Assembly (NCBI RefSeq): GCF_014196805.1
Contig: NZ_JACIEI010000004.1
Span: forward strand, 124,001-188,000
Direction of reading: 5' to 3'
DNA length: 64,000 nt
DNA from: Sulfitobacter undariae
GTDB lineage: Bacteria > Pseudomonadota > Alphaproteobacteria > Rhodobacterales > Rhodobacteraceae
The translations under genes and the position numbers were made by a program. How positions within the stretch are numbered: position 1 is the stretch's first letter; each line of letters starts with the position of its first letter. Shown piece by piece: positions 1 to 64,000 of this stretch. The notes under the pieces were generated by a model. That model searched no databases. It had not been told where the DNA came from and saw only the letters and a program-made list of their open reading frames with translations.

Positions 1-1
1 G

Positions 2-409
2 AAGTATACTCTGCGGACCGGTGCGTATGTGATTTTACCCATCGGCCGTCGATTTTTGATGACCGTACACATGGGTGAAAAGGTTGATGTACAGCTTCCC
101 GGTGGGGGCATTGACCCCGGTGAAAGCCCCCTGCAAGCGCTCTACCGTGAAGTCCGTGAAGAAATTGGCTGGTCCATCGCGCAGCCCCTGCGCCTTGGCG
201 CCTTTCGCCGTTTTGTATTTATGCCCGAATATGATCTTTGGGCAGAGAAGCTGTGCCACGTTTATGTGGCACGCCCTACCCGTCAGCTTCATCCGCCGAT
301 TGAGCCTGACCATGAAACAGTGATTCTTGACGCCGATGATGCGATTGCGGCCTTGGGAAATGACGGCGACAGGATGTTTCTTGAAGCTTATGTCGCCTCT
401 AGGCCGTGA
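2..409 (+). CDS. Nudix hydrolase, 5' end cut by the window edge
   Basis: Nudix enzymes hydrolyse nucleoside diphosphates linked to another group; the substrate here is unknown. A complete Nudix box is visible (G-x5-E-x7-REVREEIG), preceded by a typical beta-strand segment. The reading frame stays open to the first bases of the window, and the residues before the GTG at 29 ([10 protein letters not shown]) read like the natural continuation of the fold. The gene therefore probably starts outside the window, although GTG 29 is a possible start. Its 3' end overlaps the end of the convergent response-regulator phosphatase gene by 22 bases. Confidence 0.85.
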
Positions 410-1668
410 TATTCAAACAAGATCGCTGATATATCGTCTTCAAAATCGCTACTCCCGTTAAACTCGGTCAGGCGCCATATCAACGCCTCAAGAAACGCTG
501 GCCCGAATACCTCTTGCAGCTCAGTCATCAGCGCAGCCAGCCCTTCTTCTGCCAGCATCTCACCATTGGGTTTTGTGCATTCCGTCACGCCATCTGACAA
601 GATTAAAAGGCGATCCCCTTGAGCCAACTGTAATTCAAACTGCTCAAAAACTGCGTCTTTCACCAACCCGACAGGAAACCCGCCTGCGCCAAACTGTTCT
701 ATGGTGCCGTTCGCACGTTGGACCACGGGATGAGGATGCCCCGCCTGTGACAGTACAATCCGCCCGGTTCCCAGTTCTACAAAGCCAAGTAACAATGTGA
801 AATAATGCTCAGTCTCCATCTCCTCCAGAACAAGCGTATTCAGAGCAGAAACCACATCTTCGGGTCGTCGTGGTACAAATTGCCCATGTGCATTCCGCCG
901 CAAAGCAACGTTTTGGTCGGGTGCTACGCTTGAGAGATAGCCCGCCAGCCGCGCTGTCATCAGTGCCGAACTGATCCCGTGACCGGATACATCGATCGCA
1001 TAGACCCCGACATGCCGGATGCCAGCCTCAAAAAAACCCACCAGATCACCACCCACATGGCCACAAGGCCGTAACATCAGCGAAATGTCACCACAATGCA
1101 GCTTGCGAAACCGTTCCCTTACCAGAGATTGCTGAAGCTTTTTCGCTTCTTGCAGGTCACGGTCAATATTATCGTAAAGGAGCTGTAGCTCATCCAGTGC
1201 CTCACTCAGCGCGCTATTGGCTTGCGCCGTTGCACGCTGCATTTCGACCAAACGCTCGCCGGCTGCGATACGCGCGCGCAGCTCGTTATTGTTCACCGGT
1301 TTTGACAGGAAATCATCTGCACCGCTGTTTAACCCAAGCGCCACTTCTTCTTTCTCGTTTTTGGAGGTCAGAAGGATGAAATAACTATATTCCTCACCCT
1401 CGGTTTCACGAAATCGCGCACAAAGTTCTAACCCCGACATGCCCGGCATCATCCAATCGCTTAGTACTAAATCGGGTCGCTTCACCGCAGCAAACTCCAG
1501 CGCCTCGTGACCACTTGCCGCTTCCGCCACGTCAAATCCCCACCGCCTGAGGGCAACCGACAGGATTTTGCGCTGCAGCTTACTGTCATCCACCACCAGC
1601 ACGTGTTGTATCGCACCGATGCGCGGCGATTGTGTGGGTTCTAAAAGGCTGATCCGCGAAAAAGGCAT
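388..1668 (-). CDS. Response regulator with PP2C/SpoIIE-type serine phosphatase output
   Basis: This 426-residue protein joins an N-terminal receiver domain to a C-terminal PP2C-like (RsbU/SpoIIE) phosphatase. The receiver has the acidic pair D27/D28, phospho-acceptor D71 in [11 protein letters not shown]101 and K123. A helical linker, probably a coiled coil (about residues 135-185), leads to the phosphatase, with metal-binding motifs VGGDLVG (205-211) and DVSGHG (226-231) and the late motifs LSDGVTE and EDDISA. Such proteins usually dephosphorylate an anti-sigma antagonist or other Ser/Thr-phosphorylated partner in response to a sensor kinase. No anti-sigma factor or antagonist gene is nearby. 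A divergent Hpt gene lies 134 bases upstream, suggesting a phosphorelay. Partner and target are inferred only. Confidence 0.9.
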
Positions 1669-1802
1669 ATGGTTTCCACAATGGCTACTCTGCCCCAGCG
1701 CTACCTGATTGTTATTAACAGCGGGTGAAACCCCGAATTGATTTCGCTCATACCCTCTTAAGAATTACGCGTTATCCACGAAGAGGCCATCGGAGGAAGC
1801 AG

Positions 1803-2135
1803 ATGATTGACTGGAAAAGGATCAAGGTATTGCAGGATGAAATCGGCAAAGACGATTTCCCTGACATCGTCGAAATTTTCGTCGAGGAAGTTGACGAGAT
1901 AATCCAGAGCATTGGAGGTGCACCTGATCTGGAAACGCTGGGCGACACCCTTCACGCCCTCAAAGGGAGTGCCCTTAATCTAGGTTTTAGTGCTTTTGCA
2001 GACCTGTGCCAGCAAGGCGAATTACGCGCCGCCGATGGCGGCGCACAAGACGTTTCACTCGCCCCTATTTTACAGTGTTACGCACAGAGCAAAGATATCT
2101 TTCTAGCTGGAATCGTAAACGCGAAATGCCCTTAA
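1803..2135 (+). CDS. Histidine phosphotransfer (Hpt) domain protein
   Basis: This is a 110-residue single-domain protein. The phospho-accepting histidine is H51 in the motif LHALKGSALNLG, flanked by predicted helices, the usual size and shape of a stand-alone Hpt module. The start ATG at 1803 was chosen because a strong ribosome-binding site (cggaggaagc) precedes it; the frame extends further upstream but has no comparable signal. It is transcribed divergently from the receiver/PP2C gene, so it may pass phosphate to or from that receiver (inference from position). Its last four bases overlap the 3' end of the convergent SDR gene. Confidence 0.85.
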   Translation: MIDWKRIKVLQDEIGKDDFPDIVEIFVEEVDEIIQSIGGAPDLETLGDTLHALKGSALNLGFSAFADLCQQGELRAADGGAQDVSLAPILQCYAQSKDIFLAGIVNAKCP

Positions 2136-2938
2136 ACCAGCTTGTAGAACTCGGCGACGCTTATACCGCCTTGCTCGGACATCGCTTTGGCCCGCAACAT
2201 CTGCATCCCTTTGATCCAGCGACTAGGGTCTGCACCACGCAAGGCGCTGAACTTTGCCACATCTGGATGGGGAAGAATGACAAAGCTGCCGTCTGCAACG
2301 CCCTGCCAAACGGATTTGGCAACATCACCAGCGGTCAACAGGTTTCCCTCTGCGTCACCGTCACCCAACCCCAACAACGGCGTTGCCACATATTGCGGAC
2401 ACACAACCGATACGCCGATCCCTTCGTTGCCATGCGAAATCAACAACGATTCAGCAAAGCTGACGGCGGCATGTTTCGTGGCAGAATAAGCCGCATCACC
2501 GATCTGGTTCAGCAATCCGGCGGCAGAGGCCACATTCACAAAATGTCCTGATCCGCATTTTATCATCGCGGGCAACAGCGCCCGTGCCGCCCAGACGTGG
2601 GCCATCACATGCACATTCCAGTTCAGCATCCAATCCGCATCGGGTGCCGAGGCAGCATGGCTTGGATCACCACGCCCTAACCCTGCGTTGGAAACAAACA
2701 CATCCACAGGGCCAAAAGCCGCTTCTGCCACATCAATTACGGCAATGATCTGCGCCTCTTGCGTCACATCGCAAACAACAGAGATGCCGCCGATTTCATC
2801 CGCTAATTTCTGTGCGGCATCGCCGTTCAGGTCCGCTATGCACACCCGCGCACCAGCCCCCGCCGCTTGCCTTGCAAGCGCGGCACCGATGCCACTGGCA
2901 CCGCCAGTTACAACAACCGTTTTCCCTGAAATATTCAT
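2132..2938 (-). CDS. Short-chain dehydrogenase/reductase (SDR)
   Basis: This 268-residue classical SDR oxidoreductase uses NAD(P)H. It shows the cofactor motif TGGASGIG (11-18), the NAG motif (84-86), catalytic S138 and the YxxxK pair Y151/K155. An acidic residue after the second strand (IADLN) favours NAD over NADP. The substrate cannot be told from sequence. It lies 9 bases downstream of ilvA on the same strand, so the two are probably cotranscribed, but no pathway link is obvious. Confidence 0.9.
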   Translation of the reverse strand: MNISGKTVVVTGGASGIGAALARQAAGAGARVCIADLNGDAAQKLADEIGGISVVCDVTQEAQIIAVIDVAEAAFGPVDVFVSNAGLGRGDPSHAASAPDADWMLNWNVHVMAHVWAARALLPAMIKCGSGHFVNVASAAGLLNQIGDAAYSATKHAAVSFAESLLISHGNEGIGVSVVCPQYVATPLLGLGDGDAEGNLLTAGDVAKSVWQGVADGSFVILPHPDVAKFSALRGADPSRWIKGMQMLRAKAMSEQGGISVAEFYKLV

Positions 2939-2947
2939 AACGCCTCC

Positions 2948-4180
2948 CTACAATACGAATTGGGCAAGCGTTTCATCATTTGTGATATCTGTATAGGTGA
3001 ACCCTGCGTCATCCAGCAGCGCCAGAAAACGAGGAAAGGCATCAGGGCTGGGTGTTTCGATTCCAATCAGAACAGAACCAAAGTTGCGCGCTGACTTTTT
3101 CAGGTACTCAAACCGGCAGACATCATCATCAGGCCCAAGGATGCCCAGAAACTCCTTCAACGCACCAGGCCGTTGCGGCAACCGCAAGATGAAGTATTTC
3201 TTTAGGCCTGAGTACCGTTGCGCCCGCTCTTTCACTTCGGGAAGGCGTTCAAAATCAAAGTTACCGCCCGAAGTGACGCAGACCACGGTTTTGCCTTTGA
3301 TCTGCTCGGCCACTTCGCCCAGCGCCTCAACGCTCAACGCGCCAGCAGGCTCCAGCACAATGCCTTCAACGTTAAGCATCTCAATAATACTGACGCAAAT
3401 ACGATCTTCGGACAGATGCACCACATCAGATCGCTGCACATCCTTCAGCTTTTCAAACGTGCGCATCCCTATTTTTGCCACAGCAGCGCCATCGACAAAA
3501 CTATTGATCGGCGAAACATCAACAGGGGCACCCTGCTCCAAAGCGCGTGCAAGGCTGGGTGCGCCTTTCGGCTCTACATAAGTATAAGTGCAGCGATTTT
3601 CGAAAAATGCAGTCGTGCCAGCAGACAAACCGCCACCGCCGACAGGCAATATAATGTGATCAGGCGCACGCCCCAATTGATCCTCAATCTCCACCGCAAC
3701 GGAGGCTTGTCCCTCAATCACGTCATCATCATCAAAAGGCGAAAGGAAATACGCGCCCTCTTCGGCGCAAAATTTCTGCGCCGCACCGAGTGCCTTGTCA
3801 AAGTAATCTCCCACCAGACGTACTTCGATGTTTGCACCGCCAAACATCTTGGTTTTCTGAACTTTCTGCTGGGGCGTGGTTACAGGCATAAAAATCACGC
3901 CGCGCACGCCAAAATGGCTACACATAAACGCAACACCCTGCGCATGGTTTCCCGCTGAAGCACAGACAAATACATCATGTTCAGGGATCACTTTGCGCAT
4001 CGCATTAAACGCCCCGCGCAACTTATAAGACCGAACAGGACTCAGATCTTCGCGCTTTAGGTAAATGTCAGCACCATACCGCTCTGACAGGTGTTCATTT
4101 TTCAACAGTGGCGTTGCGGGAAAGACCGTGCGCATGGCGCGGGTGGCGGCAATTGCGCCCATTTCGAAATCTTCGCTCAT
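2948..4180 (-). CDS. ilvA: Threonine ammonia-lyase (threonine dehydratase), biosynthetic
   Basis: This PLP enzyme deaminates threonine to 2-oxobutanoate, the first step of isoleucine synthesis. The 410 residues match the short IlvA type with one C-terminal ACT-like regulatory region. The Schiff-base lysine is K53 in SYKLRGA, and the phosphate-binding glycine loop is GGGGLSAG (181-188). SGGN occurs near residue 310, before the regulatory tail beginning around [13 protein letters not shown]. Allosteric inhibition by isoleucine is known for the family, but effector-site residues were not checked. The SDR gene follows after 9 bases. The promoter must lie in the 131-base gap shared with divergent argG. 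Confidence 0.93.
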
Positions 4181-4311
4181 CTGCGGTGGCCCTTTTATTA
4201 CGCTCGTCCTCGATAGGTCTGTATCGCGAGAGCGTCAATAATTCCATCTATCTTGCCGTGCGTCATAAAAACCGATACGCCAGCGCGAATAACTCGACAA
4301 AGGAAGAGATC

Positions 4312-5532
4312 ATGTCAGCGCCCAAAAAAGTTGTGCTCGCCTATTCCGGCGGGCTTGATACCTCAATCATCCTCAAATGGCTGCAAACCGAATACGGTTG
4401 CGAGGTTGTGACCTTCACCGCCGATCTAGGTCAAGGCGAAGAGCTGGAACCAGCACGCGCCAAAGCAGAGCTGATGGGTGCCTCCGAGATTTACATCGAA
4501 GACGTGCGCGAAGAATTTGTGCGTGATTTTGTTTTCCCGATGTTCCGCGCCAACGCAGTCTATGAGGGGCTGTATTTGCTGGGCACCTCCATTGCACGTC
4601 CGCTGATCTCTAAGCGTCTGGTTGAGATTGCCCATGAAACCGGTGCCGATGCCATCGCACATGGTGCAACCGGTAAAGGCAACGATCAGGTTCGTTTTGA
4701 ACTGGCCGCCTACGCACTGGACCCGAATATCAAGGTCATCGCACCTTGGCGCGAGTGGGACTTGTCCAGCCGTACAAAATTGCTGGAATTCGCCGAGCAG
4801 AACCAGATTCCCGTTGCAAAAGACAAACGCGGCGAAGCGCCTTTCAGCGTCGATGCGAACCTGCTGCACACCTCTTCTGAAGGTAAAGTGCTGGAAGATC
4901 CTGCAATCGACGCGCCAGAATATGTCTATCAGCGCACCGTTGCGCCCGAAGATGCCCCGAACGAGCCAGAATACATCGAAGTTGGTTTTGAGCGTGGTGA
5001 CGCAGTATCCGTCAACGGCGAAGCGCTGTCCCCTGCTGAGCTGCTGACCAAGCTGAACGAATTGGGTGGCAAACATGGCTGTGGCCGTCTTGATCTGGTT
5101 GAAGGCCGTTTTGTTGGCATGAAATCACGCGGTATCTACGAAACCCCCGGCGGCACATTGCTGTTGGAAGCACACCGTGCCATCGAATCCATCACCTTGG
5201 ACCGCGGTGCGATGCACCTCAAAGACCAGTTGATGCCGCAATATGCCGAACTGATCTATAATGGTTTCTGGTTCTCGCCAGAGCGCACAATGCTGCAAGC
5301 TGCAATTGACGCCAGCCAGACACATGTCACGGGTACCGTTCGTTTGAAGCTGTACAAAGGCCATGTACGCACTGTTGGCCGTTGGTCAGATTACAGCTTG
5401 TATTCAGAAGCGCATGTGACGTTTGAAGACGATGCAGGTGCCTACGACCAAAAAGACGCTGCTGGTTTCATCCAACTGAACGCGCTGCGCCTCAAATTGC
5501 TGGCCGCACGTGACAAGCGGATTAAAGGCTGA
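4312..5532 (+). CDS. argG: Argininosuccinate synthase
   Basis: This enzyme joins citrulline and aspartate with ATP to give argininosuccinate, the penultimate step of arginine synthesis. The 406-residue product has the usual length. It carries the N-type ATP-pyrophosphatase P-loop SGGLDTS (12-18), the [13 protein letters not shown] segment and a C-terminal RLKLYKG strand typical of ArgG. The start at 4312 follows the ribosome-binding site aaggaagag; the open frame reaches further upstream into ilvA antisense sequence, but that part does not resemble ArgG. A strong hairpin begins 12 bases after the stop, so this looks like a single-gene transcript. Confidence 0.96.
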
Positions 5533-5543
5533 ATTACGCAAAA

Positions 5544-5573
5544 CAGGCCGGTCAGATCCTTCTGACCGGCCTG
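5544..5573 (+). terminator. Hairpin terminator after argG
   Basis: A perfect 12-base stem (caggccggtcag / ctgaccggcctg) encloses a 6-base loop just downstream of the argG stop. It is GC-rich enough to stall transcription, but no clear T-run follows, so termination may be weak or Rho-assisted. Confidence 0.65.
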
Positions 5574-5645
5574 CGCTATTAGGTGTCAATCAAACCTAAT
5601 ACCCAACGGTACTCAGATTCCTAGTCTGCATTGAACAGGTGTTTT

Positions 5646-5810
5646 ATGCCGACAGAAGAAGCGCCTAGTAAGCTTCAGACCGGATCACAAAAACTTAAAC
5701 ATGAACAGCCTGAGCAATTACTGCCCAGGCCGTTTACTCGTTACCCAAACCGGAATCGGCCTACTGACGTTGGTGTAATCAAATACCATTTACGAACACT
5801 GAATTTTTAG
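5646..5810 (+). CDS. Possible small ORF in the argG-sulfotransferase gap
   Basis: The 254-base space between the argG hairpin and the next gene contains an ATG-started frame of 54 codons rich in Pro, Gln, Lys and Arg, starting MPTEEAPSKLQ and ending LRTLNF. There is no convincing ribosome-binding site, only a weak acaggtg, and I recognise no family. Apart from this frame I see only unremarkable sequence here. It could easily be a chance ORF. Confidence 0.2.
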   Translation: MPTEEAPSKLQTGSQKLKHEQPEQLLPRPFTRYPNRNRPTDVGVIKYHLRTLNF

Positions 5811-5827
5811 CATAAAGCGCTTAGTTT

Positions 5828-6523
5828 TCACGGGGAAAGCCGGCGTTCGTATAACCCTTGATAATACGGCATCGCAGCATCCAGAACGGGTTGTAACGCC
5901 GAAGGGACATCAGGCAATGGTCCTTCGGCACCATCAATTCCAGTACTCCCGTGAACGGCATTGTACCAATGTTCGGCCCAAATGCCGTCTTGTTCACGCG
6001 GGCCAGAGGGCCAGCTGAGCATAGCGGGATCAAACGACAAACCAATCTCACTGCACAGCGCGCGCAACATCACTTCTGGACGGGCACGGATGTCTGTGCT
6101 GTCGATGATGATACCGCCAGATTTCTGGTATAACTCTGCTTGTTGCACAAATCCGATATCCTCCAGCGTGGGTGCTTCACGTTTTGCCGCATAGCTTGCG
6201 ATCACCCTTGCGGGATGGCGAATGAGGTGAATATTGATGCAATCATCCGCCCAGCCCATGGGAAAGCCGGGCAACATATGATGTGGCATATGCTTCATAT
6301 ACAAATGCGGCACACCATCTTGCATACATGATTGCCCAACAATATCGGGATCGGTTTCATGGACCTCAATGATCCTGTCGGCCATCGGGTGATCTGCACC
6401 AGAAGTCGCCAGATAGGGTGCATAAAATGGCTCGTCCATGACATTAAAATCATCACGTGCGCCAAAGGCATACATCATGGCAGTGCTGAGATTACGGGGA
6501 CCGGACCACATCGCGATGCGCAT
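5828..6523 (-). CDS. Sulfotransferase-like P-loop protein
   Basis: This 231-residue protein begins MRIAMWSGPRNLSTAMM. That is the 5'-phosphosulfate-binding-type loop of a family often annotated as sulfotransferase-like or, misleadingly, as branched-chain aminotransferase-like. Further family-like segments are FNVMDEPFY and INIHLIRHPARVIASY, with the LIRHP motif typical of sulfotransferases. The start at 6523 was preferred over an upstream ATG at 6568 because aaggat precedes it at good spacing. It is the last gene of the maeB-ribokinase run, 65 bases after the ribokinase. The acceptor is unknown. Confidence 0.7.
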   Translation of the reverse strand: MRIAMWSGPRNLSTAMMYAFGARDDFNVMDEPFYAPYLATSGADHPMADRIIEVHETDPDIVGQSCMQDGVPHLYMKHMPHHMLPGFPMGWADDCINIHLIRHPARVIASYAAKREAPTLEDIGFVQQAELYQKSGGIIIDSTDIRARPEVMLRALCSEIGLSFDPAMLSWPSGPREQDGIWAEHWYNAVHGSTGIDGAEGPLPDVPSALQPVLDAAMPYYQGLYERRLSP

Positions 6524-6588
6524 ATACAAATCCTTGTGCTTTTCTTTGAGTATGAGCGCCCGTCGCAAGCCCGTAAACTGAAATCAGG

Positions 6589-7455
6589 TTACGCGCCGAA
6601 ATGGTCCTGAATTTCCTTGAGGTCCGGAATCACGTCGGCTGTGCCGCGCCGTGTCACCATCAATGAACCAGCCTTGAGCGCCAGATCAATCGCCGCCTCC
6701 ATGTCTAGCCCACGATCCAAAGCCGCTACTAGAAAACCAGTAAATGTGTCACCCGCCCCTGTCGTGTCCAACGCTTCGGCCGGATAAGCATCAAAACAGG
6801 TCTCGGTTGTGCTGGAAATCCACTTACAGCCTTGCGCACCCAGCGTGATCACCACATCGGCAATACCCAAAGCACCCGCAGATTTTCCGGTTGCTTCCTC
6901 TAGCTGGCTTGCCTCCACCTCGTTCAGAACCAGAAGGTCAATTTTGCCAAATAGATCTGTAATGGCATCAGCATCAAACGGCGCAGCCGCGTAGGCCACA
7001 CGCAATCCCAACGCCTGCGCCGTGCTTGCGGCATAAGCCTGCCCGTTTGTTTCATTCTGCATCAACAGGAAATCCCCTGGTGATGCTTCGGTCAGCGCGG
7101 CGCCGATGATTGCTTCGGTCAGTTCAACATTCGCCCCTTGAAACAGCACGATGTTATTTTCGCCCTGCGCATCAATCACGATGTTTGCATGGCCTGTTGG
7201 CACATCAATTTTGGCGATGTGGGGGGTATCGACCCCGTATTCCATCAGCCGCTCACGTGTCCATTGACCGTTGTGCCCGATCGCCCCGATATGCGAAACC
7301 CGCGCACCAGCGCGCGCCGCAGCCACAGACATATTCGCGCCTTTGCCGCCCAAACCAAAACCATAGCTTTGCGCGGCCAATGTTTCGCCCGCGCTTGGCA
7401 AATGTGGAACCTCGTAAAAATTGTCGATGTTAATCGACCCGAGGTTCCAGATCAT
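6589..7455 (-). CDS. PfkB-family sugar kinase, ribokinase-like
   Basis: This 288-residue kinase phosphorylates a sugar or nucleoside; ribose is the best guess by similarity. PfkB signatures are present: an N-terminal GGKGANMSVAAARAG and a C-terminal DTTGAGDTFTG containing the catalytic aspartate and anion-hole glycines. Its ATG overlaps the stop of maeB by four bases (ATGA), so it is translationally coupled to the malic enzyme, an unusual partner for a sugar kinase. No ABC transporter or LacI-type regulator is adjacent, so substrate assignment stays open. Confidence 0.85.
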   Translation of the reverse strand: MIWNLGSINIDNFYEVPHLPSAGETLAAQSYGFGLGGKGANMSVAAARAGARVSHIGAIGHNGQWTRERLMEYGVDTPHIAKIDVPTGHANIVIDAQGENNIVLFQGANVELTEAIIGAALTEASPGDFLLMQNETNGQAYAASTAQALGLRVAYAAAPFDADAITDLFGKIDLLVLNEVEASQLEEATGKSAGALGIADVVITLGAQGCKWISSTTETCFDAYPAEALDTTGAGDTFTGFLVAALDRGLDMEAAIDLALKAGSLMVTRRGTADVIPDLKEIQDHFGA

Positions 7456-9710
7456 CCGCCCACCTTACAGGCCGCAAGAATTGCCATATTCAGAATGTCG
7501 TTGGTGGTTGATGTCGACGATGCTATCTGGATCGATTGATCCAGCCCCGTCAGGATCGGACCAATTACAGTTGCCCCCGCCATTTCCTGCATCAGCTTGA
7601 CCGAGATACTGGCCGAATGACGCGCAGGCACAACGAGGATATTAGCAGGGCCTGTCAAACGCGAGAACGGATAGTTTTTCTGGCTCTCTGCATTCAGCGC
7701 CACATCAACGGTCATTTCGCCTTCGTATTCGAAATCAACACCGCGCTCATCCAGTACTTTGGGCGCCATATGCATCTTTTCCGCCCGTTCAGACACAGGA
7801 TAGCCAAAGGTTGAGAAGCTAACAAAAGCCACACGTGGCTCCAGCCCCAGATGCCGCGCAACACGTGCGCCGCTTTCTGCGATGTTCGCCAGATCGGTGG
7901 CATCAGGCCATTCATGCACCAACGTATCGCCAATCAGAACAATCCGACCTTTATGCAGTAGCGCTGTAATACCTGTCGCTCCACCCTGGGCTGTGGCATC
8001 AAAAACATGGTTGATCTGGTCCAGAACATGGGCTGACTTACGTGTCGCCCCTGTGACCAAACCATCCCCATGCCCGTGGGCCAACATCAGCGCAGCGAAC
8101 ACATGACGATCCCGTGCGGCAAGACGGTGAATGTCTTTTGCATCAAATCCGCGACGCTGAAGGCGATCAAACAGGAAGGTTTTATAGATTTCCAAATGCG
8201 GCGTATTGGCGGCGTTCACCACCTCCAATTCGCTCACCGCATCTTCCAGCCCTGCTGCAATCAACTTGGCCTCTACATCGTCCTGACGGCCAACAACCAA
8301 CGCATGACCAAAACCTTGACGTTGATACATGACGGCAGCGCGCAGCACTTTCGGATCATCCCCTTCAGCAAAGATCATCCGCGCCTGATTGGCGCGTGCA
8401 CGGGTATTGATCCCGCGCATGATGTTTGCCGTTGGATCGAGGCGTGATTTCAAACTCTGCTCATAGGCGTCCATATCAATGATCGGACGCCGCGCTGCGC
8501 CTGTGTCCATACCCGCCTTGGCAACCGCTGGCGGAATTGTATGGATCAGGCGCGGATCAAATGGCGTGGGAATGATGTAATCACGGCCAAAGGTCAGGGT
8601 TTTACCATAAGCCAACGTTACTTCGTCAGGCACGTCTTCACGCGCAAGATTGGCCAGCGCATGGGCGCAAGCGATCTTCATCTCGTCATTGATCGCACGG
8701 GCGTTGATATCCAGCGCTCCACGGAACAGGTAAGGAAAGCCCAGCACGTTATTCACTTGGTTCGGGTAATCACTGCGCCCGGTTGCCACAATCGCATCTT
8801 CGCGCACGGCATGGGCTTCTTCTGGCGTGATTTCAGGATCAGGGTTTGCCATCGCAAAAATAACCGGATGTGCTGCCATGCTGGCAACCATATCTGCGGT
8901 CACCGCACCTTTGGCCGACACCCCAAGGAATACATCCGCGCCGTTCATCGCATCCGCAAGGCTACGCGCATCTGTTGTCGCCGCATGTGCAGATTTCCAC
9001 TGGTTCATGCCTTCGGTACGACCCTGATAAATCACACCTTTGGTGTCACACATGATGCAGTTGTTATGCTTGGCACCCATCGCTTTGAGCAACTCAAGAC
9101 AGGCAATCCCCGCCGCACCTGCACCGTTCAACACAATGCGCACATCTTCGATTTTCTTGCCCGAGATTTTCAACGCGTTAATCAGACCCGCCGCACAGAT
9201 CACCGCTGTACCGTGCTGATCATCATGGAAGACGGGGATATCCATTTCTTCCTTGAGACGCTGCTCGATGATAAAACACTCTGGCGCTTTGATATCTTCC
9301 AGATTGATCCCGCCAAAGGTCGGGCCCATCAATTTAACTGCATTGATAAAAGCTTCGGTGTCTTCCGTGTCCAACTCAATGTCGATGCTGTTTACATCTG
9401 CAAAGCGTTTGAACAAAACCGCCTTGCCCTCCATCACAGGTTTGGACGCAAGCGCACCCAGATTGCCCAGCCCCAGAACCGCAGTCCCGTTAGAAATAAC
9501 CGCAACAAGATTGCCTTTGTTGGTGTAATCATACGCCAGTTGCGGATCGGCGGCGATGGCTTCGCAAGGCACAGCCACTCCTGGCGAATAGGCCAAAGAC
9601 AGGTCGCGCTGTGTGGTCATCGGCACCGTAGCCGTGATTTCAAACTTGCCCGGTGTCGGCTCAAGATGGAAGGCAAGCGCCTCGGCGGAAGTTACTTTGT
9701 TTTTAGTCAC
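7452..9710 (-). CDS. maeB: NADP-dependent malic enzyme with phosphotransacetylase-like C-terminal domain
   Basis: This enzyme oxidatively decarboxylates malate to pyruvate, giving NADPH. The 752 residues match the long MaeB type: a malic-enzyme half (about 1-430) with YSPGVAVPCE, PVMEGK (91-96), the metal-binding NLEDIKAPECF and FHDDQHGTA, and a nucleotide fold around LNGAGAAGIACLELL. A phosphate-acetyltransferase-like half follows (about 440-752). In known MaeB proteins that half acts as an acetyl-CoA sensor and is not an active transferase. It heads a leftward operon with the ribokinase and sulfotransferase-like genes and shares a 141-base promoter gap with divergent mutS. Confidence 0.95.
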   Translation of the reverse strand: MTKNKVTSAEALAFHLEPTPGKFEITATVPMTTQRDLSLAYSPGVAVPCEAIAADPQLAYDYTNKGNLVAVISNGTAVLGLGNLGALASKPVMEGKAVLFKRFADVNSIDIELDTEDTEAFINAVKLMGPTFGGINLEDIKAPECFIIEQRLKEEMDIPVFHDDQHGTAVICAAGLINALKISGKKIEDVRIVLNGAGAAGIACLELLKAMGAKHNNCIMCDTKGVIYQGRTEGMNQWKSAHAATTDARSLADAMNGADVFLGVSAKGAVTADMVASMAAHPVIFAMANPDPEITPEEAHAVREDAIVATGRSDYPNQVNNVLGFPYLFRGALDINARAINDEMKIACAHALANLAREDVPDEVTLAYGKTLTFGRDYIIPTPFDPRLIHTIPPAVAKAGMDTGAARRPIIDMDAYEQSLKSRLDPTANIMRGINTRARANQARMIFAEGDDPKVLRAAVMYQRQGFGHALVVGRQDDVEAKLIAAGLEDAVSELEVVNAANTPHLEIYKTFLFDRLQRRGFDAKDIHRLAARDRHVFAALMLAHGHGDGLVTGATRKSAHVLDQINHVFDATAQGGATGITALLHKGRIVLIGDTLVHEWPDATDLANIAESGARVARHLGLEPRVAFVSFSTFGYPVSERAEKMHMAPKVLDERGVDFEYEGEMTVDVALNAESQKNYPFSRLTGPANILVVPARHSASISVKLMQEMAGATVIGPILTGLDQSIQIASSTSTTNDILNMAILAACKVGG

Positions 9711-9851
9711 GGGCTAGGCACCTTCAATTTGTTTCACCTGTCATAACGCTCTGCGCCCCGTCACACAATCATTCCGCGACATCACCTGTCGTGATCCCCT
9801 TTCAACATGGCCCATGGTTTTGTAAGGACGATACAAGCGAGAGGGAATATT

Positions 9852-12494
9852 ATGAGCGCAGGCACAGTCACACCGATGATGGCCCAATATCTGGAAATCA
9901 AATCCGGCTATCCCGATGCCCTGCTGTTTTACCGCATGGGCGATTTCTATGAGATGTTCTTTGATGATGCTGTCGCCGCCTCCGAGGCGTTGGACATCGC
10001 GCTAACCAAACGTGGCAAACATGATGGCGAAGATATCCCCATGTGCGGCGTTCCCGTCCATGCCGCTGAAGGCTATCTGCTAACACTGATCCGCAAAGGG
10101 TTTCGCGTGGCCGTGGGTGAGCAGATGGAAACCCCCGCCGAGGCCAAAAAGCGCGGCAATAAATCCATCGTGAAACGAGATGTTGTGCGGCTGGTCACCC
10201 CCGGCACGTTGACCGAGGAATCTTTACTGGAGGCGCGGCGGCACAACTACCTTGCTGCCTTTGCAGAGGTACGCGATGGGCACGCGCTGGCATGGGTCGA
10301 TATATCAACCGGTGCGTTTCACGTGATGACCCTACCTTTGGTTCGGCTTGGGCCAGAACTGGCACGGCTGTCCCCGTCTGAATTGCTGATCCCAGAAGGC
10401 AAGGAAAGCGAATTGCGTGAGTTAGAGACTGAATTTAGCCTGTCCTTAACCACGCTCGCACGCGCCAGCTTTGACAGTACAGGGGCTGAGCAACGTGTTT
10501 GCGCACTATTTGGCGTGCAATCTCTGGACGCTTTCGGCAGTTTTAACCGCGCGGAAGTGTCGGCGATGGGTGCCTTGATTGAATATCTGGATATGACGCA
10601 AAAGGGTAACCTGCCCTTGCTGCGCAAACCTGTCAAAGAAACCGAAGCGCGTACTGTGCAAATTGATGCCGCAACACGGCGTAATCTGGAATTAACCCAT
10701 GCCTTGTCGGGTGGCCGTGCGGGGTCATTGCTGTCTGTGATGGACCGCACTGTGACAGCCAGTGGCGCACGATTGCTTGAACGGCGGATTTCCAGCCCTT
10801 CGCGTGTGTTAGAGACGATTCATGCCCGTTTGAATGCCGTTGATTATGCAGTCAACAACAGCCGAACCGCCCAAGATATCCGCAGCCGTCTGCGGGCTGT
10901 CCCTGATCTGGAGCGTGCTTTGTCACGGCTGGCATTGGACCGTGGCGGCCCCCGCGATCTGGCCGCGATCCGCAATGGCCTGACCGAGGCCGCCTATCTG
11001 AATGAGACCCTAACACAGATAGAACTGCCAGATTTGCTGAAAACCGCTGTTGAAAACCTGTCAGGCCACGATGACCTTGTCACCTTGTTAGAGGATGCCC
11101 TTATCGCCGAACCGCCTTTGCTGGTGCGGGATGGCGGATTTATCGCGCAGGGCTACCGCGAAGAACTGGACGAGGTGCGTAAACTGCGTGACGAGGGCCG
11201 CAGTGTGGTTGCGGCTATGCAGGCGCAATTCGTCACTGATACGGGCATTTCGGCTCTGAAAATCAAACACAACAATGTGCTGGGCTACTTTATCGAGACC
11301 ACAGCAACACACGCAGAAAAGATGCTATCGCCGCCCCTGTCCGAGGTGTTCATTCACCGTCAAACCACCGCCAATCAAGTGCGTTTCACAACTGTTGAAC
11401 TGTCCGAGCTGGAAACAAAAATACTCAACGCTGGGAATCACGCTGTCGAACTTGAGAAACAGCTCTATGCTAGTTTGCGCACCGCGATCCTGAATCAAGC
11501 GGGCGAAATCGGTGCAACCTCTGCCGCTTTGGCCGAACTCGATCTGGCTTGTGCGCTGGCCGATCTGGCGCAGGCAGAAAACTGGGTTAAACCCAGCATC
11601 GACAATTCCCGCGCCTTTAACATCCAAGGCGGGCGTCATCCCGTTGTGGAACGGGCGTTGGCGCAGCAATCTGGCGCGCAGTTTGTTGCAAACGATTGTG
11701 ACCTCAGCGCAGATACCAGCGCCGCAATCTGGCTGCTGACGGGCCCGAACATGGCGGGTAAATCGACCTATCTGCGCCAGAACGCGATCATAGCGCTGAT
11801 TGCACAAATGGGCAGCTACGTGCCAGCCCGCAGTGCGCATATCGGTATCGTATCGCAATTGTTCAGCCGTGTTGGTGCGTCAGATGATTTGGCGCGGGGC
11901 CGCTCGACCTTTATGGTTGAAATGGTGGAAACCGCCGCGATCCTGAACCAAGCTGATGACCGCGCCTTGGTGATCCTTGATGAAATCGGACGCGGCACCG
12001 CAACTTATGATGGCCTATCCATCGCATGGGCGACGTTGGAACATCTGCACGATGTGAACCGCGCCCGCGCATTGTTTGCCACGCATTACCACGAAATGAC
12101 CGCACTGGCAGGCAAGCTGGACGGCGTTGATAATGCCACTGTCACCGTCAAAGAATGGGAGGGTGACGTGATCTTTTTGCACGAGGTCAAAAAAGGCGCA
12201 GCAGATCGGTCGTATGGGGTACAAGTTGCCCAACTTGCTGGATTACCGGCAGCAGTGATTGCCCGCGCCCGTGTGGTGTTGGAGGCGTTAGAAAAAGGTG
12301 AACGTGAAGGCGGCGCCACGCAAAAGACGTTGATCGACGATCTGCCTTTGTTTGCAACAATCCCCACACCGGCCCCTGCCCCTGTGAAGTCATCCGCGCT
12401 GGATGACATGATGAACACAGTTTTACCGGACGAGTTGACCCCACGCGAAGCGCTGGATCTGATCTACAAACTAAAAGAGGCGGCCAAAAACTGA
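9852..12494 (+). CDS. mutS: DNA mismatch repair protein MutS
   Basis: MutS recognises base mismatches and starts repair with MutL. The 880-residue product carries the N-terminal mismatch-reading motif GDFYEMF, the ATPase Walker A GPNMAGKST (631-639), Walker B VILDEIGRGT and the switch ATHYHEM. The start at 9852 follows gagaggga at proper spacing; an in-frame ATG at 9807 would add 15 residues unlike MutS. A hairpin overlaps the stop codon. mutL is not in the window. Confidence 0.97.
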   Translation: MSAGTVTPMMAQYLEIKSGYPDALLFYRMGDFYEMFFDDAVAASEALDIALTKRGKHDGEDIPMCGVPVHAAEGYLLTLIRKGFRVAVGEQMETPAEAKKRGNKSIVKRDVVRLVTPGTLTEESLLEARRHNYLAAFAEVRDGHALAWVDISTGAFHVMTLPLVRLGPELARLSPSELLIPEGKESELRELETEFSLSLTTLARASFDSTGAEQRVCALFGVQSLDAFGSFNRAEVSAMGALIEYLDMTQKGNLPLLRKPVKETEARTVQIDAATRRNLELTHALSGGRAGSLLSVMDRTVTASGARLLERRISSPSRVLETIHARLNAVDYAVNNSRTAQDIRSRLRAVPDLERALSRLALDRGGPRDLAAIRNGLTEAAYLNETLTQIELPDLLKTAVENLSGHDDLVTLLEDALIAEPPLLVRDGGFIAQGYREELDEVRKLRDEGRSVVAAMQAQFVTDTGISALKIKHNNVLGYFIETTATHAEKMLSPPLSEVFIHRQTTANQVRFTTVELSELETKILNAGNHAVELEKQLYASLRTAILNQAGEIGATSAALAELDLACALADLAQAENWVKPSIDNSRAFNIQGGRHPVVERALAQQSGAQFVANDCDLSADTSAAIWLLTGPNMAGKSTYLRQNAIIALIAQMGSYVPARSAHIGIVSQLFSRVGASDDLARGRSTFMVEMVETAAILNQADDRALVILDEIGRGTATYDGLSIAWATLEHLHDVNRARALFATHYHEMTALAGKLDGVDNATVTVKEWEGDVIFLHEVKKGAADRSYGVQVAQLAGLPAAVIARARVVLEALEKGEREGGATQKTLIDDLPLFATIPTPAPAPVKSSALDDMMNTVLPDELTPREALDLIYKLKEAAKN

Positions 12495-12504
12495 CCGCCT
12501 CTTT
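12474..12504. terminator. Bidirectional hairpin between mutS and grpE
   Basis: A 10-base perfect stem (aaagaggcgg / ccgcctcttt) with an 11-base loop spans the mutS stop codon. The A/T ends of the arms give a short T-run on either strand, so it can serve both the rightward mutS transcript and the leftward grpE transcript that ends at 12528. Confidence 0.7.
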
Positions 12505-12527
12505 GATAAACGTGAAACATCCGTTTT

Positions 12528-13082
12528 TTATGCGGGTGTGGAAGACACACCAACTTGTGCTGGACGCAGCAAACGATCGTGCAACATAAAGCCTTCGGCG
12601 GCGACCTGAATAATGTCACCTGCTTTGGTTGCTGGCACAGGTGCTTCAAACATGGCTTGATGCACTTTGGGATCAAAGCGGTCACCAACTTCGGGCGCGA
12701 TCACTTCCATGCCGTGTTTTTTGAACACCGACAGGAGTTCACGCATCGTCAAATCAACACCTTCCAAAAGCGGTCCAGAAACTTCACGCTGTTCTTCGGT
12801 TGCTGATTCCAACGCACGTTTCATGTTGTCGTAAACAGACAACATATCACGGGCCAGCTTGGAGCCGCCGTAGTTTTCCGCCTCGCGACGGTCTTTGTCC
12901 GAGCGTTTGCGCGCATTCTCGGCATCGGCCAAAGCACGCATCAGACGATCTTTATATTGATCGCGCTCTTGCATTACTTCTTCGAGGGCCAGTTCGCCCT
13001 CATCAATTTCTTCCATTTCGTCAGCATATGCTTCTGCTTCTGCTGCTTCCGGGTCATCCAAAAAATCGTTCGGGTCTGCCAT
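12528..13082 (-). CDS. grpE: Nucleotide exchange factor GrpE
   Basis: GrpE releases ADP from the chaperone DnaK. The 184-residue protein shows an acidic, disordered N-terminus (residues 1-35), a long helical dimerisation stretch (ERDQYKDRLMRALADAENA) and the C-terminal beta domain containing GDRFDPKVHQAM. It lies 9 bases downstream of hrcA on the same strand, forming the usual hrcA-grpE heat-shock unit. dnaK and dnaJ are elsewhere. Confidence 0.95.
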   Translation of the reverse strand: MADPNDFLDDPEAAEAEAYADEMEEIDEGELALEEVMQERDQYKDRLMRALADAENARKRSDKDRREAENYGGSKLARDMLSVYDNMKRALESATEEQREVSGPLLEGVDLTMRELLSVFKKHGMEVIAPEVGDRFDPKVHQAMFEAPVPATKAGDIIQVAAEGFMLHDRLLRPAQVGVSSTPA

Positions 13083-13091
13083 ATTCCACCT

Positions 13092-14156
13092 CTAACTCCG
13101 GTCGGAAATCAATTTCCCGACCAGTTGTGCCGTGTAGTTCACAATCGGCACGATACGTCCATAGTTTAGGCGCGTCGGGCCAATTACGCCCACCGCACCA
13201 ATGATCTTACGATCAGAGTTCATATATGGGGAAACCACCAAAGAGGAACCCGAAAGTGAGAAAAGTTTGTTCTCTGAGCCAATAAAAATGCGCACACCGT
13301 CGCCATCCTCGGCCAGTTCAAGAAAATCCGCGATATCGCGCTTGCGCTCAAGGTCGTCAAACAGGCTACGGACCTTTTCCAGATCTTGGGATTCGCCACT
13401 GGTGGTCAGCAGGTTTGCACGGCCCCGTACTATCAAACGTTCAGAATGACCTTCGCCGCTCTCCCAAATCACCAGACCACTTTCGACCAATTCGGCCGCC
13501 AGCACATCAATCTCCTGACGTCGGCGGCTCATCTCGGTTTTAATGGTGCGCTGAAGTTCGCTTAAGGTTTTTCCCTCAACCAGAGAATTCAGAAAATTCG
13601 CAGCTTCGCGCATAGAGCTGGGCGTTTGCCCGACAGGCGGCACGAACAGGCGATTTTCAACGTGACCGTCAGAGAACACCAAAACCGCCAAAGCGCGGTC
13701 CTGAGAGAGGGATACAAATTCGATATGTTTGATCGGCGCTTCGTGTTTTGGCGCAAGAACCAAAGACGCGCCATGTGTCACACCAGACAGCGCGGTGCCC
13801 AATCGGTCCAGCGTCGCCGTAACGTCATCCGCGTTGCGCCCCATTGTCGCGTCCATCTGGGCGCGGTCATTATCGTCGGGGTTTCCCACCTCCAGCAGTC
13901 CATCCACAAACATGCGCAAACCCAATTGCGTCGGGATACGTCCTGCACTGACATGCGGGCTATCGAGCAAACCCAGATACTCTAAATCCTGCATGACGTT
14001 ACGAATTGTCGCGGCACTGACCTTTTCGGAAAAGTCACGCGTCAGGGTCCGCGACCCCACAGGTTCGCCATTGGCCAAATAGCCTTCAACCACACGCCGA
14101 AACACCTCGCGTGAGCGGTTGTTCATTTCTTGTAAGAGGCCCGATGTATCTGTCAT
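13092..14156 (-). CDS. hrcA: Heat-inducible transcription repressor HrcA
   Basis: HrcA represses heat-shock operons by binding CIRCE operators. The 354-residue product has an N-terminal winged helix (LNNRSREVF-like start, then VSAATIRNVMQDLEYLGLL and SAGRIPT) followed by the GAF-like ligand and dimer region. I chose the ATG at 14156; a TTG nine bases upstream is also open, and neither has a strong ribosome-binding site. I see no CIRCE inverted repeat in the 82-base gap shared with divergent rph, so autoregulation by HrcA is not supported here. Confidence 0.93.
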   Translation of the reverse strand: MTDTSGLLQEMNNRSREVFRRVVEGYLANGEPVGSRTLTRDFSEKVSAATIRNVMQDLEYLGLLDSPHVSAGRIPTQLGLRMFVDGLLEVGNPDDNDRAQMDATMGRNADDVTATLDRLGTALSGVTHGASLVLAPKHEAPIKHIEFVSLSQDRALAVLVFSDGHVENRLFVPPVGQTPSSMREAANFLNSLVEGKTLSELQRTIKTEMSRRRQEIDVLAAELVESGLVIWESGEGHSERLIVRGRANLLTTSGESQDLEKVRSLFDDLERKRDIADFLELAEDGDGVRIFIGSENKLFSLSGSSLVVSPYMNSDRKIIGAVGVIGPTRLNYGRIVPIVNYTAQLVGKLISDRS

Positions 14157-14238
14157 GCTGTACAATAAGGCCGTGGGGGTTGCATCTGCAAGGGATCGAA
14201 AGGTATCGAGTGGTTAAATCATTCAAAAGGAATATCCC

Positions 14239-14952
14239 ATGCGCCCATCTGGCCGTAAACTTGATCAAATGCGTGACGTCTCTGTTGAGGTTGGCTTTAC
14301 CAAACACGCCGAGGGCTCTGCCCTGATCAAGATGGGCGATACACATGTTCTGTGCACGGCCACGATTGAACCACGTGTTCCTTCGTTCATCAAAGGATCG
14401 GGCCTTGGTTGGGTTACAGCGGAATACGGCATGTTGCCCCGCGCGACAAACACGCGCATGCGCCGTGAAGCGGCCTCTGGCAAGCAAGGCGGCCGGACTG
14501 TCGAAATCCAACGCCTGATCGGTCGCGCATTGCGGGCGGGCGTTGACCGCGTCGCTTTGGGTGAACGCCAGATTACCATCGATTGTGACGTGCTTCAGGC
14601 AGATGGCGGCACGCGCTGCGCTTCTATCACAGGCGGTTGGATTGCATTGCGCCTTGCGGTGAACAAACTGATGAAAGCGGGCGACGTCATTTCCGATCCC
14701 ATGCTTGATCCTGTCGCGGCCGTAAGCTGTGGTATCTACGCGGGCCAACCCCTGCTTGATCTGGATTATCCAGAAGATTCCGAAGCGGGCGTCGATGGCA
14801 ATTTCATCATGACTGAAAGCGGCCAGATGATCGAAACCCAAATGAGCGCAGAAGGTTCAACCTATTCGCGTGCCCAAATGAATGAACTCCTCGATCTGGC
14901 GGAAAAAGGCATCGCCGAGTTAACGGCAGTACAACGGGCGGCCTGCGCATGA
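14239..14952 (+). CDS. rph: Ribonuclease PH
   Basis: This is a phosphorolytic 3'-to-5' exoribonuclease that trims tRNA 3' ends. The 237-residue length is standard. Family landmarks include the N-terminal [11 protein letters not shown], the RNA-binding [15 protein letters not shown], and the phosphate-binding/catalytic region [14 protein letters not shown]. The ribosome-binding site is aaaagga. Its stop overlaps the rdgB start by four bases, so rph, rdgB and probably hemW form one operon. Confidence 0.96.
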
Positions 14953-15560
14953 GCCGCAAGTTCACAGGCGACCGCATCCTGATTGCCACGCATAACGCAG
15001 GCAAGCTGGAAGAAATGACGCAGCTTTTTGCCCCTCTTGGCATCACCGTTGTGGGTGCCAAGGAATTAAATTTGGCAGAACCCGAAGAGACAGAAGACAC
15101 GTTCATCGGCAATTCACGGATCAAGGCCCACGCGGCGGTTAAGGCCACTGGCCTACCGGCGCTTGCTGATGACAGCGGCATTCAGGTTGCCGCCCTGGAC
15201 AACGCCCCTGGAGTTTATACTGCTGATTGGGCTGAAACCCCGAATGGCCGCGACTTTGTTATGGCGATGCACAAAACCCACGATCTTCTAGAAAAAGCCA
15301 ACGCACCCCACCCTCGCGCTGCACGGTTTTGCGCCACGCTGGTTCTTGCGTGGCCAGATGGACATGACGAAGTTGTTGAGGGCTTTGTAGACGGTACATT
15401 TGTCTGGCCCATGCGCGGCGAAGTTGGCCATGGCTATGACCCCATTTTCCAGCCTATTGGCGAGGTGCGTACCTTTGCCGAAATGCCCCAAGATGAGAAA
15501 AATACAATGAGCCACCGCTCGGATGCGTTCACCAAATTACTGGCGCAATGCTTTGATTGA
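14949..15560 (+). CDS. rdgB: Non-canonical purine NTP pyrophosphatase (XTP/dITP diphosphatase)
   Basis: This enzyme removes deaminated purine nucleotides (XTP, dITP) from the pool before they enter DNA. The 203-residue HAM1/RdgB protein has the nucleotide motif [22 protein letters not shown] with catalytic acidic residues, and GYDPIF near the C-terminus. Its start overlaps the rph stop (ATGA). The 3' end overlaps the next frame. Confidence 0.95.
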
Positions 15561-16710
15561 AGACTGGCAGCAGGGCGGCTTTGGCATCTACATCCACTGG
15601 CCGTTCTGCGAAGCAAAATGCCCCTATTGCGATTTCAACAGCCACGTGTCGCGCAGCATTGATCAAGCAGCATGGAAAACGGCCTATTTATCCGAACTGA
15701 AACGCTATGCTGCGGAAACCCAAGGCCGGACTGTTACGTCCGTGTTCTTTGGCGGCGGCACCCCCAGCTTGATGAACCCAGATACAGTTGCCGCAGTTAT
15801 CGCCGAGATACGAACGCTTTGGCCCGTTGCAAATGATCTGGAAATTACCTTAGAAGCAAATCCCGGTTCAGTTGAAGCAGGTCGATTTGTTGCTTACCGT
15901 GATGGCGGTGTTTCGCGTATCTCAATGGGGATACAGGCGTTGAACGATGCGGATCTTAAACGGTTGGGGCGCATACATTCTACTGCCGAGGCTTTGGCCG
16001 CCTTTGACATTGCCCGCAACACATTTGAACGGGTTAGCTTTGATCTCATCTATGCCCGCCAAAACCAGTCTTTGCACGATTGGGAAACCGAGCTTAATCA
16101 GGCCCTATCCCTATCAATAGACCATCTTTCTCTTTATCAACTAACGATTGAAAACGGGACCGCATTTGGTGATCGCTATGCCATCGGCAAGCTGCGCGGC
16201 CTGCCCGATGAAGACCTTGGCGCAGATATGTTTGACCTGACGCAAGACGTTTGTGGCGCCTTTGGAATGCCCGCCTATGAGGTATCCAATCACGCCCGCG
16301 ACAGCGCCCAATCGCGGCATAATCTCATCTATTGGCGCTACGGTGATTATCTGGGCATTGGCCCCGGTGCGCATGGGCGTCTGACCCGTTCGGGACAACG
16401 CAATGCGACGATTTGCTATAGTAACCCAAAGCGTTGGTTAGATGAAGTTGCCCAAGGCAGCCCTGAGCAAAGCCGCGAAGCTTTGGAGCGCGGAGACGAA
16501 GCCACTGAATTTTTACTCATGGGGCTTCGGTTACGAGAAGGCATTGATGTAACGCGTTATGCAGCGCTTGCTGAAAAACCGTTGGACGCCGGCGTCTTGA
16601 CCCATTTGACGGAAATCGGAATGATCAAGGTCACGCCAACTAGGTTGGTCGTGACCGATCATGGTTTCCGAGTTTTAAACTCTGTAATCGCAGAACTGTT
16701 GAGCGCTTAA
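15523..16710 (+). CDS. hemW: Radical SAM heme chaperone HemW
   Basis: HemW is a HemN-like radical SAM protein that carries heme. The [4Fe-4S] motif CxxxCxxC is seen as CEAKCPYC (29-36), and FFGGGTPS provides the SAM-binding glycines. The ATG at 15523 overlaps rdgB by 38 bases. A TTG at 15553, leaving an 8-base overlap and starting [11 protein letters not shown], is an equally good start and I cannot decide between them. HemW is preferred over the oxidase HemN from the motif and length (395 residues), not from a full alignment. The 3' end overlaps convergent parB by four bases. Confidence 0.88.
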   Translation: MRSPNYWRNALIEDWQQGGFGIYIHWPFCEAKCPYCDFNSHVSRSIDQAAWKTAYLSELKRYAAETQGRTVTSVFFGGGTPSLMNPDTVAAVIAEIRTLWPVANDLEITLEANPGSVEAGRFVAYRDGGVSRISMGIQALNDADLKRLGRIHSTAEALAAFDIARNTFERVSFDLIYARQNQSLHDWETELNQALSLSIDHLSLYQLTIENGTAFGDRYAIGKLRGLPDEDLGADMFDLTQDVCGAFGMPAYEVSNHARDSAQSRHNLIYWRYGDYLGIGPGAHGRLTRSGQRNATICYSNPKRWLDEVAQGSPEQSREALERGDEATEFLLMGLRLREGIDVTRYAALAEKPLDAGVLTHLTEIGMIKVTPTRLVVTDHGFRVLNSVIAELLSA

Positions 16711-17600
16711 GACCCGCTCAACAGTCGACAAATCTCGTCCAGTTGATCCAAAGATTTGTATTGGATGCTTACCTGCCCGCTTTCCTGACCTGGCTTATGG
16801 TTAAGAGAAACGCGCATGCCAAGGTTTGCTGACAGGTCACCCTCCAAAGCCTTGGTATCTGCATCTTTTTCGTTTGATTCATCCATGCCTTTTGGTTTCG
16901 GCTTTGGATCTCCGGCAAGCTCGCGCTTGACCAGAGACTCAGTTGCACGAACAGACAAACCACCTTTGATTACCTGTTGTGCCAACTTCATCGGGTTTTC
17001 GGAGGGGATCAACGCACGCGCATGTCCTGCCGACAGTTGACCATCACGCAGCAATTCTTGCACGGCTGTCGGTAGATTTAGCAACCGCAACAAGTTCGCA
17101 ATGTGGCTACGGCTTTTCCCCAACGCTTCGGCCATCTTTTCTTGAGTATGACCAAACTTATCCATCAACTGCTTATAGCCAGCAGCCTCCTCAGCCGCAT
17201 TCAAATCAGCCCGCTGAATGTTCTCGATGATAGCAACTTCTAGGACTTCGATGTCCGTGAATTCACGCACGATAACTGGCAAAGCGTGAAGCTGCACCAT
17301 TTGGGCAGCACGCCAGCGGCGTTCACCGGCAACAATTTCATAAGTCCCATCGGCACGCGCGCGTACAATCAAAGGCTGCAGAACACCCTTTTCTTTGATG
17401 GAGGCGGCAAGATCATCCAGATCATCTTGAACAAACTGCTTACGCGGCTGATCGGGATTGGGTGAGATCCGTTCAATTGGAACAAGTTGATCGGCCGACG
17501 ATGGGCCTTTTGCCACAACGGTCTCGGCCTCATTAACGTCTGCCATCAGTGCAGACAATCCGCGGCCAAGCCCCCGCTTGCGCTCGTGATTATTGGACAT
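16707..17600 (-). CDS. parB: Chromosome partitioning protein ParB
   Basis: ParB is a CTP-dependent clamp that loads at parS and spreads, working with ParA to separate new origins. The 297-residue protein has the N-terminal Lys/Arg-rich ParA-activating tail (KRGLGRGLSALM), the CTP-binding segment GERRWRAAQ (92-100), a helix-turn-helix around ALGKSRSHIANLLRL and a C-terminal dimer domain. Its start overlaps the parA end by 11 bases. Two perfect parS sites lie 1.4 and 3.3 kb upstream of its start. Confidence 0.96.
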   Translation of the reverse strand: MSNNHERKRGLGRGLSALMADVNEAETVVAKGPSSADQLVPIERISPNPDQPRKQFVQDDLDDLAASIKEKGVLQPLIVRARADGTYEIVAGERRWRAAQMVQLHALPVIVREFTDIEVLEVAIIENIQRADLNAAEEAAGYKQLMDKFGHTQEKMAEALGKSRSHIANLLRLLNLPTAVQELLRDGQLSAGHARALIPSENPMKLAQQVIKGGLSVRATESLVKRELAGDPKPKPKGMDESNEKDADTKALEGDLSANLGMRVSLNHKPGQESGQVSIQYKSLDQLDEICRLLSGS

Positions 17601-18417
17601 GCTGCACCTCTTTTTCTACGGTTTGGTTGTTTTTCATTAATTCGGTTGCCAGATCACGGTATGCTTGGGCGCCTTTTGATTGGCTGTCATAAGCTAAAAC
17701 TGGCATCGCAAAACTCGGTGCCTCGCTAACCCTAACATTTCTTGGCACCATGGTTTTGAAAACCAAGTCGCCAAGATTATCACGCGCATCTTTTTCAACC
17801 TGTTGAGACAGATTATTCCTACGATCATACATCGTCAAAACAATGCCTTCGATACGCAGATCTTTGTTACCCGATTGCCGAACTTCACGAATAGTCAGCA
17901 TCAACTGCGACAATCCCTCCAGCGCAAAAAACTCACTCTGTAGTGGTACAAGGACCGAGTGAGCACCAATCATTGCGTTTACCGTCAACAAGTTGAGAGA
18001 AGGCGGGCAATCGATCAATATGTAGTCAAAATTGAACGAATCCATTTGCGTTTGACGCAATGCATCGTGCAACAGAAAGCTCCGCTTTTCGTTTGACAAT
18101 AATTCAAGATCGGCTGAGCTTAGATCAACAGTTGCTGGAACAATAAACAGATTTTCAGTTGGCGTTTTCAAAATCACATCATTGAGATCGATGTCTTCCA
18201 GCAGCAGTTCATAAGTAGTGAACTCTCGATCTTCGAGATCAATTCCCAATCCAGTGGACGCATTCCCCTGTGGATCAAGGTCAATCACAAGAACCCGTTG
18301 ACCTTTTTCCGCCAGAGCAGCGGCCAAGTTAATTGTCGTTGTAGTTTTCCCGACACCGCCCTTCTGATTGGCGATTGCGATAATTTTTGGACCGTCAGGG
18401 CGAGATAAATCAGACAC
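17590..18417 (-). CDS. parA: Chromosome partitioning ATPase ParA
   Basis: ParA binds DNA nonspecifically as an ATP dimer and pulls ParB-parS complexes apart. The 275-residue Walker-type ATPase has the deviant P-loop KGGVGKTT (19-26), VIDLDPQGN and ILIDCPPSL. The start codon is GTG at 18417, overlapping the rsmG stop by eight bases. It belongs to the leftward rsmG-parA-parB unit. Confidence 0.96.
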   Translation of the reverse strand: MSDLSRPDGPKIIAIANQKGGVGKTTTTINLAAALAEKGQRVLVIDLDPQGNASTGLGIDLEDREFTTYELLLEDIDLNDVILKTPTENLFIVPATVDLSSADLELLSNEKRSFLLHDALRQTQMDSFNFDYILIDCPPSLNLLTVNAMIGAHSVLVPLQSEFFALEGLSQLMLTIREVRQSGNKDLRIEGIVLTMYDRRNNLSQQVEKDARDNLGDLVFKTMVPRNVRVSEAPSFAMPVLAYDSQSKGAQAYRDLATELMKNNQTVEKEVQHVQ

Positions 18418-19018
18418 GCGTAAGTTCCCTTATTTTCAGGATTGTGGCGTCGGGGTTTGTTTCACTTGTTATTACTTCTATATCGTAGGACCATGTATTC
18501 ATGGCTTCTTCATGCTCTTTTTCCCAGTTTGCGCCCTTCGGAAATAGAGCGATTCCATCTTGAGCAAGGTGAATCTCTGCGTATCCTAACAGTGAGTTAA
18601 GGTCACCCAAGGCACGAGCAGAGAGAACTGGTGTGTTGAAACTTGGAATTTTATCAACGCGCTCAGCCAAGACCTTTACCTTTAGGTTAAGTTCGCGAGC
18701 AGCTGTTCGTAAAAACGCGCATTTCCGCTGATCGCTGTCAACGAGAGTGAACTGACGTTCTGGAGCAAGCTCGCGCGCCAATACTGCAACAACGATACCC
18801 GGAAATCCGCCGCCGCTCCCTATATCCAACCAATCCCCTACATTCGGTGCCAGCGCATATATCTGGGTAGAATCAACGATATGCCTATCCCAAAGCTGCG
18901 CCGCATCTCCACTTGAGATCAAATTTATTTTCTTAGTCCACTTTAGAACTAGGGATTCAAACTCATGGAGTCTTTCAATTGTTTCACGTGAAACATCTCC
19001 CAAATTGAAATTACTCAT
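18410..19018 (-). CDS. rsmG: 16S rRNA (guanine-N7) methyltransferase RsmG
   Basis: RsmG (GidB) methylates G527 of 16S rRNA. The 202-residue SAM-dependent enzyme has the motif WLDIGSGGGFPGI and VDSDQRKCAFL. Its N-terminal DVSRETI is encoded by a perfect parS site. The ATG overlaps the mnmG stop by one base (TAATG), and parA follows with an 8-base overlap. Confidence 0.95.
   Translation of the reverse strand: MSNFNLGDVSRETIERLHEFESLVLKWTKKINLISSGDAAQLWDRHIVDSTQIYALAPNVGDWLDIGSGGGFPGIVVAVLARELAPERQFTLVDSDQRKCAFLRTAARELNLKVKVLAERVDKIPSFNTPVLSARALGDLNSLLGYAEIHLAQDGIALFPKGANWEKEHEEAMNTWSYDIEVITSETNPDATILKIRELTRV
18980..18995. promoter_or_regulatory. parS: parS partition site inside rsmG
   Basis: The 16-base palindrome tgtttcacgtgaaaca is a perfect match to the ParB recognition consensus. 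It lies in codons 8-13 of rsmG and encodes part of VSRET. It sits about 5.2 kb from the probable origin and within the operon that also encodes ParA and ParB. Confidence 0.93.
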
Positions 19019-20889
19019 TATGCGCTCTTTTTTGGTTGTCCCTTGCGGATCAATGCAAGCAGGAGGGTTAATGCCGCTGGTGTCATCCCATCGATCCGGG
19101 CAGCTTGTGCCAAGTTTTCGGGCTTTGATTTATCCAGCTTTGATTTCAATTCGTTAGAAAGGCCGTCAATAGATCCGTATTCGAACCAAAGAGGTATCCT
19201 CTCATTTTCGTCTTTTCTAAGCAATGCAACATCATTCTCTTGCCGCTTGATATAGTGAGCATAGAGCGCGTCTTTTGCTACCTGATCAGCAATATCGCTT
19301 TCCACCTCACCCAGCGCAGGATCAAGAGCACGAACATGAGAGAAATCGACATCAGGAAATGACAAAAGTTGAAAGCCACTCCTTCTTTGGCCATCAGTGT
19401 TGAGTTTAATTCCCACGGCGTTCGCCTCTTTTGGTGTAAACGTCCGACTCTCCAAAATCTCACGACAAGCCGACAATTTATCCATTTTAACTACAAAGCT
19501 ATTTGCTCGCTCTTTTGCAATACAACCAAGCTCAATTCCCAACTCAGTGAGCCGCTGGTCAGCATTATCCGCCCTTAACGAAAGCCGGAATTCTGCACGC
19601 GACGTAAACATACGATAGGGTTCAGAAACGCCTCGCGAAGTGAGATCATCAATCATCACACCGATATAGCTGTTTGTACGGCTAAAGATGATCGGATCTC
19701 TATTTTGCACAGCCAATGCAGCGTTCAAACCTGCAACAAGTCCTTGCGCAGCGGCTTCTTCATATCCTGTTGTTCCATTAATCTGCCCTGCAAGGTATAG
19801 CCCGGGGACTGTTTTGAGCTCAAGTGTTTGACGCAAGGCACGAGGATCAACATAATCATACTCGATGGCGTAACCAGGCTGTAAAATTTTGACGTTTTCA
19901 AGACCTACAATCGAGCGAACGTAGTCCTCCTGAACAGAAACAGGAAGTGAAGTTGAAATGCCGTTGGGATAGATTGTCGGATCATCAAGCCCCTCCGGTT
20001 CCAAAAATATCTGATGTGAGGTTTTATCTGCAAACCGAACAACCTTATCTTCAATGGACGGACAATATCTTGGGCCAACACCCTCAATGTGGCCTCCGTA
20101 CATTGCAGAGAGTTCTAGATTATTTCTGATAATGTCGTGTGTTTTTTCATTTGTATGCGTAATACCGCATGAAATTTGGCGTGATCCAGCCTTTTTTGAC
20201 ATAAATGAGAACAGGGTTGGCTCATCATCGGCGGGTTGCATTTCCAACCCTTCCCAATTGATAGTTCGACCGTCCAAACGAGGCGGCGTTCCTGTTTTGA
20301 GACGCCCTAGTCCCAGTCCAAATTCATCAATACGCTCAGCCAACTTCCGAGATGGGTTGTCCCCCATTCTTCCCCCTGGCTTTTGAACATCGCCAATATG
20401 GATAACACCGCGCAGAAAGGTTCCTGTTGTTAAGATCACCGCGCCGGCAGAAATCGAGGTGCCTTCCGCAGTCACAATACCTGACACCCTGCCCTGATCC
20501 ATAACAAAGTCGACTGCTTCACCCTCAATAATGGAGACCCCACTATGAGCCTCGATTTCTGCAAGCATCGTTTGGCGGTATATTTTTCGGTCCGCTTGCG
20601 CACGAGGGCCCTGAACAGCGGGGCCTTTTCGCCTATTAAGGAGACGAAATTGAATACCTGCTGCATCTGCTACACGACCCATAAGTCCGTCCAGAGCGTC
20701 AATTTCGCGAACAAGGTGACCTTTTCCCAAGCCACCAATGGCTGGATTGCACGACATCACGCCAATCGTTTCGCGGGACATTGTCAGTAACGCAGTATTC
20801 GCACCCATACGTGCCGCAGCATGCGCAGCATCTGCGCCTGCGTGACCACCACCAATAACTATGACGTCAAAATGTTTCACGTGAAACAA
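19018..20889 (-). CDS. mnmG: tRNA U34 carboxymethylaminomethyl-modifying enzyme, FAD subunit
   Basis: MnmG (GidA) works with MnmE to modify the wobble uridine of certain tRNAs. The 623-residue protein has the FAD-binding GGGHAG (13-18), [19 protein letters not shown] and the C-terminal MnmE/tRNA-binding helical region. The first possible start is TTG at 20889 (FHVKHFDV); a GTG at 20880 with aagga nine bases upstream would give the classic [11 protein letters not shown] start. Both start codons lie in or beside a parS palindrome. It follows mnmE by three bases. Confidence 0.95.
20873..20888. promoter_or_regulatory. parS: parS partition site spanning the mnmG start
   Basis: This is a second perfect tgtttcacgtgaaaca palindrome. 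It covers the first codons of mnmG and encodes FHVKH; the CACGTG centre contains a possible GTG start codon. It is about 3.3 kb from the probable origin. Confidence 0.93.
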
Positions 20890-20892
20890 TCC

Positions 20893-22179
20893 TTATTTAC
20901 CGAGGCAAAAGCTTGCGAAGATTTCGTCTAACAGATTCTCTGCATCAATGCGACCAACTAAAACTTCAAGCGCGTGGATCGCCATGCGTAATTCCGCCGA
21001 TGCTATGTCATATTGATCTGGGCCATTATCTAACAGAACCTTAGCGGACTGCAGACCTGTTTGCGCAATTTCCATTGCCCGCGCATGACGTGCGTGCGTA
21101 GCAAGTCCAGCACCCGAAGCTAATTTACTCAGCCGATGTTCTATTTCTTTTAGAAGTTCTTCAATGCCCTCACCCGATTTCCCTGAAATAGAGGGAAACG
21201 GCATACCTGTAAGATCCGCTTTGGAAGTAAGGATTAGGTCATCTTCTAGGGGAGGCATAGGTGTCGCATCCCCCTCGTCCAACAAAAATAGCCTTAGATC
21301 AGCATCCGATGCACGCCTATAGGCCAAATTTACGCCTAAAGCCTCGATTTCATCTGTGCTATCGCGGATGCCAGCAGTATCGAGAAGCGTGACAGGTAAG
21401 CCACCCAAATCCATACGCACCTCTATGACGTCGCGCGTTGTGCCTGCGATATTTGATGTAATTGCCGCTTCTCGACCGGCAAGCCTGTTCAGGAGCGTCG
21501 ATTTACCCACATTCGGCGCACCAACAATAGCCACCTCAAATCCGGTTCGTATACGTTCTGCTGCTTTGGTACCTTCAATTTCTTGCGAAAGGGCTATCTC
21601 AACGCCTGTCAAAAGATCACGAACTTCATCGCTCACATCAACGGGCACATCCTCATCTGCAAAATCAATAGTTGCTTCCAACAAAGCAGCGGATCGAATA
21701 AGCGCTTTTCGCCAATTCTCTATTTTGTCGCCCAAAGCACCAGAAAGGACACGAAGCGCTTGTTTTCTCTGTGCTTCTGTTTCCGCTTCAATAAGATCGG
21801 CCAAACCTTCAACCTGCACAAGATCAAGTTGACCGTTTTCCAAGGCCCGCCGCGTAAACTCACCCGGTAGAGCAAGGCGTACACCTTCGAATTGACCTAG
21901 TTCATCCAGCACCCGCCGCATAATCGCGATGCTACCGTGAAGATGCATTTCAACGACATCTTCGCCTGTAAAGCTCTGCGGGCCATCGAACTTCAGAACT
22001 AGCGCCTGATCAATAAACCCGCCATCCCGATCTTTGATCATGCGCAAGGCCGTGCCACGATGGTCTGGCAGCTTGCCAGCCATTTTGGCAGAAACCTCAT
22101 GCGCCAACGGCCCAGAAATCCGCACAACAGAAACGCCTGCGCGGCCCAGTGCTGTTGCTTGGGCAAAGATAGTATCCAT
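20893..22179 (-). CDS. mnmE: tRNA modification GTPase MnmE
   Basis: This is the GTPase partner of MnmG in wobble-uridine modification. The 428 residues include an N-terminal formyl-THF-binding domain, a helical domain, an inserted G domain with P-loop GAPNVGKST (220-228), switch region AGTTRD and DTAG (267-270), and the essential C-terminal cysteine in FCLGK (424-428). The order mnmE-mnmG-rsmG-parA-parB is tightly packed and leftward from the origin. Confidence 0.96.
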   Translation of the reverse strand: MDTIFAQATALGRAGVSVVRISGPLAHEVSAKMAGKLPDHRGTALRMIKDRDGGFIDQALVLKFDGPQSFTGEDVVEMHLHGSIAIMRRVLDELGQFEGVRLALPGEFTRRALENGQLDLVQVEGLADLIEAETEAQRKQALRVLSGALGDKIENWRKALIRSAALLEATIDFADEDVPVDVSDEVRDLLTGVEIALSQEIEGTKAAERIRTGFEVAIVGAPNVGKSTLLNRLAGREAAITSNIAGTTRDVIEVRMDLGGLPVTLLDTAGIRDSTDEIEALGVNLAYRRASDADLRLFLLDEGDATPMPPLEDDLILTSKADLTGMPFPSISGKSGEGIEELLKEIEHRLSKLASGAGLATHARHARAMEIAQTGLQSAKVLLDNGPDQYDIASAELRMAIHALEVLVGRIDAENLLDEIFASFCLGK

Positions 22180-22209
22180 TTACCTAAGCCTTTGAATTTA
22201 ATTGGTAAT

Positions 22210-23481
22210 TTAGGTATTCATCGAATCGAAGAAGTCAGAATTTGTTTTCGTCTGCTTTAGCTTGGAAATCAAGAATTCAATCGCATCGGTGGTCCCCATC
22301 GGGTTCAGGATGCGACGCAGAACAAAGGTTTTCTGGAGATCGATTTTATCCACCAGCAAATCTTCTTTCCGTGTACCGGATTTAAGGATGTCGATAGCAG
22401 GGAACACACGCTTGTCAGCGATCTTGCGATCCAGAACAATTTCCGAGTTACCAGTACCTTTAAATTCTTCAAAGATCACTTCATCCATCCGGCTACCAGT
22501 ATCGATCAGCGCCGTTGCGATGATTGTCAGAGATCCACCTTCTTCGATGTTACGTGCCGCACCAAAGAAGCGCTTGGGGCGTTGCAATGCGTTCGCGTCA
22601 ACACCACCTGTCAGAACCTTACCAGAGGACGGTACAACTGTGTTGAATGCACGACCCAGACGGGTCACGGAATCGAGCAGGATCACAACATCACGCTTGT
22701 GCTCAACCAGACGTTTTGCCTTTTCAATGACCATTTCTGAAACGGCCACGTGGCGTGTCGCGGGTTCGTCAAAGGTAGAGGATACAACCTCGCCCTTAAC
22801 AGAACGCTGCATGTCTGTAACTTCCTCAGGACGTTCATCAATCAACAGCACGATCAAATAGCATTCTGGATGGTTTTTCTCGATGGAATTGGCAATATTT
22901 TGCAACAAAACCGTTTTACCGGTCCGTGGCGGCGCCACGATCAAGCAACGCTGGCCTTTACCGATAGGAGACACCAAATCAATGATCCGCGCCGAGCGGT
23001 CTTTGATTGTGGGATCTTGGACTTCCATGTTCAGACGTTCATCAGGGTAAAGCGGCGTCAAGTTTTCAAATGCAACTTTGTGACGCGCCTTTGCAGGGTC
23101 TTCAAAGTTAATCTGGGTCACTTCGGTCAATGCAAAGTAGCGCTCGGAATCGTCAGGAGCCTTGATCAAACCTTCAATCGTGTCGCCAGTGCGCAACGAA
23201 TGCAGGCGGATCATGTCAGGCGAAACGTAAATATCATCAGGACCAGCAAGATAGTTAGCCTCCGGAGAGCGCAGAAAACCGAACCCGTCTTGCATGACTT
23301 CCAGCACACCGTCACCGGAAATCTGCCAACCTTCATCCGCACGTTCGCGCAGAATTTGGAACATCATCTCGCCTTTGCGCATCGTTGAAGCGTTTTCGAT
23401 CTCCAGCTCTTCGGCCATGTCGATCAGGCTTTTGGGAGACTTCGCCTTAAGATCGGCAAGATTGAGTGATTCGAGTGTCAT
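22210..23481 (-). CDS. rho: Transcription termination factor Rho
   Basis: Rho is a hexameric RNA helicase that ends transcription. The 423-residue protein has the N-terminal RNA-binding cold-shock-like fold ([13 protein letters not shown]), the P-loop APPRTGKT (183-190), the Q/R-loop regions and [13 protein letters not shown]. The start at 23481 follows aaggata. It lies between hemJ and mnmE, pointing away from the origin. Confidence 0.97.
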
Positions 23482-23612
23482 GAAATATCCTTGGCCGCAC
23501 GCAAAAGCGTCTGCTGGCCAGTGTTTGAAAATAATACGGGTACTGCGATCCCCGAACGGGGTGCTGTGTGTTCTTTACGGGCTACCACAGGCCCTGTCAA
23601 TTCATCTGACGC

Positions 23613-24062
23613 CTAGAACTTTACCGTGACTGAAAACACAATAAATATCATTAGCAGCGTCGGCACTTCGTTCATCATGCGGTATTGGCTGCCCGTTACG
23701 GTATTTTCACCACGCTGGAATCCCTTCATCCTGCGCATCAGCCACAAGTGAAACACTGTCATTGCGATCACAGATGCGCCTTTGGTCCACGGCCATATGT
23801 CGCCCCAATAGACAATCCCCGGTGTTGCGACCAATAGCAAACCAAACACCCATGTTGCCATCATAGCTGGGCTCATAATCACCTTTGCCAATTTGAACTC
23901 CATCATGGCAAAGAGTTTGTGCGTATCCCCGCTGAGACCTACCTGCTCGGTGTGATGGACCATAAGCCGTGGGAGATAAAACAAGGCTGCCATCCATGAG
24001 ATGACCGAGATGATATGGAACCCTTTGATCCAAGGGTAAGCTGTTATCAGAAGATCAGTCAT
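23613..24062 (-). CDS. hemJ: Protoporphyrinogen oxidase HemJ, membrane protein
   Basis: HemJ converts protoporphyrinogen IX to protoporphyrin IX in bacteria lacking HemG and HemY-type oxidases. The 149-residue protein has about four membrane helices and the family motif KGFHIISVISWMAALFYLPR with a conserved histidine, then MVHHTE. The start at 24062 has gaggaaaa upstream. It is the last gene before the origin on the left side. Confidence 0.88.
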   Translation of the reverse strand: MTDLLITAYPWIKGFHIISVISWMAALFYLPRLMVHHTEQVGLSGDTHKLFAMMEFKLAKVIMSPAMMATWVFGLLLVATPGIVYWGDIWPWTKGASVIAMTVFHLWLMRRMKGFQRGENTVTGSQYRMMNEVPTLLMIFIVFSVTVKF

Positions 24063-24161
24063 GTTTTTTCCTCAGTGCCTGACCCTCTCTCTAATAATAA
24101 TAAAGATATAAAGTAAGATTGTAGTTTTAAGTAGGGAACGGAAATCCTGTGGATTAAATTG

Positions 24162-24170
24162 TTATCCACA
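24162..24170 (+). promoter_or_regulatory. DnaA box, perfect
   Basis: The sequence ttatccaca matches the strong DnaA-box consensus exactly. A reverse-oriented one-mismatch box (tgtggatta, 24148-24156) lies six bases to the left, making a back-to-back pair. Confidence 0.85.
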
Positions 24171-24460
24171 TTTTTAGAGGCCGTAAATACACGGGGAAAA
24201 GCCGATGTTGATAACCTATCAAATATTAACATAACTGTTATTTTACAGTTAGATACGTAAATATATTCTAATATTACCCTGTGGAAAACTCTGTGTATTT
24301 ATTAGGCATCTAAAAACTTACCAAGCGGTGAATTTATTCTTTTCCACGGTGGGGGAATCGTGGCTAAACTTGCTGAGAGATGCGGCTTATCCCCCTCTTG
24401 AACCTAGCGCGTGAATTGCGGACAAGTTGTAACCACGCCTTACCCTCATTTATGCAAGAG

Positions 24461-24469
24461 TTATCCACA
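24461..24469 (+). promoter_or_regulatory. DnaA box, perfect, touching the maf start codon
   Basis: A second exact ttatccaca forms the right edge of the origin; its last base is the A of the maf ATG. DnaA bound here would cover the maf translation start on the DNA and the likely transcription start region. Confidence 0.85.
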
Positions 24470-25068
24470 TGTCTGTCCCGATGATCCTCGCCTCTGGCTC
24501 TGCCATCCGCAGTCAGATGTTACGACAAGCTGCTGTGCCGCATGACGTTATCATCGCGCGTGTGGATGAAGAATCGATTAAAGCTTCACTTATCTCCGAC
24601 GGCGCCCCACCCCGCGATGTTGCCGATGCCTTGGCTGAACTAAAGGCCGCCAAGGTCAGCGATAAAAACCCTGGCCGCTTGGTTATGGGCTGTGATCAGG
24701 TGTTGGATCATGCGGGAAAGCTGTTGAACAAACCTGAATCGCCAGCGGATGCTTTGGCCCAGCTAAAGACGCTGCGGGGTGATCGTCATACGCTTTTGTC
24801 TGCTGCGGTGATCTATGAAGACGGTAAACCGCTGTGGCGGCATATTGGGCAGGTCCGGCTTAGGATGCGTGATGCCAGCGACAGCTATCTGCAAGACTAT
24901 GTAGATCGGAACTGGGACAGTATCCGCCATGCGGTTGGTGCATATAAATTAGAAGAAGAAGGCGTGCGCCTGTTCTCGCGTATTGATGGAGATTACTTTA
25001 CGGTTCTGGGTATGCCTTTGTTAGAGATATTGAACTACCTCACCCTACGCGGAGACCTTAACCAATGA
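24469..25068 (+). CDS. maf: Maf-family nucleoside triphosphate pyrophosphatase
   Basis: Maf-type enzymes hydrolyse dTTP, UTP or modified pyrimidine nucleotides; which one cannot be told here. The 199-residue protein has the N-terminal ILASGSAIRSQMLRQA and the acidic motif MGCDQVL. Its ATG is joined to a DnaA box, with no classic ribosome-binding site other than gcaagag. Its stop overlaps aroE by four bases. It begins the rightward maf-aroE-coaE-dnaQ operon. Confidence 0.9.
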   Translation: MSVPMILASGSAIRSQMLRQAAVPHDVIIARVDEESIKASLISDGAPPRDVADALAELKAAKVSDKNPGRLVMGCDQVLDHAGKLLNKPESPADALAQLKTLRGDRHTLLSAAVIYEDGKPLWRHIGQVRLRMRDASDSYLQDYVDRNWDSIRHAVGAYKLEEEGVRLFSRIDGDYFTVLGMPLLEILNYLTLRGDLNQ

Positions 25069-25901
25069 CCGAGTTACCCCGTATCCCTTTAGCTGGTGTG
25101 ATCGGATCGCCTATTGCCCATTCCAAATCCCCGCAACTGCATCGTCACTGGCTTGAGACATATGGCATCGCTGGCCACTATATCCCAATGGATGTGTCGG
25201 TTGATAATCTGGAAGAAGTGTTACGTACTTTGCCCAAGATGGGTTTTGTCGGGGTCAATTTGACCATCCCTCACAAAGAAAAGGTGATGGAATTTGCTGA
25301 TTTGATCACAGATCGTGCAACATTGATTGGGGCGGCGAATACGTTGATTTTCCGTAAAGATAGTAAAATTCACGCTGATAATACAGATGGTTACGGGTTT
25401 ATCGAAAATCTAAAAGCAGGTGCGCCCCATTGGGTGCCCTCCGCCGGACCTGCCGCTGTTTTAGGTGCCGGGGGCGCTGCACGGGCTGTGATTACTTCGC
25501 TGCTGGACGCGGGTGTCCCCGAAATTTTATTGTCCAATCGCACGCGAATTCGCGCAGAGCAGCTCCAAAAAGAGTTCGGTAACCGTATTCAGGTTTATGA
25601 CTGGGTGCAGGCCGGAAATATGATTGATGACGCAAGCCTGCTGGTCAACACAACCTCTCTCGGGATGATTGGCAAAGGTGAATTGCGTGTCCCTCTGGAT
25701 GGTTTGCGCTCGGAAACCATCGTGACTGATCTGGTTTATGCGCCATTAAAAACCAAAATGCTGGCCACAGCAGAGGAATACGGATGCACCACGGTTGATG
25801 GCCTTGGTATGTTGTTGCATCAGGCCGTTCCTGCCTTTGAACGCTGGTTTGGCCGCCGCCCCGAAGTAAACCGCGCCACACGTGCGGCGGCGTTGCGCTG
25901 A
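25065..25901 (+). CDS. aroE: Shikimate dehydrogenase
   Basis: AroE reduces 3-dehydroshikimate with NADPH in the aromatic amino acid pathway. The 278-residue protein shows the shikimate-binding SPIAHSKSP, catalytic K71 in NLTIPHKEK, D108 in DNTDGYGF and the NADP loop GAGGAARA (134-141). It overlaps maf by four bases and coaE by one base. Confidence 0.95.
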   Translation: MTELPRIPLAGVIGSPIAHSKSPQLHRHWLETYGIAGHYIPMDVSVDNLEEVLRTLPKMGFVGVNLTIPHKEKVMEFADLITDRATLIGAANTLIFRKDSKIHADNTDGYGFIENLKAGAPHWVPSAGPAAVLGAGGAARAVITSLLDAGVPEILLSNRTRIRAEQLQKEFGNRIQVYDWVQAGNMIDDASLLVNTTSLGMIGKGELRVPLDGLRSETIVTDLVYAPLKTKMLATAEEYGCTTVDGLGMLLHQAVPAFERWFGRRPEVNRATRAAALR

Positions 25902-26488
25902 TGTTTGTTCTTGGTCTCACAGGTTCCATTGGCATGGGGAAATCCACCACTGCCCAAATGTTTGTCGAATTAGGCTGCGCGCTGTGGGATGCGGACGCGG
26001 CTGTGCACCGGTTGTATGCGCAGGGTGGCGCTGCGGTTGCGCCTTTTGCTGCTGCCTTTCCTGATGCTATCGTTGACGGCGCTGTGTCGCGTCTCGCATT
26101 GAAAGACATCATTGGCCGCGATCCTGCGGCGTTGAAGCAGATAGAACAGATCGTACATCCGTTGGTAGGTGAGGACCGTGCCGATTTCCTTACCCAAACC
26201 ACTGCCGATATTGTGGTTCTGGATATTCCACTTTTGTTTGAAACAGGCGGCGATGCGCGTGTGGATGCGACGGCCTGCGTGTTCACCGATGACGCCACCC
26301 AAGAGGCGCGGGTGATGGCACGCGGAACAATGACGCGTGAGCAGTTTTTATCGATTAAAGCCAAGCAAATGCCAGCCGCTGAAAAATGCACCCGTGCGAC
26401 CTATGTGATCCAGACGGATACGCTTGAACACGCGCGCACGCAGGTGCAGAACGTGGTTGAAACCATACGGAGCCAGCTAAATGCGTGA
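25901..26488 (+). CDS. coaE: Dephospho-CoA kinase
   Basis: CoaE performs the last step of coenzyme A synthesis, phosphorylating dephospho-CoA. The 195-residue P-loop kinase has GLTGSIGMGKSTTA (5-18), WDADAAVH and the lid-region VLDIPLLFETG. The ATG shares one base with the aroE stop (TGATG), and the gene ends 8 bases inside dnaQ. Confidence 0.95.
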   Translation: MFVLGLTGSIGMGKSTTAQMFVELGCALWDADAAVHRLYAQGGAAVAPFAAAFPDAIVDGAVSRLALKDIIGRDPAALKQIEQIVHPLVGEDRADFLTQTTADIVVLDIPLLFETGGDARVDATACVFTDDATQEARVMARGTMTREQFLSIKAKQMPAAEKCTRATYVIQTDTLEHARTQVQNVVETIRSQLNA

Positions 26489-27167
26489 GATCGTTCTCGA
26501 TACTGAAACCACTGGCTTTGATCCCCAGTCAGGTGACCGCATTGTTGAGATCGGCGCAGTTGAACTCATGCGCCACGTGGCGACGGGAGTGACCTTCCAC
26601 GAATATATCAACCCGGAACGCGGTATGCCTGACGAGGCGTTTCAGGTGCATGGTCTGGGCGATGAATTTCTTCGTGATAAACCCAAGTTTGCTGCTGTAG
26701 GTCAGGCGTTTCTGGATTTCGTCGGCGATAGCAAAATGATCATTCATAATGCTGCTTTCGACATGAAATTTCTAAACTTTGAATTGGCCAAGATGGGCCT
26801 GCGCCAACTGCCGTGGGAACAGGCGGTTGATACGCTTGCCATCGCCCGCAAGAAATTTCCAGGTTCACCATCGTCGCTTGATGCGCTCTGCCGCCGCTTT
26901 GGGATTGATAACACATCCCGTACATTGCACGGCGCGTTATTGGACAGTGAAATTCTGGCTGAAGTCTATTTGGAACTGATTGGCGGCAAGCAGCCTGATT
27001 TTGGCTTGTCCACCCGCGCCGAGCCGAAAGAAGGCGAGACAAATACCGCTTGGGCACCGCGCCCGCGTGCGACGCCCCTGCCCTCGCGTGTATCGGAAAA
27101 AGAAAAAGCCGCCCATGCCGAGTTTGTCGGCAAATTGGGCGGCGATGTCTTGTGGCTTAAAGAGTAA
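26481..27167 (+). CDS. dnaQ: DNA polymerase III epsilon subunit (proofreading exonuclease)
   Basis: DnaQ is the 3'-to-5' proofreading subunit of the replicase. The 228-residue protein has the exonuclease motifs LDTETTG (6-12), a His-containing IHNAAFDMKFL and HGALLDSEILAEVYLELIGG. A charged C-terminal tail probably binds the polymerase alpha subunit. It ends the four-gene operon running away from the origin and converges on secB. Confidence 0.95.
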   Translation: MREIVLDTETTGFDPQSGDRIVEIGAVELMRHVATGVTFHEYINPERGMPDEAFQVHGLGDEFLRDKPKFAAVGQAFLDFVGDSKMIIHNAAFDMKFLNFELAKMGLRQLPWEQAVDTLAIARKKFPGSPSSLDALCRRFGIDNTSRTLHGALLDSEILAEVYLELIGGKQPDFGLSTRAEPKEGETNTAWAPRPRATPLPSRVSEKEKAAHAEFVGKLGGDVLWLKE

Positions 27168-27170
27168 CGC

Positions 27171-27653
27171 TTATGCGTCCGATTTAGGCGCTTCTTCGGC
27201 CTGACGGCGTGCGATTTCATTGCGATACAGCGATACAAAATCAATGTTCTCAAGGTTCAGCGGCGGGAAACCACCGTCACGTGTGATATCGCTGACGATA
27301 CGGCGCAAGAACGGGAAGATCATGCGCGGGCATTCGATCAGCAAGAACGGGTGAAGCTGTTCTTCTGGTACGTCTTGAATGTCAAAAATACCGACATAGT
27401 CGATTTCCAGCGCGAACAAAGTTGTGTCTGCGCCTTTTGCTTTTGAAGTCACGTTCAGCTTGATTGCGGATTCATACTGGTTTTCGGTAGACCGCTTTTT
27501 CGCGTCAAGGTTCACCTGAACCTGAACGTCAGGCTGCACATCGCTTGGTGCCCCTTTTTGCGCCATGATGTTCTCAAAAGACATATCACGGATGAATTGA
27601 CCCAATACGCGCATTTGTGGGGCTTTGGGTTGTGTCGCTTCGGCTTCGGCCAT
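27171..27653 (-). CDS. secB: Protein-export chaperone SecB
   Basis: SecB keeps precursor proteins unfolded for the Sec translocase. The 160-residue product has the family core VLGQFIRDMSFEN and the SecA-contact region LLIECPRMIFPFLRRIVSD. The start at 27653 was chosen for its strong agaggaga ribosome-binding site; an upstream in-frame start would add nine unrelated residues. Confidence 0.95.
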   Translation of the reverse strand: MAEAEATQPKAPQMRVLGQFIRDMSFENIMAQKGAPSDVQPDVQVQVNLDAKKRSTENQYESAIKLNVTSKAKGADTTLFALEIDYVGIFDIQDVPEEQLHPFLLIECPRMIFPFLRRIVSDITRDGGFPPLNLENIDFVSLYRNEIARRQAEEAPKSDA

Positions 27654-27678
27654 AATAGGCTCTCCTCTTTGGAGCTGC

Positions 27679-27722
27679 AAAAAATACTGAGGTACGCTTA
27701 ACAGGTCAGGCGTGACCCCTCA
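27679..27722 (-). terminator. Terminator downstream of fxsA
   Basis: On the minus strand a two-part hairpin (tgagg ... cctca enclosing ggtca cgcc tgacc) is followed by a six-T run. It lies between fxsA and secB, so secB would need its own promoter in the short remaining space or depend on readthrough. Confidence 0.5.
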
Positions 27723-27742
27723 ATCGCTTAGTGTTTTGGTTT

Positions 27743-28231
27743 TTAGTGCTTGGTCCAGCCCGATGATCCCTTGGGCGCATCGTCATCAGGTATCTCAACA
27801 AATTCACCGTCAATCACATCGCTTCTGCCCTGCTGGGGCTGGCCTTGCGGGCGTTGCGCGGAATTTGCCGCGCCAAAGCTCTGGATATTCACACGTGCAC
27901 GAATTGCTTGGAAGGCAGCCTGACGAATGGCAGGGACCAGCAGCGCAAAACCCATGGTATCTGTGAAAAAACCGGGAGTAAGCAAAAGCACACCGGAAAA
28001 CAGGATCATCGCACCATGCACCAAAGGTTCGGTTGGGTCGCGCATGTCACTAAACGAGCTTTGGACCTGTCCCAATGCCATCCGACCCTGGCTGCGCACC
28101 AGATATGTACCCGCCAGCGCGGTTAAAATAACGATCAAAAGGGTTGGCCATAGGCCAATAAACCCGCCGACTTGGATGAATAAACCGATCTCAATCACCG
28201 GAACGGCGATAAATGCGATTAAAAGCCACAT
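27743..28231 (-). CDS. FxsA family inner-membrane protein
   Basis: This 162-residue protein starts MWLLIAFIAVPVIEIGLFI and contains three to four membrane helices, with the family motif TLLIVILTALAGTYLVRSQG and LLLTPGFFTDTMGF. FxsA (E. coli YeaE-region relatives) affects phage T7 exclusion when overexpressed; its normal role is unknown. The C-terminal 45 residues are polar and probably cytoplasmic. The promoter lies in the 103-base gap shared with the Tim44-like gene. Confidence 0.85.
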   Translation of the reverse strand: MWLLIAFIAVPVIEIGLFIQVGGFIGLWPTLLIVILTALAGTYLVRSQGRMALGQVQSSFSDMRDPTEPLVHGAMILFSGVLLLTPGFFTDTMGFALLVPAIRQAAFQAIRARVNIQSFGAANSAQRPQGQPQQGRSDVIDGEFVEIPDDDAPKGSSGWTKH

Positions 28232-28334
28232 GTATTTGCTTCCTTTCTGGGGGCTACAGTAGACTTGAGCCCAGTTGATACCTACATAGGGTGCTTAGAC
28301 GATTGTTTCCACGCCTACTCCTCATGAGGTCCAT

Positions 28335-28991
28335 ATGAATTCGCCGCTAATCCAGATCTTGGTGCTTGCCGCCATCGCAGTTTTTTTGATCCTGCGGCTG
28401 AAAAATGTGTTGGGTACACGTGAAGGTTTTGAAAAACCGACAGCTGTACCTCCTCCGATCCGTAACACGGGCCCCGCGTTTGAAGTGATCGAGGGCGGTC
28501 CCGATCTGGATATCACTGATCACTTCGCCGAGGGCACAGCCCAAGCCCGCGCTCTGGCAGAAATGAAACGCCTTGAGCCATCTTTCAATGTGGGTGATTT
28601 CTTGGGTGGTGGTCGTGGCGCCTATGAGATGATCGTCATGGGCTACGAACACGGCGAGCTTGATACCATCAAGCCCTTCATCTCAGGTGATATTTACGAG
28701 AGCTTTGTTGAGGGTGTGGCCGCACGCGAAGACCAAGGCCTGACCATCGAGGCCAGTTTCATCGGCGTGCGAGAAACGACATTGGATAATGTGACGCTGG
28801 ACCCCGATACAAAAGAAGCCGAAATGACATTGCGATTTGTGGCAGAGTTGACACAGGCTGTGCGTAATTCGGAAGGCGAGATTGTAGAGGGCAGTGTCAC
28901 TGATGCTAAAAAGCAAAAAGACACGTGGGTTTTTGCCCGCATAATGGGCTCGGATGATCCGAATTGGTTGTTGGTTTCTACAGACGGGTAA
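28335..28991 (+). CDS. Tim44-like domain protein with N-terminal membrane anchor
   Basis: This 218-residue protein has one N-terminal membrane helix (about 5-21), a short disordered linker and a C-terminal Tim44/TimA-like domain (about 75-218). Family members in alphaproteobacteria are proposed adaptors at the inner membrane, related to the mitochondrial import factor Tim44; function is not firmly known. The start follows aggtccat. The mltA frame begins inside its last codons. Confidence 0.8.
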   Translation: MNSPLIQILVLAAIAVFLILRLKNVLGTREGFEKPTAVPPPIRNTGPAFEVIEGGPDLDITDHFAEGTAQARALAEMKRLEPSFNVGDFLGGGRGAYEMIVMGYEHGELDTIKPFISGDIYESFVEGVAAREDQGLTIEASFIGVRETTLDNVTLDPDTKEAEMTLRFVAELTQAVRNSEGEIVEGSVTDAKKQKDTWVFARIMGSDDPNWLLVSTDG

Positions 28992-30025
28992 TATGCGCAT
29001 TTCGCATCAGTGCCTTTACTTTGGCCTCGCTGCTGGCGGGGCCTTTGGCGTCTGAAGTTACATATAATGTCCTGTCGTTTGACGATCTGGATGGTTGGGC
29101 AGCGGATGACCACGCGGCCGCGTTTACGACCTTCCTCAACACCTGCAAAGACATGAAAGACCCTGATTGGGAATCTGTTTGTGCCTTTGCAAAATCGGGC
29201 CCCGATCCACGAGATTTCTTTGAATTGCTATTTCGTCCTGTCCTGATTGAGGATGGCCAAGACGCTATGTTCACCGGATATTTTGAGCCCGAGCTGGATG
29301 GGTCGTTAACACCGACTGACCGCTACAAATATCCTGTCTATAAAATGCCATTGGAAGCACGGCAGAACCGTCCTTGGTTGCCCCGCCGTGATATTCTGGA
29401 ATCGGGTGTGATGAATAACCGTGATCTGGTGATCGCCTATGTCGATGATCCGGTTGAGCTGTTCTTTCTACAAATCCAAGGTTCTGGCCGTATTCGCCTG
29501 CCCGAGGGCCGTGCCATTCGTGTGGGGTATCGCGGCTCCAACGGGCATAACTATCGTTCTATCGGTCAAGAACTGGTGCGCCGCGGTGTGTATGAAGCGC
29601 ATCAGGTCAGCGCGGAAGTCATCAAAAATTGGGTGCGGCGTAATCCTTTAGACGGGCAAGAACTGCTGTACTACAATCCCTCCTATGTGTTTTTCCGTGA
29701 GGTCAGCGAAGTCCCTGCGGACAAGGGGCCGCTGGGCGCGATGAACCGCTCGATCACCAGGATGCGCAGTATTGCAGTGGACCCCAAATATATTCCCTTA
29801 GGCGCGCCTGTCTGGATCGAAAAAGCAGGTAAAGTGCCATTACACCGTCTCATGATAGCCCAAGATACAGGATCAGCGATCAAAGGGTCACAGCGCGCTG
29901 ATGTGTTCTTTGGTACAGGTGATGAGGCGGGCCGTGAGGCCGGCACATTACGTGATCCGGGGCGGCTGATGGTGTTGCTGCCTATTCAACGCGCCTACGC
30001 CCTACTGCCTGAAAGCGCGATATGA
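28964..30025 (+). CDS. mltA: Membrane-bound lytic murein transglycosylase A, with a disturbed start
   Basis: MltA cleaves peptidoglycan glycan strands. The domain core is intact: GYFEPELDGS, VELFFLQIQGSGR and a C-terminal 3D-type domain with the catalytic aspartate region IAQDTGSAIKGSQRADVFFG. A signal peptide (ISAFTLASLLAGPLAS) is present. The in-frame start is only a TTG at 28964 inside the Tim44-like gene, with no ribosome-binding site. An ATG at 28993, right after that gene's stop, is out of frame because of what looks like a 7-base insertion (see findings). Expression may therefore be reduced. Confidence 0.85.
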   Translation: MVVGFYRRVICAFRISAFTLASLLAGPLASEVTYNVLSFDDLDGWAADDHAAAFTTFLNTCKDMKDPDWESVCAFAKSGPDPRDFFELLFRPVLIEDGQDAMFTGYFEPELDGSLTPTDRYKYPVYKMPLEARQNRPWLPRRDILESGVMNNRDLVIAYVDDPVELFFLQIQGSGRIRLPEGRAIRVGYRGSNGHNYRSIGQELVRRGVYEAHQVSAEVIKNWVRRNPLDGQELLYYNPSYVFFREVSEVPADKGPLGAMNRSITRMRSIAVDPKYIPLGAPVWIEKAGKVPLHRLMIAQDTGSAIKGSQRADVFFGTGDEAGREAGTLRDPGRLMVLLPIQRAYALLPESAI

Positions 30026-30624
30026 AACGCGGCCAGTTGAGTGCAGAAGATCAGGAGTTATGGGACCGTGTACGCGCCAGCGCCCAGCGGATGAAACGCA
30101 GTAACCTTGAGCCACAGCGCTTTGACCCTGACAGCAGCCTACCCGCACCCGCAGTTGCCAGCCCCCGCAACATTCGCAAGGCGCAGTCGCTTATTCTGGG
30201 TAAGCCCAATCCGCCTTCTCGTGGCACCACACATAATCTAGCCCCCGCAATTCACGATCAAATCCGTCAGGCCCCTGTGCAGATGGATCAGAAGTCTTTC
30301 GGCAAGCTCAAGCGCGGCAAGCTGCGGCCAGAGGGCAAGCTGGATCTGCACGGAATGACGTTGGACCGTGCCCATCCTGCGTTGATGAGATTTGTGATGA
30401 GCGCCCATTCGCAGGGCAAACGCCTGATCCTAGTGGTGACGGGCAAAGGTAAGCAACGCGACGAAGGTGGCCCGATCCCTGTGCGCCACGGTGTGCTGCG
30501 CCATCAAGTGCCGCAATGGTTGGCGATGCAGCCGATGAAGTCGGTTGTGCTACAAATCGCGCAGGCCCACATCAGCCATGGCGGCGGCGGCGCCTATTAC
30601 GTTTATTTACGCCGCCACAGGTAG
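30022..30624 (+). CDS. Smr domain protein
   Basis: This 200-residue protein has a disordered basic N-terminal half and a C-terminal Smr (MutS2-related) domain with LDLHGMTLDRA, VVTGKGKQ and HGGGGAYYVYLRR. Smr domains act as nucleases on DNA or RNA in several proteins. It overlaps mltA by four bases (ATGA) and converges on the MFS gene with an 18-base 3' overlap. Confidence 0.88.
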   Translation: MKRGQLSAEDQELWDRVRASAQRMKRSNLEPQRFDPDSSLPAPAVASPRNIRKAQSLILGKPNPPSRGTTHNLAPAIHDQIRQAPVQMDQKSFGKLKRGKLRPEGKLDLHGMTLDRAHPALMRFVMSAHSQGKRLILVVTGKGKQRDEGGPIPVRHGVLRHQVPQWLAMQPMKSVVLQIAQAHISHGGGGAYYVYLRRHR

Positions 30625-31830
30625 GTCACGCTGATAGCGCAAAATGCCCAATCCTGCGATCAATGCACCGACAAAATAGAAAACCGCAATCGGGATCATT
30701 TGATCTGGAAAATCAACGCCATAGTCGATGAATGCCCCTGTGATCCCCGGCCCGATGGCCGAGCCAAACACCATTAACGCCGCTGCTGCCGCTTTGATCG
30801 CGCCCAGATTTCTGGTGCCGTAGAACACAGACCAAAGTGCTGCAGTTGCGGTGCCTTGGGTGCCCTGCCCGATGCCAAAAATCATCAGCCCCACACCTGC
30901 CATAAAAATCGAATCCGCATAGGCCAGCACCAAAAACGAGATGCCAAAGGGGATCATTTGGAACGGCACAATCCATTTCACGCCGAAACGGTCAATCGCC
31001 CAACCTGTGATAAAGGTGAAGGCAATGCTGGACACCGTATAGGCGGGCATCAATGCCACAAAGGAAACAAGGCTCCAGCCTTTGATCTCGGTCAGATGAA
31101 CCTGTTGGAAAAACAACGCGGTACCCCATGTAGAGGGGCCAAGGATGATGGGAATAAGGATGTAAAACAGCGGATGGCGCAACATCTGTGTACGTGTCCA
31201 ATGTACGCCGCCCATTCCCAAGGTTTGGGTGCTGTCCGCCATAGATTGCGGCGTGCGTTCCTGCCTGAGCAGAATTTGCATGATCGGGATCATTGCCACG
31301 ATGAAAACCGCGGCCAGCAGCCACAGGTTCTGCCAATGCCATGTGGCCAAGAGGCCCACAAACATCACCGGCAAAATCGCTTGGCCTACAGCAAACCCCA
31401 TGGAAGAAAGAGAAAGCGCCCGACCCCGCGTGGCGATAAACCAGCGTGACATTGCCACCGCCCCAAGTTGCGACAGCATCCCCTGCCCCATGAACCGCAA
31501 CGCAAAGATCACAAACACCAGTAGAAAGCCGTTTGGCACAATCGACATTGCCACACAGGCCAACGCTAGCAGCGCCATTACCGCAAATGACAAATGCCGC
31601 ACGCGAAACCTGTCTGTCAGCACACCTGCCCAGATCATGGCAACGGCGGACAGCGTGGTGCCAATGGTATAAATGCCGCCCCATTGGCCGTCGCTGAGGC
31701 TGAACGCGCCTTTCACCTCACCCGCGAATAGCGAGATGAAATAGGTTTGCCCGAAGGATGATGTGAAGGTCAGCAAAAATCCGGCAAGTAGGAAAAGCCG
31801 ATTGTCGACAAGAAAACGTAAATAGCCCAT
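30607..31830 (-). CDS. Major facilitator superfamily transporter
   Basis: This 407-residue membrane protein has about 12 helices. The loop between helices 2 and 3 carries GVLTDRFRVRHLSF, matching the MFS motif G-x3-D-R-x-G-R-R loosely, and a second copy is WAIDRFGVKW after helix 8. The substrate is unknown; the pattern resembles the monocarboxylate/oxalate-type branch. It lies 39 bases downstream of hslU on the same strand, so it may be cotranscribed. Confidence 0.8.
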   Translation of the reverse strand: MGYLRFLVDNRLFLLAGFLLTFTSSFGQTYFISLFAGEVKGAFSLSDGQWGGIYTIGTTLSAVAMIWAGVLTDRFRVRHLSFAVMALLALACVAMSIVPNGFLLVFVIFALRFMGQGMLSQLGAVAMSRWFIATRGRALSLSSMGFAVGQAILPVMFVGLLATWHWQNLWLLAAVFIVAMIPIMQILLRQERTPQSMADSTQTLGMGGVHWTRTQMLRHPLFYILIPIILGPSTWGTALFFQQVHLTEIKGWSLVSFVALMPAYTVSSIAFTFITGWAIDRFGVKWIVPFQMIPFGISFLVLAYADSIFMAGVGLMIFGIGQGTQGTATAALWSVFYGTRNLGAIKAAAAALMVFGSAIGPGITGAFIDYGVDFPDQMIPIAVFYFVGALIAGLGILRYQRDLPVAA

Positions 31831-31869
31831 GCGCCATAAATTGCTGACGCATGGGGAAATGGGAAGAGG

Positions 31870-33180
31870 TTAAAGCACGTAGCGGCTTAAATCTGTGGAT
31901 TTTACCAACTCGCCGAGGTTCTTTTCGACAAAATCGGCATCAACCACGATCTGTTCACCCCCACGGTCAGGCGCGGAGAAGCTGAGTTCTTCAAACACCC
32001 GCTCCATCACCGTATACAATCGCCTCGCGCCAATGTTTTCAACGGATTGGTTCACATCCGCCGCAATTTTAGCCAGCGCCTTGATGCCATCCTCGGTAAA
32101 GCTCACCTCGACCTCTTCAGTACCCATCAATGCAGTGTATTGCAGCGTCAGCGCATTGTCGGTCTCTGTCAGGATGCGGACGAAATCGGCTTCGGTCAGC
32201 GCACGTAGTTCCACACGGATCGGCAGACGGCCTTGCAATTCAGGCAGCAAATCCGACGGTTTCGCGATGTGAAAGGCGCCTGATGCGATGAACAGCACAT
32301 GATCGGTTCTAACGGGGCCATGTTTGGTGCTGACAGTGGTGCCTTCAATCAGCGGCAGAAGATCACGCTGCACACCCTCGCGGGAGACATCGCCACCGCG
32401 TGCATCGGCGCGGGTACACACCTTGTCAATTTCATCAAGGAACACGATGCCATGCTGCTCAACGGCTTCGATCGCGGCGCGGGTGACTGTTTCATCATCC
32501 AGCAGTTTATCCGCTTCCTCACCGATCAATATTTCATAGCTTTGTGCCACTGTCAGACGCTTTTTGGTAGTACGCCCGCCCATGGCTTTTCCGAACATAT
32601 CCCCAAGGTTCATCATGCCCATGCCACCGCCACCGGGTTGACCAGGGATTTCCATCGCGGAAAACGGATTGGAGGTATCGGCGACCTCAAGTTCTATTGT
32701 TGTCTCGTCCAACTGTCCGTCATGTAGCTTTTTGCGGAACATATCGCGGGTTCCTTCGCGGGCGTCTGGCCCTGCGATGGCGTCAATCACGCGCTCTTCT
32801 GCGGCTTTCTGGGCGTTTGCCTTGACGTCTTCGCGCATGTGGTCGCGGGTCATAGCGATAGCCGCATCCAATAGATCACGGATGATCTGTTCAACATCGC
32901 GGCCCACATAACCCACTTCGGTGAATTTGGTTGCCTCAACCTTTAGGAAAGGCGCACGGGCCAGTTTGGCCAAACGGCGGCTGATTTCGGTTTTGCCCAC
33001 GCCTGTAGGTCCGATCATCAGGATATTCTTGGGATAGACTTCGGCGCGGATATCATCGGGCAGCTGGCTGCACCGCCAGCGGTTACGCAAGGCCACGGCA
33101 ACGGCGCGTTTGGCGTCGTCTTGGCCGATGATATAGCGGTCCAGTTCGGATACGATTTCGCGGGGGGTCAGATTGGTCAT
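31870..33180 (-). CDS. hslU: ATP-dependent protease ATPase subunit HslU
   Basis: HslU unfolds substrates and feeds them to the HslV protease. The 436-residue AAA+ protein has Walker A GPTGVGKT (57-64), GYVGRDVE pore-loop motif, Walker [10 protein letters not shown] and the C-terminal tail LSRYVL that activates HslV. It overlaps hslV by four bases. Confidence 0.96.
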
Positions 33181-33734
33181 GCTTTAACTTTCTCAACGGT
33201 CAGATTGCCGTTGGTATAAACGCAAATGTCAGAGGCGATTTTCATCGCGTCGCGTGCTACGGTTTCTGCGTCACGGTCGCTGTCGATCAGCCCACGTGCA
33301 GCGGCCAGCGCAAAGTTTCCGCCCGAACCGATGGCGGCGATGTTATGCTCGGGCTCTAACACATCCCCCGCACCTGTGATGATCAACAGCTCTTTGCCGT
33401 CCGTCACAATCAACATTGCTTCCAGTTTTTGCAGATATTTATCTGTCCGCCAGTCTTTGGCCAGTTCAACACTGGCACGCTGCAATTGTCCCGGCGTTGC
33501 TTCCAGCTTGGCTTCCAGCCGTTCCAGCAGAGTGAACGCATCTGCAGTCGAACCCGCAAAGCCGACGATCACATCATAACCGCCCGGTGACAGCCTGCGC
33601 ACCTTGCGCGCGGTGCCTTTGATCACGGTTTGGCCAAGGCTGACCTGACCATCTCCTGCAATCACCACTTCGCCGTCTTTTTTCACGCCGATGATGGTTG
33701 TGCCGTGCCAACCGGGAAAATCTTGTTTTGACAT
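33177..33734 (-). CDS. hslV: ATP-dependent protease proteolytic subunit HslV
   Basis: HslV is the proteasome-like peptidase of the HslUV complex. The 185-residue form starts at 33734, preceded by a perfect taggagg ribosome-binding site; the frame extends 12 codons upstream without family similarity. The propeptide ends at G11 and the catalytic threonine is T12 ([11 protein letters not shown]). [14 protein letters not shown] is the typical C-terminal strand-helix. Confidence 0.96.
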
Positions 33735-33807
33735 AATGCCTCCTAAGTTAAAGCATATATGAAAACCCAAATGCAGTTTCGCAAGGCTATTCCCCGAAAG
33801 GATTTAG

Positions 33808-34773
33808 ATGTCTGTGGTCAAATCTCTTAAAATCGAGGCCCAGCGGCTGTTTGTAAGTCTCGCTCAACAGGCGGGTTTGCAGGCAGAAAACTATGCGTGC
33901 AAAGCAGAATGGATAAAGGATGACCGCAACCGCCTACATATTGTACAACGTTATGATCAGGCAGGTGGCGCGTCGGTGGTGCTTAAATACGCTCAACGAC
34001 CCGTAGATCAGGAAGAGTTTTCACGTGTTCTAGATGCACATCACAATGCGCATGCCGCATTGGCGGGATCGAACACCAATATTGTACCTGAGATATTGTC
34101 AGAGGACCGACAGGCACAGGCCTATTTGATGCGGTATGTGTCTGGTGAAACTTTTTTGGAGAGATGTCGCAATCAAGAGGATCACACACCGTTTCTGCGC
34201 CGTGCTGGATCATGGATGTCTGCGTTTCATGGAGGAACTGTGCAACAAAAACGGGCGTTTCAACCCCGTTTTATGGTCAATCACATGCACAAACTGGCAG
34301 GCCAGATGAAAAACGGAGAGCGGCGCATCAGCGGGCAAAGTGAGTTTATTCCCTATGCTGAAAATATTGGCGCCCATGTGGGTGCGGCCGAAGGGCATAT
34401 CGGCACGATCAGTGCGAAACACGGTGATCTGAACGCGCACAACATTCTAATGTCGGATGACACCACCGCCGTGTATGATTTTTTAGGCGCAGATAATGCG
34501 CCTGTTGCCTATGATATTGCACGGTTTTTGCAAAGCTATACGCAGATGGTAGGTGAATTGGACGACGTGCCAAAGGGGCTGGCCGTGCCGCAACGCGCAT
34601 GGGATGCATTTTTTGAAGGCTATACGTTAGTCAGTGCCGATGATCCGATCCTTGTTTTTATCTCCAAAGTCCAAGTGCTGACAGATTGGAATAGAATGCA
34701 GGACAAAAGCACACTCAATGGTATCATCCGGTTGGAACGGGTCAAAAAAATAGCGCGCCAAGCATTTGCCTGA
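33808..34773 (+). CDS. Aminoglycoside phosphotransferase-like kinase, substrate unknown
   Basis: This 321-residue protein has a kinase-like fold: K60 in VVLKYA, catalytic HGDLNAHN (205-212) and metal-binding D224 in VYDFLGAD, as in the APH family. The substrate is not known, and most chromosomal members do not confer antibiotic resistance. It stands alone, divergent from hslV with a 73-base shared gap, and converges on trxA. The flanking A+T and codon use look like the neighbours. Confidence 0.75.
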   Translation: MSVVKSLKIEAQRLFVSLAQQAGLQAENYACKAEWIKDDRNRLHIVQRYDQAGGASVVLKYAQRPVDQEEFSRVLDAHHNAHAALAGSNTNIVPEILSEDRQAQAYLMRYVSGETFLERCRNQEDHTPFLRRAGSWMSAFHGGTVQQKRAFQPRFMVNHMHKLAGQMKNGERRISGQSEFIPYAENIGAHVGAAEGHIGTISAKHGDLNAHNILMSDDTTAVYDFLGADNAPVAYDIARFLQSYTQMVGELDDVPKGLAVPQRAWDAFFEGYTLVSADDPILVFISKVQVLTDWNRMQDKSTLNGIIRLERVKKIARQAFA

Positions 34774-34801
34774 CGCGCCATTCGTTTTGAAGTGAGCCAG
34801 C

Positions 34802-35122
34802 TTAGATGGACTCTTCGATCCAGCTTTGCAGGGCGGCCTTGGGGCGTGCGCCTGCCATGTTGGAAACAACCTCACCGTCTTTAAAGATAAACAGCGCAGG
34901 AATACCGCGCACACCCATTTGGGCAGGTGAATTTGGGTTTTCATCAACGTTTACTTTGACGATTTTCACTTTGCCTTCCATTTCGGCAGACAGTTCCTCA
35001 AGCGAGGGACCGATTTGTTTACAAGGGCCGCACCATTCCGCCCAGAAATCCACCACAACGGGGATGTCAGAATTTTTCACTTCGGCGTCGAAGGTCGCAT
35101 CGGTAACAGAAACAGTGGCCAT
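34802..35122 (-). CDS. trxA: Thioredoxin
   Basis: This small disulfide reductase has 106 residues and the active site WCGPC (30-34), cis-proline region GIPALFIF and a C-terminal helix. The ATG at 35122 has ggagag upstream; an ATG four codons earlier is less likely. It is the last gene of the leftward tsaE-addA run, 33 bases after addA. Confidence 0.95.
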
Positions 35123-35155
35123 AAAGCTCTCCATGGGTTCGGGTTTGAATGATAC

Positions 35156-38100
35156 CTAAGAAGGCATGTTGCCTGCGTCAAGGTAACCTGTGCGCTGTAA
35201 CGCACCGGTAACGGTATCGTGGGGCAGGGGCATCAGCGCCCCGGTGCGAGTCCACAAGATCGCAGTGTCGATTTTATGATCGGGGTAAATGGCCTGCAAA
35301 GCATGGGTATAGGCGCCCATCTGGCGCAGCAAACCTTCGGGGCAGGTGGCAGGCGAATCTGGCACGGTGCGGTTGGTTTTGAAATCAACAGCCAGTATTC
35401 GATCATCCGTTATAATCAATCGGTCAATAATCCCGTACATCCGTTTGCGGCCCAGATCAGCGGTGACAGGCACCTCTGCCATGGCGTTGGGCGTAAATAG
35501 ATCGGCCAGCGCCGGATGCTCCAGAACGCCCAAGGCTTCGGCCAGCGCCATGGCGGCCTGATCAGGGTCCGTATTGCGCAACAATTGCTCGGCGGCCTCA
35601 TTGCGCTGCTGGGTGGTGAGGGCCGCGAGGTTTTCCAACAGCATATGCACAAGCGAACCATAGGACATCGCCGCTTCTTCATCCATCCCATCTTCGCCCG
35701 CCAGCGCTTTTGCACCGCCCAGATCAGACGGCGACAGCACTTCGGTCCGCTCAGGGGCAGGCGGCGGATTGGTGGTAAAGACAGGCTCTAACACAGGGAC
35801 AACAGTCTCTTTCGGAGGCACGGTAACGACGGGTAGATCGTTCCAGCCTTCTTGCTCATGGCGAATGCCAAACACAGGCCCTTCATTGAACGGCTTGGCG
35901 TTCAGATGGTGCAAAGCAGCTTCGGTCATCTGATACCAACTACCGCCGTCTTTGGGCAATTCACCCGCTGCCGCAACAATCAGCCATTTTTCTGCGCGTG
36001 TCATGGCGACGTAAAGCAGCCGCAGCCCTTCTTGGGTTTGCGCCTCTTTCAATGTGTCAATTTGTGCAGCGATGGCTTGGGTCATATCGCCTGAATTGGG
36101 TTTCCATATCGGTACACCATCCAGCGTGATAATCTCGTCGCGGATTTCGTTCTTTTTGGTGCCTGTGTCGGGCATGATTACAATTGGCGCTTCCAGCCCT
36201 TTGGCCCCATGCACGGTCATCACGCGGATTTGGTCAGAGGCGCTGTCAATCTGGCGTTTGATCTCCAGATCATCGGCCTGCATCCACTCCAGAAACCCTG
36301 TGAGGCTGGGCACTTCTGTCCGCTCATACGCCAAAGCCTGCCCCAGCAGCGCGTCAATTCCGTCTTCTGCCTCGGTGCCCATCCGAGCCAAAAGTAAGCG
36401 GCGGCCATCGTGCAAAGTGAGGATACGCTCAATCAGATCGTAGGGCCGCAAAAAATCCACCTGACTGCGCAGGTCATGCAAAATAGCCATCGTTTTTGGG
36501 TATTTACCTTCTTGTGTACGCAGATATTGCCATAAATCTTGTTTCAAAGGCCGATAATGCGCCAGCGTGAACAACGCCTGTTCGTCCCACCCAAACAGCG
36601 GTGATCGTAGCGCCGTTGCCAAAGACAAAGCATCATCAGGGGTGGACAGAAAAGACAAAAGCGCACCGATGTCACGCACCGCCAATTCCGCCCCAACCTT
36701 CAAGCGATCTGCCCCAGCAATGGGCAATTCAGCCGCTTTGCAGGCGCGGATAATCTCAGAAAACAGGCCCGTTTTACGCCCGCGCACAAGGATCAGGAAA
36801 TCGCCTGCGGTGATCCGGCGGCGGATCGTTTCGCGGTTTTTACCTTCATCAGGGATGTAATGTTCACCCTCTATCAAATGCTTAATCTGCTCGGCGATTT
36901 GATCGGCAAGGATTACCGTGTGGTGCTGATCGCTTTTGCGGTCCACAGGATCGGTCCAATCGGCCTCTTCGTCATCATCAGTGCTTTTCTCAATCAAGGG
37001 CCATAGATCAACACGGCCGGGCAGGGCGTCTTTGAAGGCCAGATGGGTCATCGCCTCGTCCATGCGCGGTTCGGGTTGGGTGTTGAAGGTCTGATCCACC
37101 GCCCGCAAGATCGCGGGAGAGGACCGGAAAGAGTAATCAAGGCTCTGGTTCTGGAAATCCAGTTTGGCTGCTGTCAGGCTTTCTTGGAATGAAACGCGTT
37201 TGAGGTCGAATTCACGTGGATCAGCCCCTTGGAACGAGTAAATAGACTGCTTTTTATCCCCCACAACAAACAATGTGCGCGACGTCTGTTCTTCACGCGC
37301 CCCTGCACCAGAGGCAAATTCATCCGCCAGCTTTTCAATGACATCCCATTGCCGCGGCGAGGTGTCTTGCGCCTCGTCCACCAGAATATGATCAATGCCA
37401 CCATCAATGCGGTACAGCACCCAAGCTGCAACTTTGGGGTCATTCAACAAGGCGCGCGCGCGCAGGATCAGATCATCGAAATCCAACCAACCGCGTTTTT
37501 GTTTTTCGGCCTCGTATCGGGTGATAAATACTTTGGAAAAACGGTGCAGCGCACGGGTGCGTGACAGGTTGCGGGCACGCATTTGCAGGTCATGCGCCTC
37601 TAGCGCACGTTGGGCCAAATCCTCAAACGGCGATAGCATCGGCCCGAGATCGGTCTGCGCGCCTTTGGTTGGGAAACTTTTGCGCAGCTCCATCTTTTGG
37701 GTCAGCAGCAGCGCCTTCAACTTGTCCAGATCAGTGATTATGGGCGCATCAAAATTGATGGCGCGTAGCCCATCGGCCAATTTGGGCATGGTTTTGTTGT
37801 TCTGTGCCGCAAAAACGCCAATCGCCTCGGGCATCCAGCGGGCAACGGCCTGATCCATCACATCGCGGGGCAGATCGTTGATGTCAAAACCATCGGGCAG
37901 ATCAAACAGCGCAGTCAGATCATCAGGCAGCATGTCAAACAGCTCGCGCTTACCTGTGATTGCTTGGGTGAGCGAGCCAAAGTTATCGCCCGTGTAATGG
38001 GCCGCCAAATCGGTAACCAGCCGCGCCTGCGGCCCTTCGGCCATGGTGTCCAAAATATCGGCACGCAGCAATTCGGCGGCGCGATCTTCAATTTCTTTGA

Positions 38101-38542
38101 ATTGAGGGCTTACTCCTGCTTCTAGCGGAAAACGCCTTAATAGAGACGCACAAAACGAGTGGATTGTCTGGATTTTCAGGCCACCGGGGGTTTCGATCGC
38201 TTGGGCAAACAGGGTGCGGGCATCGCGCAGTTGCGCGGCGGGTATGTCTTTTAGAACTCCCAGATCACGCAGGGCGGCACGCAGTTCGTCGTCTTCCATC
38301 ATCGCCCATTCGCCAAGGCGTTTGAACAGACGGTTCTGCATCTCAGAGGCGGCAGCTTTGGTGTAGGTCAGACAAAGGATGTGCTGTGGTTTGACCTCAT
38401 CCAACAGCAAACGTGCCACGCGGTCTGTCAAAACCCGGGTCTTGCCCGATCCCGCATTGGCGCTGAGCCAAGTTGACGTGTCAGGCCGTGCTGCCATGAT
38501 CTGGGCGCGGGTTGCATCGTTCCATTCGGGCAGGTCAGTCAT
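35156..38542 (-). CDS. addA: Double-strand break repair helicase-nuclease AddA
   Basis: AddA is the UvrD-like helicase and nuclease subunit of AddAB, which resects DNA ends for RecA. The 1128-residue protein has Walker A NAGSGKTR (29-36), helicase motif II LVDEAQDTSPRQW, VMTVHGAKGLE and the C-terminal nuclease motif with IDRLIITDDRILAVDFKTNR. Its start overlaps addB by four bases. Confidence 0.95.
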   Translation of the reverse strand: MTDLPEWNDATRAQIMAARPDTSTWLSANAGSGKTRVLTDRVARLLLDEVKPQHILCLTYTKAAASEMQNRLFKRLGEWAMMEDDELRAALRDLGVLKDIPAAQLRDARTLFAQAIETPGGLKIQTIHSFCASLLRRFPLEAGVSPQFKEIEDRAAELLRADILDTMAEGPQARLVTDLAAHYTGDNFGSLTQAITGKRELFDMLPDDLTALFDLPDGFDINDLPRDVMDQAVARWMPEAIGVFAAQNNKTMPKLADGLRAINFDAPIITDLDKLKALLLTQKMELRKSFPTKGAQTDLGPMLSPFEDLAQRALEAHDLQMRARNLSRTRALHRFSKVFITRYEAEKQKRGWLDFDDLILRARALLNDPKVAAWVLYRIDGGIDHILVDEAQDTSPRQWDVIEKLADEFASGAGAREEQTSRTLFVVGDKKQSIYSFQGADPREFDLKRVSFQESLTAAKLDFQNQSLDYSFRSSPAILRAVDQTFNTQPEPRMDEAMTHLAFKDALPGRVDLWPLIEKSTDDDEEADWTDPVDRKSDQHHTVILADQIAEQIKHLIEGEHYIPDEGKNRETIRRRITAGDFLILVRGRKTGLFSEIIRACKAAELPIAGADRLKVGAELAVRDIGALLSFLSTPDDALSLATALRSPLFGWDEQALFTLAHYRPLKQDLWQYLRTQEGKYPKTMAILHDLRSQVDFLRPYDLIERILTLHDGRRLLLARMGTEAEDGIDALLGQALAYERTEVPSLTGFLEWMQADDLEIKRQIDSASDQIRVMTVHGAKGLEAPIVIMPDTGTKKNEIRDEIITLDGVPIWKPNSGDMTQAIAAQIDTLKEAQTQEGLRLLYVAMTRAEKWLIVAAAGELPKDGGSWYQMTEAALHHLNAKPFNEGPVFGIRHEQEGWNDLPVVTVPPKETVVPVLEPVFTTNPPPAPERTEVLSPSDLGGAKALAGEDGMDEEAAMSYGSLVHMLLENLAALTTQQRNEAAEQLLRNTDPDQAAMALAEALGVLEHPALADLFTPNAMAEVPVTADLGRKRMYGIIDRLIITDDRILAVDFKTNRTVPDSPATCPEGLLRQMGAYTHALQAIYPDHKIDTAILWTRTGALMPLPHDTVTGALQRTGYLDAGNMPS

Positions 38543-41490
38543 GTCAAATCCTCAGGCTGTGCAGGATCGGAGGCATCCCATTCGCCAAACCGCGCCAGAT
38601 GGTCAAACTCGCCATCAAAGATTACTTTTTCCATCATCCGACGCGAGGTGAAGCCTTGTTCTGGGTCCAGATAGGCCGCGATGAGGGTGCGCAGATTTTC
38701 CAGAACCACGGCTGGCGGCTCTTCCTCTAGCGGTGCGTCACGCTCAACAGGGGGATTACCAAGGCCGATAAATGTTGCACGTGAAACAACTGCGGTACCG
38801 ACTTTTTTGAACGCGCCTTCTTCAACCATGGCGGCTTCGATCAACAGTTGCTTATCAAAGTGCTTTTGTTGTTTGTCGGTGGGCGGATTTCCGGTTTTAT
38901 AGTCGTAAATCTGGATGTCGCCTGCGGCGTTTCGGTCAATCCGGTCGGCGACACCGCGCAAGGTAAAGCCGAGTTCGGGCAATTCCAGCGTACCACGGGC
39001 GTCTTTTTCAAAGGCGACAGGCACGGCAGTGGCCAGGCGGGTTTCCTCAGCCTCAATAAACCAATCGGCAATCCGCGCTAGACGCGCCAACCAGATCGTG
39101 CGAGCGGCGGGCCATGGGACCAGTTCGGTCAGGGTATCATGAGCGATGTTGAGCAGATGGGCGCGGTTGAGGTTGGCGGGGTCCACTATGACGGATTTCA
39201 CAAAATCCTCCATCACCGCATGCACAACAATCCCGCGCAACGGCGCATCGGGGGATTGCACCAGCGGATATAGCGCCCGCAATCGCAGGCTGTGGCGGGC
39301 ATAGATCGCATAAGGATCGCGGATTAATGTCTTGATTTCGGTCACAGACAGGCTGCGCGGACGTGCTGCCAAAGGCGGGCGCGGCGAGGGGCGCGGAGCG
39401 GACTCTACACGTGCCACAGCTTCCAATGCGCGGGCCTGACCCAGCCAATGATCGCCTCGGGCAATCATGGCATTCCACGCCTCAACGCCGCCTTGCTTTG
39501 GCAGGCCGCCCATCAAATTGCCCAAACGGTTCACCCAACGCGAGGGCACGGTTTCGGCATCTTCTGACCGGATGGAACGGGTGATCCAGACTTCAGGCGC
39601 ACAGACCGCTTGCTGATAATCATGTGCAGCCAGCCCCACACGTCGTTCAGGCAGCAGCAACCCTGCGTCATTGCGCATTTTGCGGTTCAGCCACGGATCA
39701 GGCGGGGGGGCTTCGGGCCAAGTACCGTCGTTCAACGCGCCAAGGATCACCAGATCAGCGCCTTGCACACGGGCCTCCAGCGTACCCCAGATCATAATAC
39801 CAGCGTGGGGCGCATCGCGGTCACGTACCTCACCGGCTGACAGCAAGGCACCCACCAGATCACCGTAATCAGCGGCAGTCAGGTCGGTGCCATAGCTGGC
39901 TTCATCTTCCAGCTCTTGCATGACGCGGCGCGCTTCTGCCCCCGCTTTGTGCTGCCACAATTCATGCGCATGGTTGGCGGAGGGGCCAGCAGCCAAAGCT
40001 TCGGCCAGTTCCAGATGCAGGTTTACCCAATGGGTGAGGGGGCGGGTTTCGTGGTCCAGATGGCCCATCATGCTATCCGCCACCCATGCGGCCCAAACCT
40101 TCATGGCTTCATCCTCTGGCACGGCTTTTTCGCATAGCTCGCGAAACGCGTCAGGCTCGGGGTATGGCAGGCCGTGCCGCCGTATTGCCAATTCACAACG
40201 TTGCGTGTGCAAGCGGTGCAAATTGCGCCCGTCGGCGCTATGGCTCAGCGGGTGTTTCAGTAACGTCAGCAGAGCTTCGGCATCCAGTTTGCGTGACATC
40301 AGCGCCGCGACATGCCGTAAAAAACGCCCCGGAGGGGACAAGTGCAGAGGCGTTCCTGCGCTGTCGTCGGGCAGGATATCCCAACGGCTGAGCGCCGCCG
40401 TCACCCGCCGCCCTAACATACGGTCAGGCGTGATCAGCGCTGCGGTTTGCCCGTCTTCGGCGGCTTGTCGCAGGCGCAGGGCAATTGCCAATGCTTCGGC
40501 GCGGGGCGTTTCAGCCAGTAGCAAGGTCATATCCTTGGTGGCATCAACCAAGTGATCCAGCTGCGGTCCCTCGATCCGCCACGCATCAGTGACAGGGGCA
40601 GGGCGCAAGGACAGCGAGACAAGTTTATTGCGTGCAGGCGAAGGCGGCACTGCGGGTTCATGCCAGTTTTCAACAGCGTTGGCTGTGCTGTCCAACCCTT
40701 GCATCAGGCGGTAAAACCGGAATTGTGGATGATCTTCGGAAATGAGTGGATCATCCAAAGCAGCCCAGACTTCGGGCGGTAGATCAAAGTCAAATCCGGG
40801 TAGAACCAGTGCCCCTTGGGGTAGTTTAGAGACTGCCTGCATGAGCATCATCATCGTACCGCGTGATCCTGTTGACCCCGCAATAATGACCGGATGCTGC
40901 GGCGGCTGTTCGGCCCAGAGCGCGGCAATGCCGCTGACACGTGCCCTTTGTCGGGCTTCTTTGTCGGGCATCGCTTCGGTCAGTGTTAGGTAATTCTGGA
41001 CGATCCCCAAAAACACTTTGGCGCGTTCCCAATGGCCTGATTGATCCGTCACATCCAGATCAGCGATGTCATCGGGGGTGACCCCTTCGCCCTGCATTTC
41101 GTCAATCAAACCTGCAAGGCTATCGGCCAGATCATAGAGAGAGGCCCGTGAGGCAAGATCAGGTGATTGCTCTAATAAAGCAGAAATCAGGCCGATCAAC
41201 TCAAGCCTTCGGCGTAGGGCGGGCACGCCTTCGGGGATGATCACGCTGGGCGCAAGGGTTTCCAGATCGCTGATCAGGCGGATACGCGGTAGCAGTCGCG
41301 CTGGCCCTTGCGCAAAAATCGTACGTAGGCGGCGGGCCATACGAGTGGTGTTTACGATCAGTTCAACACGGGCCAATGCTTCGGGCGGTTGCCCTTCAAA
41401 ACGGTGCAGCAGGCCATCAACCAAAGCTTGTGGAAAATCGACGCCCGAGGGCAGGCCGAAAACGCGGGGTGTGTCTTGGGGTTCAAACAT
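38539..41490 (-). CDS. addB: Double-strand break repair protein AddB
   Basis: AddB is the inactivated-helicase and nuclease partner of AddA. The 983-residue protein has the alphaproteobacterial AddB layout with a C-terminal PD-(D/E)xK nuclease: GVADRIDRNAAGDIQIYDYKTG. No classic Walker A motif is seen at the N-terminus, which is common in alphaproteobacterial AddB. A parS-like site lies in codons for VVSRATF near the C-terminus. It overlaps the nucleotidyltransferase gene by eight bases. Confidence 0.92.
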   Translation of the reverse strand: MFEPQDTPRVFGLPSGVDFPQALVDGLLHRFEGQPPEALARVELIVNTTRMARRLRTIFAQGPARLLPRIRLISDLETLAPSVIIPEGVPALRRRLELIGLISALLEQSPDLASRASLYDLADSLAGLIDEMQGEGVTPDDIADLDVTDQSGHWERAKVFLGIVQNYLTLTEAMPDKEARQRARVSGIAALWAEQPPQHPVIIAGSTGSRGTMMMLMQAVSKLPQGALVLPGFDFDLPPEVWAALDDPLISEDHPQFRFYRLMQGLDSTANAVENWHEPAVPPSPARNKLVSLSLRPAPVTDAWRIEGPQLDHLVDATKDMTLLLAETPRAEALAIALRLRQAAEDGQTAALITPDRMLGRRVTAALSRWDILPDDSAGTPLHLSPPGRFLRHVAALMSRKLDAEALLTLLKHPLSHSADGRNLHRLHTQRCELAIRRHGLPYPEPDAFRELCEKAVPEDEAMKVWAAWVADSMMGHLDHETRPLTHWVNLHLELAEALAAGPSANHAHELWQHKAGAEARRVMQELEDEASYGTDLTAADYGDLVGALLSAGEVRDRDAPHAGIMIWGTLEARVQGADLVILGALNDGTWPEAPPPDPWLNRKMRNDAGLLLPERRVGLAAHDYQQAVCAPEVWITRSIRSEDAETVPSRWVNRLGNLMGGLPKQGGVEAWNAMIARGDHWLGQARALEAVARVESAPRPSPRPPLAARPRSLSVTEIKTLIRDPYAIYARHSLRLRALYPLVQSPDAPLRGIVVHAVMEDFVKSVIVDPANLNRAHLLNIAHDTLTELVPWPAARTIWLARLARIADWFIEAEETRLATAVPVAFEKDARGTLELPELGFTLRGVADRIDRNAAGDIQIYDYKTGNPPTDKQQKHFDKQLLIEAAMVEEGAFKKVGTAVVSRATFIGLGNPPVERDAPLEEEPPAVVLENLRTLIAAYLDPEQGFTSRRMMEKVIFDGEFDHLARFGEWDASDPAQPEDLT
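38773..38788. promoter_or_regulatory. parS: Probable third parS site, inside addB
   Basis: The sequence tgttgcacgtgaaaca differs from the perfect palindrome only at position 5, a position that tolerates any base in the described consensus TGTTNCACGTGAAACA. It lies about 14 kb to the right of the probable origin, on the other arm from the two perfect sites. Confidence 0.6.
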
Positions 41491-42163
41491 CTGATGCCAG
41501 CAATTCTTCTGCGGTGGTCACGCCACCTGGGTGACCTACATCGCACCACCTACCCGGATAGCGGAGTCCATGCAGTCTGCCTTTTGCCAACATTTGATCC
41601 CAGATCAGATTGAGAGAAAAAGCAGTTTCTTTAACTTCGGCCAATAGGTCTGTTTTGATGATCTGGACACCGCCATAAACCACACCTGCACCGCGTGTCA
41701 GTTGGCCGTTAGGGGCAAGGGTGAAATCCCCTGCGCCACTGTGCTCCAGCGCATGCTCGGGCGGAATACCCATCAAAAGCGCATCCATCTGATCTGGGTT
41801 CCACGCATCCAAAAGCAGGCGCAACGGGTTTGGGCCGTGCCAGATGGCATCCGTGTTCATGGTGATCACTGGCCCAGCGCCGAGCAGCGGCAGCGCGTTG
41901 CGCAGGCCACCGCCTGTTTCCAGAATTTCAGGCGCCTCGATAATCGTTTTCACACCCAAAGGTGCAAGATGCGTCTGCAACTGGTCAGGCAGGTAATGCA
42001 GGTTTGCCACAATCACAGGCGGTGCGATATCTTGGGCCAATTCAATCGCATGATCAATCAGGGGACGGCCTGCAACCTCAACCATCGGTTTTGGGCGGTC
42101 CGCTGTGAGGTGTTTCATCCGCGTGCCAAAACCCGCAGCGAACAGCATGACGGGCAGGCTCAT
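41483..42163 (-). CDS. murU: Sugar-1-phosphate nucleotidyltransferase, MurU-like
   Basis: MurU makes UDP-MurNAc from MurNAc-1-phosphate in cell-wall recycling. The 226-residue protein has the nucleotidyltransferase signature FAAGFGTRM and RPKPMVEVAGRPLIDH. The ATG at 42163 overlaps the stop of the kinase gene (ATGA); longer frames upstream lie in the kinase gene and do not resemble this family. The pairing with an AmgK-like kinase directly upstream supports the MurU assignment over a generic mannose-1-phosphate enzyme. Confidence 0.85.
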   Translation of the reverse strand: MSLPVMLFAAGFGTRMKHLTADRPKPMVEVAGRPLIDHAIELAQDIAPPVIVANLHYLPDQLQTHLAPLGVKTIIEAPEILETGGGLRNALPLLGAGPVITMNTDAIWHGPNPLRLLLDAWNPDQMDALLMGIPPEHALEHSGAGDFTLAPNGQLTRGAGVVYGGVQIIKTDLLAEVKETAFSLNLIWDQMLAKGRLHGLRYPGRWCDVGHPGGVTTAEELLASDV

Positions 42164-43170
42164 GTTGCGCATTTCGATTTGAGCAGGGCAAGGCCCTCGG
42201 GCGTGGGAGTGGGCAAAGTGGTACGGATGTGATCGGCAATCGGTGCCATCGCAGGATGGGCCAGATTGCGTTCCACAAACTCCCAAACGCGGGGGATCAA
42301 ATCAATGTAGCGTGGTTTGCCCAACTCAATGCAGAGTTTGGCAAAAGCACCAACAATACGCAGATTGCGCTGCACACCAAGGACCGCATATGCGGTGCGG
42401 AAAGCATCATTGTCTTGGGGGTTTTGGGCCAAATAGCGATCAATCATCGCCGCCTCAATAGCTGGGGGCACATCGCGCCGTGCGTCTTGCAAGATCGAAA
42501 CAAGATCATATGCGGCATGACCCGACATTGCGTCTTGAAAATCCAACAGACCCACACGCGCAGCACCCGTGCGATCAGGCAACCACAGCAGGTTTTCAGC
42601 ATGGTAATCACGCTGGATCAACACTTGGGGCGCGGCTTCAAGCGGGGCCAGCATATCTGTCATGAGCTGCTCAAACCTAGATTGTTCGGGCGTGTTTTTC
42701 GCACCTGTTAGGCCAAATAGATAATATTCATAAGCACGCGCTGCGAATTGGGTCATCGTCGTGGTGTCATAGGGCGCAAGGTGCGGCATCGGCGCAGCAT
42801 GCAAGGTTGTCAGCACATCAACCGAAGCCTCGTAAAGCGGCAGTTCCAGCGCAGGATCACGCGCGATGACCTGTTTGAACAAATCGTCGCCCAAGTCTTC
42901 TATCAGAAGAAAGCCGTTTGCCACATCACGGTGCAAAATCTGAGGCGCGCTGAGGCCGATCCCGCGCAGGTGTTCTGCAATGGCGATAAACGGGCGCACG
43001 TCTTCGCCTTTGTCGGCTGGCGCGTCCATCAAGATTACGGTGCTGCCGTCAAGGGCAGTCAGCCGTTCGTATCTACGGTTGGAAGCATCGCCCGCGATTG
43101 TGACACGGGTGGCGTCTGCCCAACCGTTGTTTTGGATGAAGGCGGTCAAAAGAAATGCGCGGTCTGTCAT
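42160..43170 (-). CDS. amgK: Anomeric amino-sugar kinase, AmgK-like
   Basis: AmgK phosphorylates N-acetylmuramate (and GlcNAc) at the anomeric position, feeding MurU and bypassing de novo UDP-MurNAc synthesis. The 336-residue APH-fold kinase has catalytic RDYHAEN (187-193) and D210 in LLDFQDA. It overlaps tsaE and murU by four bases each. The assignment rests on the kinase/nucleotidyltransferase pairing and the motifs; a related sugar kinase is the alternative. Confidence 0.85.
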   Translation of the reverse strand: MTDRAFLLTAFIQNNGWADATRVTIAGDASNRRYERLTALDGSTVILMDAPADKGEDVRPFIAIAEHLRGIGLSAPQILHRDVANGFLLIEDLGDDLFKQVIARDPALELPLYEASVDVLTTLHAAPMPHLAPYDTTTMTQFAARAYEYYLFGLTGAKNTPEQSRFEQLMTDMLAPLEAAPQVLIQRDYHAENLLWLPDRTGAARVGLLDFQDAMSGHAAYDLVSILQDARRDVPPAIEAAMIDRYLAQNPQDNDAFRTAYAVLGVQRNLRIVGAFAKLCIELGKPRYIDLIPRVWEFVERNLAHPAMAPIADHIRTTLPTPTPEGLALLKSKCAT

Positions 43171-43634
43171 GGGATCCAGTCAGTTAATGTGGCATCCCAG
43201 CGGGAAGCCGACCATGTGGCGTTCAGGGTGCGGTGGTTTTCAGCATCGGTTGCAGTAAGGGTGATGTCCAGCGCATCTTGGGGGCGTAACACCCCAAGAC
43301 GGTCAGGCCATTCTATCAGGCAGATCGCATTTTCCATTGCTTCTGTCAGACCCAGTTCTTCGGTCTCTGACGGATCAGCAAGACGGTAGAGATCGGCATG
43401 CCAGATTTCATCACCCGATGAGGCGTCATAGATTTGTACCAGCGTGAATGTGGGCGAAGGCACGTCCTCTTGCACAGCCAATAAGGATTGGATCAATGCG
43501 CGTGCAAAATGGGTTTTCCCCGCGCCCACATCACCTGTCAGCAAAACAGTGTCACCCGCTGTCAGAACGGCCCCAAGACGGCGCGCAAGATCAGCAGTTT
43601 GATCGGGAGAGTGTAGGGAGGCGGAGATTTTCAT
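43167..43634 (-). CDS. tsaE: tRNA threonylcarbamoyladenosine ATPase TsaE
   Basis: TsaE is the ATPase that helps TsaB-TsaD make t6A on tRNA. The 155-residue protein has the P-loop GDVGAGKTH (34-42) and the family segment VPSPTFTLVQIYD followed by WHADLYRL. It starts a string of four-base overlaps with amgK. tsaD is also in this window (54017-55102), but not adjacent. Confidence 0.94.
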   Translation of the reverse strand: MKISASLHSPDQTADLARRLGAVLTAGDTVLLTGDVGAGKTHFARALIQSLLAVQEDVPSPTFTLVQIYDASSGDEIWHADLYRLADPSETEELGLTEAMENAICLIEWPDRLGVLRPQDALDITLTATDAENHRTLNATWSASRWDATLTDWIP

Positions 43635-43692
43635 GCGGTCAAACTAGCGGTCCTGCGCGGTGCTGGAAAGAGCCGTTATCAGCTGCCGTTGT

Positions 43693-45171
43693 TCAATTGT
43701 GAACGGCGGCCGTGTCAATAGAAAACCTGACGACTGTGGCACCGGATGCGATGGGGACCACCTTGCACAACATCGGGGGACGATCGTTGGGTGACACCTG
43801 CATCGACCACTCCCGTCGGTCCTGTCCATGTGCAACCGAGTCCTGTAAATTCTGCCACAAAGGATTGTGTGCAGACTTTTGCCGCCAGACCTTAACTGTG
43901 TCTATGATACTTGTGCCAGCCACAGTGCTTTCGCCAGGGGTGCTCCATAGTTGGTCATAGGCTTTGTTCGAAAAGGTCAGCTGACCCGATTGTGAAAATA
44001 CCGCAAGCGCATCTTCGAAGGTATCAACAAGGTTCTGGTTCAGTTCAAGTTCGGCACGGAAATTTCTGGCAAGAGATATTTCCGCACTGATGTCTTCAAT
44101 CAAAAACGCAATGGCGCCATCGGGATGTGGCCTGCCTTTTACGTTATAGGTTTGGCCGCTCTCTAGTGACCAGACCTCTTCAAATTTGCCGACTTCTGCC
44201 GCGCTTATCAGATCCGCCATGCGCTGACGCCATGTTTTATAGTTTTTTGGCTCTGGCATCCGGCGATTTTCCCGAAGCGCGTCAAAGAACGTATCAATAG
44301 TAGGTCGTGGGCTGAGAAATGAAACGGAAAGGCCTGTTAGGTCGGTCAGAGCGGGATTGAAAAGTGCCAGCTGGCGGTCCCTATTGAAAATAGCGAGGCC
44401 AATAGACAGATGCGCAAATGTTTTTGCCAGCGTTTGCACAAAGTCTCGCTGCGCTTCTTCTGCCCTGATTAACGCTGTGCGTGATGTCGCATGGTAAATT
44501 GTGCCACCATCGACCGGGCTGAGCATGACGTCGAACCACTCTGTTGTATTTGCTGCAGTGGGTTGGAACTGCACGCGATAAGTATTCACACCAGGCGTTG
44601 GGGGGGGGAGGTCAAAAACAGGGCCAGCGCTGTCTTGATCTGCCTTCTTTAATTGAAATTCGAGGGTGCGATACGCGTCATTGCGCCAGATCACTGCGCC
44701 AGAATGATCAGTTTTCCATGACGGGTGCGGCAGGCTTTTGCCAATCTGGCGGAGTAGCTCATGCCCTTTCGCGTCGTCGTGGGATGTTGATGAGGTATCC
44801 GCTGTAAAAAAGGTCAGGGAAGCGCCATCGTTTCGCCATTCAATCTGAAGAGTTGCTTTGTGTGATCCCTTGCCTTGTGCGCAGTGAACAACGGCTCTGC
44901 CATTTTGGCTTGAGGGGATTTCTTTTGGAAAGTCGGGGTATTGAGGCCGCAGTATTTCATAAAGATCGTGCCAGTTATGTGCACCGATTGTGATCGGAAA
45001 TTTGGCAAGTGCAGCATCGCTTGCATATTCTAGCGTACCGTTTTTGAACAAGATCACAGGCAGGTCGTAAGCCGTGTGATGAAAGTGTTTGGGCCCAATT
45101 CGGAACACCCACCAAACGCAAACTGCAATGGTTGGAATGACAACAGCAATTGTCAGAATCGCAAAATGCAA
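43693..45171 (-). CDS. Membrane-anchored PAS-domain protein without a kinase domain
   Basis: This 492-residue protein starts with one membrane helix (about 3-24). Two or more PAS-like sensor domains follow, the clearest being IGLAIFNRDRQLALFNPAL (about residue 270) and DALAVFSQSGQLTFSNKAY (about residue 400). No HisKA, ATPase, GGDEF or EAL domain is present, although the layout is that of a truncated sensor kinase. The start is TTG at 45171 with gagg nine bases upstream. It follows regB by 86 bases and precedes tsaE by 58 bases on the same strand. The signal sensed and the output are unknown. Confidence 0.72.
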   Translation of the reverse strand: MHFAILTIAVVIPTIAVCVWWVFRIGPKHFHHTAYDLPVILFKNGTLEYASDAALAKFPITIGAHNWHDLYEILRPQYPDFPKEIPSSQNGRAVVHCAQGKGSHKATLQIEWRNDGASLTFFTADTSSTSHDDAKGHELLRQIGKSLPHPSWKTDHSGAVIWRNDAYRTLEFQLKKADQDSAGPVFDLPPPTPGVNTYRVQFQPTAANTTEWFDVMLSPVDGGTIYHATSRTALIRAEEAQRDFVQTLAKTFAHLSIGLAIFNRDRQLALFNPALTDLTGLSVSFLSPRPTIDTFFDALRENRRMPEPKNYKTWRQRMADLISAAEVGKFEEVWSLESGQTYNVKGRPHPDGAIAFLIEDISAEISLARNFRAELELNQNLVDTFEDALAVFSQSGQLTFSNKAYDQLWSTPGESTVAGTSIIDTVKVWRQKSAHNPLWQNLQDSVAHGQDRREWSMQVSPNDRPPMLCKVVPIASGATVVRFSIDTAAVHN

Positions 45172-45257
45172 AGGCTTTACCTCGCTTGGAAGCTGAACAT
45201 GCCTTATTCTCTGATGATTATGCTTAACAAAGGGTTAACATTTAAGTCGAGGAGGGC

Positions 45258-46649
45258 TCAGGTTTCCGAAAACTGGATATTGTCGCCCAGTGTGATCGGG
45301 TTTTCCCCGCTCAGCGCGTCGATTTTACTGCGCGGCCAATGTACCTCAATGACGGCTCCAATATGGTTTCGCGGGTCATTTGTGTCTTCTACGCCGTTGG
45401 CAAATTTAAGGACGGCACCAGACCGCTCCAACAATGTTTTCGCAATAAACAGGCCCAAGCCCATGCCTTCGTACTCTGGGCGTGTGGCATCTGATTTATA
45501 GGGCCTGCGCCGCCCCATAAAAGGATCGCCCAGACGGCCCAGAAGATGTGTAGCAAACCCTTTGCCGTCATCCAGAATGCGCAATGTGATTGTTTTGTCA
45601 GTCCAATGCGCTTCGACCCAGACCGTAGTTTCTGCGAAATCTACCGCATTTTGAACGAGGTTACGCAGCCCATGAATAATTTCGGGCATGCGTAAAATTG
45701 TTGGCTGTGCCCCCATTATTTCATCACCCCCCTCAAGGTCGATCAGTACTTTTTTCCCGCGTTCCATATGCGGCTCTGCTGCGGTTTCCAGAATGGTGAT
45801 TAAGGGAGCCCGCCGCATATGCAGGTCGTCTTTACCAGCGCGCCCCATATTGCGCAGAATGTCACGGCACCTGTTGGTTTGCTGCACAATCAATTCAGCG
45901 TCTTCACATAAATCCGGTTGATCGCGTAGTTCATGAACCAACTCCGCGCTTGCAAGTTTGATGGTGGCCAAAGGTGTCCCTAGTTCATGCGCAGCCGCAG
46001 CGACGACCCCGCCCAGATCAGTGAGCTTTTGTTCGCGGGCAAGGGCCATTTGTGTTGCGGCCAACGCATCTGACATCAAGTGGATTTCCGAAGTGACGCG
46101 GCGCGAATAGCTCGAAGAAAAGAGCACGGCGATGATTATGGCAGTCCACTGACCAAAGATGAACAACTGCGGAATTTCCAAAACATCGCCGCCCTGTGTA
46201 CGAAGCGGCAGGTGAAAGAACGCCAGAAACGAAACGCTGGCAATGGCCACGGCGCACAACAACACAGTCGAACGCGCACTCAGCGCTGTGGCGGATATCG
46301 TCACGGGGCCAAGAAGTAACAATGTGAAGGGGTTGTTCAATCCGCCCGTCAGAAACAACAGGCTGCTCAGTTGCAGCAGATCAAAGATGATCATCGATAC
46401 GTTCTGGCGTTCCGTCAGGCGGGTGTTTTCAGGAAATACAAAGGCAGCCACGAGGTTGCCGATCACCGAAACACCAATTGCAAAATAGCACCAGCCCAGT
46501 TCAAGCTGCAATCCAAAGACAAATGGCGTGAGCGTCACCGCCGTGACCTGCCCCGCAATCGCCACCCAACGCAGCAAGATCATGGTGCGAAGCCTGATCC
46601 AATTGGCCCGTTTGCGTTCTCCTAGTGATAGGATGGATTGCTGCGTCAT
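45258..46649 (-). CDS. regB: Redox sensor histidine kinase RegB (PrrB/ActS type)
   Basis: RegB senses the redox state of the quinone pool and phosphorylates RegA to control energy metabolism. The 463-residue protein has about six membrane helices, the quinone-binding motif GGLNNPF (102-108), the phospho-histidine H221 in AHELGTPL, redox-active C261 in RCRDILRNMG and ATPase motifs NLVQNAVDFA, DDGKGF and GMGLGLFIAK. It is divergent from senC-regA with a 106-base shared gap. Confidence 0.95.
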   Translation of the reverse strand: MTQQSILSLGERKRANWIRLRTMILLRWVAIAGQVTAVTLTPFVFGLQLELGWCYFAIGVSVIGNLVAAFVFPENTRLTERQNVSMIIFDLLQLSSLLFLTGGLNNPFTLLLLGPVTISATALSARSTVLLCAVAIASVSFLAFFHLPLRTQGGDVLEIPQLFIFGQWTAIIIAVLFSSSYSRRVTSEIHLMSDALAATQMALAREQKLTDLGGVVAAAAHELGTPLATIKLASAELVHELRDQPDLCEDAELIVQQTNRCRDILRNMGRAGKDDLHMRRAPLITILETAAEPHMERGKKVLIDLEGGDEIMGAQPTILRMPEIIHGLRNLVQNAVDFAETTVWVEAHWTDKTITLRILDDGKGFATHLLGRLGDPFMGRRRPYKSDATRPEYEGMGLGLFIAKTLLERSGAVLKFANGVEDTNDPRNHIGAVIEVHWPRSKIDALSGENPITLGDNIQFSET

Positions 46650-46755
46650 CTTGGCGCCCCGCTAAAATGTGACTTGCATTGCTATGCCCCTAGAGTACTT
46701 GTGCCGCAATTCACCAGCAAGGGCGCGCAATGTCGCTGCGCCGACAGGAGCGTTT
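46650..46755. promoter_or_regulatory. Shared regB / senC divergent promoter region
   Basis: This 106-base gap must hold promoters for both directions. A gtcgc element (46732-46736) following gcgcgcaat resembles half of a RegA site, which would fit the autoregulation described for this system, but the match is partial. Confidence 0.4.
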
Positions 46756-47385
46756 ATGACCCGCAAAGCCGCACTTATCGCAGTTCTCGTTGCCGCAGCA
46801 GGATTAATTTCAATGCTGGTGCTTTCTTCTGGCAGCATGTTTGGCCTGAATGGCAAGGGCGAAAACCAATTTGCGCAATGTGGCGCAGGTGCCGTTGCTG
46901 GCGATCTGGGAGGGCCGTTTACTTTGATAAATGGTGCGGGAGAAACTGTGACAAACGAAGATGTGATCACCGAGCCTTCGCTGATTTACTTTGGCTATAC
47001 ATCTTGCCCTGACATCTGCCCGATGGACGTAGACCGCAACGCCAGAGCCGTCGAAATTCTGGAAGAGCGCGGCCAATCTGTCACCCCTGTTTTTATCACC
47101 ATCGACCCTGCCCGTGACACCGTTGATATCGTCCGCGAATATGCTGCAAACATGCACCCGCGTATGATCGGGCTGACCGGATCGGATGAACAGATCGCAG
47201 TGGCAAGCAAAGCCTACCGTACCTATTACAAAACTAACCCGCCTGTGGATGGTGAATACCTCGTCGATCACACGACATTCAGCTACCTTGTCACACCGGA
47301 AAACGGATTTGTTGAATTCTTCCGCCGCGAAGTATCAGCCGAGGATATGGCAGATAAAATCGGCTGTTTTGTTGATCAAATCTGA
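46756..47385 (+). CDS. senC: SCO1/SenC copper chaperone (PrrC)
   Basis: SenC delivers copper to cytochrome c oxidase and is linked to Reg/Prr signalling. The 209-residue protein has an N-terminal membrane anchor (about 5-24), the copper-binding CxxxC as SCPDIC (C84, C88) and H172 in LVDHTTFSY, the full set of ligands. The ATG at 46756 follows acaggagcg; earlier in-frame ATGs lack a ribosome-binding site. It is 67 bases before regA. Confidence 0.94.
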   Translation: MTRKAALIAVLVAAAGLISMLVLSSGSMFGLNGKGENQFAQCGAGAVAGDLGGPFTLINGAGETVTNEDVITEPSLIYFGYTSCPDICPMDVDRNARAVEILEERGQSVTPVFITIDPARDTVDIVREYAANMHPRMIGLTGSDEQIAVASKAYRTYYKTNPPVDGEYLVDHTTFSYLVTPENGFVEFFRREVSAEDMADKIGCFVDQI

Positions 47386-47452
47386 TGGCGGGTGTTCACG
47401 GCGCGTATTTTGGTTAAACTGATTGCACCTGCTTTCAATAAGGTAATCCACC

Positions 47453-48007
47453 ATGCCACAAATTGAACTAGACGATATAGGCCCTGACAAGACACTGCTG
47501 TTGATGGATGACGATGAGCCGTTTTTACGCCGTCTTGCCAAGGCGATGGAAAAACGTGGTTTCGAAGTCGAAATGTCGGATTCTGTTGCGGCAGGCTCGG
47601 CTATTGCACGGGCGCGGCCCCCTGCCTATGCGGTTTGTGATCTACGGCTAGAGGACGGCAACGGTTTGGACGTTGTTGAAATCCTGCGTGAAAAACGTCC
47701 CGATGCACGGGTTGTTGTGCTGACAGGCTATGGCGCGATTGCCACGGCAGTGGCTGCGGTGAAAATCGGCGCGACAGATTACTTGTCCAAACCTGCCGAT
47801 GCCACTGACATCACAAACGCGCTGCTGGCCAAAGGCGATGATCTACCGCCCCCGCCAGAAAACCCGATGAGCGCAGATCGCGTGCGTTGGGAGCATATCC
47901 AGCGGGTCTATGAGCTGTGCGATCGCAATGTTTCTGAGACAGCGCGCCGCCTGAACATGCACCGCCGCACCTTGCAGCGGATATTGGCCAAACGTAGCCC
48001 GCGCTAA
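47453..48007 (+). CDS. regA: Redox response regulator RegA (PrrA/ActR type)
   Basis: RegA activates or represses genes for respiration, photosynthesis, CO2 and nitrogen fixation. The 184-residue protein has acidic D19-D21, phospho-acceptor D63 in CDLRLEDGN, K112 region LSKPAD, a proline-rich linker (PPPPEN) and a C-terminal Fis-type helix-turn-helix NVSETARRLNMHRRTLQRIL. The D63 position matches the known RegA. It converges on a GNAT gene with a 4-base overlap. Confidence 0.96.
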   Translation: MPQIELDDIGPDKTLLLMDDDEPFLRRLAKAMEKRGFEVEMSDSVAAGSAIARARPPAYAVCDLRLEDGNGLDVVEILREKRPDARVVVLTGYGAIATAVAAVKIGATDYLSKPADATDITNALLAKGDDLPPPPENPMSADRVRWEHIQRVYELCDRNVSETARRLNMHRRTLQRILAKRSPR

Positions 48008-48489
48008 ACGTCGTAGCGTTTGCTGATTTTGTCTACGATCATACCATTGGGCAGCTCGACATTTGTATCAACCGTCCAGTCGCGGAAGCCGCGGCTTTGA
48101 TAATACGTCAACCCGCCCTCATTATCGGCGCGGATTGTTGCGTTGATCCAGACATAGCCCAGCGCCTTGGCGGCCTCTGCATTGGCCGTGAACAAGGCAG
48201 AACCGATGCCAAGCCCCGCACGCCCGACTTGCACAAAGCTGGCGATGTCGCAGGCTTCTGGCGGTAAATTGGGATGCGGAGATATCCACTGAAACCCGAT
48301 CACGGTCTCGTCACTGTCTACTGCCACGTGCCACGCTGAACGCTCCGCATCGGTTGCCATCCACTCTGCGATGTCGTTGCGCGTGACGGGCCGCACCATG
48401 GCTGTGGTGCCCCCGATTTCGATGATCTCGTTCAACAGCTTGGCCATAGAGGCGGCATCAAACGGCACGGCGGTTCTGACTTGGATCAT
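48004..48489 (-). CDS. GNAT N-acetyltransferase, phosphinothricin acetyltransferase-like
   Basis: This 161-residue acyl-CoA-dependent acetyltransferase has the acetyl-CoA loop VGRAGLGIGSALF and a downstream YYQSRGFRDW motif. Such chromosomal relatives of PAT often act on amino acids or their analogues; the real substrate is unknown. It overlaps the HD gene by four bases, forming a two-gene leftward unit. Confidence 0.82.
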   Translation of the reverse strand: MIQVRTAVPFDAASMAKLLNEIIEIGGTTAMVRPVTRNDIAEWMATDAERSAWHVAVDSDETVIGFQWISPHPNLPPEACDIASFVQVGRAGLGIGSALFTANAEAAKALGYVWINATIRADNEGGLTYYQSRGFRDWTVDTNVELPNGMIVDKISKRYDV

Positions 48490-49082
48490 GGCATTTCCTT
48501 CAAAAGTTGCTCATAGCGGGCTGTAAAATCTGTGCGGACCTCAACAGGTGGGCGTAGGGTGATGGTCAGCCCCTCTTTTAGTGCTGGGTCAGGTTTTCCA
48601 AAAAATCGGTCTGCCTCCGCCATTTCAAAGCCGGCAATCTGAACTGCTTCCATCCACGCGCTGACGTGGTCGGCCTTTTTTATCTGCTTTTTGACCGCGG
48701 CGGGTACTTTGGCAGGCAGACCAAAGCGAATGTGTACAGCTGCTTCCAGCCGTTCATCCAGCACGCCATAGCTGGGGCCGATGGCGGCTTTGACGGGGGA
48801 AATCATATCGCCGATCACGTATTCAGGCGCATCATGCAGCAACGCGGCCAGACACCATTTGGCTGGTGCTTTGGGGGCGATACGCCGAAAGATGGTTTCG
48901 ACCAGCAGGGAATGTTCAGCAACGGAATAGGCAAAATCACCTTTGGTTTGGCCATTCCACCGCGCCACAAAAGCGAGGCCGTGGGCGATGTCTTCTATCT
49001 CGATGTCCACCGGAGTGGGGTCCAGCAGGTCAAGCCTGCGACCTGATAGCATACGTTGCCATGCACGGGGCTGCTGCGCCAT
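48486..49082 (-). CDS. HD-domain phosphohydrolase, YfbR-like
   Basis: The 198 residues carry metal ligands H57 (VAEHS), H83-D84 (LLHDAPE) and a later D in KKADHVSAW. This arrangement is like YfbR-type 5'-deoxynucleotidases, though the substrate is unproven. The N-terminal SGRRLDLLDP segment is typical of this alphaproteobacterial branch. It starts the leftward HD-GNAT pair. Confidence 0.82.
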   Translation of the reverse strand: MAQQPRAWQRMLSGRRLDLLDPTPVDIEIEDIAHGLAFVARWNGQTKGDFAYSVAEHSLLVETIFRRIAPKAPAKWCLAALLHDAPEYVIGDMISPVKAAIGPSYGVLDERLEAAVHIRFGLPAKVPAAVKKQIKKADHVSAWMEAVQIAGFEMAEADRFFGKPDPALKEGLTITLRPPVEVRTDFTARYEQLLKEMP

Positions 49083-49179
49083 ATTTGCGTCCTCGTTTTA
49101 TCTGTTTCAGCGGGTCCATAACCCATTCAGGGAACCAAAGTGTGTGCTGCACAGTTATTTCCTCAACAAGGAGATAACA

Positions 49180-49485
49180 ATGAAAACCGCATTAACTGCA
49201 ATCGCCACTGTGGCCGTGATGGCCACATCTGCCGCCGCCCAAGGTGTCTGCATGGACGCCGGTGAAATGCAATCATCATTGATTGAATGGTACGGCGAGC
49301 AACCCGTGGCTGGTCCGTCCCCTGATAACACCCGTCTTTGGGTCTCCGATGCCACAGGATCGTGGACCTTGGTCCGTTCCCTGTCTGGTGGTATTTCTTG
49401 CGTAGAGGGCCAAGGCGGCAATTGGACCGCTGGCATGGACGCCGAGCAGGTGCTTGCCACGCTTGATGCCCGCACAGACGGCTGA
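49180..49485 (+). CDS. Small secreted protein of unknown function
   Basis: The 101-residue product has a clear signal peptide (MKTALTAIATVAVMATSAAA) and a mature part with only two cysteines, C24 and C74, which probably form a disulfide in the periplasm. The mature part contains a SWTLVRSLSGGISC strand pattern. The start at 49180 follows aaggaga. I do not recognise a named family. It lies 58 bases upstream of ahcY. Confidence 0.75.
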   Translation: MKTALTAIATVAVMATSAAAQGVCMDAGEMQSSLIEWYGEQPVAGPSPDNTRLWVSDATGSWTLVRSLSGGISCVEGQGGNWTAGMDAEQVLATLDARTDG

Positions 49486-49543
49486 TTGCGAAAAAAACTG
49501 CACAGTGCTATGGCCGCTCTAACAAGATATGAAGGAGCGCCTC

Positions 49544-50935
49544 ATGGCCAATGACTATATCGTAAAAGACATCAATCTTGCCGATTTTGGCCGTAAAGAG
49601 CTGGATATCGCAGAAACTGAAATGCCGGGGCTGATGGCGCTACGCACAGAATTTGGCGAGGCTAAACCATTGAGCGGCGCGCGTATTGTCGGCTCGCTTC
49701 ACATGACGATCCAGACTGCCGTTTTGATTGAAACACTGGTGGCACTGGGCGCAGATGTGCGCTGGGCGTCTTGCAACATTTTCTCGACCCAAGACCACGC
49801 TGCCGCGGCCATTGCTGCGGGCGGTACGCCTGTGTTCGCGATCAAAGGTCAGTCTTTGGAAGAGCATTGGGATTATCTGGATAAATCATTCCAGTTCCCC
49901 GAAGGCCCTAACCTGATCTTGGATGATGGTGGCGATGCCACGCTGTACATCCTGCTGGGTGCCCGTGTTGAAAACGGTGAAACGGATCTGATCGAAGTAC
50001 CCACTTCGGAAGAAGAAGTTGCCGTGTTTGCTCAAATCAAAAAGCGTCTGGCGGCCAGCCCCGGTTGGTTCACCAAAATGCGCGAGCAAATTGTTGGCGT
50101 CTCCGAGGAGACAACAACAGGTGTGCACCGCCTTTATGACCTGTTCAAAAACGGCCAGCTGCCTTTCCCTGCGATCAATGTGAACGACAGTGTGACCAAG
50201 TCCAAGTTCGACAATAAATACGGCTGTAAGGAATCTCTGGTGGACGGTATCCGCCGCGCCACTGACACGATGATGGCCGGCAAAGTTGCTGTTGTTCTGG
50301 GCTACGGTGACGTTGGCAAAGGCTGTGCTGCATCGCTGCAAGGCGCTGGTGCACGTGTGAAAGTCACCGAAGTCGACCCGATTTGCGCGCTGCAAGCGGC
50401 GATGGACGGCTTTGAAGTTGTGCTGGTCGAAGATGTGGTTGCGACTGCTGACATCTTTATCACCACCACAGGCAACAAAGACGTGATCCGCATCGAACAC
50501 ATGCGCGAAATGAAAGACATGGCGATTGTCGGCAATATTGGTCACTTCGACAATGAAATTCAGGTTGCCGCGCTGAAGAACCACAAGTGGACCAACATCA
50601 AAGAGCAGGTAGACATGATCGAGATGCCTTCTGGCAGCCGCTTGATTTTGCTGTCTGAGGGCCGTTTGTTGAACCTTGGCAACGCAACGGGTCACCCGTC
50701 ATTTGTGATGTCCGCGTCTTTCACCAACCAAGTTTTGGCACAGATCGAACTGTGGACACGCGGTGAGCATTACAAAAACGAAGTCTATATCCTGCCCAAG
50801 CATCTGGACGAGAAAGTAGCGCGTCTGCACCTCGATCGTATTGGCGTGAAGCTGTCCAAACTGAACCCCGAGCAGGCAGCTTATATTGGCGTCACACCCG
50901 AAGGTCCGTTCAAACCCGAGCATTACCGCTACTAA
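49544..50935 (+). CDS. ahcY: S-adenosylhomocysteine hydrolase
   Basis: AhcY splits S-adenosylhomocysteine to adenosine and homocysteine, removing the product inhibitor of methyltransferases. The 463-residue protein has [30 protein letters not shown], the NAD-binding GYGDVGKG (253-260) and a C-terminal KPEHYRY. The ATG at 49544 follows gaaggagcg. The 58-base leader is too short and has no recognisable SAM or SAH riboswitch. Confidence 0.97.
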
Positions 50936-50947
50936 GCGGGCGCTGAT

Positions 50948-51688
50948 TTGAGCGATCAACACCCCTACAAGCGCCGCCCCGTACTCCACTGGGCGGCGCT
51001 TTTGTGTTTCATCTTTGGGGGTACGGCTTTTGCGGTGTGGCAACTGATGGTTCACCCCGACACTCCTTTGCCGCCCGAATGGAACCCGACAGTGCCGCTG
51101 GTAATTGGTGATCCTGTCACCACCCTTACCCCTTGGAAACTGCGCGTCGCGCTGGGCGATGACGCGGCTTGTAGTGCGGCGTTGCAGACAGGGGCGCAGG
51201 CGCAGAGCAAAGCGGATTTTATTGATGGTCCTCAATGTGGAATTGCGCCGCAAGTATCACTCAGTGGTGCGGCGGGGACGGCGATCAAGCCCGTGAACAC
51301 CCGCTGCCAAACGGCGTTGAGGTTGGCAATGTGGACACAGCACGGATTGCAACCGGCAGCGCGGGACATTTTTGGCCAAGACATCGCGCGGATCGAGCAT
51401 TTTTCCAGCTATTCTTGCCGTGCTATGCGGACAACGGCAGGCAATACGACACGCATGAGCACTCATGCCACCGCCGATGCCATTGATATCAGAGGTTTTG
51501 TGCTGAACGATGGCACCCGTATCAGCCTGTTGCGGGATTGGGACGGGGATGCCGACAAGACGGCCTTCTTGCGGCGCGCCAATAGTACGGCCTGCAAGTG
51601 GTTTCGCGTGACCTTGGGGCCAGAATATAACAACCTGCATGCAGACCATTTCCATCTGCAAAATACGGGTTTTGGTTTGTGCCGCTAA
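50948..51688 (+). CDS. Extensin-like C-terminal domain protein, membrane anchored
   Basis: The 246-residue protein has one N-terminal membrane helix (about 12-33) and an extensin-like domain with paired cysteines and the motif STHATADAIDIRGF, later LHADHFHLQ. These His/Asp residues resemble zinc ligands of LAS/M15-type peptidoglycan peptidases. The start is a TTG at 50948, 12 bases after ahcY, without a good ribosome-binding site. A terminator-like hairpin lies in its codons 8-18. Confidence 0.78.
   Translation: MSDQHPYKRRPVLHWAALLCFIFGGTAFAVWQLMVHPDTPLPPEWNPTVPLVIGDPVTTLTPWKLRVALGDDAACSAALQTGAQAQSKADFIDGPQCGIAPQVSLSGAAGTAIKPVNTRCQTALRLAMWTQHGLQPAARDIFGQDIARIEHFSSYSCRAMRTTAGNTTRMSTHATADAIDIRGFVLNDGTRISLLRDWDGDADKTAFLRRANSTACKWFRVTLGPEYNNLHADHFHLQNTGFGLCR
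50969..51005 (+). terminator. Terminator-like hairpin after ahcY, inside the extensin-like ORF
   Basis: An 11-base perfect GC-rich stem (aagcgccgccc / gggcggcgctt) with an 11-base loop is followed by tttgtgtttc. It has the look of an intrinsic terminator for ahcY, but lies 20 bases inside the next coding frame. Confidence 0.6.
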
Positions 51689-51800
51689 ACATGGGGAAAA
51701 CAGGCAATAAAATTTCCTTTCGTGATGCGCCGTTTTCAGACTAGGGTTCCCGAGAATGTTGGTGAAAACACCAGCACAGTCCAACCAAGGAGAGTATCAC

Positions 51801-52142
51801 ATGGGCAAGCGGGATGAGTGGATCGCGAAATACGCGGAAGATCTCAAAGGGAAGTGCGGCATTGAGCCAGACATGGCACTGCTGACAAAAGTCACAATCG
51901 GATGCGGCCCTTCTATCTATAACGCGGATGCATCTACAGTTGCTGGTTCACAGGAATCCGAACTGGAAACCGTTAAAAACAACTTCCTGATCAAGAAGCT
52001 TGGCCTTTCCGATGGTCCAGAGCTGATGGCGGCGATCAATTCCGTGATCGAAGTATACGGCAAATCCGAGCGCAACAAATACCGCGCGGTTGTCTATTAC
52101 ATGCTGACCAAGCACTTTGGCAAAGAATCCATCTACGGTTGA
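51801..52142 (+). CDS. DUF2853 family protein
   Basis: This 113-residue soluble protein matches DUF2853 along its full length, including LLTKVTIGCGPSIYNAD and the C-terminal SERNKYRAVVYYMLTKHFG. The family has no known function. The ATG at 51801 follows aaggagagt. It has its own terminator and is separated from the previous gene by 112 bases, so it is probably a single-gene unit. Confidence 0.85.
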   Translation: MGKRDEWIAKYAEDLKGKCGIEPDMALLTKVTIGCGPSIYNADASTVAGSQESELETVKNNFLIKKLGLSDGPELMAAINSVIEVYGKSERNKYRAVVYYMLTKHFGKESIYG

Positions 52143-52164
52143 TCTAGTCACTGATTAACACCAT

Positions 52165-52201
52165 AGAAACGCCGGCTTGGTTAAGTGGGCGTTTCTTTTT
52201 T
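52165..52201 (+). terminator. Intrinsic terminator after DUF2853 gene
   Basis: A 9-base stem (agaaacgcc / ggcgtttct) with a 14-base loop runs straight into a T-run, a textbook intrinsic terminator. Confidence 0.88.
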
Positions 52202-52373
52202 GAGGTCAATTCAACCTACTGTTTTCTTGCAGAAAAATACGACTGCGCGTATGAATGATCTCACGGCTAGGATGGCCAGAACATATTTCGAATACGTGTG
52301 CCGGGGTTACGGGAGTGCACGGGGTGAGGAGGGGTGCCGGAACCCTTTTTTCGTATGCGATCGGGTCTTTTTG
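52202..52373. other. Gene-free segment between DUF2853 terminator and EVE gene
   Basis: Most of this is unremarkable, but 52312-52357 is strongly G/purine-rich on the plus strand. It begins with gggtt and ends aaccc followed by six T, so a plus-strand RNA could end in a hairpin here. No ORF with a plausible start was found. Confidence 0.35.
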
Positions 52374-52793
52374 TCAGGCTTGGGTTTTGCCCATGTCACA
52401 GACGATTTTCCATTCTGCCTCTGTCACGGGTTGCACAGACAATCGTGAACTACGCACCAATGCCATATCCGCCAGCCGCTCATCTGCTTTGACCATGTCC
52501 AGCGTGACAGGCGCAACAAAGGGGCGCACGGCACGAATATCCACACATTCCCAGCGCGGATCATCGGTGGAACTGTCGGGATGCGCTGCTGCGCAGACCT
52601 CGACAATGCCCACCACGGATTTCTCTTTCAACGAATGATAGAAAAATCCCAGATCACCTACGGCCATCTCACGCATAAAGTTACGCGCCTGATAGTTGCG
52701 CACGCCGTCCCATTCCTCGCCCGCGTCGCCTTTGGTCACCTGATCGTTCCAGCCCCAAGTGGCGGGTTCGGATTTGAACAGCCAATACGCCAT
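52374..52793 (-). CDS. EVE domain protein
   Basis: This 139-residue protein starts AYWLFKSEPATWGWND and matches the EVE (PUA-like) fold known to bind modified bases in DNA or RNA. Further landmarks are GVRNYQARNFMREM and FYHSLKEKSVVGI. The start at 52793 shares one base with the YCII stop (TGATG); an upstream in-frame start overlaps that gene and is less likely. Confidence 0.87.
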   Translation of the reverse strand: MAYWLFKSEPATWGWNDQVTKGDAGEEWDGVRNYQARNFMREMAVGDLGFFYHSLKEKSVVGIVEVCAAAHPDSSTDDPRWECVDIRAVRPFVAPVTLDMVKADERLADMALVRSSRLSVQPVTEAEWKIVCDMGKTQA

Positions 52794-53065
52794 CAGCCGA
52801 TCACCTTTTTCCATTCGGTCAACGTGACGCTTTGGAACAGGCCCGCTTTGGCATAGGGATCATTGGCGGCCCAAGCTTCGGCGGCGGCCATGTCGGGTAC
52901 ATCCAGCACAATCATCGAGCCGCACATGCCGCCATCCACACCAATCAGCGGGCCTGCCAAATGCACATGATCCGTGCTTTTGAGGTACTCAACATGGGCT
53001 GAGCGGTTTTCCAGACGCACGTCCAGCGCGCCAGATTTGTCATGAGCAATCAAACATACAAGCAT
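52793..53065 (-). CDS. YCII-related domain protein
   Basis: This 90-residue YciI-like protein is a small ferredoxin-like fold with a conserved His in RSAHVEYLK and an Asp in NDPYAKAGLF. Some relatives are dehalogenase-like or signalling partners, but the function here is unknown. It lies one base after gpsA and is coupled to the EVE gene. Confidence 0.86.
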   Translation of the reverse strand: MLVCLIAHDKSGALDVRLENRSAHVEYLKSTDHVHLAGPLIGVDGGMCGSMIVLDVPDMAAAEAWAANDPYAKAGLFQSVTLTEWKKVIG

Positions 53066-53066
53066 G

Positions 53067-54020
53067 TTATTCTTCCTTTAAAGGTCTGTTGAGAAGGCTA
53101 TGCACAGCCTCTTTTACGTCTAATGTCTTATCCAATAATCCAGCAACCGCCATGGTAATCGGCATATCCAGCCCCGCGTCTGTCGCCACACGTGCCACAG
53201 CCAGCGCAGTCGCAGCGCCCTCTACGGTTGTGCTGGCGTCAAACGCTTCTCCACGGCCAAGGCTGAGGCCAAGACGGTAGTTGCGTGATCCTTCCGAGGT
53301 GCAGGTCAGCGTTAAATCTCCAAAGCCCGACAGCCCTGCCAGTGTATCCGGATCGGCCCCGCGATGCGCTGCCATACGCTGCATTTCCGCATAACCGCGT
53401 GTCATCAGGGCGGCACGTGCGCTTTCCCCCATGCCAGCACCCATCGCCGTGCCACAGGCGATTGCCACCACGTTTTTCAACGCCCCGCCCAACTCTGCGC
53501 CAATTGTATCTGTGGTCCGATACAAGCGCAGCGCACGGGTGGTTAGCTGCTGTTGCAGCTGTTTTGCTGTGTCTTCGCACTGTGCGGCGAGGGTCAGCGC
53601 TGTTGGCAGTCCACGTGCGATATCGGCCGCAAAGCTGGGGCCAGTCAGGATTGCGGCCTGCGCATTCGGCACCACGTCGTTGATGATCTGGACAGGGCCT
53701 ACGCCCGAACTCAGCTCAATCCCTTTGCAGCAGGCCACAAGCGCTTTGCCGTTCAAATCGGCTACATGTTCTTGTAAAAATCCCCGCAACTGTTGCAGGG
53801 GCAGCGCCAGTAAAATTGTCTGTGCGGTCAAAGTATCGGTCAAATCACCTGTCACCTGCAACGTATCGGGAAACGGGCAATCAGGCAGGCGTTTGGCATT
53901 TTGTCGCGTGGTTTGCATATCCGCTGGATCACGCGCCCAGAGCGTCACAGGGCCATTCCCACCCAAAGCAATGGCCAAAGCGGTGCCAAATGCGCCTGCA
54001 CCTAAAACGGATATGCTCAT
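53067..54020 (-). CDS. gpsA: Glycerol-3-phosphate dehydrogenase [NAD(P)+]
   Basis: GpsA makes sn-glycerol-3-phosphate for phospholipids from dihydroxyacetone phosphate. The 317-residue protein has the cofactor loop [10 protein letters not shown] (7-16), [15 protein letters not shown] and the catalytic-lysine segment [11 protein letters not shown]. It overlaps tsaD by four bases. Confidence 0.95.
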
Positions 54021-55102
54021 GCTTTTGCTCCCTTTTTGCCACTACCCAACATCGCGGGCGCGCTTTGATCCAATGGCCAGCGCGGACGCGCCGACAGGTC
54101 CATGCCGTCTGGCGCACGGGTGCCCATCTGTTCCAACGCGGCATAGGCGATCATCGCAGCGTTATCCGTGCATAGGGCCAGCGGCGGCGCGATGAACGCG
54201 GCATCAAATTTGTGTGCAACCGTTTCCAATGCGCTACGAATGGCCATGTTCGCGGCAACGCCACCCGCGACACAAATGCTGGGCGTATCTGTCATCGGGG
54301 CATAAACCGCCAAGGCGCGGCGAGTTTTTTCGGCCAGCACATCCACAACAGCGGCTTGGAACCCTGCGGCAAGGTCTGCCTGATCTTGGGCAGATAACGT
54401 GCCATCCTTCAGTAGATGATCGCGCTGGCGCAGCACGGCGGTTTTCAGGCCCGAAAATGACATGTCGCATCCTTGACGGTCCAGCAACGGACGCGGCAGT
54501 TTGAACCGTTTTGAATCGCCAGCCTTGGCGCGGGTTTCAATCGCAGGGCCACCCGGTTGGGGAAGGGAAATCAAACGTGCGACTTTGTCAAAGGCTTCGC
54601 CCGGTGCGTCATCAATCGTACCGCCAAGGCGCTGGAATTGATCTGGCCCCGAAACGATAAGGAATTGGCAATGCCCGCCAGAAACAAGCAACATCAGGTA
54701 CGGAAAGGTCACGCCATCTGTCAGGCGCGGTGTTAGGGCATGCCCCGCCAGATGGTTCACACCGTACAGCGGCAGGCCCCGCCCCAGTGCAATGCCTTTG
54801 GCGCACATGACCCCGGATACAACGCCCCCGATCAGCCCCGGGCCAGCCGTGACCGCGACAGCATCAATGTCATCAAGGCTAAGCTCTGCCGCCTCAAGTG
54901 CCTGCGCAACACATAAATCCAGCTTTTCAGCATGCGCACGTGCTGCGATTTCTGGCACGACACCGCCGAAATCTGCATGCAACGCGGTTTGCCCCATCAC
55001 AATAGAGGAGAGAACCTGCGCATCCCCTGCTTGCCCGCGCAAAACGGCGGCGGCGGTGTCATCGCAACTGCTTTCAATACCTAAGAGGGTGAGGGAAGTC
55101 AT
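54017..55102 (-). CDS. tsaD: tRNA N6-adenosine threonylcarbamoyltransferase TsaD
   Basis: TsaD transfers threonylcarbamoyl to A37 of ANN-decoding tRNAs. The 361-residue ASKHA-fold protein has [13 protein letters not shown], the metal ligands H117 and H121 in [15 protein letters not shown] and the C-terminal DNAAMIAYA. The ATG at 55102 fits the family start; the open frame extends 20 codons upstream without similarity. It is divergent from hemD with an 84-base gap. Confidence 0.95.
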
Positions 55103-55186
55103 AAATCGGGCGTATCCGTTGTGTAGCTGCTGTTGTGGAGGTAACACTTTGACGTCCGGCAAACAATCCAGAGAGCGCCCAAACCC

Positions 55187-55888
55187 ATGGCCCTGCCCAG
55201 CCTGCTGATCACCCGTCCCGTTGACAGCGCAGCAGCGTTCGCCGCATCGCTGGACCCTGCGGCATTGACGGCGGTGCGCGTTGTGATTGCGCCGTTGATG
55301 AAAATCGTCCCGACGGGGCAGCCATATGGTTTAGAAGAGCACCACGCCGTAATCTTCACTTCTGCAAATGCTGTGGCGCATGTTCCCGCTGGGGCAGGGC
55401 GCATGGCCTATTGCGTAGGAGAGAAGACGCGGCAGGCGGCCTTAGCTAGTGGTTGGAAGGCGCAAAAAGCAGGTGATACGGCGCAAGAGTTGGTTGCGAC
55501 CCTGCAAGCTGACCCGCCGAATGTGTCGTTGTTGCATCTGGGCGGGGTCCATACCCGTGGTGACATTGCACAAAGGTTAACGTCATCGGGCCTGAAAACG
55601 GCGCATGTTGCAGTTTATGAACAACACTTGCTGCTAATGGCGAAAACCGCTGTGGAAGCTTTGAAAGCACCCTGCGTTATACCCGTTTTTTCACCCCGAA
55701 GCGCTGCGCATTTGGTGCAAATTTCCAAGGGTGACCTTGGAAATGCCCACGTTATTGCCCTTAGTTCTGCTGTTGCCGCGCCTTTTGAGCGAGAAAAATT
55801 GGCGCAATTGGTGGTAATATCTGCGCCGCAAGCGATATACATGCGTAATGCGGTTGAAAATATGTGTAAGAGCATCTGCTTGCCTTGA
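55187..55888 (+). CDS. hemD: Uroporphyrinogen-III synthase
   Basis: HemD cyclises hydroxymethylbilane to uroporphyrinogen III, the branch point to heme, siroheme and B12. The 233-residue protein is of divergent sequence, as usual in the family; supporting segments are [30 protein letters not shown] and FSPRSAAHL. The mitofilin-like and hemY genes follow, the common alphaproteobacterial order. hemC is not adjacent. Confidence 0.9.
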
Positions 55889-55960
55889 GGGGCCAGAAGA
55901 TGCGGGTTAAGCTTTCAAAGCTGACCTTGTTCAGTGGTTGGAATCGAAAAGGTATCTGTT

Positions 55961-57199
55961 GTGGCAACATCGAAGAAAACGGGCCCCGCAAAGGGCAAGT
56001 CATCGAAAAGCGAAACGGTCGACGCTATCGAGGATGCAGTGATTGTTGAAGACACAGCAACATCTCCTGCAGATGCAGAAGTGACCAAGCCTGAAGATAC
56101 TGCTGAGGCCTTGGCCAATGATACGGTTCCCGCCGTGGACGAGGAAGAGTCGCTCACCCCAGATGAGAAAAAGCCGGAAACGCCGCCAGAAACCTATCTG
56201 GATGCCTCGGATGACGAGCCATTGGATGCGCAAACCGAAACACATGACACCAGTTCAACGGCGCAAATGGTCCACCCCGTTCCAGCCGTCGCACAAAGCG
56301 AGAAAAAAGACAGTATCTTTTTGCCGCTGGTTTTGGGGGGTATCGTCGCGGGTGCGCTTGGCTTTTTCGCGGGTCAGGCTGATTTGTTTGGCGATGGTGA
56401 TTCAGGTATTACAACCAAACTCCGCAGCGACCTAAGTGCCCAGCAAGAACGGCTTGCTACGTTGGAGGCGGCAGAGCAGCCTGTGACGGACCTATCACCT
56501 TTGGAAACGCAGTTGAGTGATCTGGAAACACGGCTTGCCGCGCTTGAAGATCGGCCTGCGCCCGTTGCAAGCGAAGGGGGCAATAGCCAAGCTTATGCGG
56601 CAGAGTTGAAAGAGCTACAGTCATCGATTGCAACACAGCGCAACGAAATTCAAGCATTGCTGAATAATGCCAAATCCGTTGAGGAAGCCACAGCAGACGC
56701 CGCACGTGCCGCAAGCGCACAGGCGGCGATATCCAAGATTGTGTCTGCGATTGATGCGGGCCAGCCATTTGCGGGTCCGATTGAGGATTTGCAGTCACTT
56801 GATCTGGGTGAAATTGATCCGGCGTTGACCGCATCGGCGGCAGATGGTGTCGCCTCATTGAGCGCGTTGCAGGCTGAATTCCCTGATCAGGCCCGCACCG
56901 CTTTGGCGACGGCCCGTGCAAGTGGCGCTGAGGAAGGCCAGCAAGGTTTTGGCAGCTTTCTCAAACGGTCGTTGGGCGCGCGTTCGGTTGCCCCGCGCGA
57001 GGGGAATGACCCCGACGCGATCCTGTCTCGCGCCGAAGCTGCTATCAGAAAAGGTGACTTAACGGCCACATTGTCCGAACTTGATACCCTGCCCGAAGAA
57101 GCACAGGCCGCTATTGCCGATTGGCGTGCGGCGGCTGATGCCCGCGTTTCTGCGCAGGCTGCTGCCGAAGCTTTGTCACAACGCCTCACGGCAGACTAA
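55961..57199 (+). CDS. Mitofilin/Mic60-like membrane protein
   Basis: The 412-residue product has an acidic disordered N-terminus (about 1-125), one membrane helix (LPLVLGGIVAGALGFFAG), a coiled coil (about 155-260) and a C-terminal domain rich in Ala. This matches bacterial mitofilin-like proteins encoded beside hemD and hemY, relatives of the mitochondrial cristae protein Mic60. I prefer GTG 55961 (ATSKKTGPAKG) preceded by aaaaggt; GTG 55934 is an alternative. Confidence 0.85.
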   Translation: MATSKKTGPAKGKSSKSETVDAIEDAVIVEDTATSPADAEVTKPEDTAEALANDTVPAVDEEESLTPDEKKPETPPETYLDASDDEPLDAQTETHDTSSTAQMVHPVPAVAQSEKKDSIFLPLVLGGIVAGALGFFAGQADLFGDGDSGITTKLRSDLSAQQERLATLEAAEQPVTDLSPLETQLSDLETRLAALEDRPAPVASEGGNSQAYAAELKELQSSIATQRNEIQALLNNAKSVEEATADAARAASAQAAISKIVSAIDAGQPFAGPIEDLQSLDLGEIDPALTASAADGVASLSALQAEFPDQARTALATARASGAEEGQQGFGSFLKRSLGARSVAPREGNDPDAILSRAEAAIRKGDLTATLSELDTLPEEAQAAIADWRAAADARVSAQAAAEALSQRLTAD

Positions 57200-57209
57200 G
57201 GAATAATTT

Positions 57210-58694
57210 ATGCTCTGGTCCCTGATCAAAATCATCTTTTTCATTGGCGTTGTTGGCGCGTTGGCGTGGGGGGCGGGTGTTCTTCTGGAAGCAGATGGCG
57301 GACTGCAAATCCGCGCTTTTGGCTATGAATTAAATCCGGGTCCGTTGGAATCGGTTCTGCTTCTGGTGCTGCTTGTCTTTGCGGTTTGGGTACTTCTCAA
57401 GGCGCTGGCGCTGCTTTTGGCGTGCTGGAAATTCCTGAATGGGGATGAAACTGCGCTGTCGCGTTATTTTGACCGCAACCGCGAGCGTAAGGGTTTTGAT
57501 GCGTTGTCCGAGGGTCTGATGGCTTTGGCCAGCGGCGAGGGGCGTGTGGCGATGGCCAAGGCCGCTAAAGCCGATAAATATCTGAACAAGCCAGAGCTGA
57601 CTAATCTTCTGGTCGCACAAGCGGCTGAAATGGCGGGCGACACGCGCACAGCCGAAGCGACTTACCGCAAGCTGGTTGAAAACGAACAGACCCGTTTTGT
57701 CGGTATTCGTGGGATCATGAAGCAAAAACTGGCGGCAGGTGATAAAGAAGTTGCCCTGCAATTTGCTGAAAAAGCCTTTGCGCTGAAACCAAAGCACGAA
57801 GAAACGGGCGATATCCTGCTGCGCCTTCAGGCCGAAAAAGAAGATTGGACTGGCGCACGTAAAACCCTGAACGCCAAGCTGCGCAATGGCCAGTTGCCGC
57901 GCGATGTTCACAAGCGCCGCGATGCTGTTCTGGCCTTGTCCGAAGCCAAAGAATTGATCGCTGATGACAGCTCAATCGAGAAACGCGAAGCGGCGATTGA
58001 AGCAAACCGTCTGTCACCGGATCTGATTCCTGCTGCCGTGATGGCCGCAAATCAATATATTGAGCAAGGCAAGCCGCGTTACGCAGCCCGTGTGTTGAAA
58101 AAAGCTTGGGAGGCGCGCCCGCATCCTGATCTCGCAGCGGCCTTTGCCGCAATCGCCCCTGATGAAACACCCGTTGCACGGATCAAACGCTTTACGGCAC
58201 TGACAAAAGTGAAGGTCGATCACCCCGAGACGAAAATGCTGCTGGCCGAATTGAACATCGCAAACGAAGATTTTCCGGCTGCCCGCCGTGCGTTGGGTAA
58301 TCTGGTAGAAACTGATCCTGATGCACGTTCTGTGACATTGATGGCTGCGATTGAACGCGGCGAGGGCGCGTCTGATACGGTTGTAAAAGGCTGGCTGGCG
58401 CGTGCAATTGCTGTGCCACGCGGCCCGCAGTGGATTTGCGACAACTGCCAGCACATTCATAATGAATGGAAGCCGATCTGCGAAAACTGTTCCAGCTTTG
58501 ATACATTGGAATGGAAGCGCCCACCGCTGTCCGAGGTCGCCATGCCTGCGGGTGTGCAGATGTTGCCGCTGATCGTTGGTGCGCTGGAAGAGAGTAAAGC
58601 AGTGCCAACTCACGGGAATGAGGGCATTGAAGATGCGGAGATCATCGACGCCGAAACATTACCTGACGTAGACAGCACTACGGCCAAAACTTAA
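57210..58694 (+). CDS. hemY: HemY-type TPR protein with C-terminal four-cysteine knuckle
   Basis: This is not the oxidase called HemY in Bacillus but the proteobacterial HemY_N/TPR protein, a membrane protein associated with tetrapyrrole metabolism whose exact role is unclear. The 494 residues have two N-terminal membrane helices (about 5-25 and 45-67), TPR-like helices (about 100-390) and, unusually clear, a zinc-knuckle-like C410-x2-C413-x10-C424-x2-C427 near the end. It follows the mitofilin-like gene by 10 bases. Confidence 0.87.
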   Translation: MLWSLIKIIFFIGVVGALAWGAGVLLEADGGLQIRAFGYELNPGPLESVLLLVLLVFAVWVLLKALALLLACWKFLNGDETALSRYFDRNRERKGFDALSEGLMALASGEGRVAMAKAAKADKYLNKPELTNLLVAQAAEMAGDTRTAEATYRKLVENEQTRFVGIRGIMKQKLAAGDKEVALQFAEKAFALKPKHEETGDILLRLQAEKEDWTGARKTLNAKLRNGQLPRDVHKRRDAVLALSEAKELIADDSSIEKREAAIEANRLSPDLIPAAVMAANQYIEQGKPRYAARVLKKAWEARPHPDLAAAFAAIAPDETPVARIKRFTALTKVKVDHPETKMLLAELNIANEDFPAARRALGNLVETDPDARSVTLMAAIERGEGASDTVVKGWLARAIAVPRGPQWICDNCQHIHNEWKPICENCSSFDTLEWKRPPLSEVAMPAGVQMLPLIVGALEESKAVPTHGNEGIEDAEIIDAETLPDVDSTTAKT

Positions 58695-58712
58695 CGCCCC
58701 GTGCAAACTCTT

Positions 58713-58738
58713 TAGCGTCCCATGTATTTGGGGCGCTA
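58713..58738 (+). terminator. Hairpin terminator after hemY
   Basis: A 9-pair stem (tagcgtccc / ggggcgcta, with one T-G pair) and an 8-base loop is followed by ggatttttgattgc, a broken T-run. It probably ends the hemD-hemY transcript. Confidence 0.6.
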
Positions 58739-58796
58739 GGGATTTTTGATTGCTATTTTTTCAATTGTGATCGCAAGTCAGCAGCATTCTTAGTCT

Positions 58797-58872
58797 GTTA
58801 GGTGGTTAAGGGAAGCCTGTCAGGCGGTGAGGATTGCGCGAAAAGCTTGTGGCGGGTATAGCGCCACCTAAC
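58797..58872 (+). promoter_or_regulatory. Possible structured leader upstream of dapD
   Basis: A perfect 9-base inverted repeat, gttaggtgg (58797-58805) and ccacctaac (58864-58872), encloses 58 bases that can form inner hairpins (gcc-tgtca-ggc and ggcg-ggtatag-cgcc). The last can pair in competition with the outer stem. It ends 15 bases before the ribosome-binding site of dapD. I cannot match it to a known riboswitch class. Confidence 0.4.
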
Positions 58873-58897
58873 CCTTCTTACTTACCGGAGTTCCAAC

Positions 58898-59725
58898 ATG
58901 TCCAATGCCCAGCTTGAAACCGCAATCGAGGCCGCGTGGGAAAACCGCGACGGCATCACACCAGCCACCACAGGTGAAACCCGTGACGCCATCGAAGCGA
59001 CACTGGCCGCACTTGATACAGGCAAGCTGCGCGTCGCAGAAAAGCAGGCCAGCGGCGATTGGCATGTAAACCAATGGGCGAAAAAGGCTGTGCTGTTGGG
59101 TTTCCGTATCAAGGACATGGAAATGCAGAGCGGTGGCCCACAAGGCAGCAGCTGGTGGGACAAAGTTGACAGCAAGTTCATGGGCTGGGGCGAAGAGCAG
59201 TGGAAAGAAGCAGGTTTTCGCGCTGTGCCAAACTGTGTCGTGCGTAAATCAGCCTATATCGCGCCCGGCGTTGTATTGATGCCCTCTTTCGTGAACCTGG
59301 GTGCCTATGTCGATACAGGCACGATGGTTGATGCATGGGCCACTGTTGGGTCTTGTGCGCAAATCGGTAAAAACGTGCACCTGTCAGGCGGTGTTGGTAT
59401 CGGTGGCGTGCTGGAGCCGATGCAGGCTGGTCCGACAATCATCGAAGATAACTGCTTTATCGGCGCACGCTCCGAAGTTGTTGAAGGTTGCATCATCCGT
59501 GAAGGTTCGGTTCTGGGTATGGGCGTTTACATCGGCCAGTCGACCAAAATTCTGGACCGCGACACAGGCGAAGTCACTTACGGTGAAGTGCCTGCTGGTT
59601 CGGTTGTTGTGGCAGGGTCTATGCCCTCCAAAAACGGTGTGAACCTGTATTGTGCGGTGATCGTAAAGCGAGTCGATGAAAAGACCCGCTCCAAAACATC
59701 CATCAATGAATTGCTGCGCGACTGA
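58898..59725 (+). CDS. dapD: Tetrahydrodipicolinate N-succinyltransferase
   Basis: DapD succinylates tetrahydrodipicolinate in the succinylase branch of lysine and diaminopimelate synthesis. The 275-residue protein has a helical N-terminal domain and a C-terminal left-handed beta helix of hexapeptide repeats (e.g. [20 protein letters not shown]), with [14 protein letters not shown] and [11 protein letters not shown]. dapE, three genes downstream, catalyses the matching desuccinylation. The ribosome-binding site is ccggag. Confidence 0.97.
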
Positions 59726-60081
59726 TGCGCTTTGCCCTGCTAGTGATCGCGGCGTCAGTGATGGCATCCGCTACATGGGCAGGGCCCTATGATGGCCGCT
59801 ATCGCCCTGATCATCCTTCGGGCGATAGCTGGGATTGCAAAAGCATCGGCAAAGAAGGTGGCGCAGTTTTGCTAACCACTAACATCTTTTTCGCGCTGGG
59901 CAGTCGCTGTACGTTGCGTGATCCGGTCGCCGTCAGCGGTATGGAGGCGACTCTGTACAACGCCATATGCCGCAGCGACGGTGAACCATGGCACAGGCGG
60001 ATCATGATTATGCGCACGGATACAGGCATCGCAGTGATCCAGAAAGGCGCACGGATGAGCAAGCTGCGCAAATGCGAATGA
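59725..60081 (+). CDS. Small secreted four-cysteine protein of unknown function
   Basis: This 118-residue product has a signal peptide ([19 protein letters not shown]) and four cysteines (C38, C62, C82, C117), consistent with two disulfides in the periplasm. Its ATG shares one base with the dapD stop (TGATG), so it is translationally coupled to dapD. I do not recognise a named family. Confidence 0.75.
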   Translation: MRFALLVIAASVMASATWAGPYDGRYRPDHPSGDSWDCKSIGKEGGAVLLTTNIFFALGSRCTLRDPVAVSGMEATLYNAICRSDGEPWHRRIMIMRTDTGIAVIQKGARMSKLRKCE

Positions 60082-60157
60082 CGCGGCCCGCTTGAGGCTT
60101 TTCAATCAGCGCCCAAGCGACTAGGTGTTGCCCCGATACTCCATGAGGCGCACCGAT

Positions 60158-60496
60158 ATGTCTGACACTCCCAAACCCAAAAAGCCGTCCCGCCAGCAGG
60201 TCTTTACGCTGTTGGTCGAAATCGGCCGCAAAGCAGGCGACGGATTGCCTGACAAGGCCACGGGTGCTGCGCTTATGTGTTTTGCCTCAGGGATTGATGA
60301 GGCCGAAGCCGTGCGCGAGACTGTTGCCATCCTCAAGCAAGCAGATACTGCGCCGCTGGATGTAACAGGATATGGCACATTGGCCGAACGTGAAGAAGAA
60401 GGTCACGAGATCGACGCCGAAGAGCGCGCTTTGATGCAACGCGCTCTTGACGAGAATTCAGTCATTGTGGCGCAAATGACTCCGTTTTTTGACTAA
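60158..60496 (+). CDS. Conserved small cytoplasmic protein, function unknown
   Basis: This 112-residue protein has a basic N-terminus (SDTPKPKKPSRQQ) and an acidic, mostly helical remainder (LAEREEEGHEIDAEERALMQRAL). It has no signal peptide or membrane helix. The ATG at 60158 has gaggcg nine bases upstream; ATGs at 60143 and 60125 are also in frame. It is on the dapD strand, 76 bases after the previous gene, and ends two bases before the convergent Hint gene. I do not recognise the family. Confidence 0.65.
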   Translation: MSDTPKPKKPSRQQVFTLLVEIGRKAGDGLPDKATGAALMCFASGIDEAEAVRETVAILKQADTAPLDVTGYGTLAEREEEGHEIDAEERALMQRALDENSVIVAQMTPFFD

Positions 60497-60498
60497 CC

Positions 60499-61593
60499 CT
60501 ATGCTGCGCGGCGGTCAGCCAGATAGACAGCTTCAAAACGTTTAAGAACCCGATGTGCAGGCGCGCCGTGTTCGGGCAGGTCATTCCTGTCGATGCCAAA
60601 CATCACACTCGAGGCGAGTTTATGCGTGTCACGGCGAATGCGCCCGATGTACATGCTTTCCATTGCGGCACCGGCTGCAAGGATCGGTTCGTGATTTGGC
60701 AGGATCAGTTGAGTGTATTGGATCAGGTGGCTGGGCGGTTCGATACGCGCCGCAAATCCGTTCACCAGATTTCGCGCAGGGGTGAGCACCTTTTCACATG
60801 AAAACAGGTACTCCACTTCTGGCCCATCAATCACCACATGTTGTTCGGGGGCGATGATGATGTCGTCTTGCAGGCCAAAATAGGGCGCGCGCATACGGAT
60901 CGGGGCAAAGCTGCCCCTTGCGGGAACCGTGCGTGTGATAGATTGCAGCACAGGCACCACTTCGCCATCCGCAGTATAAACGGTATCACCGCGTTTTAAG
61001 GTTGCCGCGTTGCGGTATCCCCACGGGGTCGCGATTGGCGTATCAGGTGACAAGGTGGGGCTGACGCCAATCGGCTCGATCTGGTTGGAGAGGGCCGCAA
61101 AAACCACTTCGGGCGCGTAATCATGCGTGCCGCGCCCCAACATCAAATCGCGTAAATCCTCTAGAGTGAGCGGCAGAGGGTTTTCAACGGGAACACTGAT
61201 CACCGCACCATCGCCGACTTGCTCCATCGTCAGGCGGCCCCACTTGTAGGTGATATCCCAAGAATATGTCAGGCGCAGTGTTTCAGCGCGGCCCGTGTTT
61301 TTGTGGGCGATTGCAGCATGGGTGACAGTGTTACCCTGCACATGCACCATCGACACGCCCCCACCGGGGATGGCTTGAAACACCAGACTGCGGTGTGTCG
61401 GATGGGGGTTGGTAAAGCCAAACAAGGCCTGTGGCTTGGTCTCGCCGGAAAGCTGCGTTTCAAATACGATACTGCCGCGGTTCAGGGTCTGGCCCGCAAC
61501 ATCTGCCACAATCGGAGAGCTGCGTTTTTCGTGTCCAAGCCCATTCAGAGACAGGCGGCGATCATCGTGATCGGTCAAAGCAAGCCAAGTCAT
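60499..61593 (-). CDS. Hint-domain protein lacking the nucleophilic cysteine
   Basis: The 364-residue protein has an N-terminal beta-rich domain (about 1-165) of unknown type and a C-terminal Hint (hedgehog/intein) fold: LSPDTPIATPWGYRNAATLKRGDTVYT, IIAPEQHVVIDG with H252, and ILPNHEPILAAGAAMES. Where self-splicing or autoprocessing Hint domains begin with Cys (or Ser), this one has L181 followed by S182; its only cysteine is C266. Activity may therefore be lost or different. It has no signal peptide. It sits inside the dap region but on the opposite strand. Confidence 0.78.
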   Translation of the reverse strand: MTWLALTDHDDRRLSLNGLGHEKRSSPIVADVAGQTLNRGSIVFETQLSGETKPQALFGFTNPHPTHRSLVFQAIPGGGVSMVHVQGNTVTHAAIAHKNTGRAETLRLTYSWDITYKWGRLTMEQVGDGAVISVPVENPLPLTLEDLRDLMLGRGTHDYAPEVVFAALSNQIEPIGVSPTLSPDTPIATPWGYRNAATLKRGDTVYTADGEVVPVLQSITRTVPARGSFAPIRMRAPYFGLQDDIIIAPEQHVVIDGPEVEYLFSCEKVLTPARNLVNGFAARIEPPSHLIQYTQLILPNHEPILAAGAAMESMYIGRIRRDTHKLASSVMFGIDRNDLPEHGAPAHRVLKRFEAVYLADRRAA

Positions 61594-61922
61594 TCAAGCC
61601 ACCCCGCGAGCGGCAGTGGCATTGCGCACTGATTCTGTTCTGTTTGTTGACGTTACTATCATATCACTGCCTCAAACCATTCAAGTGAAACAGCGCAAGC
61701 CAATGATGGATATGGGGATTTCCCCATCCGGTCACGTTCGTTTTACGAACCTATCCACCCCTGTTTTCAGGTGATGGAACTGCTTTAGCCCTGCCTCGGG
61801 TCATTTATTATGCGGGTACGGTAGCACAATCGCGCTGGAATTGAACCGCGATTTAGGGGGGCTGGCACTTTTACGCCACAAGAGGGATAAGGTGCGTAAA
61901 CCGCTATAGGAGCCCTGATCCC
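61594..61922. other. Intergenic region between the Hint gene and dapE
   Basis: This 329-base divergent gap must contain promoters for both genes. It has short inverted motifs (ttcgttttacgaa near 61738 and cctgttttcagg near 61758) and the ribosome-binding site agga before dapE. I see no ORF, tRNA or clear operator. Confidence 0.5.
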
Positions 61923-63077
61923 ATGTCGAAATTCACCCCAGTTGATCCCGTTGAACTGACCGCCGCTTTGGTGCGCTGCCCTTCTGTCACCCCCGCAGAT
62001 GCAGGCGCGCAGGATATTCTGTATGATCTACTGAGCGAGGCAGGTTTTACCTGTGCATGGGCGGAACGTGGCGGCATCCGCAATCTGTTTGCGCGTTGGG
62101 GCAGCCAAGGCAACACGCGCAGCTTTGGTTTTAACGGCCACACGGATGTTGTGCCAATTGGCGACGAAGCGGCATGGAGCATGCCGCCCTTTGGCGCTGA
62201 AATCAAAGATGGAATCATGTATGGTCGCGGCACCACGGATATGAAATCGGGTGTAGCCGCCTTTGCCGCCGCCGCTGTTGATTTTGTGAAAACGACTCCG
62301 CCGGACGGTTCTATCGTGATCACGATCACCGGCGATGAAGAAGGCGACGCCATTGATGGCACCACCGCCTTGCTTGAGTACATGGAAAACAACGGCGAGC
62401 GGATGGACGTCTGTCTGGTCGGAGAGCCGACCTGCCCGAACACTATGGGCGAGATGATTAAAATCGGGCGCCGCGGGTCTATGACGATCAAGTTCCGTGT
62501 TGTGGGCAAGCAAGGTCACTCTGCCTATCCCCACCGCGCCAATAATCCGCTGCCTGCCATGATGCGTTTGATGGATCGTTTGGCCAGCCATGAGTTGGAC
62601 ACAGGCACCGATCATTTCGACGCCTCCACACTGGCAGTCGTAACAGTGGATACGGGTAACCCGGCCTCCAACGTCATTCCGGCAGAATGTGCGGCGACGG
62701 TGAATATCCGTTTTAACGATTCCCATTCCGGCGCCAGCCTGAGCGAGTGGATCGAGAACGAAGTGGCAGCCATTCGCGAGGCGTTTGGCGTGCAGATCGA
62801 AACACAGGTAAAAATCTCGGGAGAGAGCTTTATCACTCCTCCGGGTGATTTGTCCTCAATGGTTGCCGGTGCTGTTGAGGCGGTAACAGGTGTCGCGCCT
62901 GAATTGTCCACTACAGGCGGTACTTCGGATGCGCGGTTTGTGAAATCACATTGCCCAGTGGTTGAGTTTGGCCTTGTCGGGCAGTCGATGCATCAGGTGG
63001 ATGAACATGTCCGCGTTGAACATATCGAGCAGCTGAAAACCATCTATACCCGCATCTTGCAGGACTATTTTGCATGA
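61923..63077 (+). CDS. dapE: Succinyl-diaminopimelate desuccinylase
   Basis: DapE removes succinate from N-succinyl-LL-diaminopimelate, giving LL-DAP for lysine and peptidoglycan. The 384-residue M20 metallopeptidase has zinc ligands H73/D75 in NGHTDVVP, D106 in [10 protein letters not shown], catalytic E139/E140 in [11 protein letters not shown] and [15 protein letters not shown] in the lid domain. It overlaps the GNAT gene by four bases. Confidence 0.97.
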
Positions 63078-63490
63078 TCACGATTTCTAAAACCGAAGAC
63101 AGGCAAGCCTGCTATGATCTGCGCCATAAGGTGTTTGTAGAAGAGCAAGGTTATTCTGCCGAGGGCGAAATCGACGCGTTAGACCCTGTTAGCCACCATC
63201 TGCTGGGGCTTGATGGCGATACGCCTGTTGCCACCGCGCGGGTCTATCTGGAAGGCGATACGGCCAAGATTGGCCGCGTCTGCGTGAGTGAGTCCCAGCG
63301 TGGCACTGGCTTGGGCGCTGAGTTGATCAAAGCGGCTGTTGTTTTGGCGCAAGAGCTGGGGGCCACCCGCGCAGCGTTGGGTGCGCAGGTTTATGCAATC
63401 GGCTTTTACGGTAAGCTGGGGTTTGAACCTTACGGCGATGTCTATGCCGACGAAGGTGAACCCCATCAGATGATGGCAAGAACTCTGTGA
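63074..63490 (+). CDS. GNAT N-acetyltransferase, ElaA-like
   Basis: This 138-residue acetyltransferase has [17 protein letters not shown], a recognisable ElaA-type start, and the acetyl-CoA loop [12 protein letters not shown], then [12 protein letters not shown]. The substrate is unknown. It is coupled to dapE (ATGA overlap) and to the next gene (GTGA overlap). Confidence 0.88.
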
Positions 63491-64000
63491 AACCCACACT
63501 GGTTGTGATGCTAAAAGAACCACGGCCGGGGCGCGTCAAGACGCGGTTGGGACGTGACATCGGAATGGTCGCCGCCGCGTGGTGGTTTCGACATCAGGTG
63601 CGGCGGCTGTTGCGGCGGATCACTGATCCGCGTTGGACAGTTGTACTGGCCGTTGCGCCAGACCGTGCTGGCATGACGTCACGTGTCTGGCCTGCGCATT
63701 TGCCGCGTGTCCCGCAAGGGGGCGGCGATCTGGGGGATCGGATGGGACGCGCGTTGCGCAATGCGCCTGTTGGCCCCGTTTGTGTGATTGGCGGGGACAT
63801 TCCCGATATTAACGCGGATCGGATTGCCGAGGCATTCAAGGCGCTGGGCGCCCATGACGCGGTGTTTGGCCCTGCGGATGATGGGGGGTATTGGCTCATC
63901 GGGTTGCGGCGGCGCCGTGCCGTGCCACCAAGCCTCTTCTCTGGGGTGCGTTGGTCTACTGAACACGCGCTAAAGGATACCGAGGCGACGTTATCAGGCC
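63487..64000 (+). CDS. DUF2064 / TIGR04282-type glycosyltransferase-fold protein, 3' end cut by the window edge
   Basis: An open frame starts at GTG 63487 ([21 protein letters not shown]), overlapping the GNAT stop as GTGA, and runs off the window without a stop. It shows VIGGDIPDI and DAVFGPADDGGYWLIGL, the nucleotide-sugar-like motifs of this family. Some members act in arsenosugar synthesis, but the family is broader. About 171 residues are visible. Confidence 0.85.
   Translation, partial: MKPTLVVMLKEPRPGRVKTRLGRDIGMVAAAWWFRHQVRRLLRRITDPRWTVVLAVAPDRAGMTSRVWPAHLPRVPQGGGDLGDRMGRALRNAPVGPVCVIGGDIPDINADRIAEAFKALGAHDAVFGPADDGGYWLIGLRRRRAVPPSLFSGVRWSTEHALKDTEATLSG

Follow-up and report, generated by a model that had tools for sequence, protein, structure and literature searches.

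A probable chromosomal replication origin in the hemJ–maf gap of a Sulfitobacter-like Rhodobacteraceae genome

Where does chromosome replication begin in a Rhodobacteraceae draft genome in which neither dnaA nor hemE adjoins an obvious origin? An initial annotation of a 64,000-nucleotide stretch (the window; positions 124001–188000 of contig C4 in a draft assembly of 3.85 Mb in 44 contigs) placed the origin, oriC, in the gap between hemJ and maf. This is also the reading that our analysis best supports, as a cluster of DnaA boxes, the skew minimum of the contig and the parS sites all coincide there, and we consider it very likely (probability about 0.95) that the gap is the chromosomal oriC. 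What was seen directly is how the gap is built and conserved, where skew on the contig is lowest and where parS lies. The locus is laid out as follows, in coordinates of the window.

24063–24469, no strand: predicted oriC interval between hemJ and maf, 407 bp, its last base being the A of the maf ATG
23613–24062, minus strand: hemJ (UPF0093; PF03653, 9.2e-54)
22210–23481, minus strand: rho (Pfam Rho_N and Rho_RNA_bind)
24469–25068, plus strand: maf, Maf-like protein (PF02545, 6.7e-41)
25065–27167, plus strand: aroE, coaE and a DnaQ-like exonuclease gene (Pfam), in an order conserved in relatives
16707–18417, minus strand: parB and parA (Pfam)
18980–18995, no strand: perfect parS, from a motif search of the genome
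20873–20888, no strand: perfect parS, from the same search

Genes thus diverge from the gap on both sides, hemJ on the minus and maf on the plus strand, each confirmed by Pfam. The claim that maf, rather than dnaA or hemE, sits at the origin edge was also correct: dnaA lies 79 kb from the gap (C4:227607), and hemE, the sole PF01208 match of the genome, is on contig C9. Within and beside the gap, the following elements were identified.

24092–24130, no strand: A-rich tract, the predicted duplex-unwinding element, A-rich in the alignment of 80 sequences and in the logo anchored on 78 of them
24131–24136, plus strand: conserved GTAGGG, its GTAG lying 13 nt from the box at 24148
24148–24156, minus strand: one-mismatch DnaA box TAATCCACA, the best conserved internal box, R1-like, with the plus strand reading TGTGGATTA
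24162–24170, plus strand: exact DnaA box TTATCCACA, conserved weakly, as TT.tcC, in the gap alignment
24206–24214, minus strand: one-mismatch DnaA box TTATCAACA, poorly conserved
24217–24229, plus strand: IHF-like site, a weak match without a chance control, one mismatch from WATCAANNNNTTR, which we take to be the IHF consensus
24280–24288, minus strand: one-mismatch DnaA box TTTTCCACA, moderately conserved
24461–24469, plus strand: exact DnaA box TTATCCACA, the R4-like right end, its last A common to the maf start codon

The interval (GC 37.8%) therefore holds five boxes with at most one mismatch, and the two exact boxes (24162 and 24461) and at least three one-mismatch boxes (24148, 24206 and 24280) that had been announced for it are all present. 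In 10,000 first-order simulations with matched composition, the mean was 0.13 boxes; none contained five or more, and none contained two exact ones. The window as a whole contains 16 boxes with one mismatch or none, versus 9.73 ± 2.96 in shuffles, the surplus falling in 24063–24469; a further one-mismatch box lies at 24561, inside maf. Among 407-bp windows of C4 clear of the gap, none exceeds two boxes at this threshold, so that the cluster is both well above chance and unique on the contig. The draft genome as a whole has 33 exact boxes, versus 14 matches for a reversed control pattern, and the boxes at 24162 and 24461 are the sole pair among these 33 that lie within 500 bp of each other. Counting against an oriC, three of the 80 gaps compared (L078, L099 and L102) have no box with up to one mismatch; the canonical box is therefore not kept everywhere.

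Alignment of the gaps points to the A-rich tract together with GTAGG-N12-TGTGGATTA (24092–24156), and to the box on the maf start, as the best conserved parts. In the alignment of 80 gaps and in a logo anchored on the left box (78 of the 80 gaps, the two that lack the anchor box being left out), the conserved core reads: A-rich tract, GTAGG, some 12 poorly conserved bases and then CTGTGGATTA. The best match to TGTGGATTA within gap positions 41–115 was exact in 53 of 80 gaps and had at most two mismatches in 78, while the spacing from GTAG to TGTGGAT was 13 in 50 of the 54 gaps in which the pattern was found. When 100 genomes of the family were searched with GTAG-N12-15-TGTGGATTA, 14 (this one included) contained it, once in each, and every one of these 14 matches lay in this gap, which is bounded by maf and hemJ in nine genomes and by maf and rho in five; the reversed control gave four matches in the 100 genomes, one of them in this genome. 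The exact motif was not found in the other 86 genomes, which counts against the oriC reading. The motif is therefore specific, and far from universal in its exact form.

How might such an origin work? From these elements we infer that DnaA binds and that replication fires here. DnaA would load on boxes between the left box at 24148 and the oppositely oriented right box at 24461, and would extend leftward over GTAGG, whereupon the A-rich tract at 24092–24130, beside hemJ, would melt. Two forks would depart in opposite directions; transcription of both hemJ-rho-mnmEG-rsmG-parAB and maf-aroE-coaE-dnaQ points away from the origin. ParAB, acting on the two parS sites 3–6 kb to the left, would serve to segregate the newly copied origins. 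We take the box at 24148 (TGTGGATTA on the plus strand) to be the counterpart of R1 of Escherichia coli and that at 24461 (TTATCCACA) the counterpart of R4; presumably, the two origins share an R1-orientation box beside an A-rich tract, a 13-nt spacer to a 3'-GAT and an opposed right-end box.

Of the steps in this scheme, melting is the one whose place is least certain. In the basal unwinding system (BUS), a box is followed by a spacer of up to 16 and at least three NAN trios (PMC8287927). A DnaA-trio arrangement at 24148 was suggested by eye, and unlike the published minimum of three (PMC8287927), just two A-centred triplets (3'-GAT GAA) follow the spacer there, again by eye. A scan of the window returned no BUS pattern at this best conserved box, which counts against melting beside it, and returned the pattern formally at 24066, next to a two-mismatch box, and at 24280. 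Among the 80 gaps, 67 have a BUS pattern versus a mean of 23.5 (maximum 33) in 60 rounds of mononucleotide shuffling, a comparison in which the sites scatter and the shuffle also destroys boxes; with a looser spacer of up to 25 the count, given without a control, was 63 of 80.

These positions invite a different account of the same origin, in which the gap is oriC and opens elsewhere, for example at the AT peak of 24205–24304 or at the tract by the two-mismatch box at 24066. The 100-bp AT peak of the contig indeed starts at 24205, and the formal BUS patterns lie at 24066 and 24280 rather than at 24148. Both the AT peak and the 24066 box are poorly conserved, however, whereas most of the 80 gaps have an A-rich tract on the left of the 24148 box. 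We therefore regard melting at another place in the gap as rather unlikely, and melting at the hemJ-side A-rich tract, as predicted from the conserved core, as probable.

The AT-rich core that had been described for the gap stood at short scales. For windows of 100 and 200 bp, the AT maximum of C4 falls inside the gap; for windows of 400 bp it does not, AT content being higher at C4:6941 than in the gap (0.655 vs 0.625).

The ParAB system lies close by, as the initial annotation had said. No perfect parS sites other than those at 18980 and 20873 occur in the genome, and both are 3–6 kb from the gap; proximity of parAB to ori has been described as the rule, with exceptions (PMC8116508). A third parS-like site with one mismatch (38773–38788) lies across the origin from these two, within a long minus-strand open reading frame (38539–41490).

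The check proposed with the original claim, a GC-skew minimum at this position, was run on contig C4 alone (238,837 bp). The cumulative minimum fell at window 24613, 144 bp to the right of the interval, and the keto curve agreed, with its minimum at 24671. Two features of these curves count against the oriC reading: the skew curve stays almost level over some 30 kb to the right of its minimum before it rises, and the purine curve reaches its lowest point 3.4 kb further on.

Skew was also followed in relatives. In G058, a single-contig genome of the same genus sampled in 20 stretches of 10 kb, skew was positive in seven of nine stretches between 125 kb and 2.1 Mb (two being slightly negative) and negative in all eight between 2.4 and 4.13 Mb (the last nearly zero), with values near zero at 15, 100 and 115 kb (−0.006, 0.031 and −0.004). 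Its local minimum between 115 and 135 kb, at 123,314, falls within hemJ, some 100 bp from the gap, in agreement with an oriC. Two other single-contig relatives count against it. The sampled skew of G075 changed sign near 220 kb, and its hemJ is located at 292 kb. CP023454 (G188) has the gap at about 50 kb; its skew was negative between 39 and 80 kb, a range that takes in both flanks of the gap, then close to zero at 150 kb and positive at 300 kb. The switch thus lies tens of kb or more from the gap in two of the three sampled single-contig relatives, a displacement that is perhaps due to local rearrangement. Among the 71 of 80 relative loci kept for a local count (those shorter than 19 kb or without maf were left out), skew on the hemJ side was lower than on the maf side in 67, and was negative on the left and positive on the right in 44. 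The minimum over 20 kb fell within 2 kb of the gap in 44 loci and further away in 27, the latter counting against the oriC reading.

That the gap is a mere divergent promoter region for hemJ and maf, its boxes due to chance or regulation and the true origin elsewhere, for instance beside dnaA, is very improbable: both promoters probably do lie in the gap, skew is displaced from it in two sampled relatives and the minimum on its own contig is flat to the right, but skew minimum, parS and a contig-unique box cluster coincide at the gap, and no box cluster is found near dnaA. A promoter scan of the gap favours neither side, because its two sites versus 1.4 ± 1.1 expected are at chance level. An origin beside dnaA was rejected, since C4 226000–231000 has just three scattered one-mismatch boxes and no cluster. 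Besides dnaA itself, the genome (G000) has a second, short Bac_DnaA-domain match at C19:15582–15803 (L002; E 1.5e-6), in an open frame of 171 aa. A search of 23400–25200 for structured RNA gave no Rfam match up to E = 1.

With the gap as the likely oriC, its gene order was compared among relatives. Among the best 80 of 206 relatives found by a HemJ scan, whose records are mostly Sulfitobacter, Roseobacter, Tateyamaria, Roseovarius and Ruegeria, all 79 loci that reach maf have maf, gap and hemJ in the same diverging arrangement, followed by rho; the remaining locus, L100, ends before maf and was left out of the maf counts, leaving 79 testable named loci. Further on, parA and parB follow wherever the locus is long enough, and the gap measures 371–452 bp (median 407, the window included). 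One record, L068 (JAAUPT010000331.1), is a 3.5-kb contig filed under a Nitrospira MAG; as it carries the Rhodobacteraceae-type order maf-gap-hemJ-rho and a HemJ 64% identical to that of the window, it is probably a misbinned contig.

A wider sample at the level of the order comprised 41 genomes, this one included, all with a PF03653 match. In 29 of the 30 loci read (28 of 29 without our own), maf faces hemJ. The exception, L156 of G062, counts against the oriC reading: aroE faces hemJ there, and the genome has a weak Maf match only, located elsewhere. Nine of the 41 genomes have only a weak HemJ match (L258–L266), and in all nine maf faces rho directly.

At the level of the class, HemJ was present in 41 of the 58 genomes sampled, and gene order was read from 30 loci, each about 3.4 kb long. 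In the single locus from the same family, maf adjoins hemJ; outside the family, hemE takes this place beside hemJ in 23 of 29 loci and maf in none. The Caulobacter crescentus origin, Cori, lies between hemE and COG1806 (PMC1914354), and Sphingomonadaceae origins have been placed on the hemE side (PMC4741004). Unlike these, the present gap is flanked by neither hemE nor COG1806, and a search of the genome with the corresponding family, PF03618 (DUF299), gave no match, while the control gave matches in Caulobacter vibrioides. Probably, hemE and the COG1806 gene were lost or removed in this family, which brought maf to the origin edge; we infer this direction of change because the hemE/COG1806 arrangement of the Cori and Rickettsia origins is regarded as ancestral (PMC1914354). 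In other respects the two origins are alike: Cori is also about 400 bp long (404 bp, here 407), has DnaA boxes and is AT-richer than its genome (PMC1914354). Control by CtrA of the Cori type was rejected, as no TTAA-N7-TTAA within one mismatch is present in 24001–24520. On C4, GANTC occurs 298 times in 238,837 bp, about one third of the expectation from base composition by rough arithmetic.

Within the family, oriCs have been predicted in 101 strains by Ori-Finder (PMC6699656). The gap resembles these in its DnaA boxes, local GC minimum, skew minimum and proximity to parAB, all as seen on its own contig; in the main text of that study, supplements aside, the flanking genes are unnamed and the words 'maf' and 'hemJ' occur 0 times (PMC6699656). 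An explicit statement that maf forms the origin edge in Rhodobacteraceae was not found in the openly licensed literature, supplements aside. The maf edge is nevertheless not new, because it is usual in the family and maf is already among the Ori-Finder indicator genes (PMC3794950). The gene order that had been singled out for this genome is thus real, but it is the usual family arrangement rather than a peculiarity. The position of the origin being usual for Rhodobacteraceae, the less ordinary detail is the putative DnaA box on the maf start codon.

To look for this box in relatives, the maf start was taken as the best in-frame start codon no more than 30 bases from its expected position. A box with at most one mismatch overlies the start in 56 of the 79 named loci (25 of them exact), in 19 of 28 loci of the order sample, in two of the nine loci without hemJ and in eight of 13 loci found by the core motif. 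The sets share genomes (our own copies, L160 and L217, were left out; G058 appears twice, as L163 and L216; L156 has no maf), and because the loci are related, these counts are not independent events. In the named set, the same test found a box on none of 388 starts of hemJ, rho, aroE, coaE and dnaQ (80, 77, 78, 77 and 76, respectively). Four loci (L081, L085, L101 and L104) keep a one-mismatch box three bases further upstream of the maf start. By eye, many loci have an AGG- or AGAG-like stretch ahead of the box, which fits an order of Shine-Dalgarno sequence, box and ATG.

In the simplest view, oriC touches maf with its right end. Maf is a nucleotide pyrophosphatase linked to septum inhibition. 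It is conceivable, if doubtful, that in most sampled Rhodobacteraceae the right-end box has merged into the maf translation start (Shine-Dalgarno-like stretch, TTATCCAC, ATG), such that the orisome would cover the start of maf. DnaA occupancy would then determine maf expression once in each cell cycle and couple origin firing to Maf.

Taken together, these results provide a well-supported oriC for a Sulfitobacter-like draft genome, and a core motif that is single-copy where it is found. They also yield a rule for locating oriC in draft Rhodobacteraceae genomes whose skew is misleading by itself: maf faces hemJ, or rho if hemJ has been lost, across about 370–600 bp. The DnaA box at the start codon of maf adds a small hint that initiation and Maf may be coupled.
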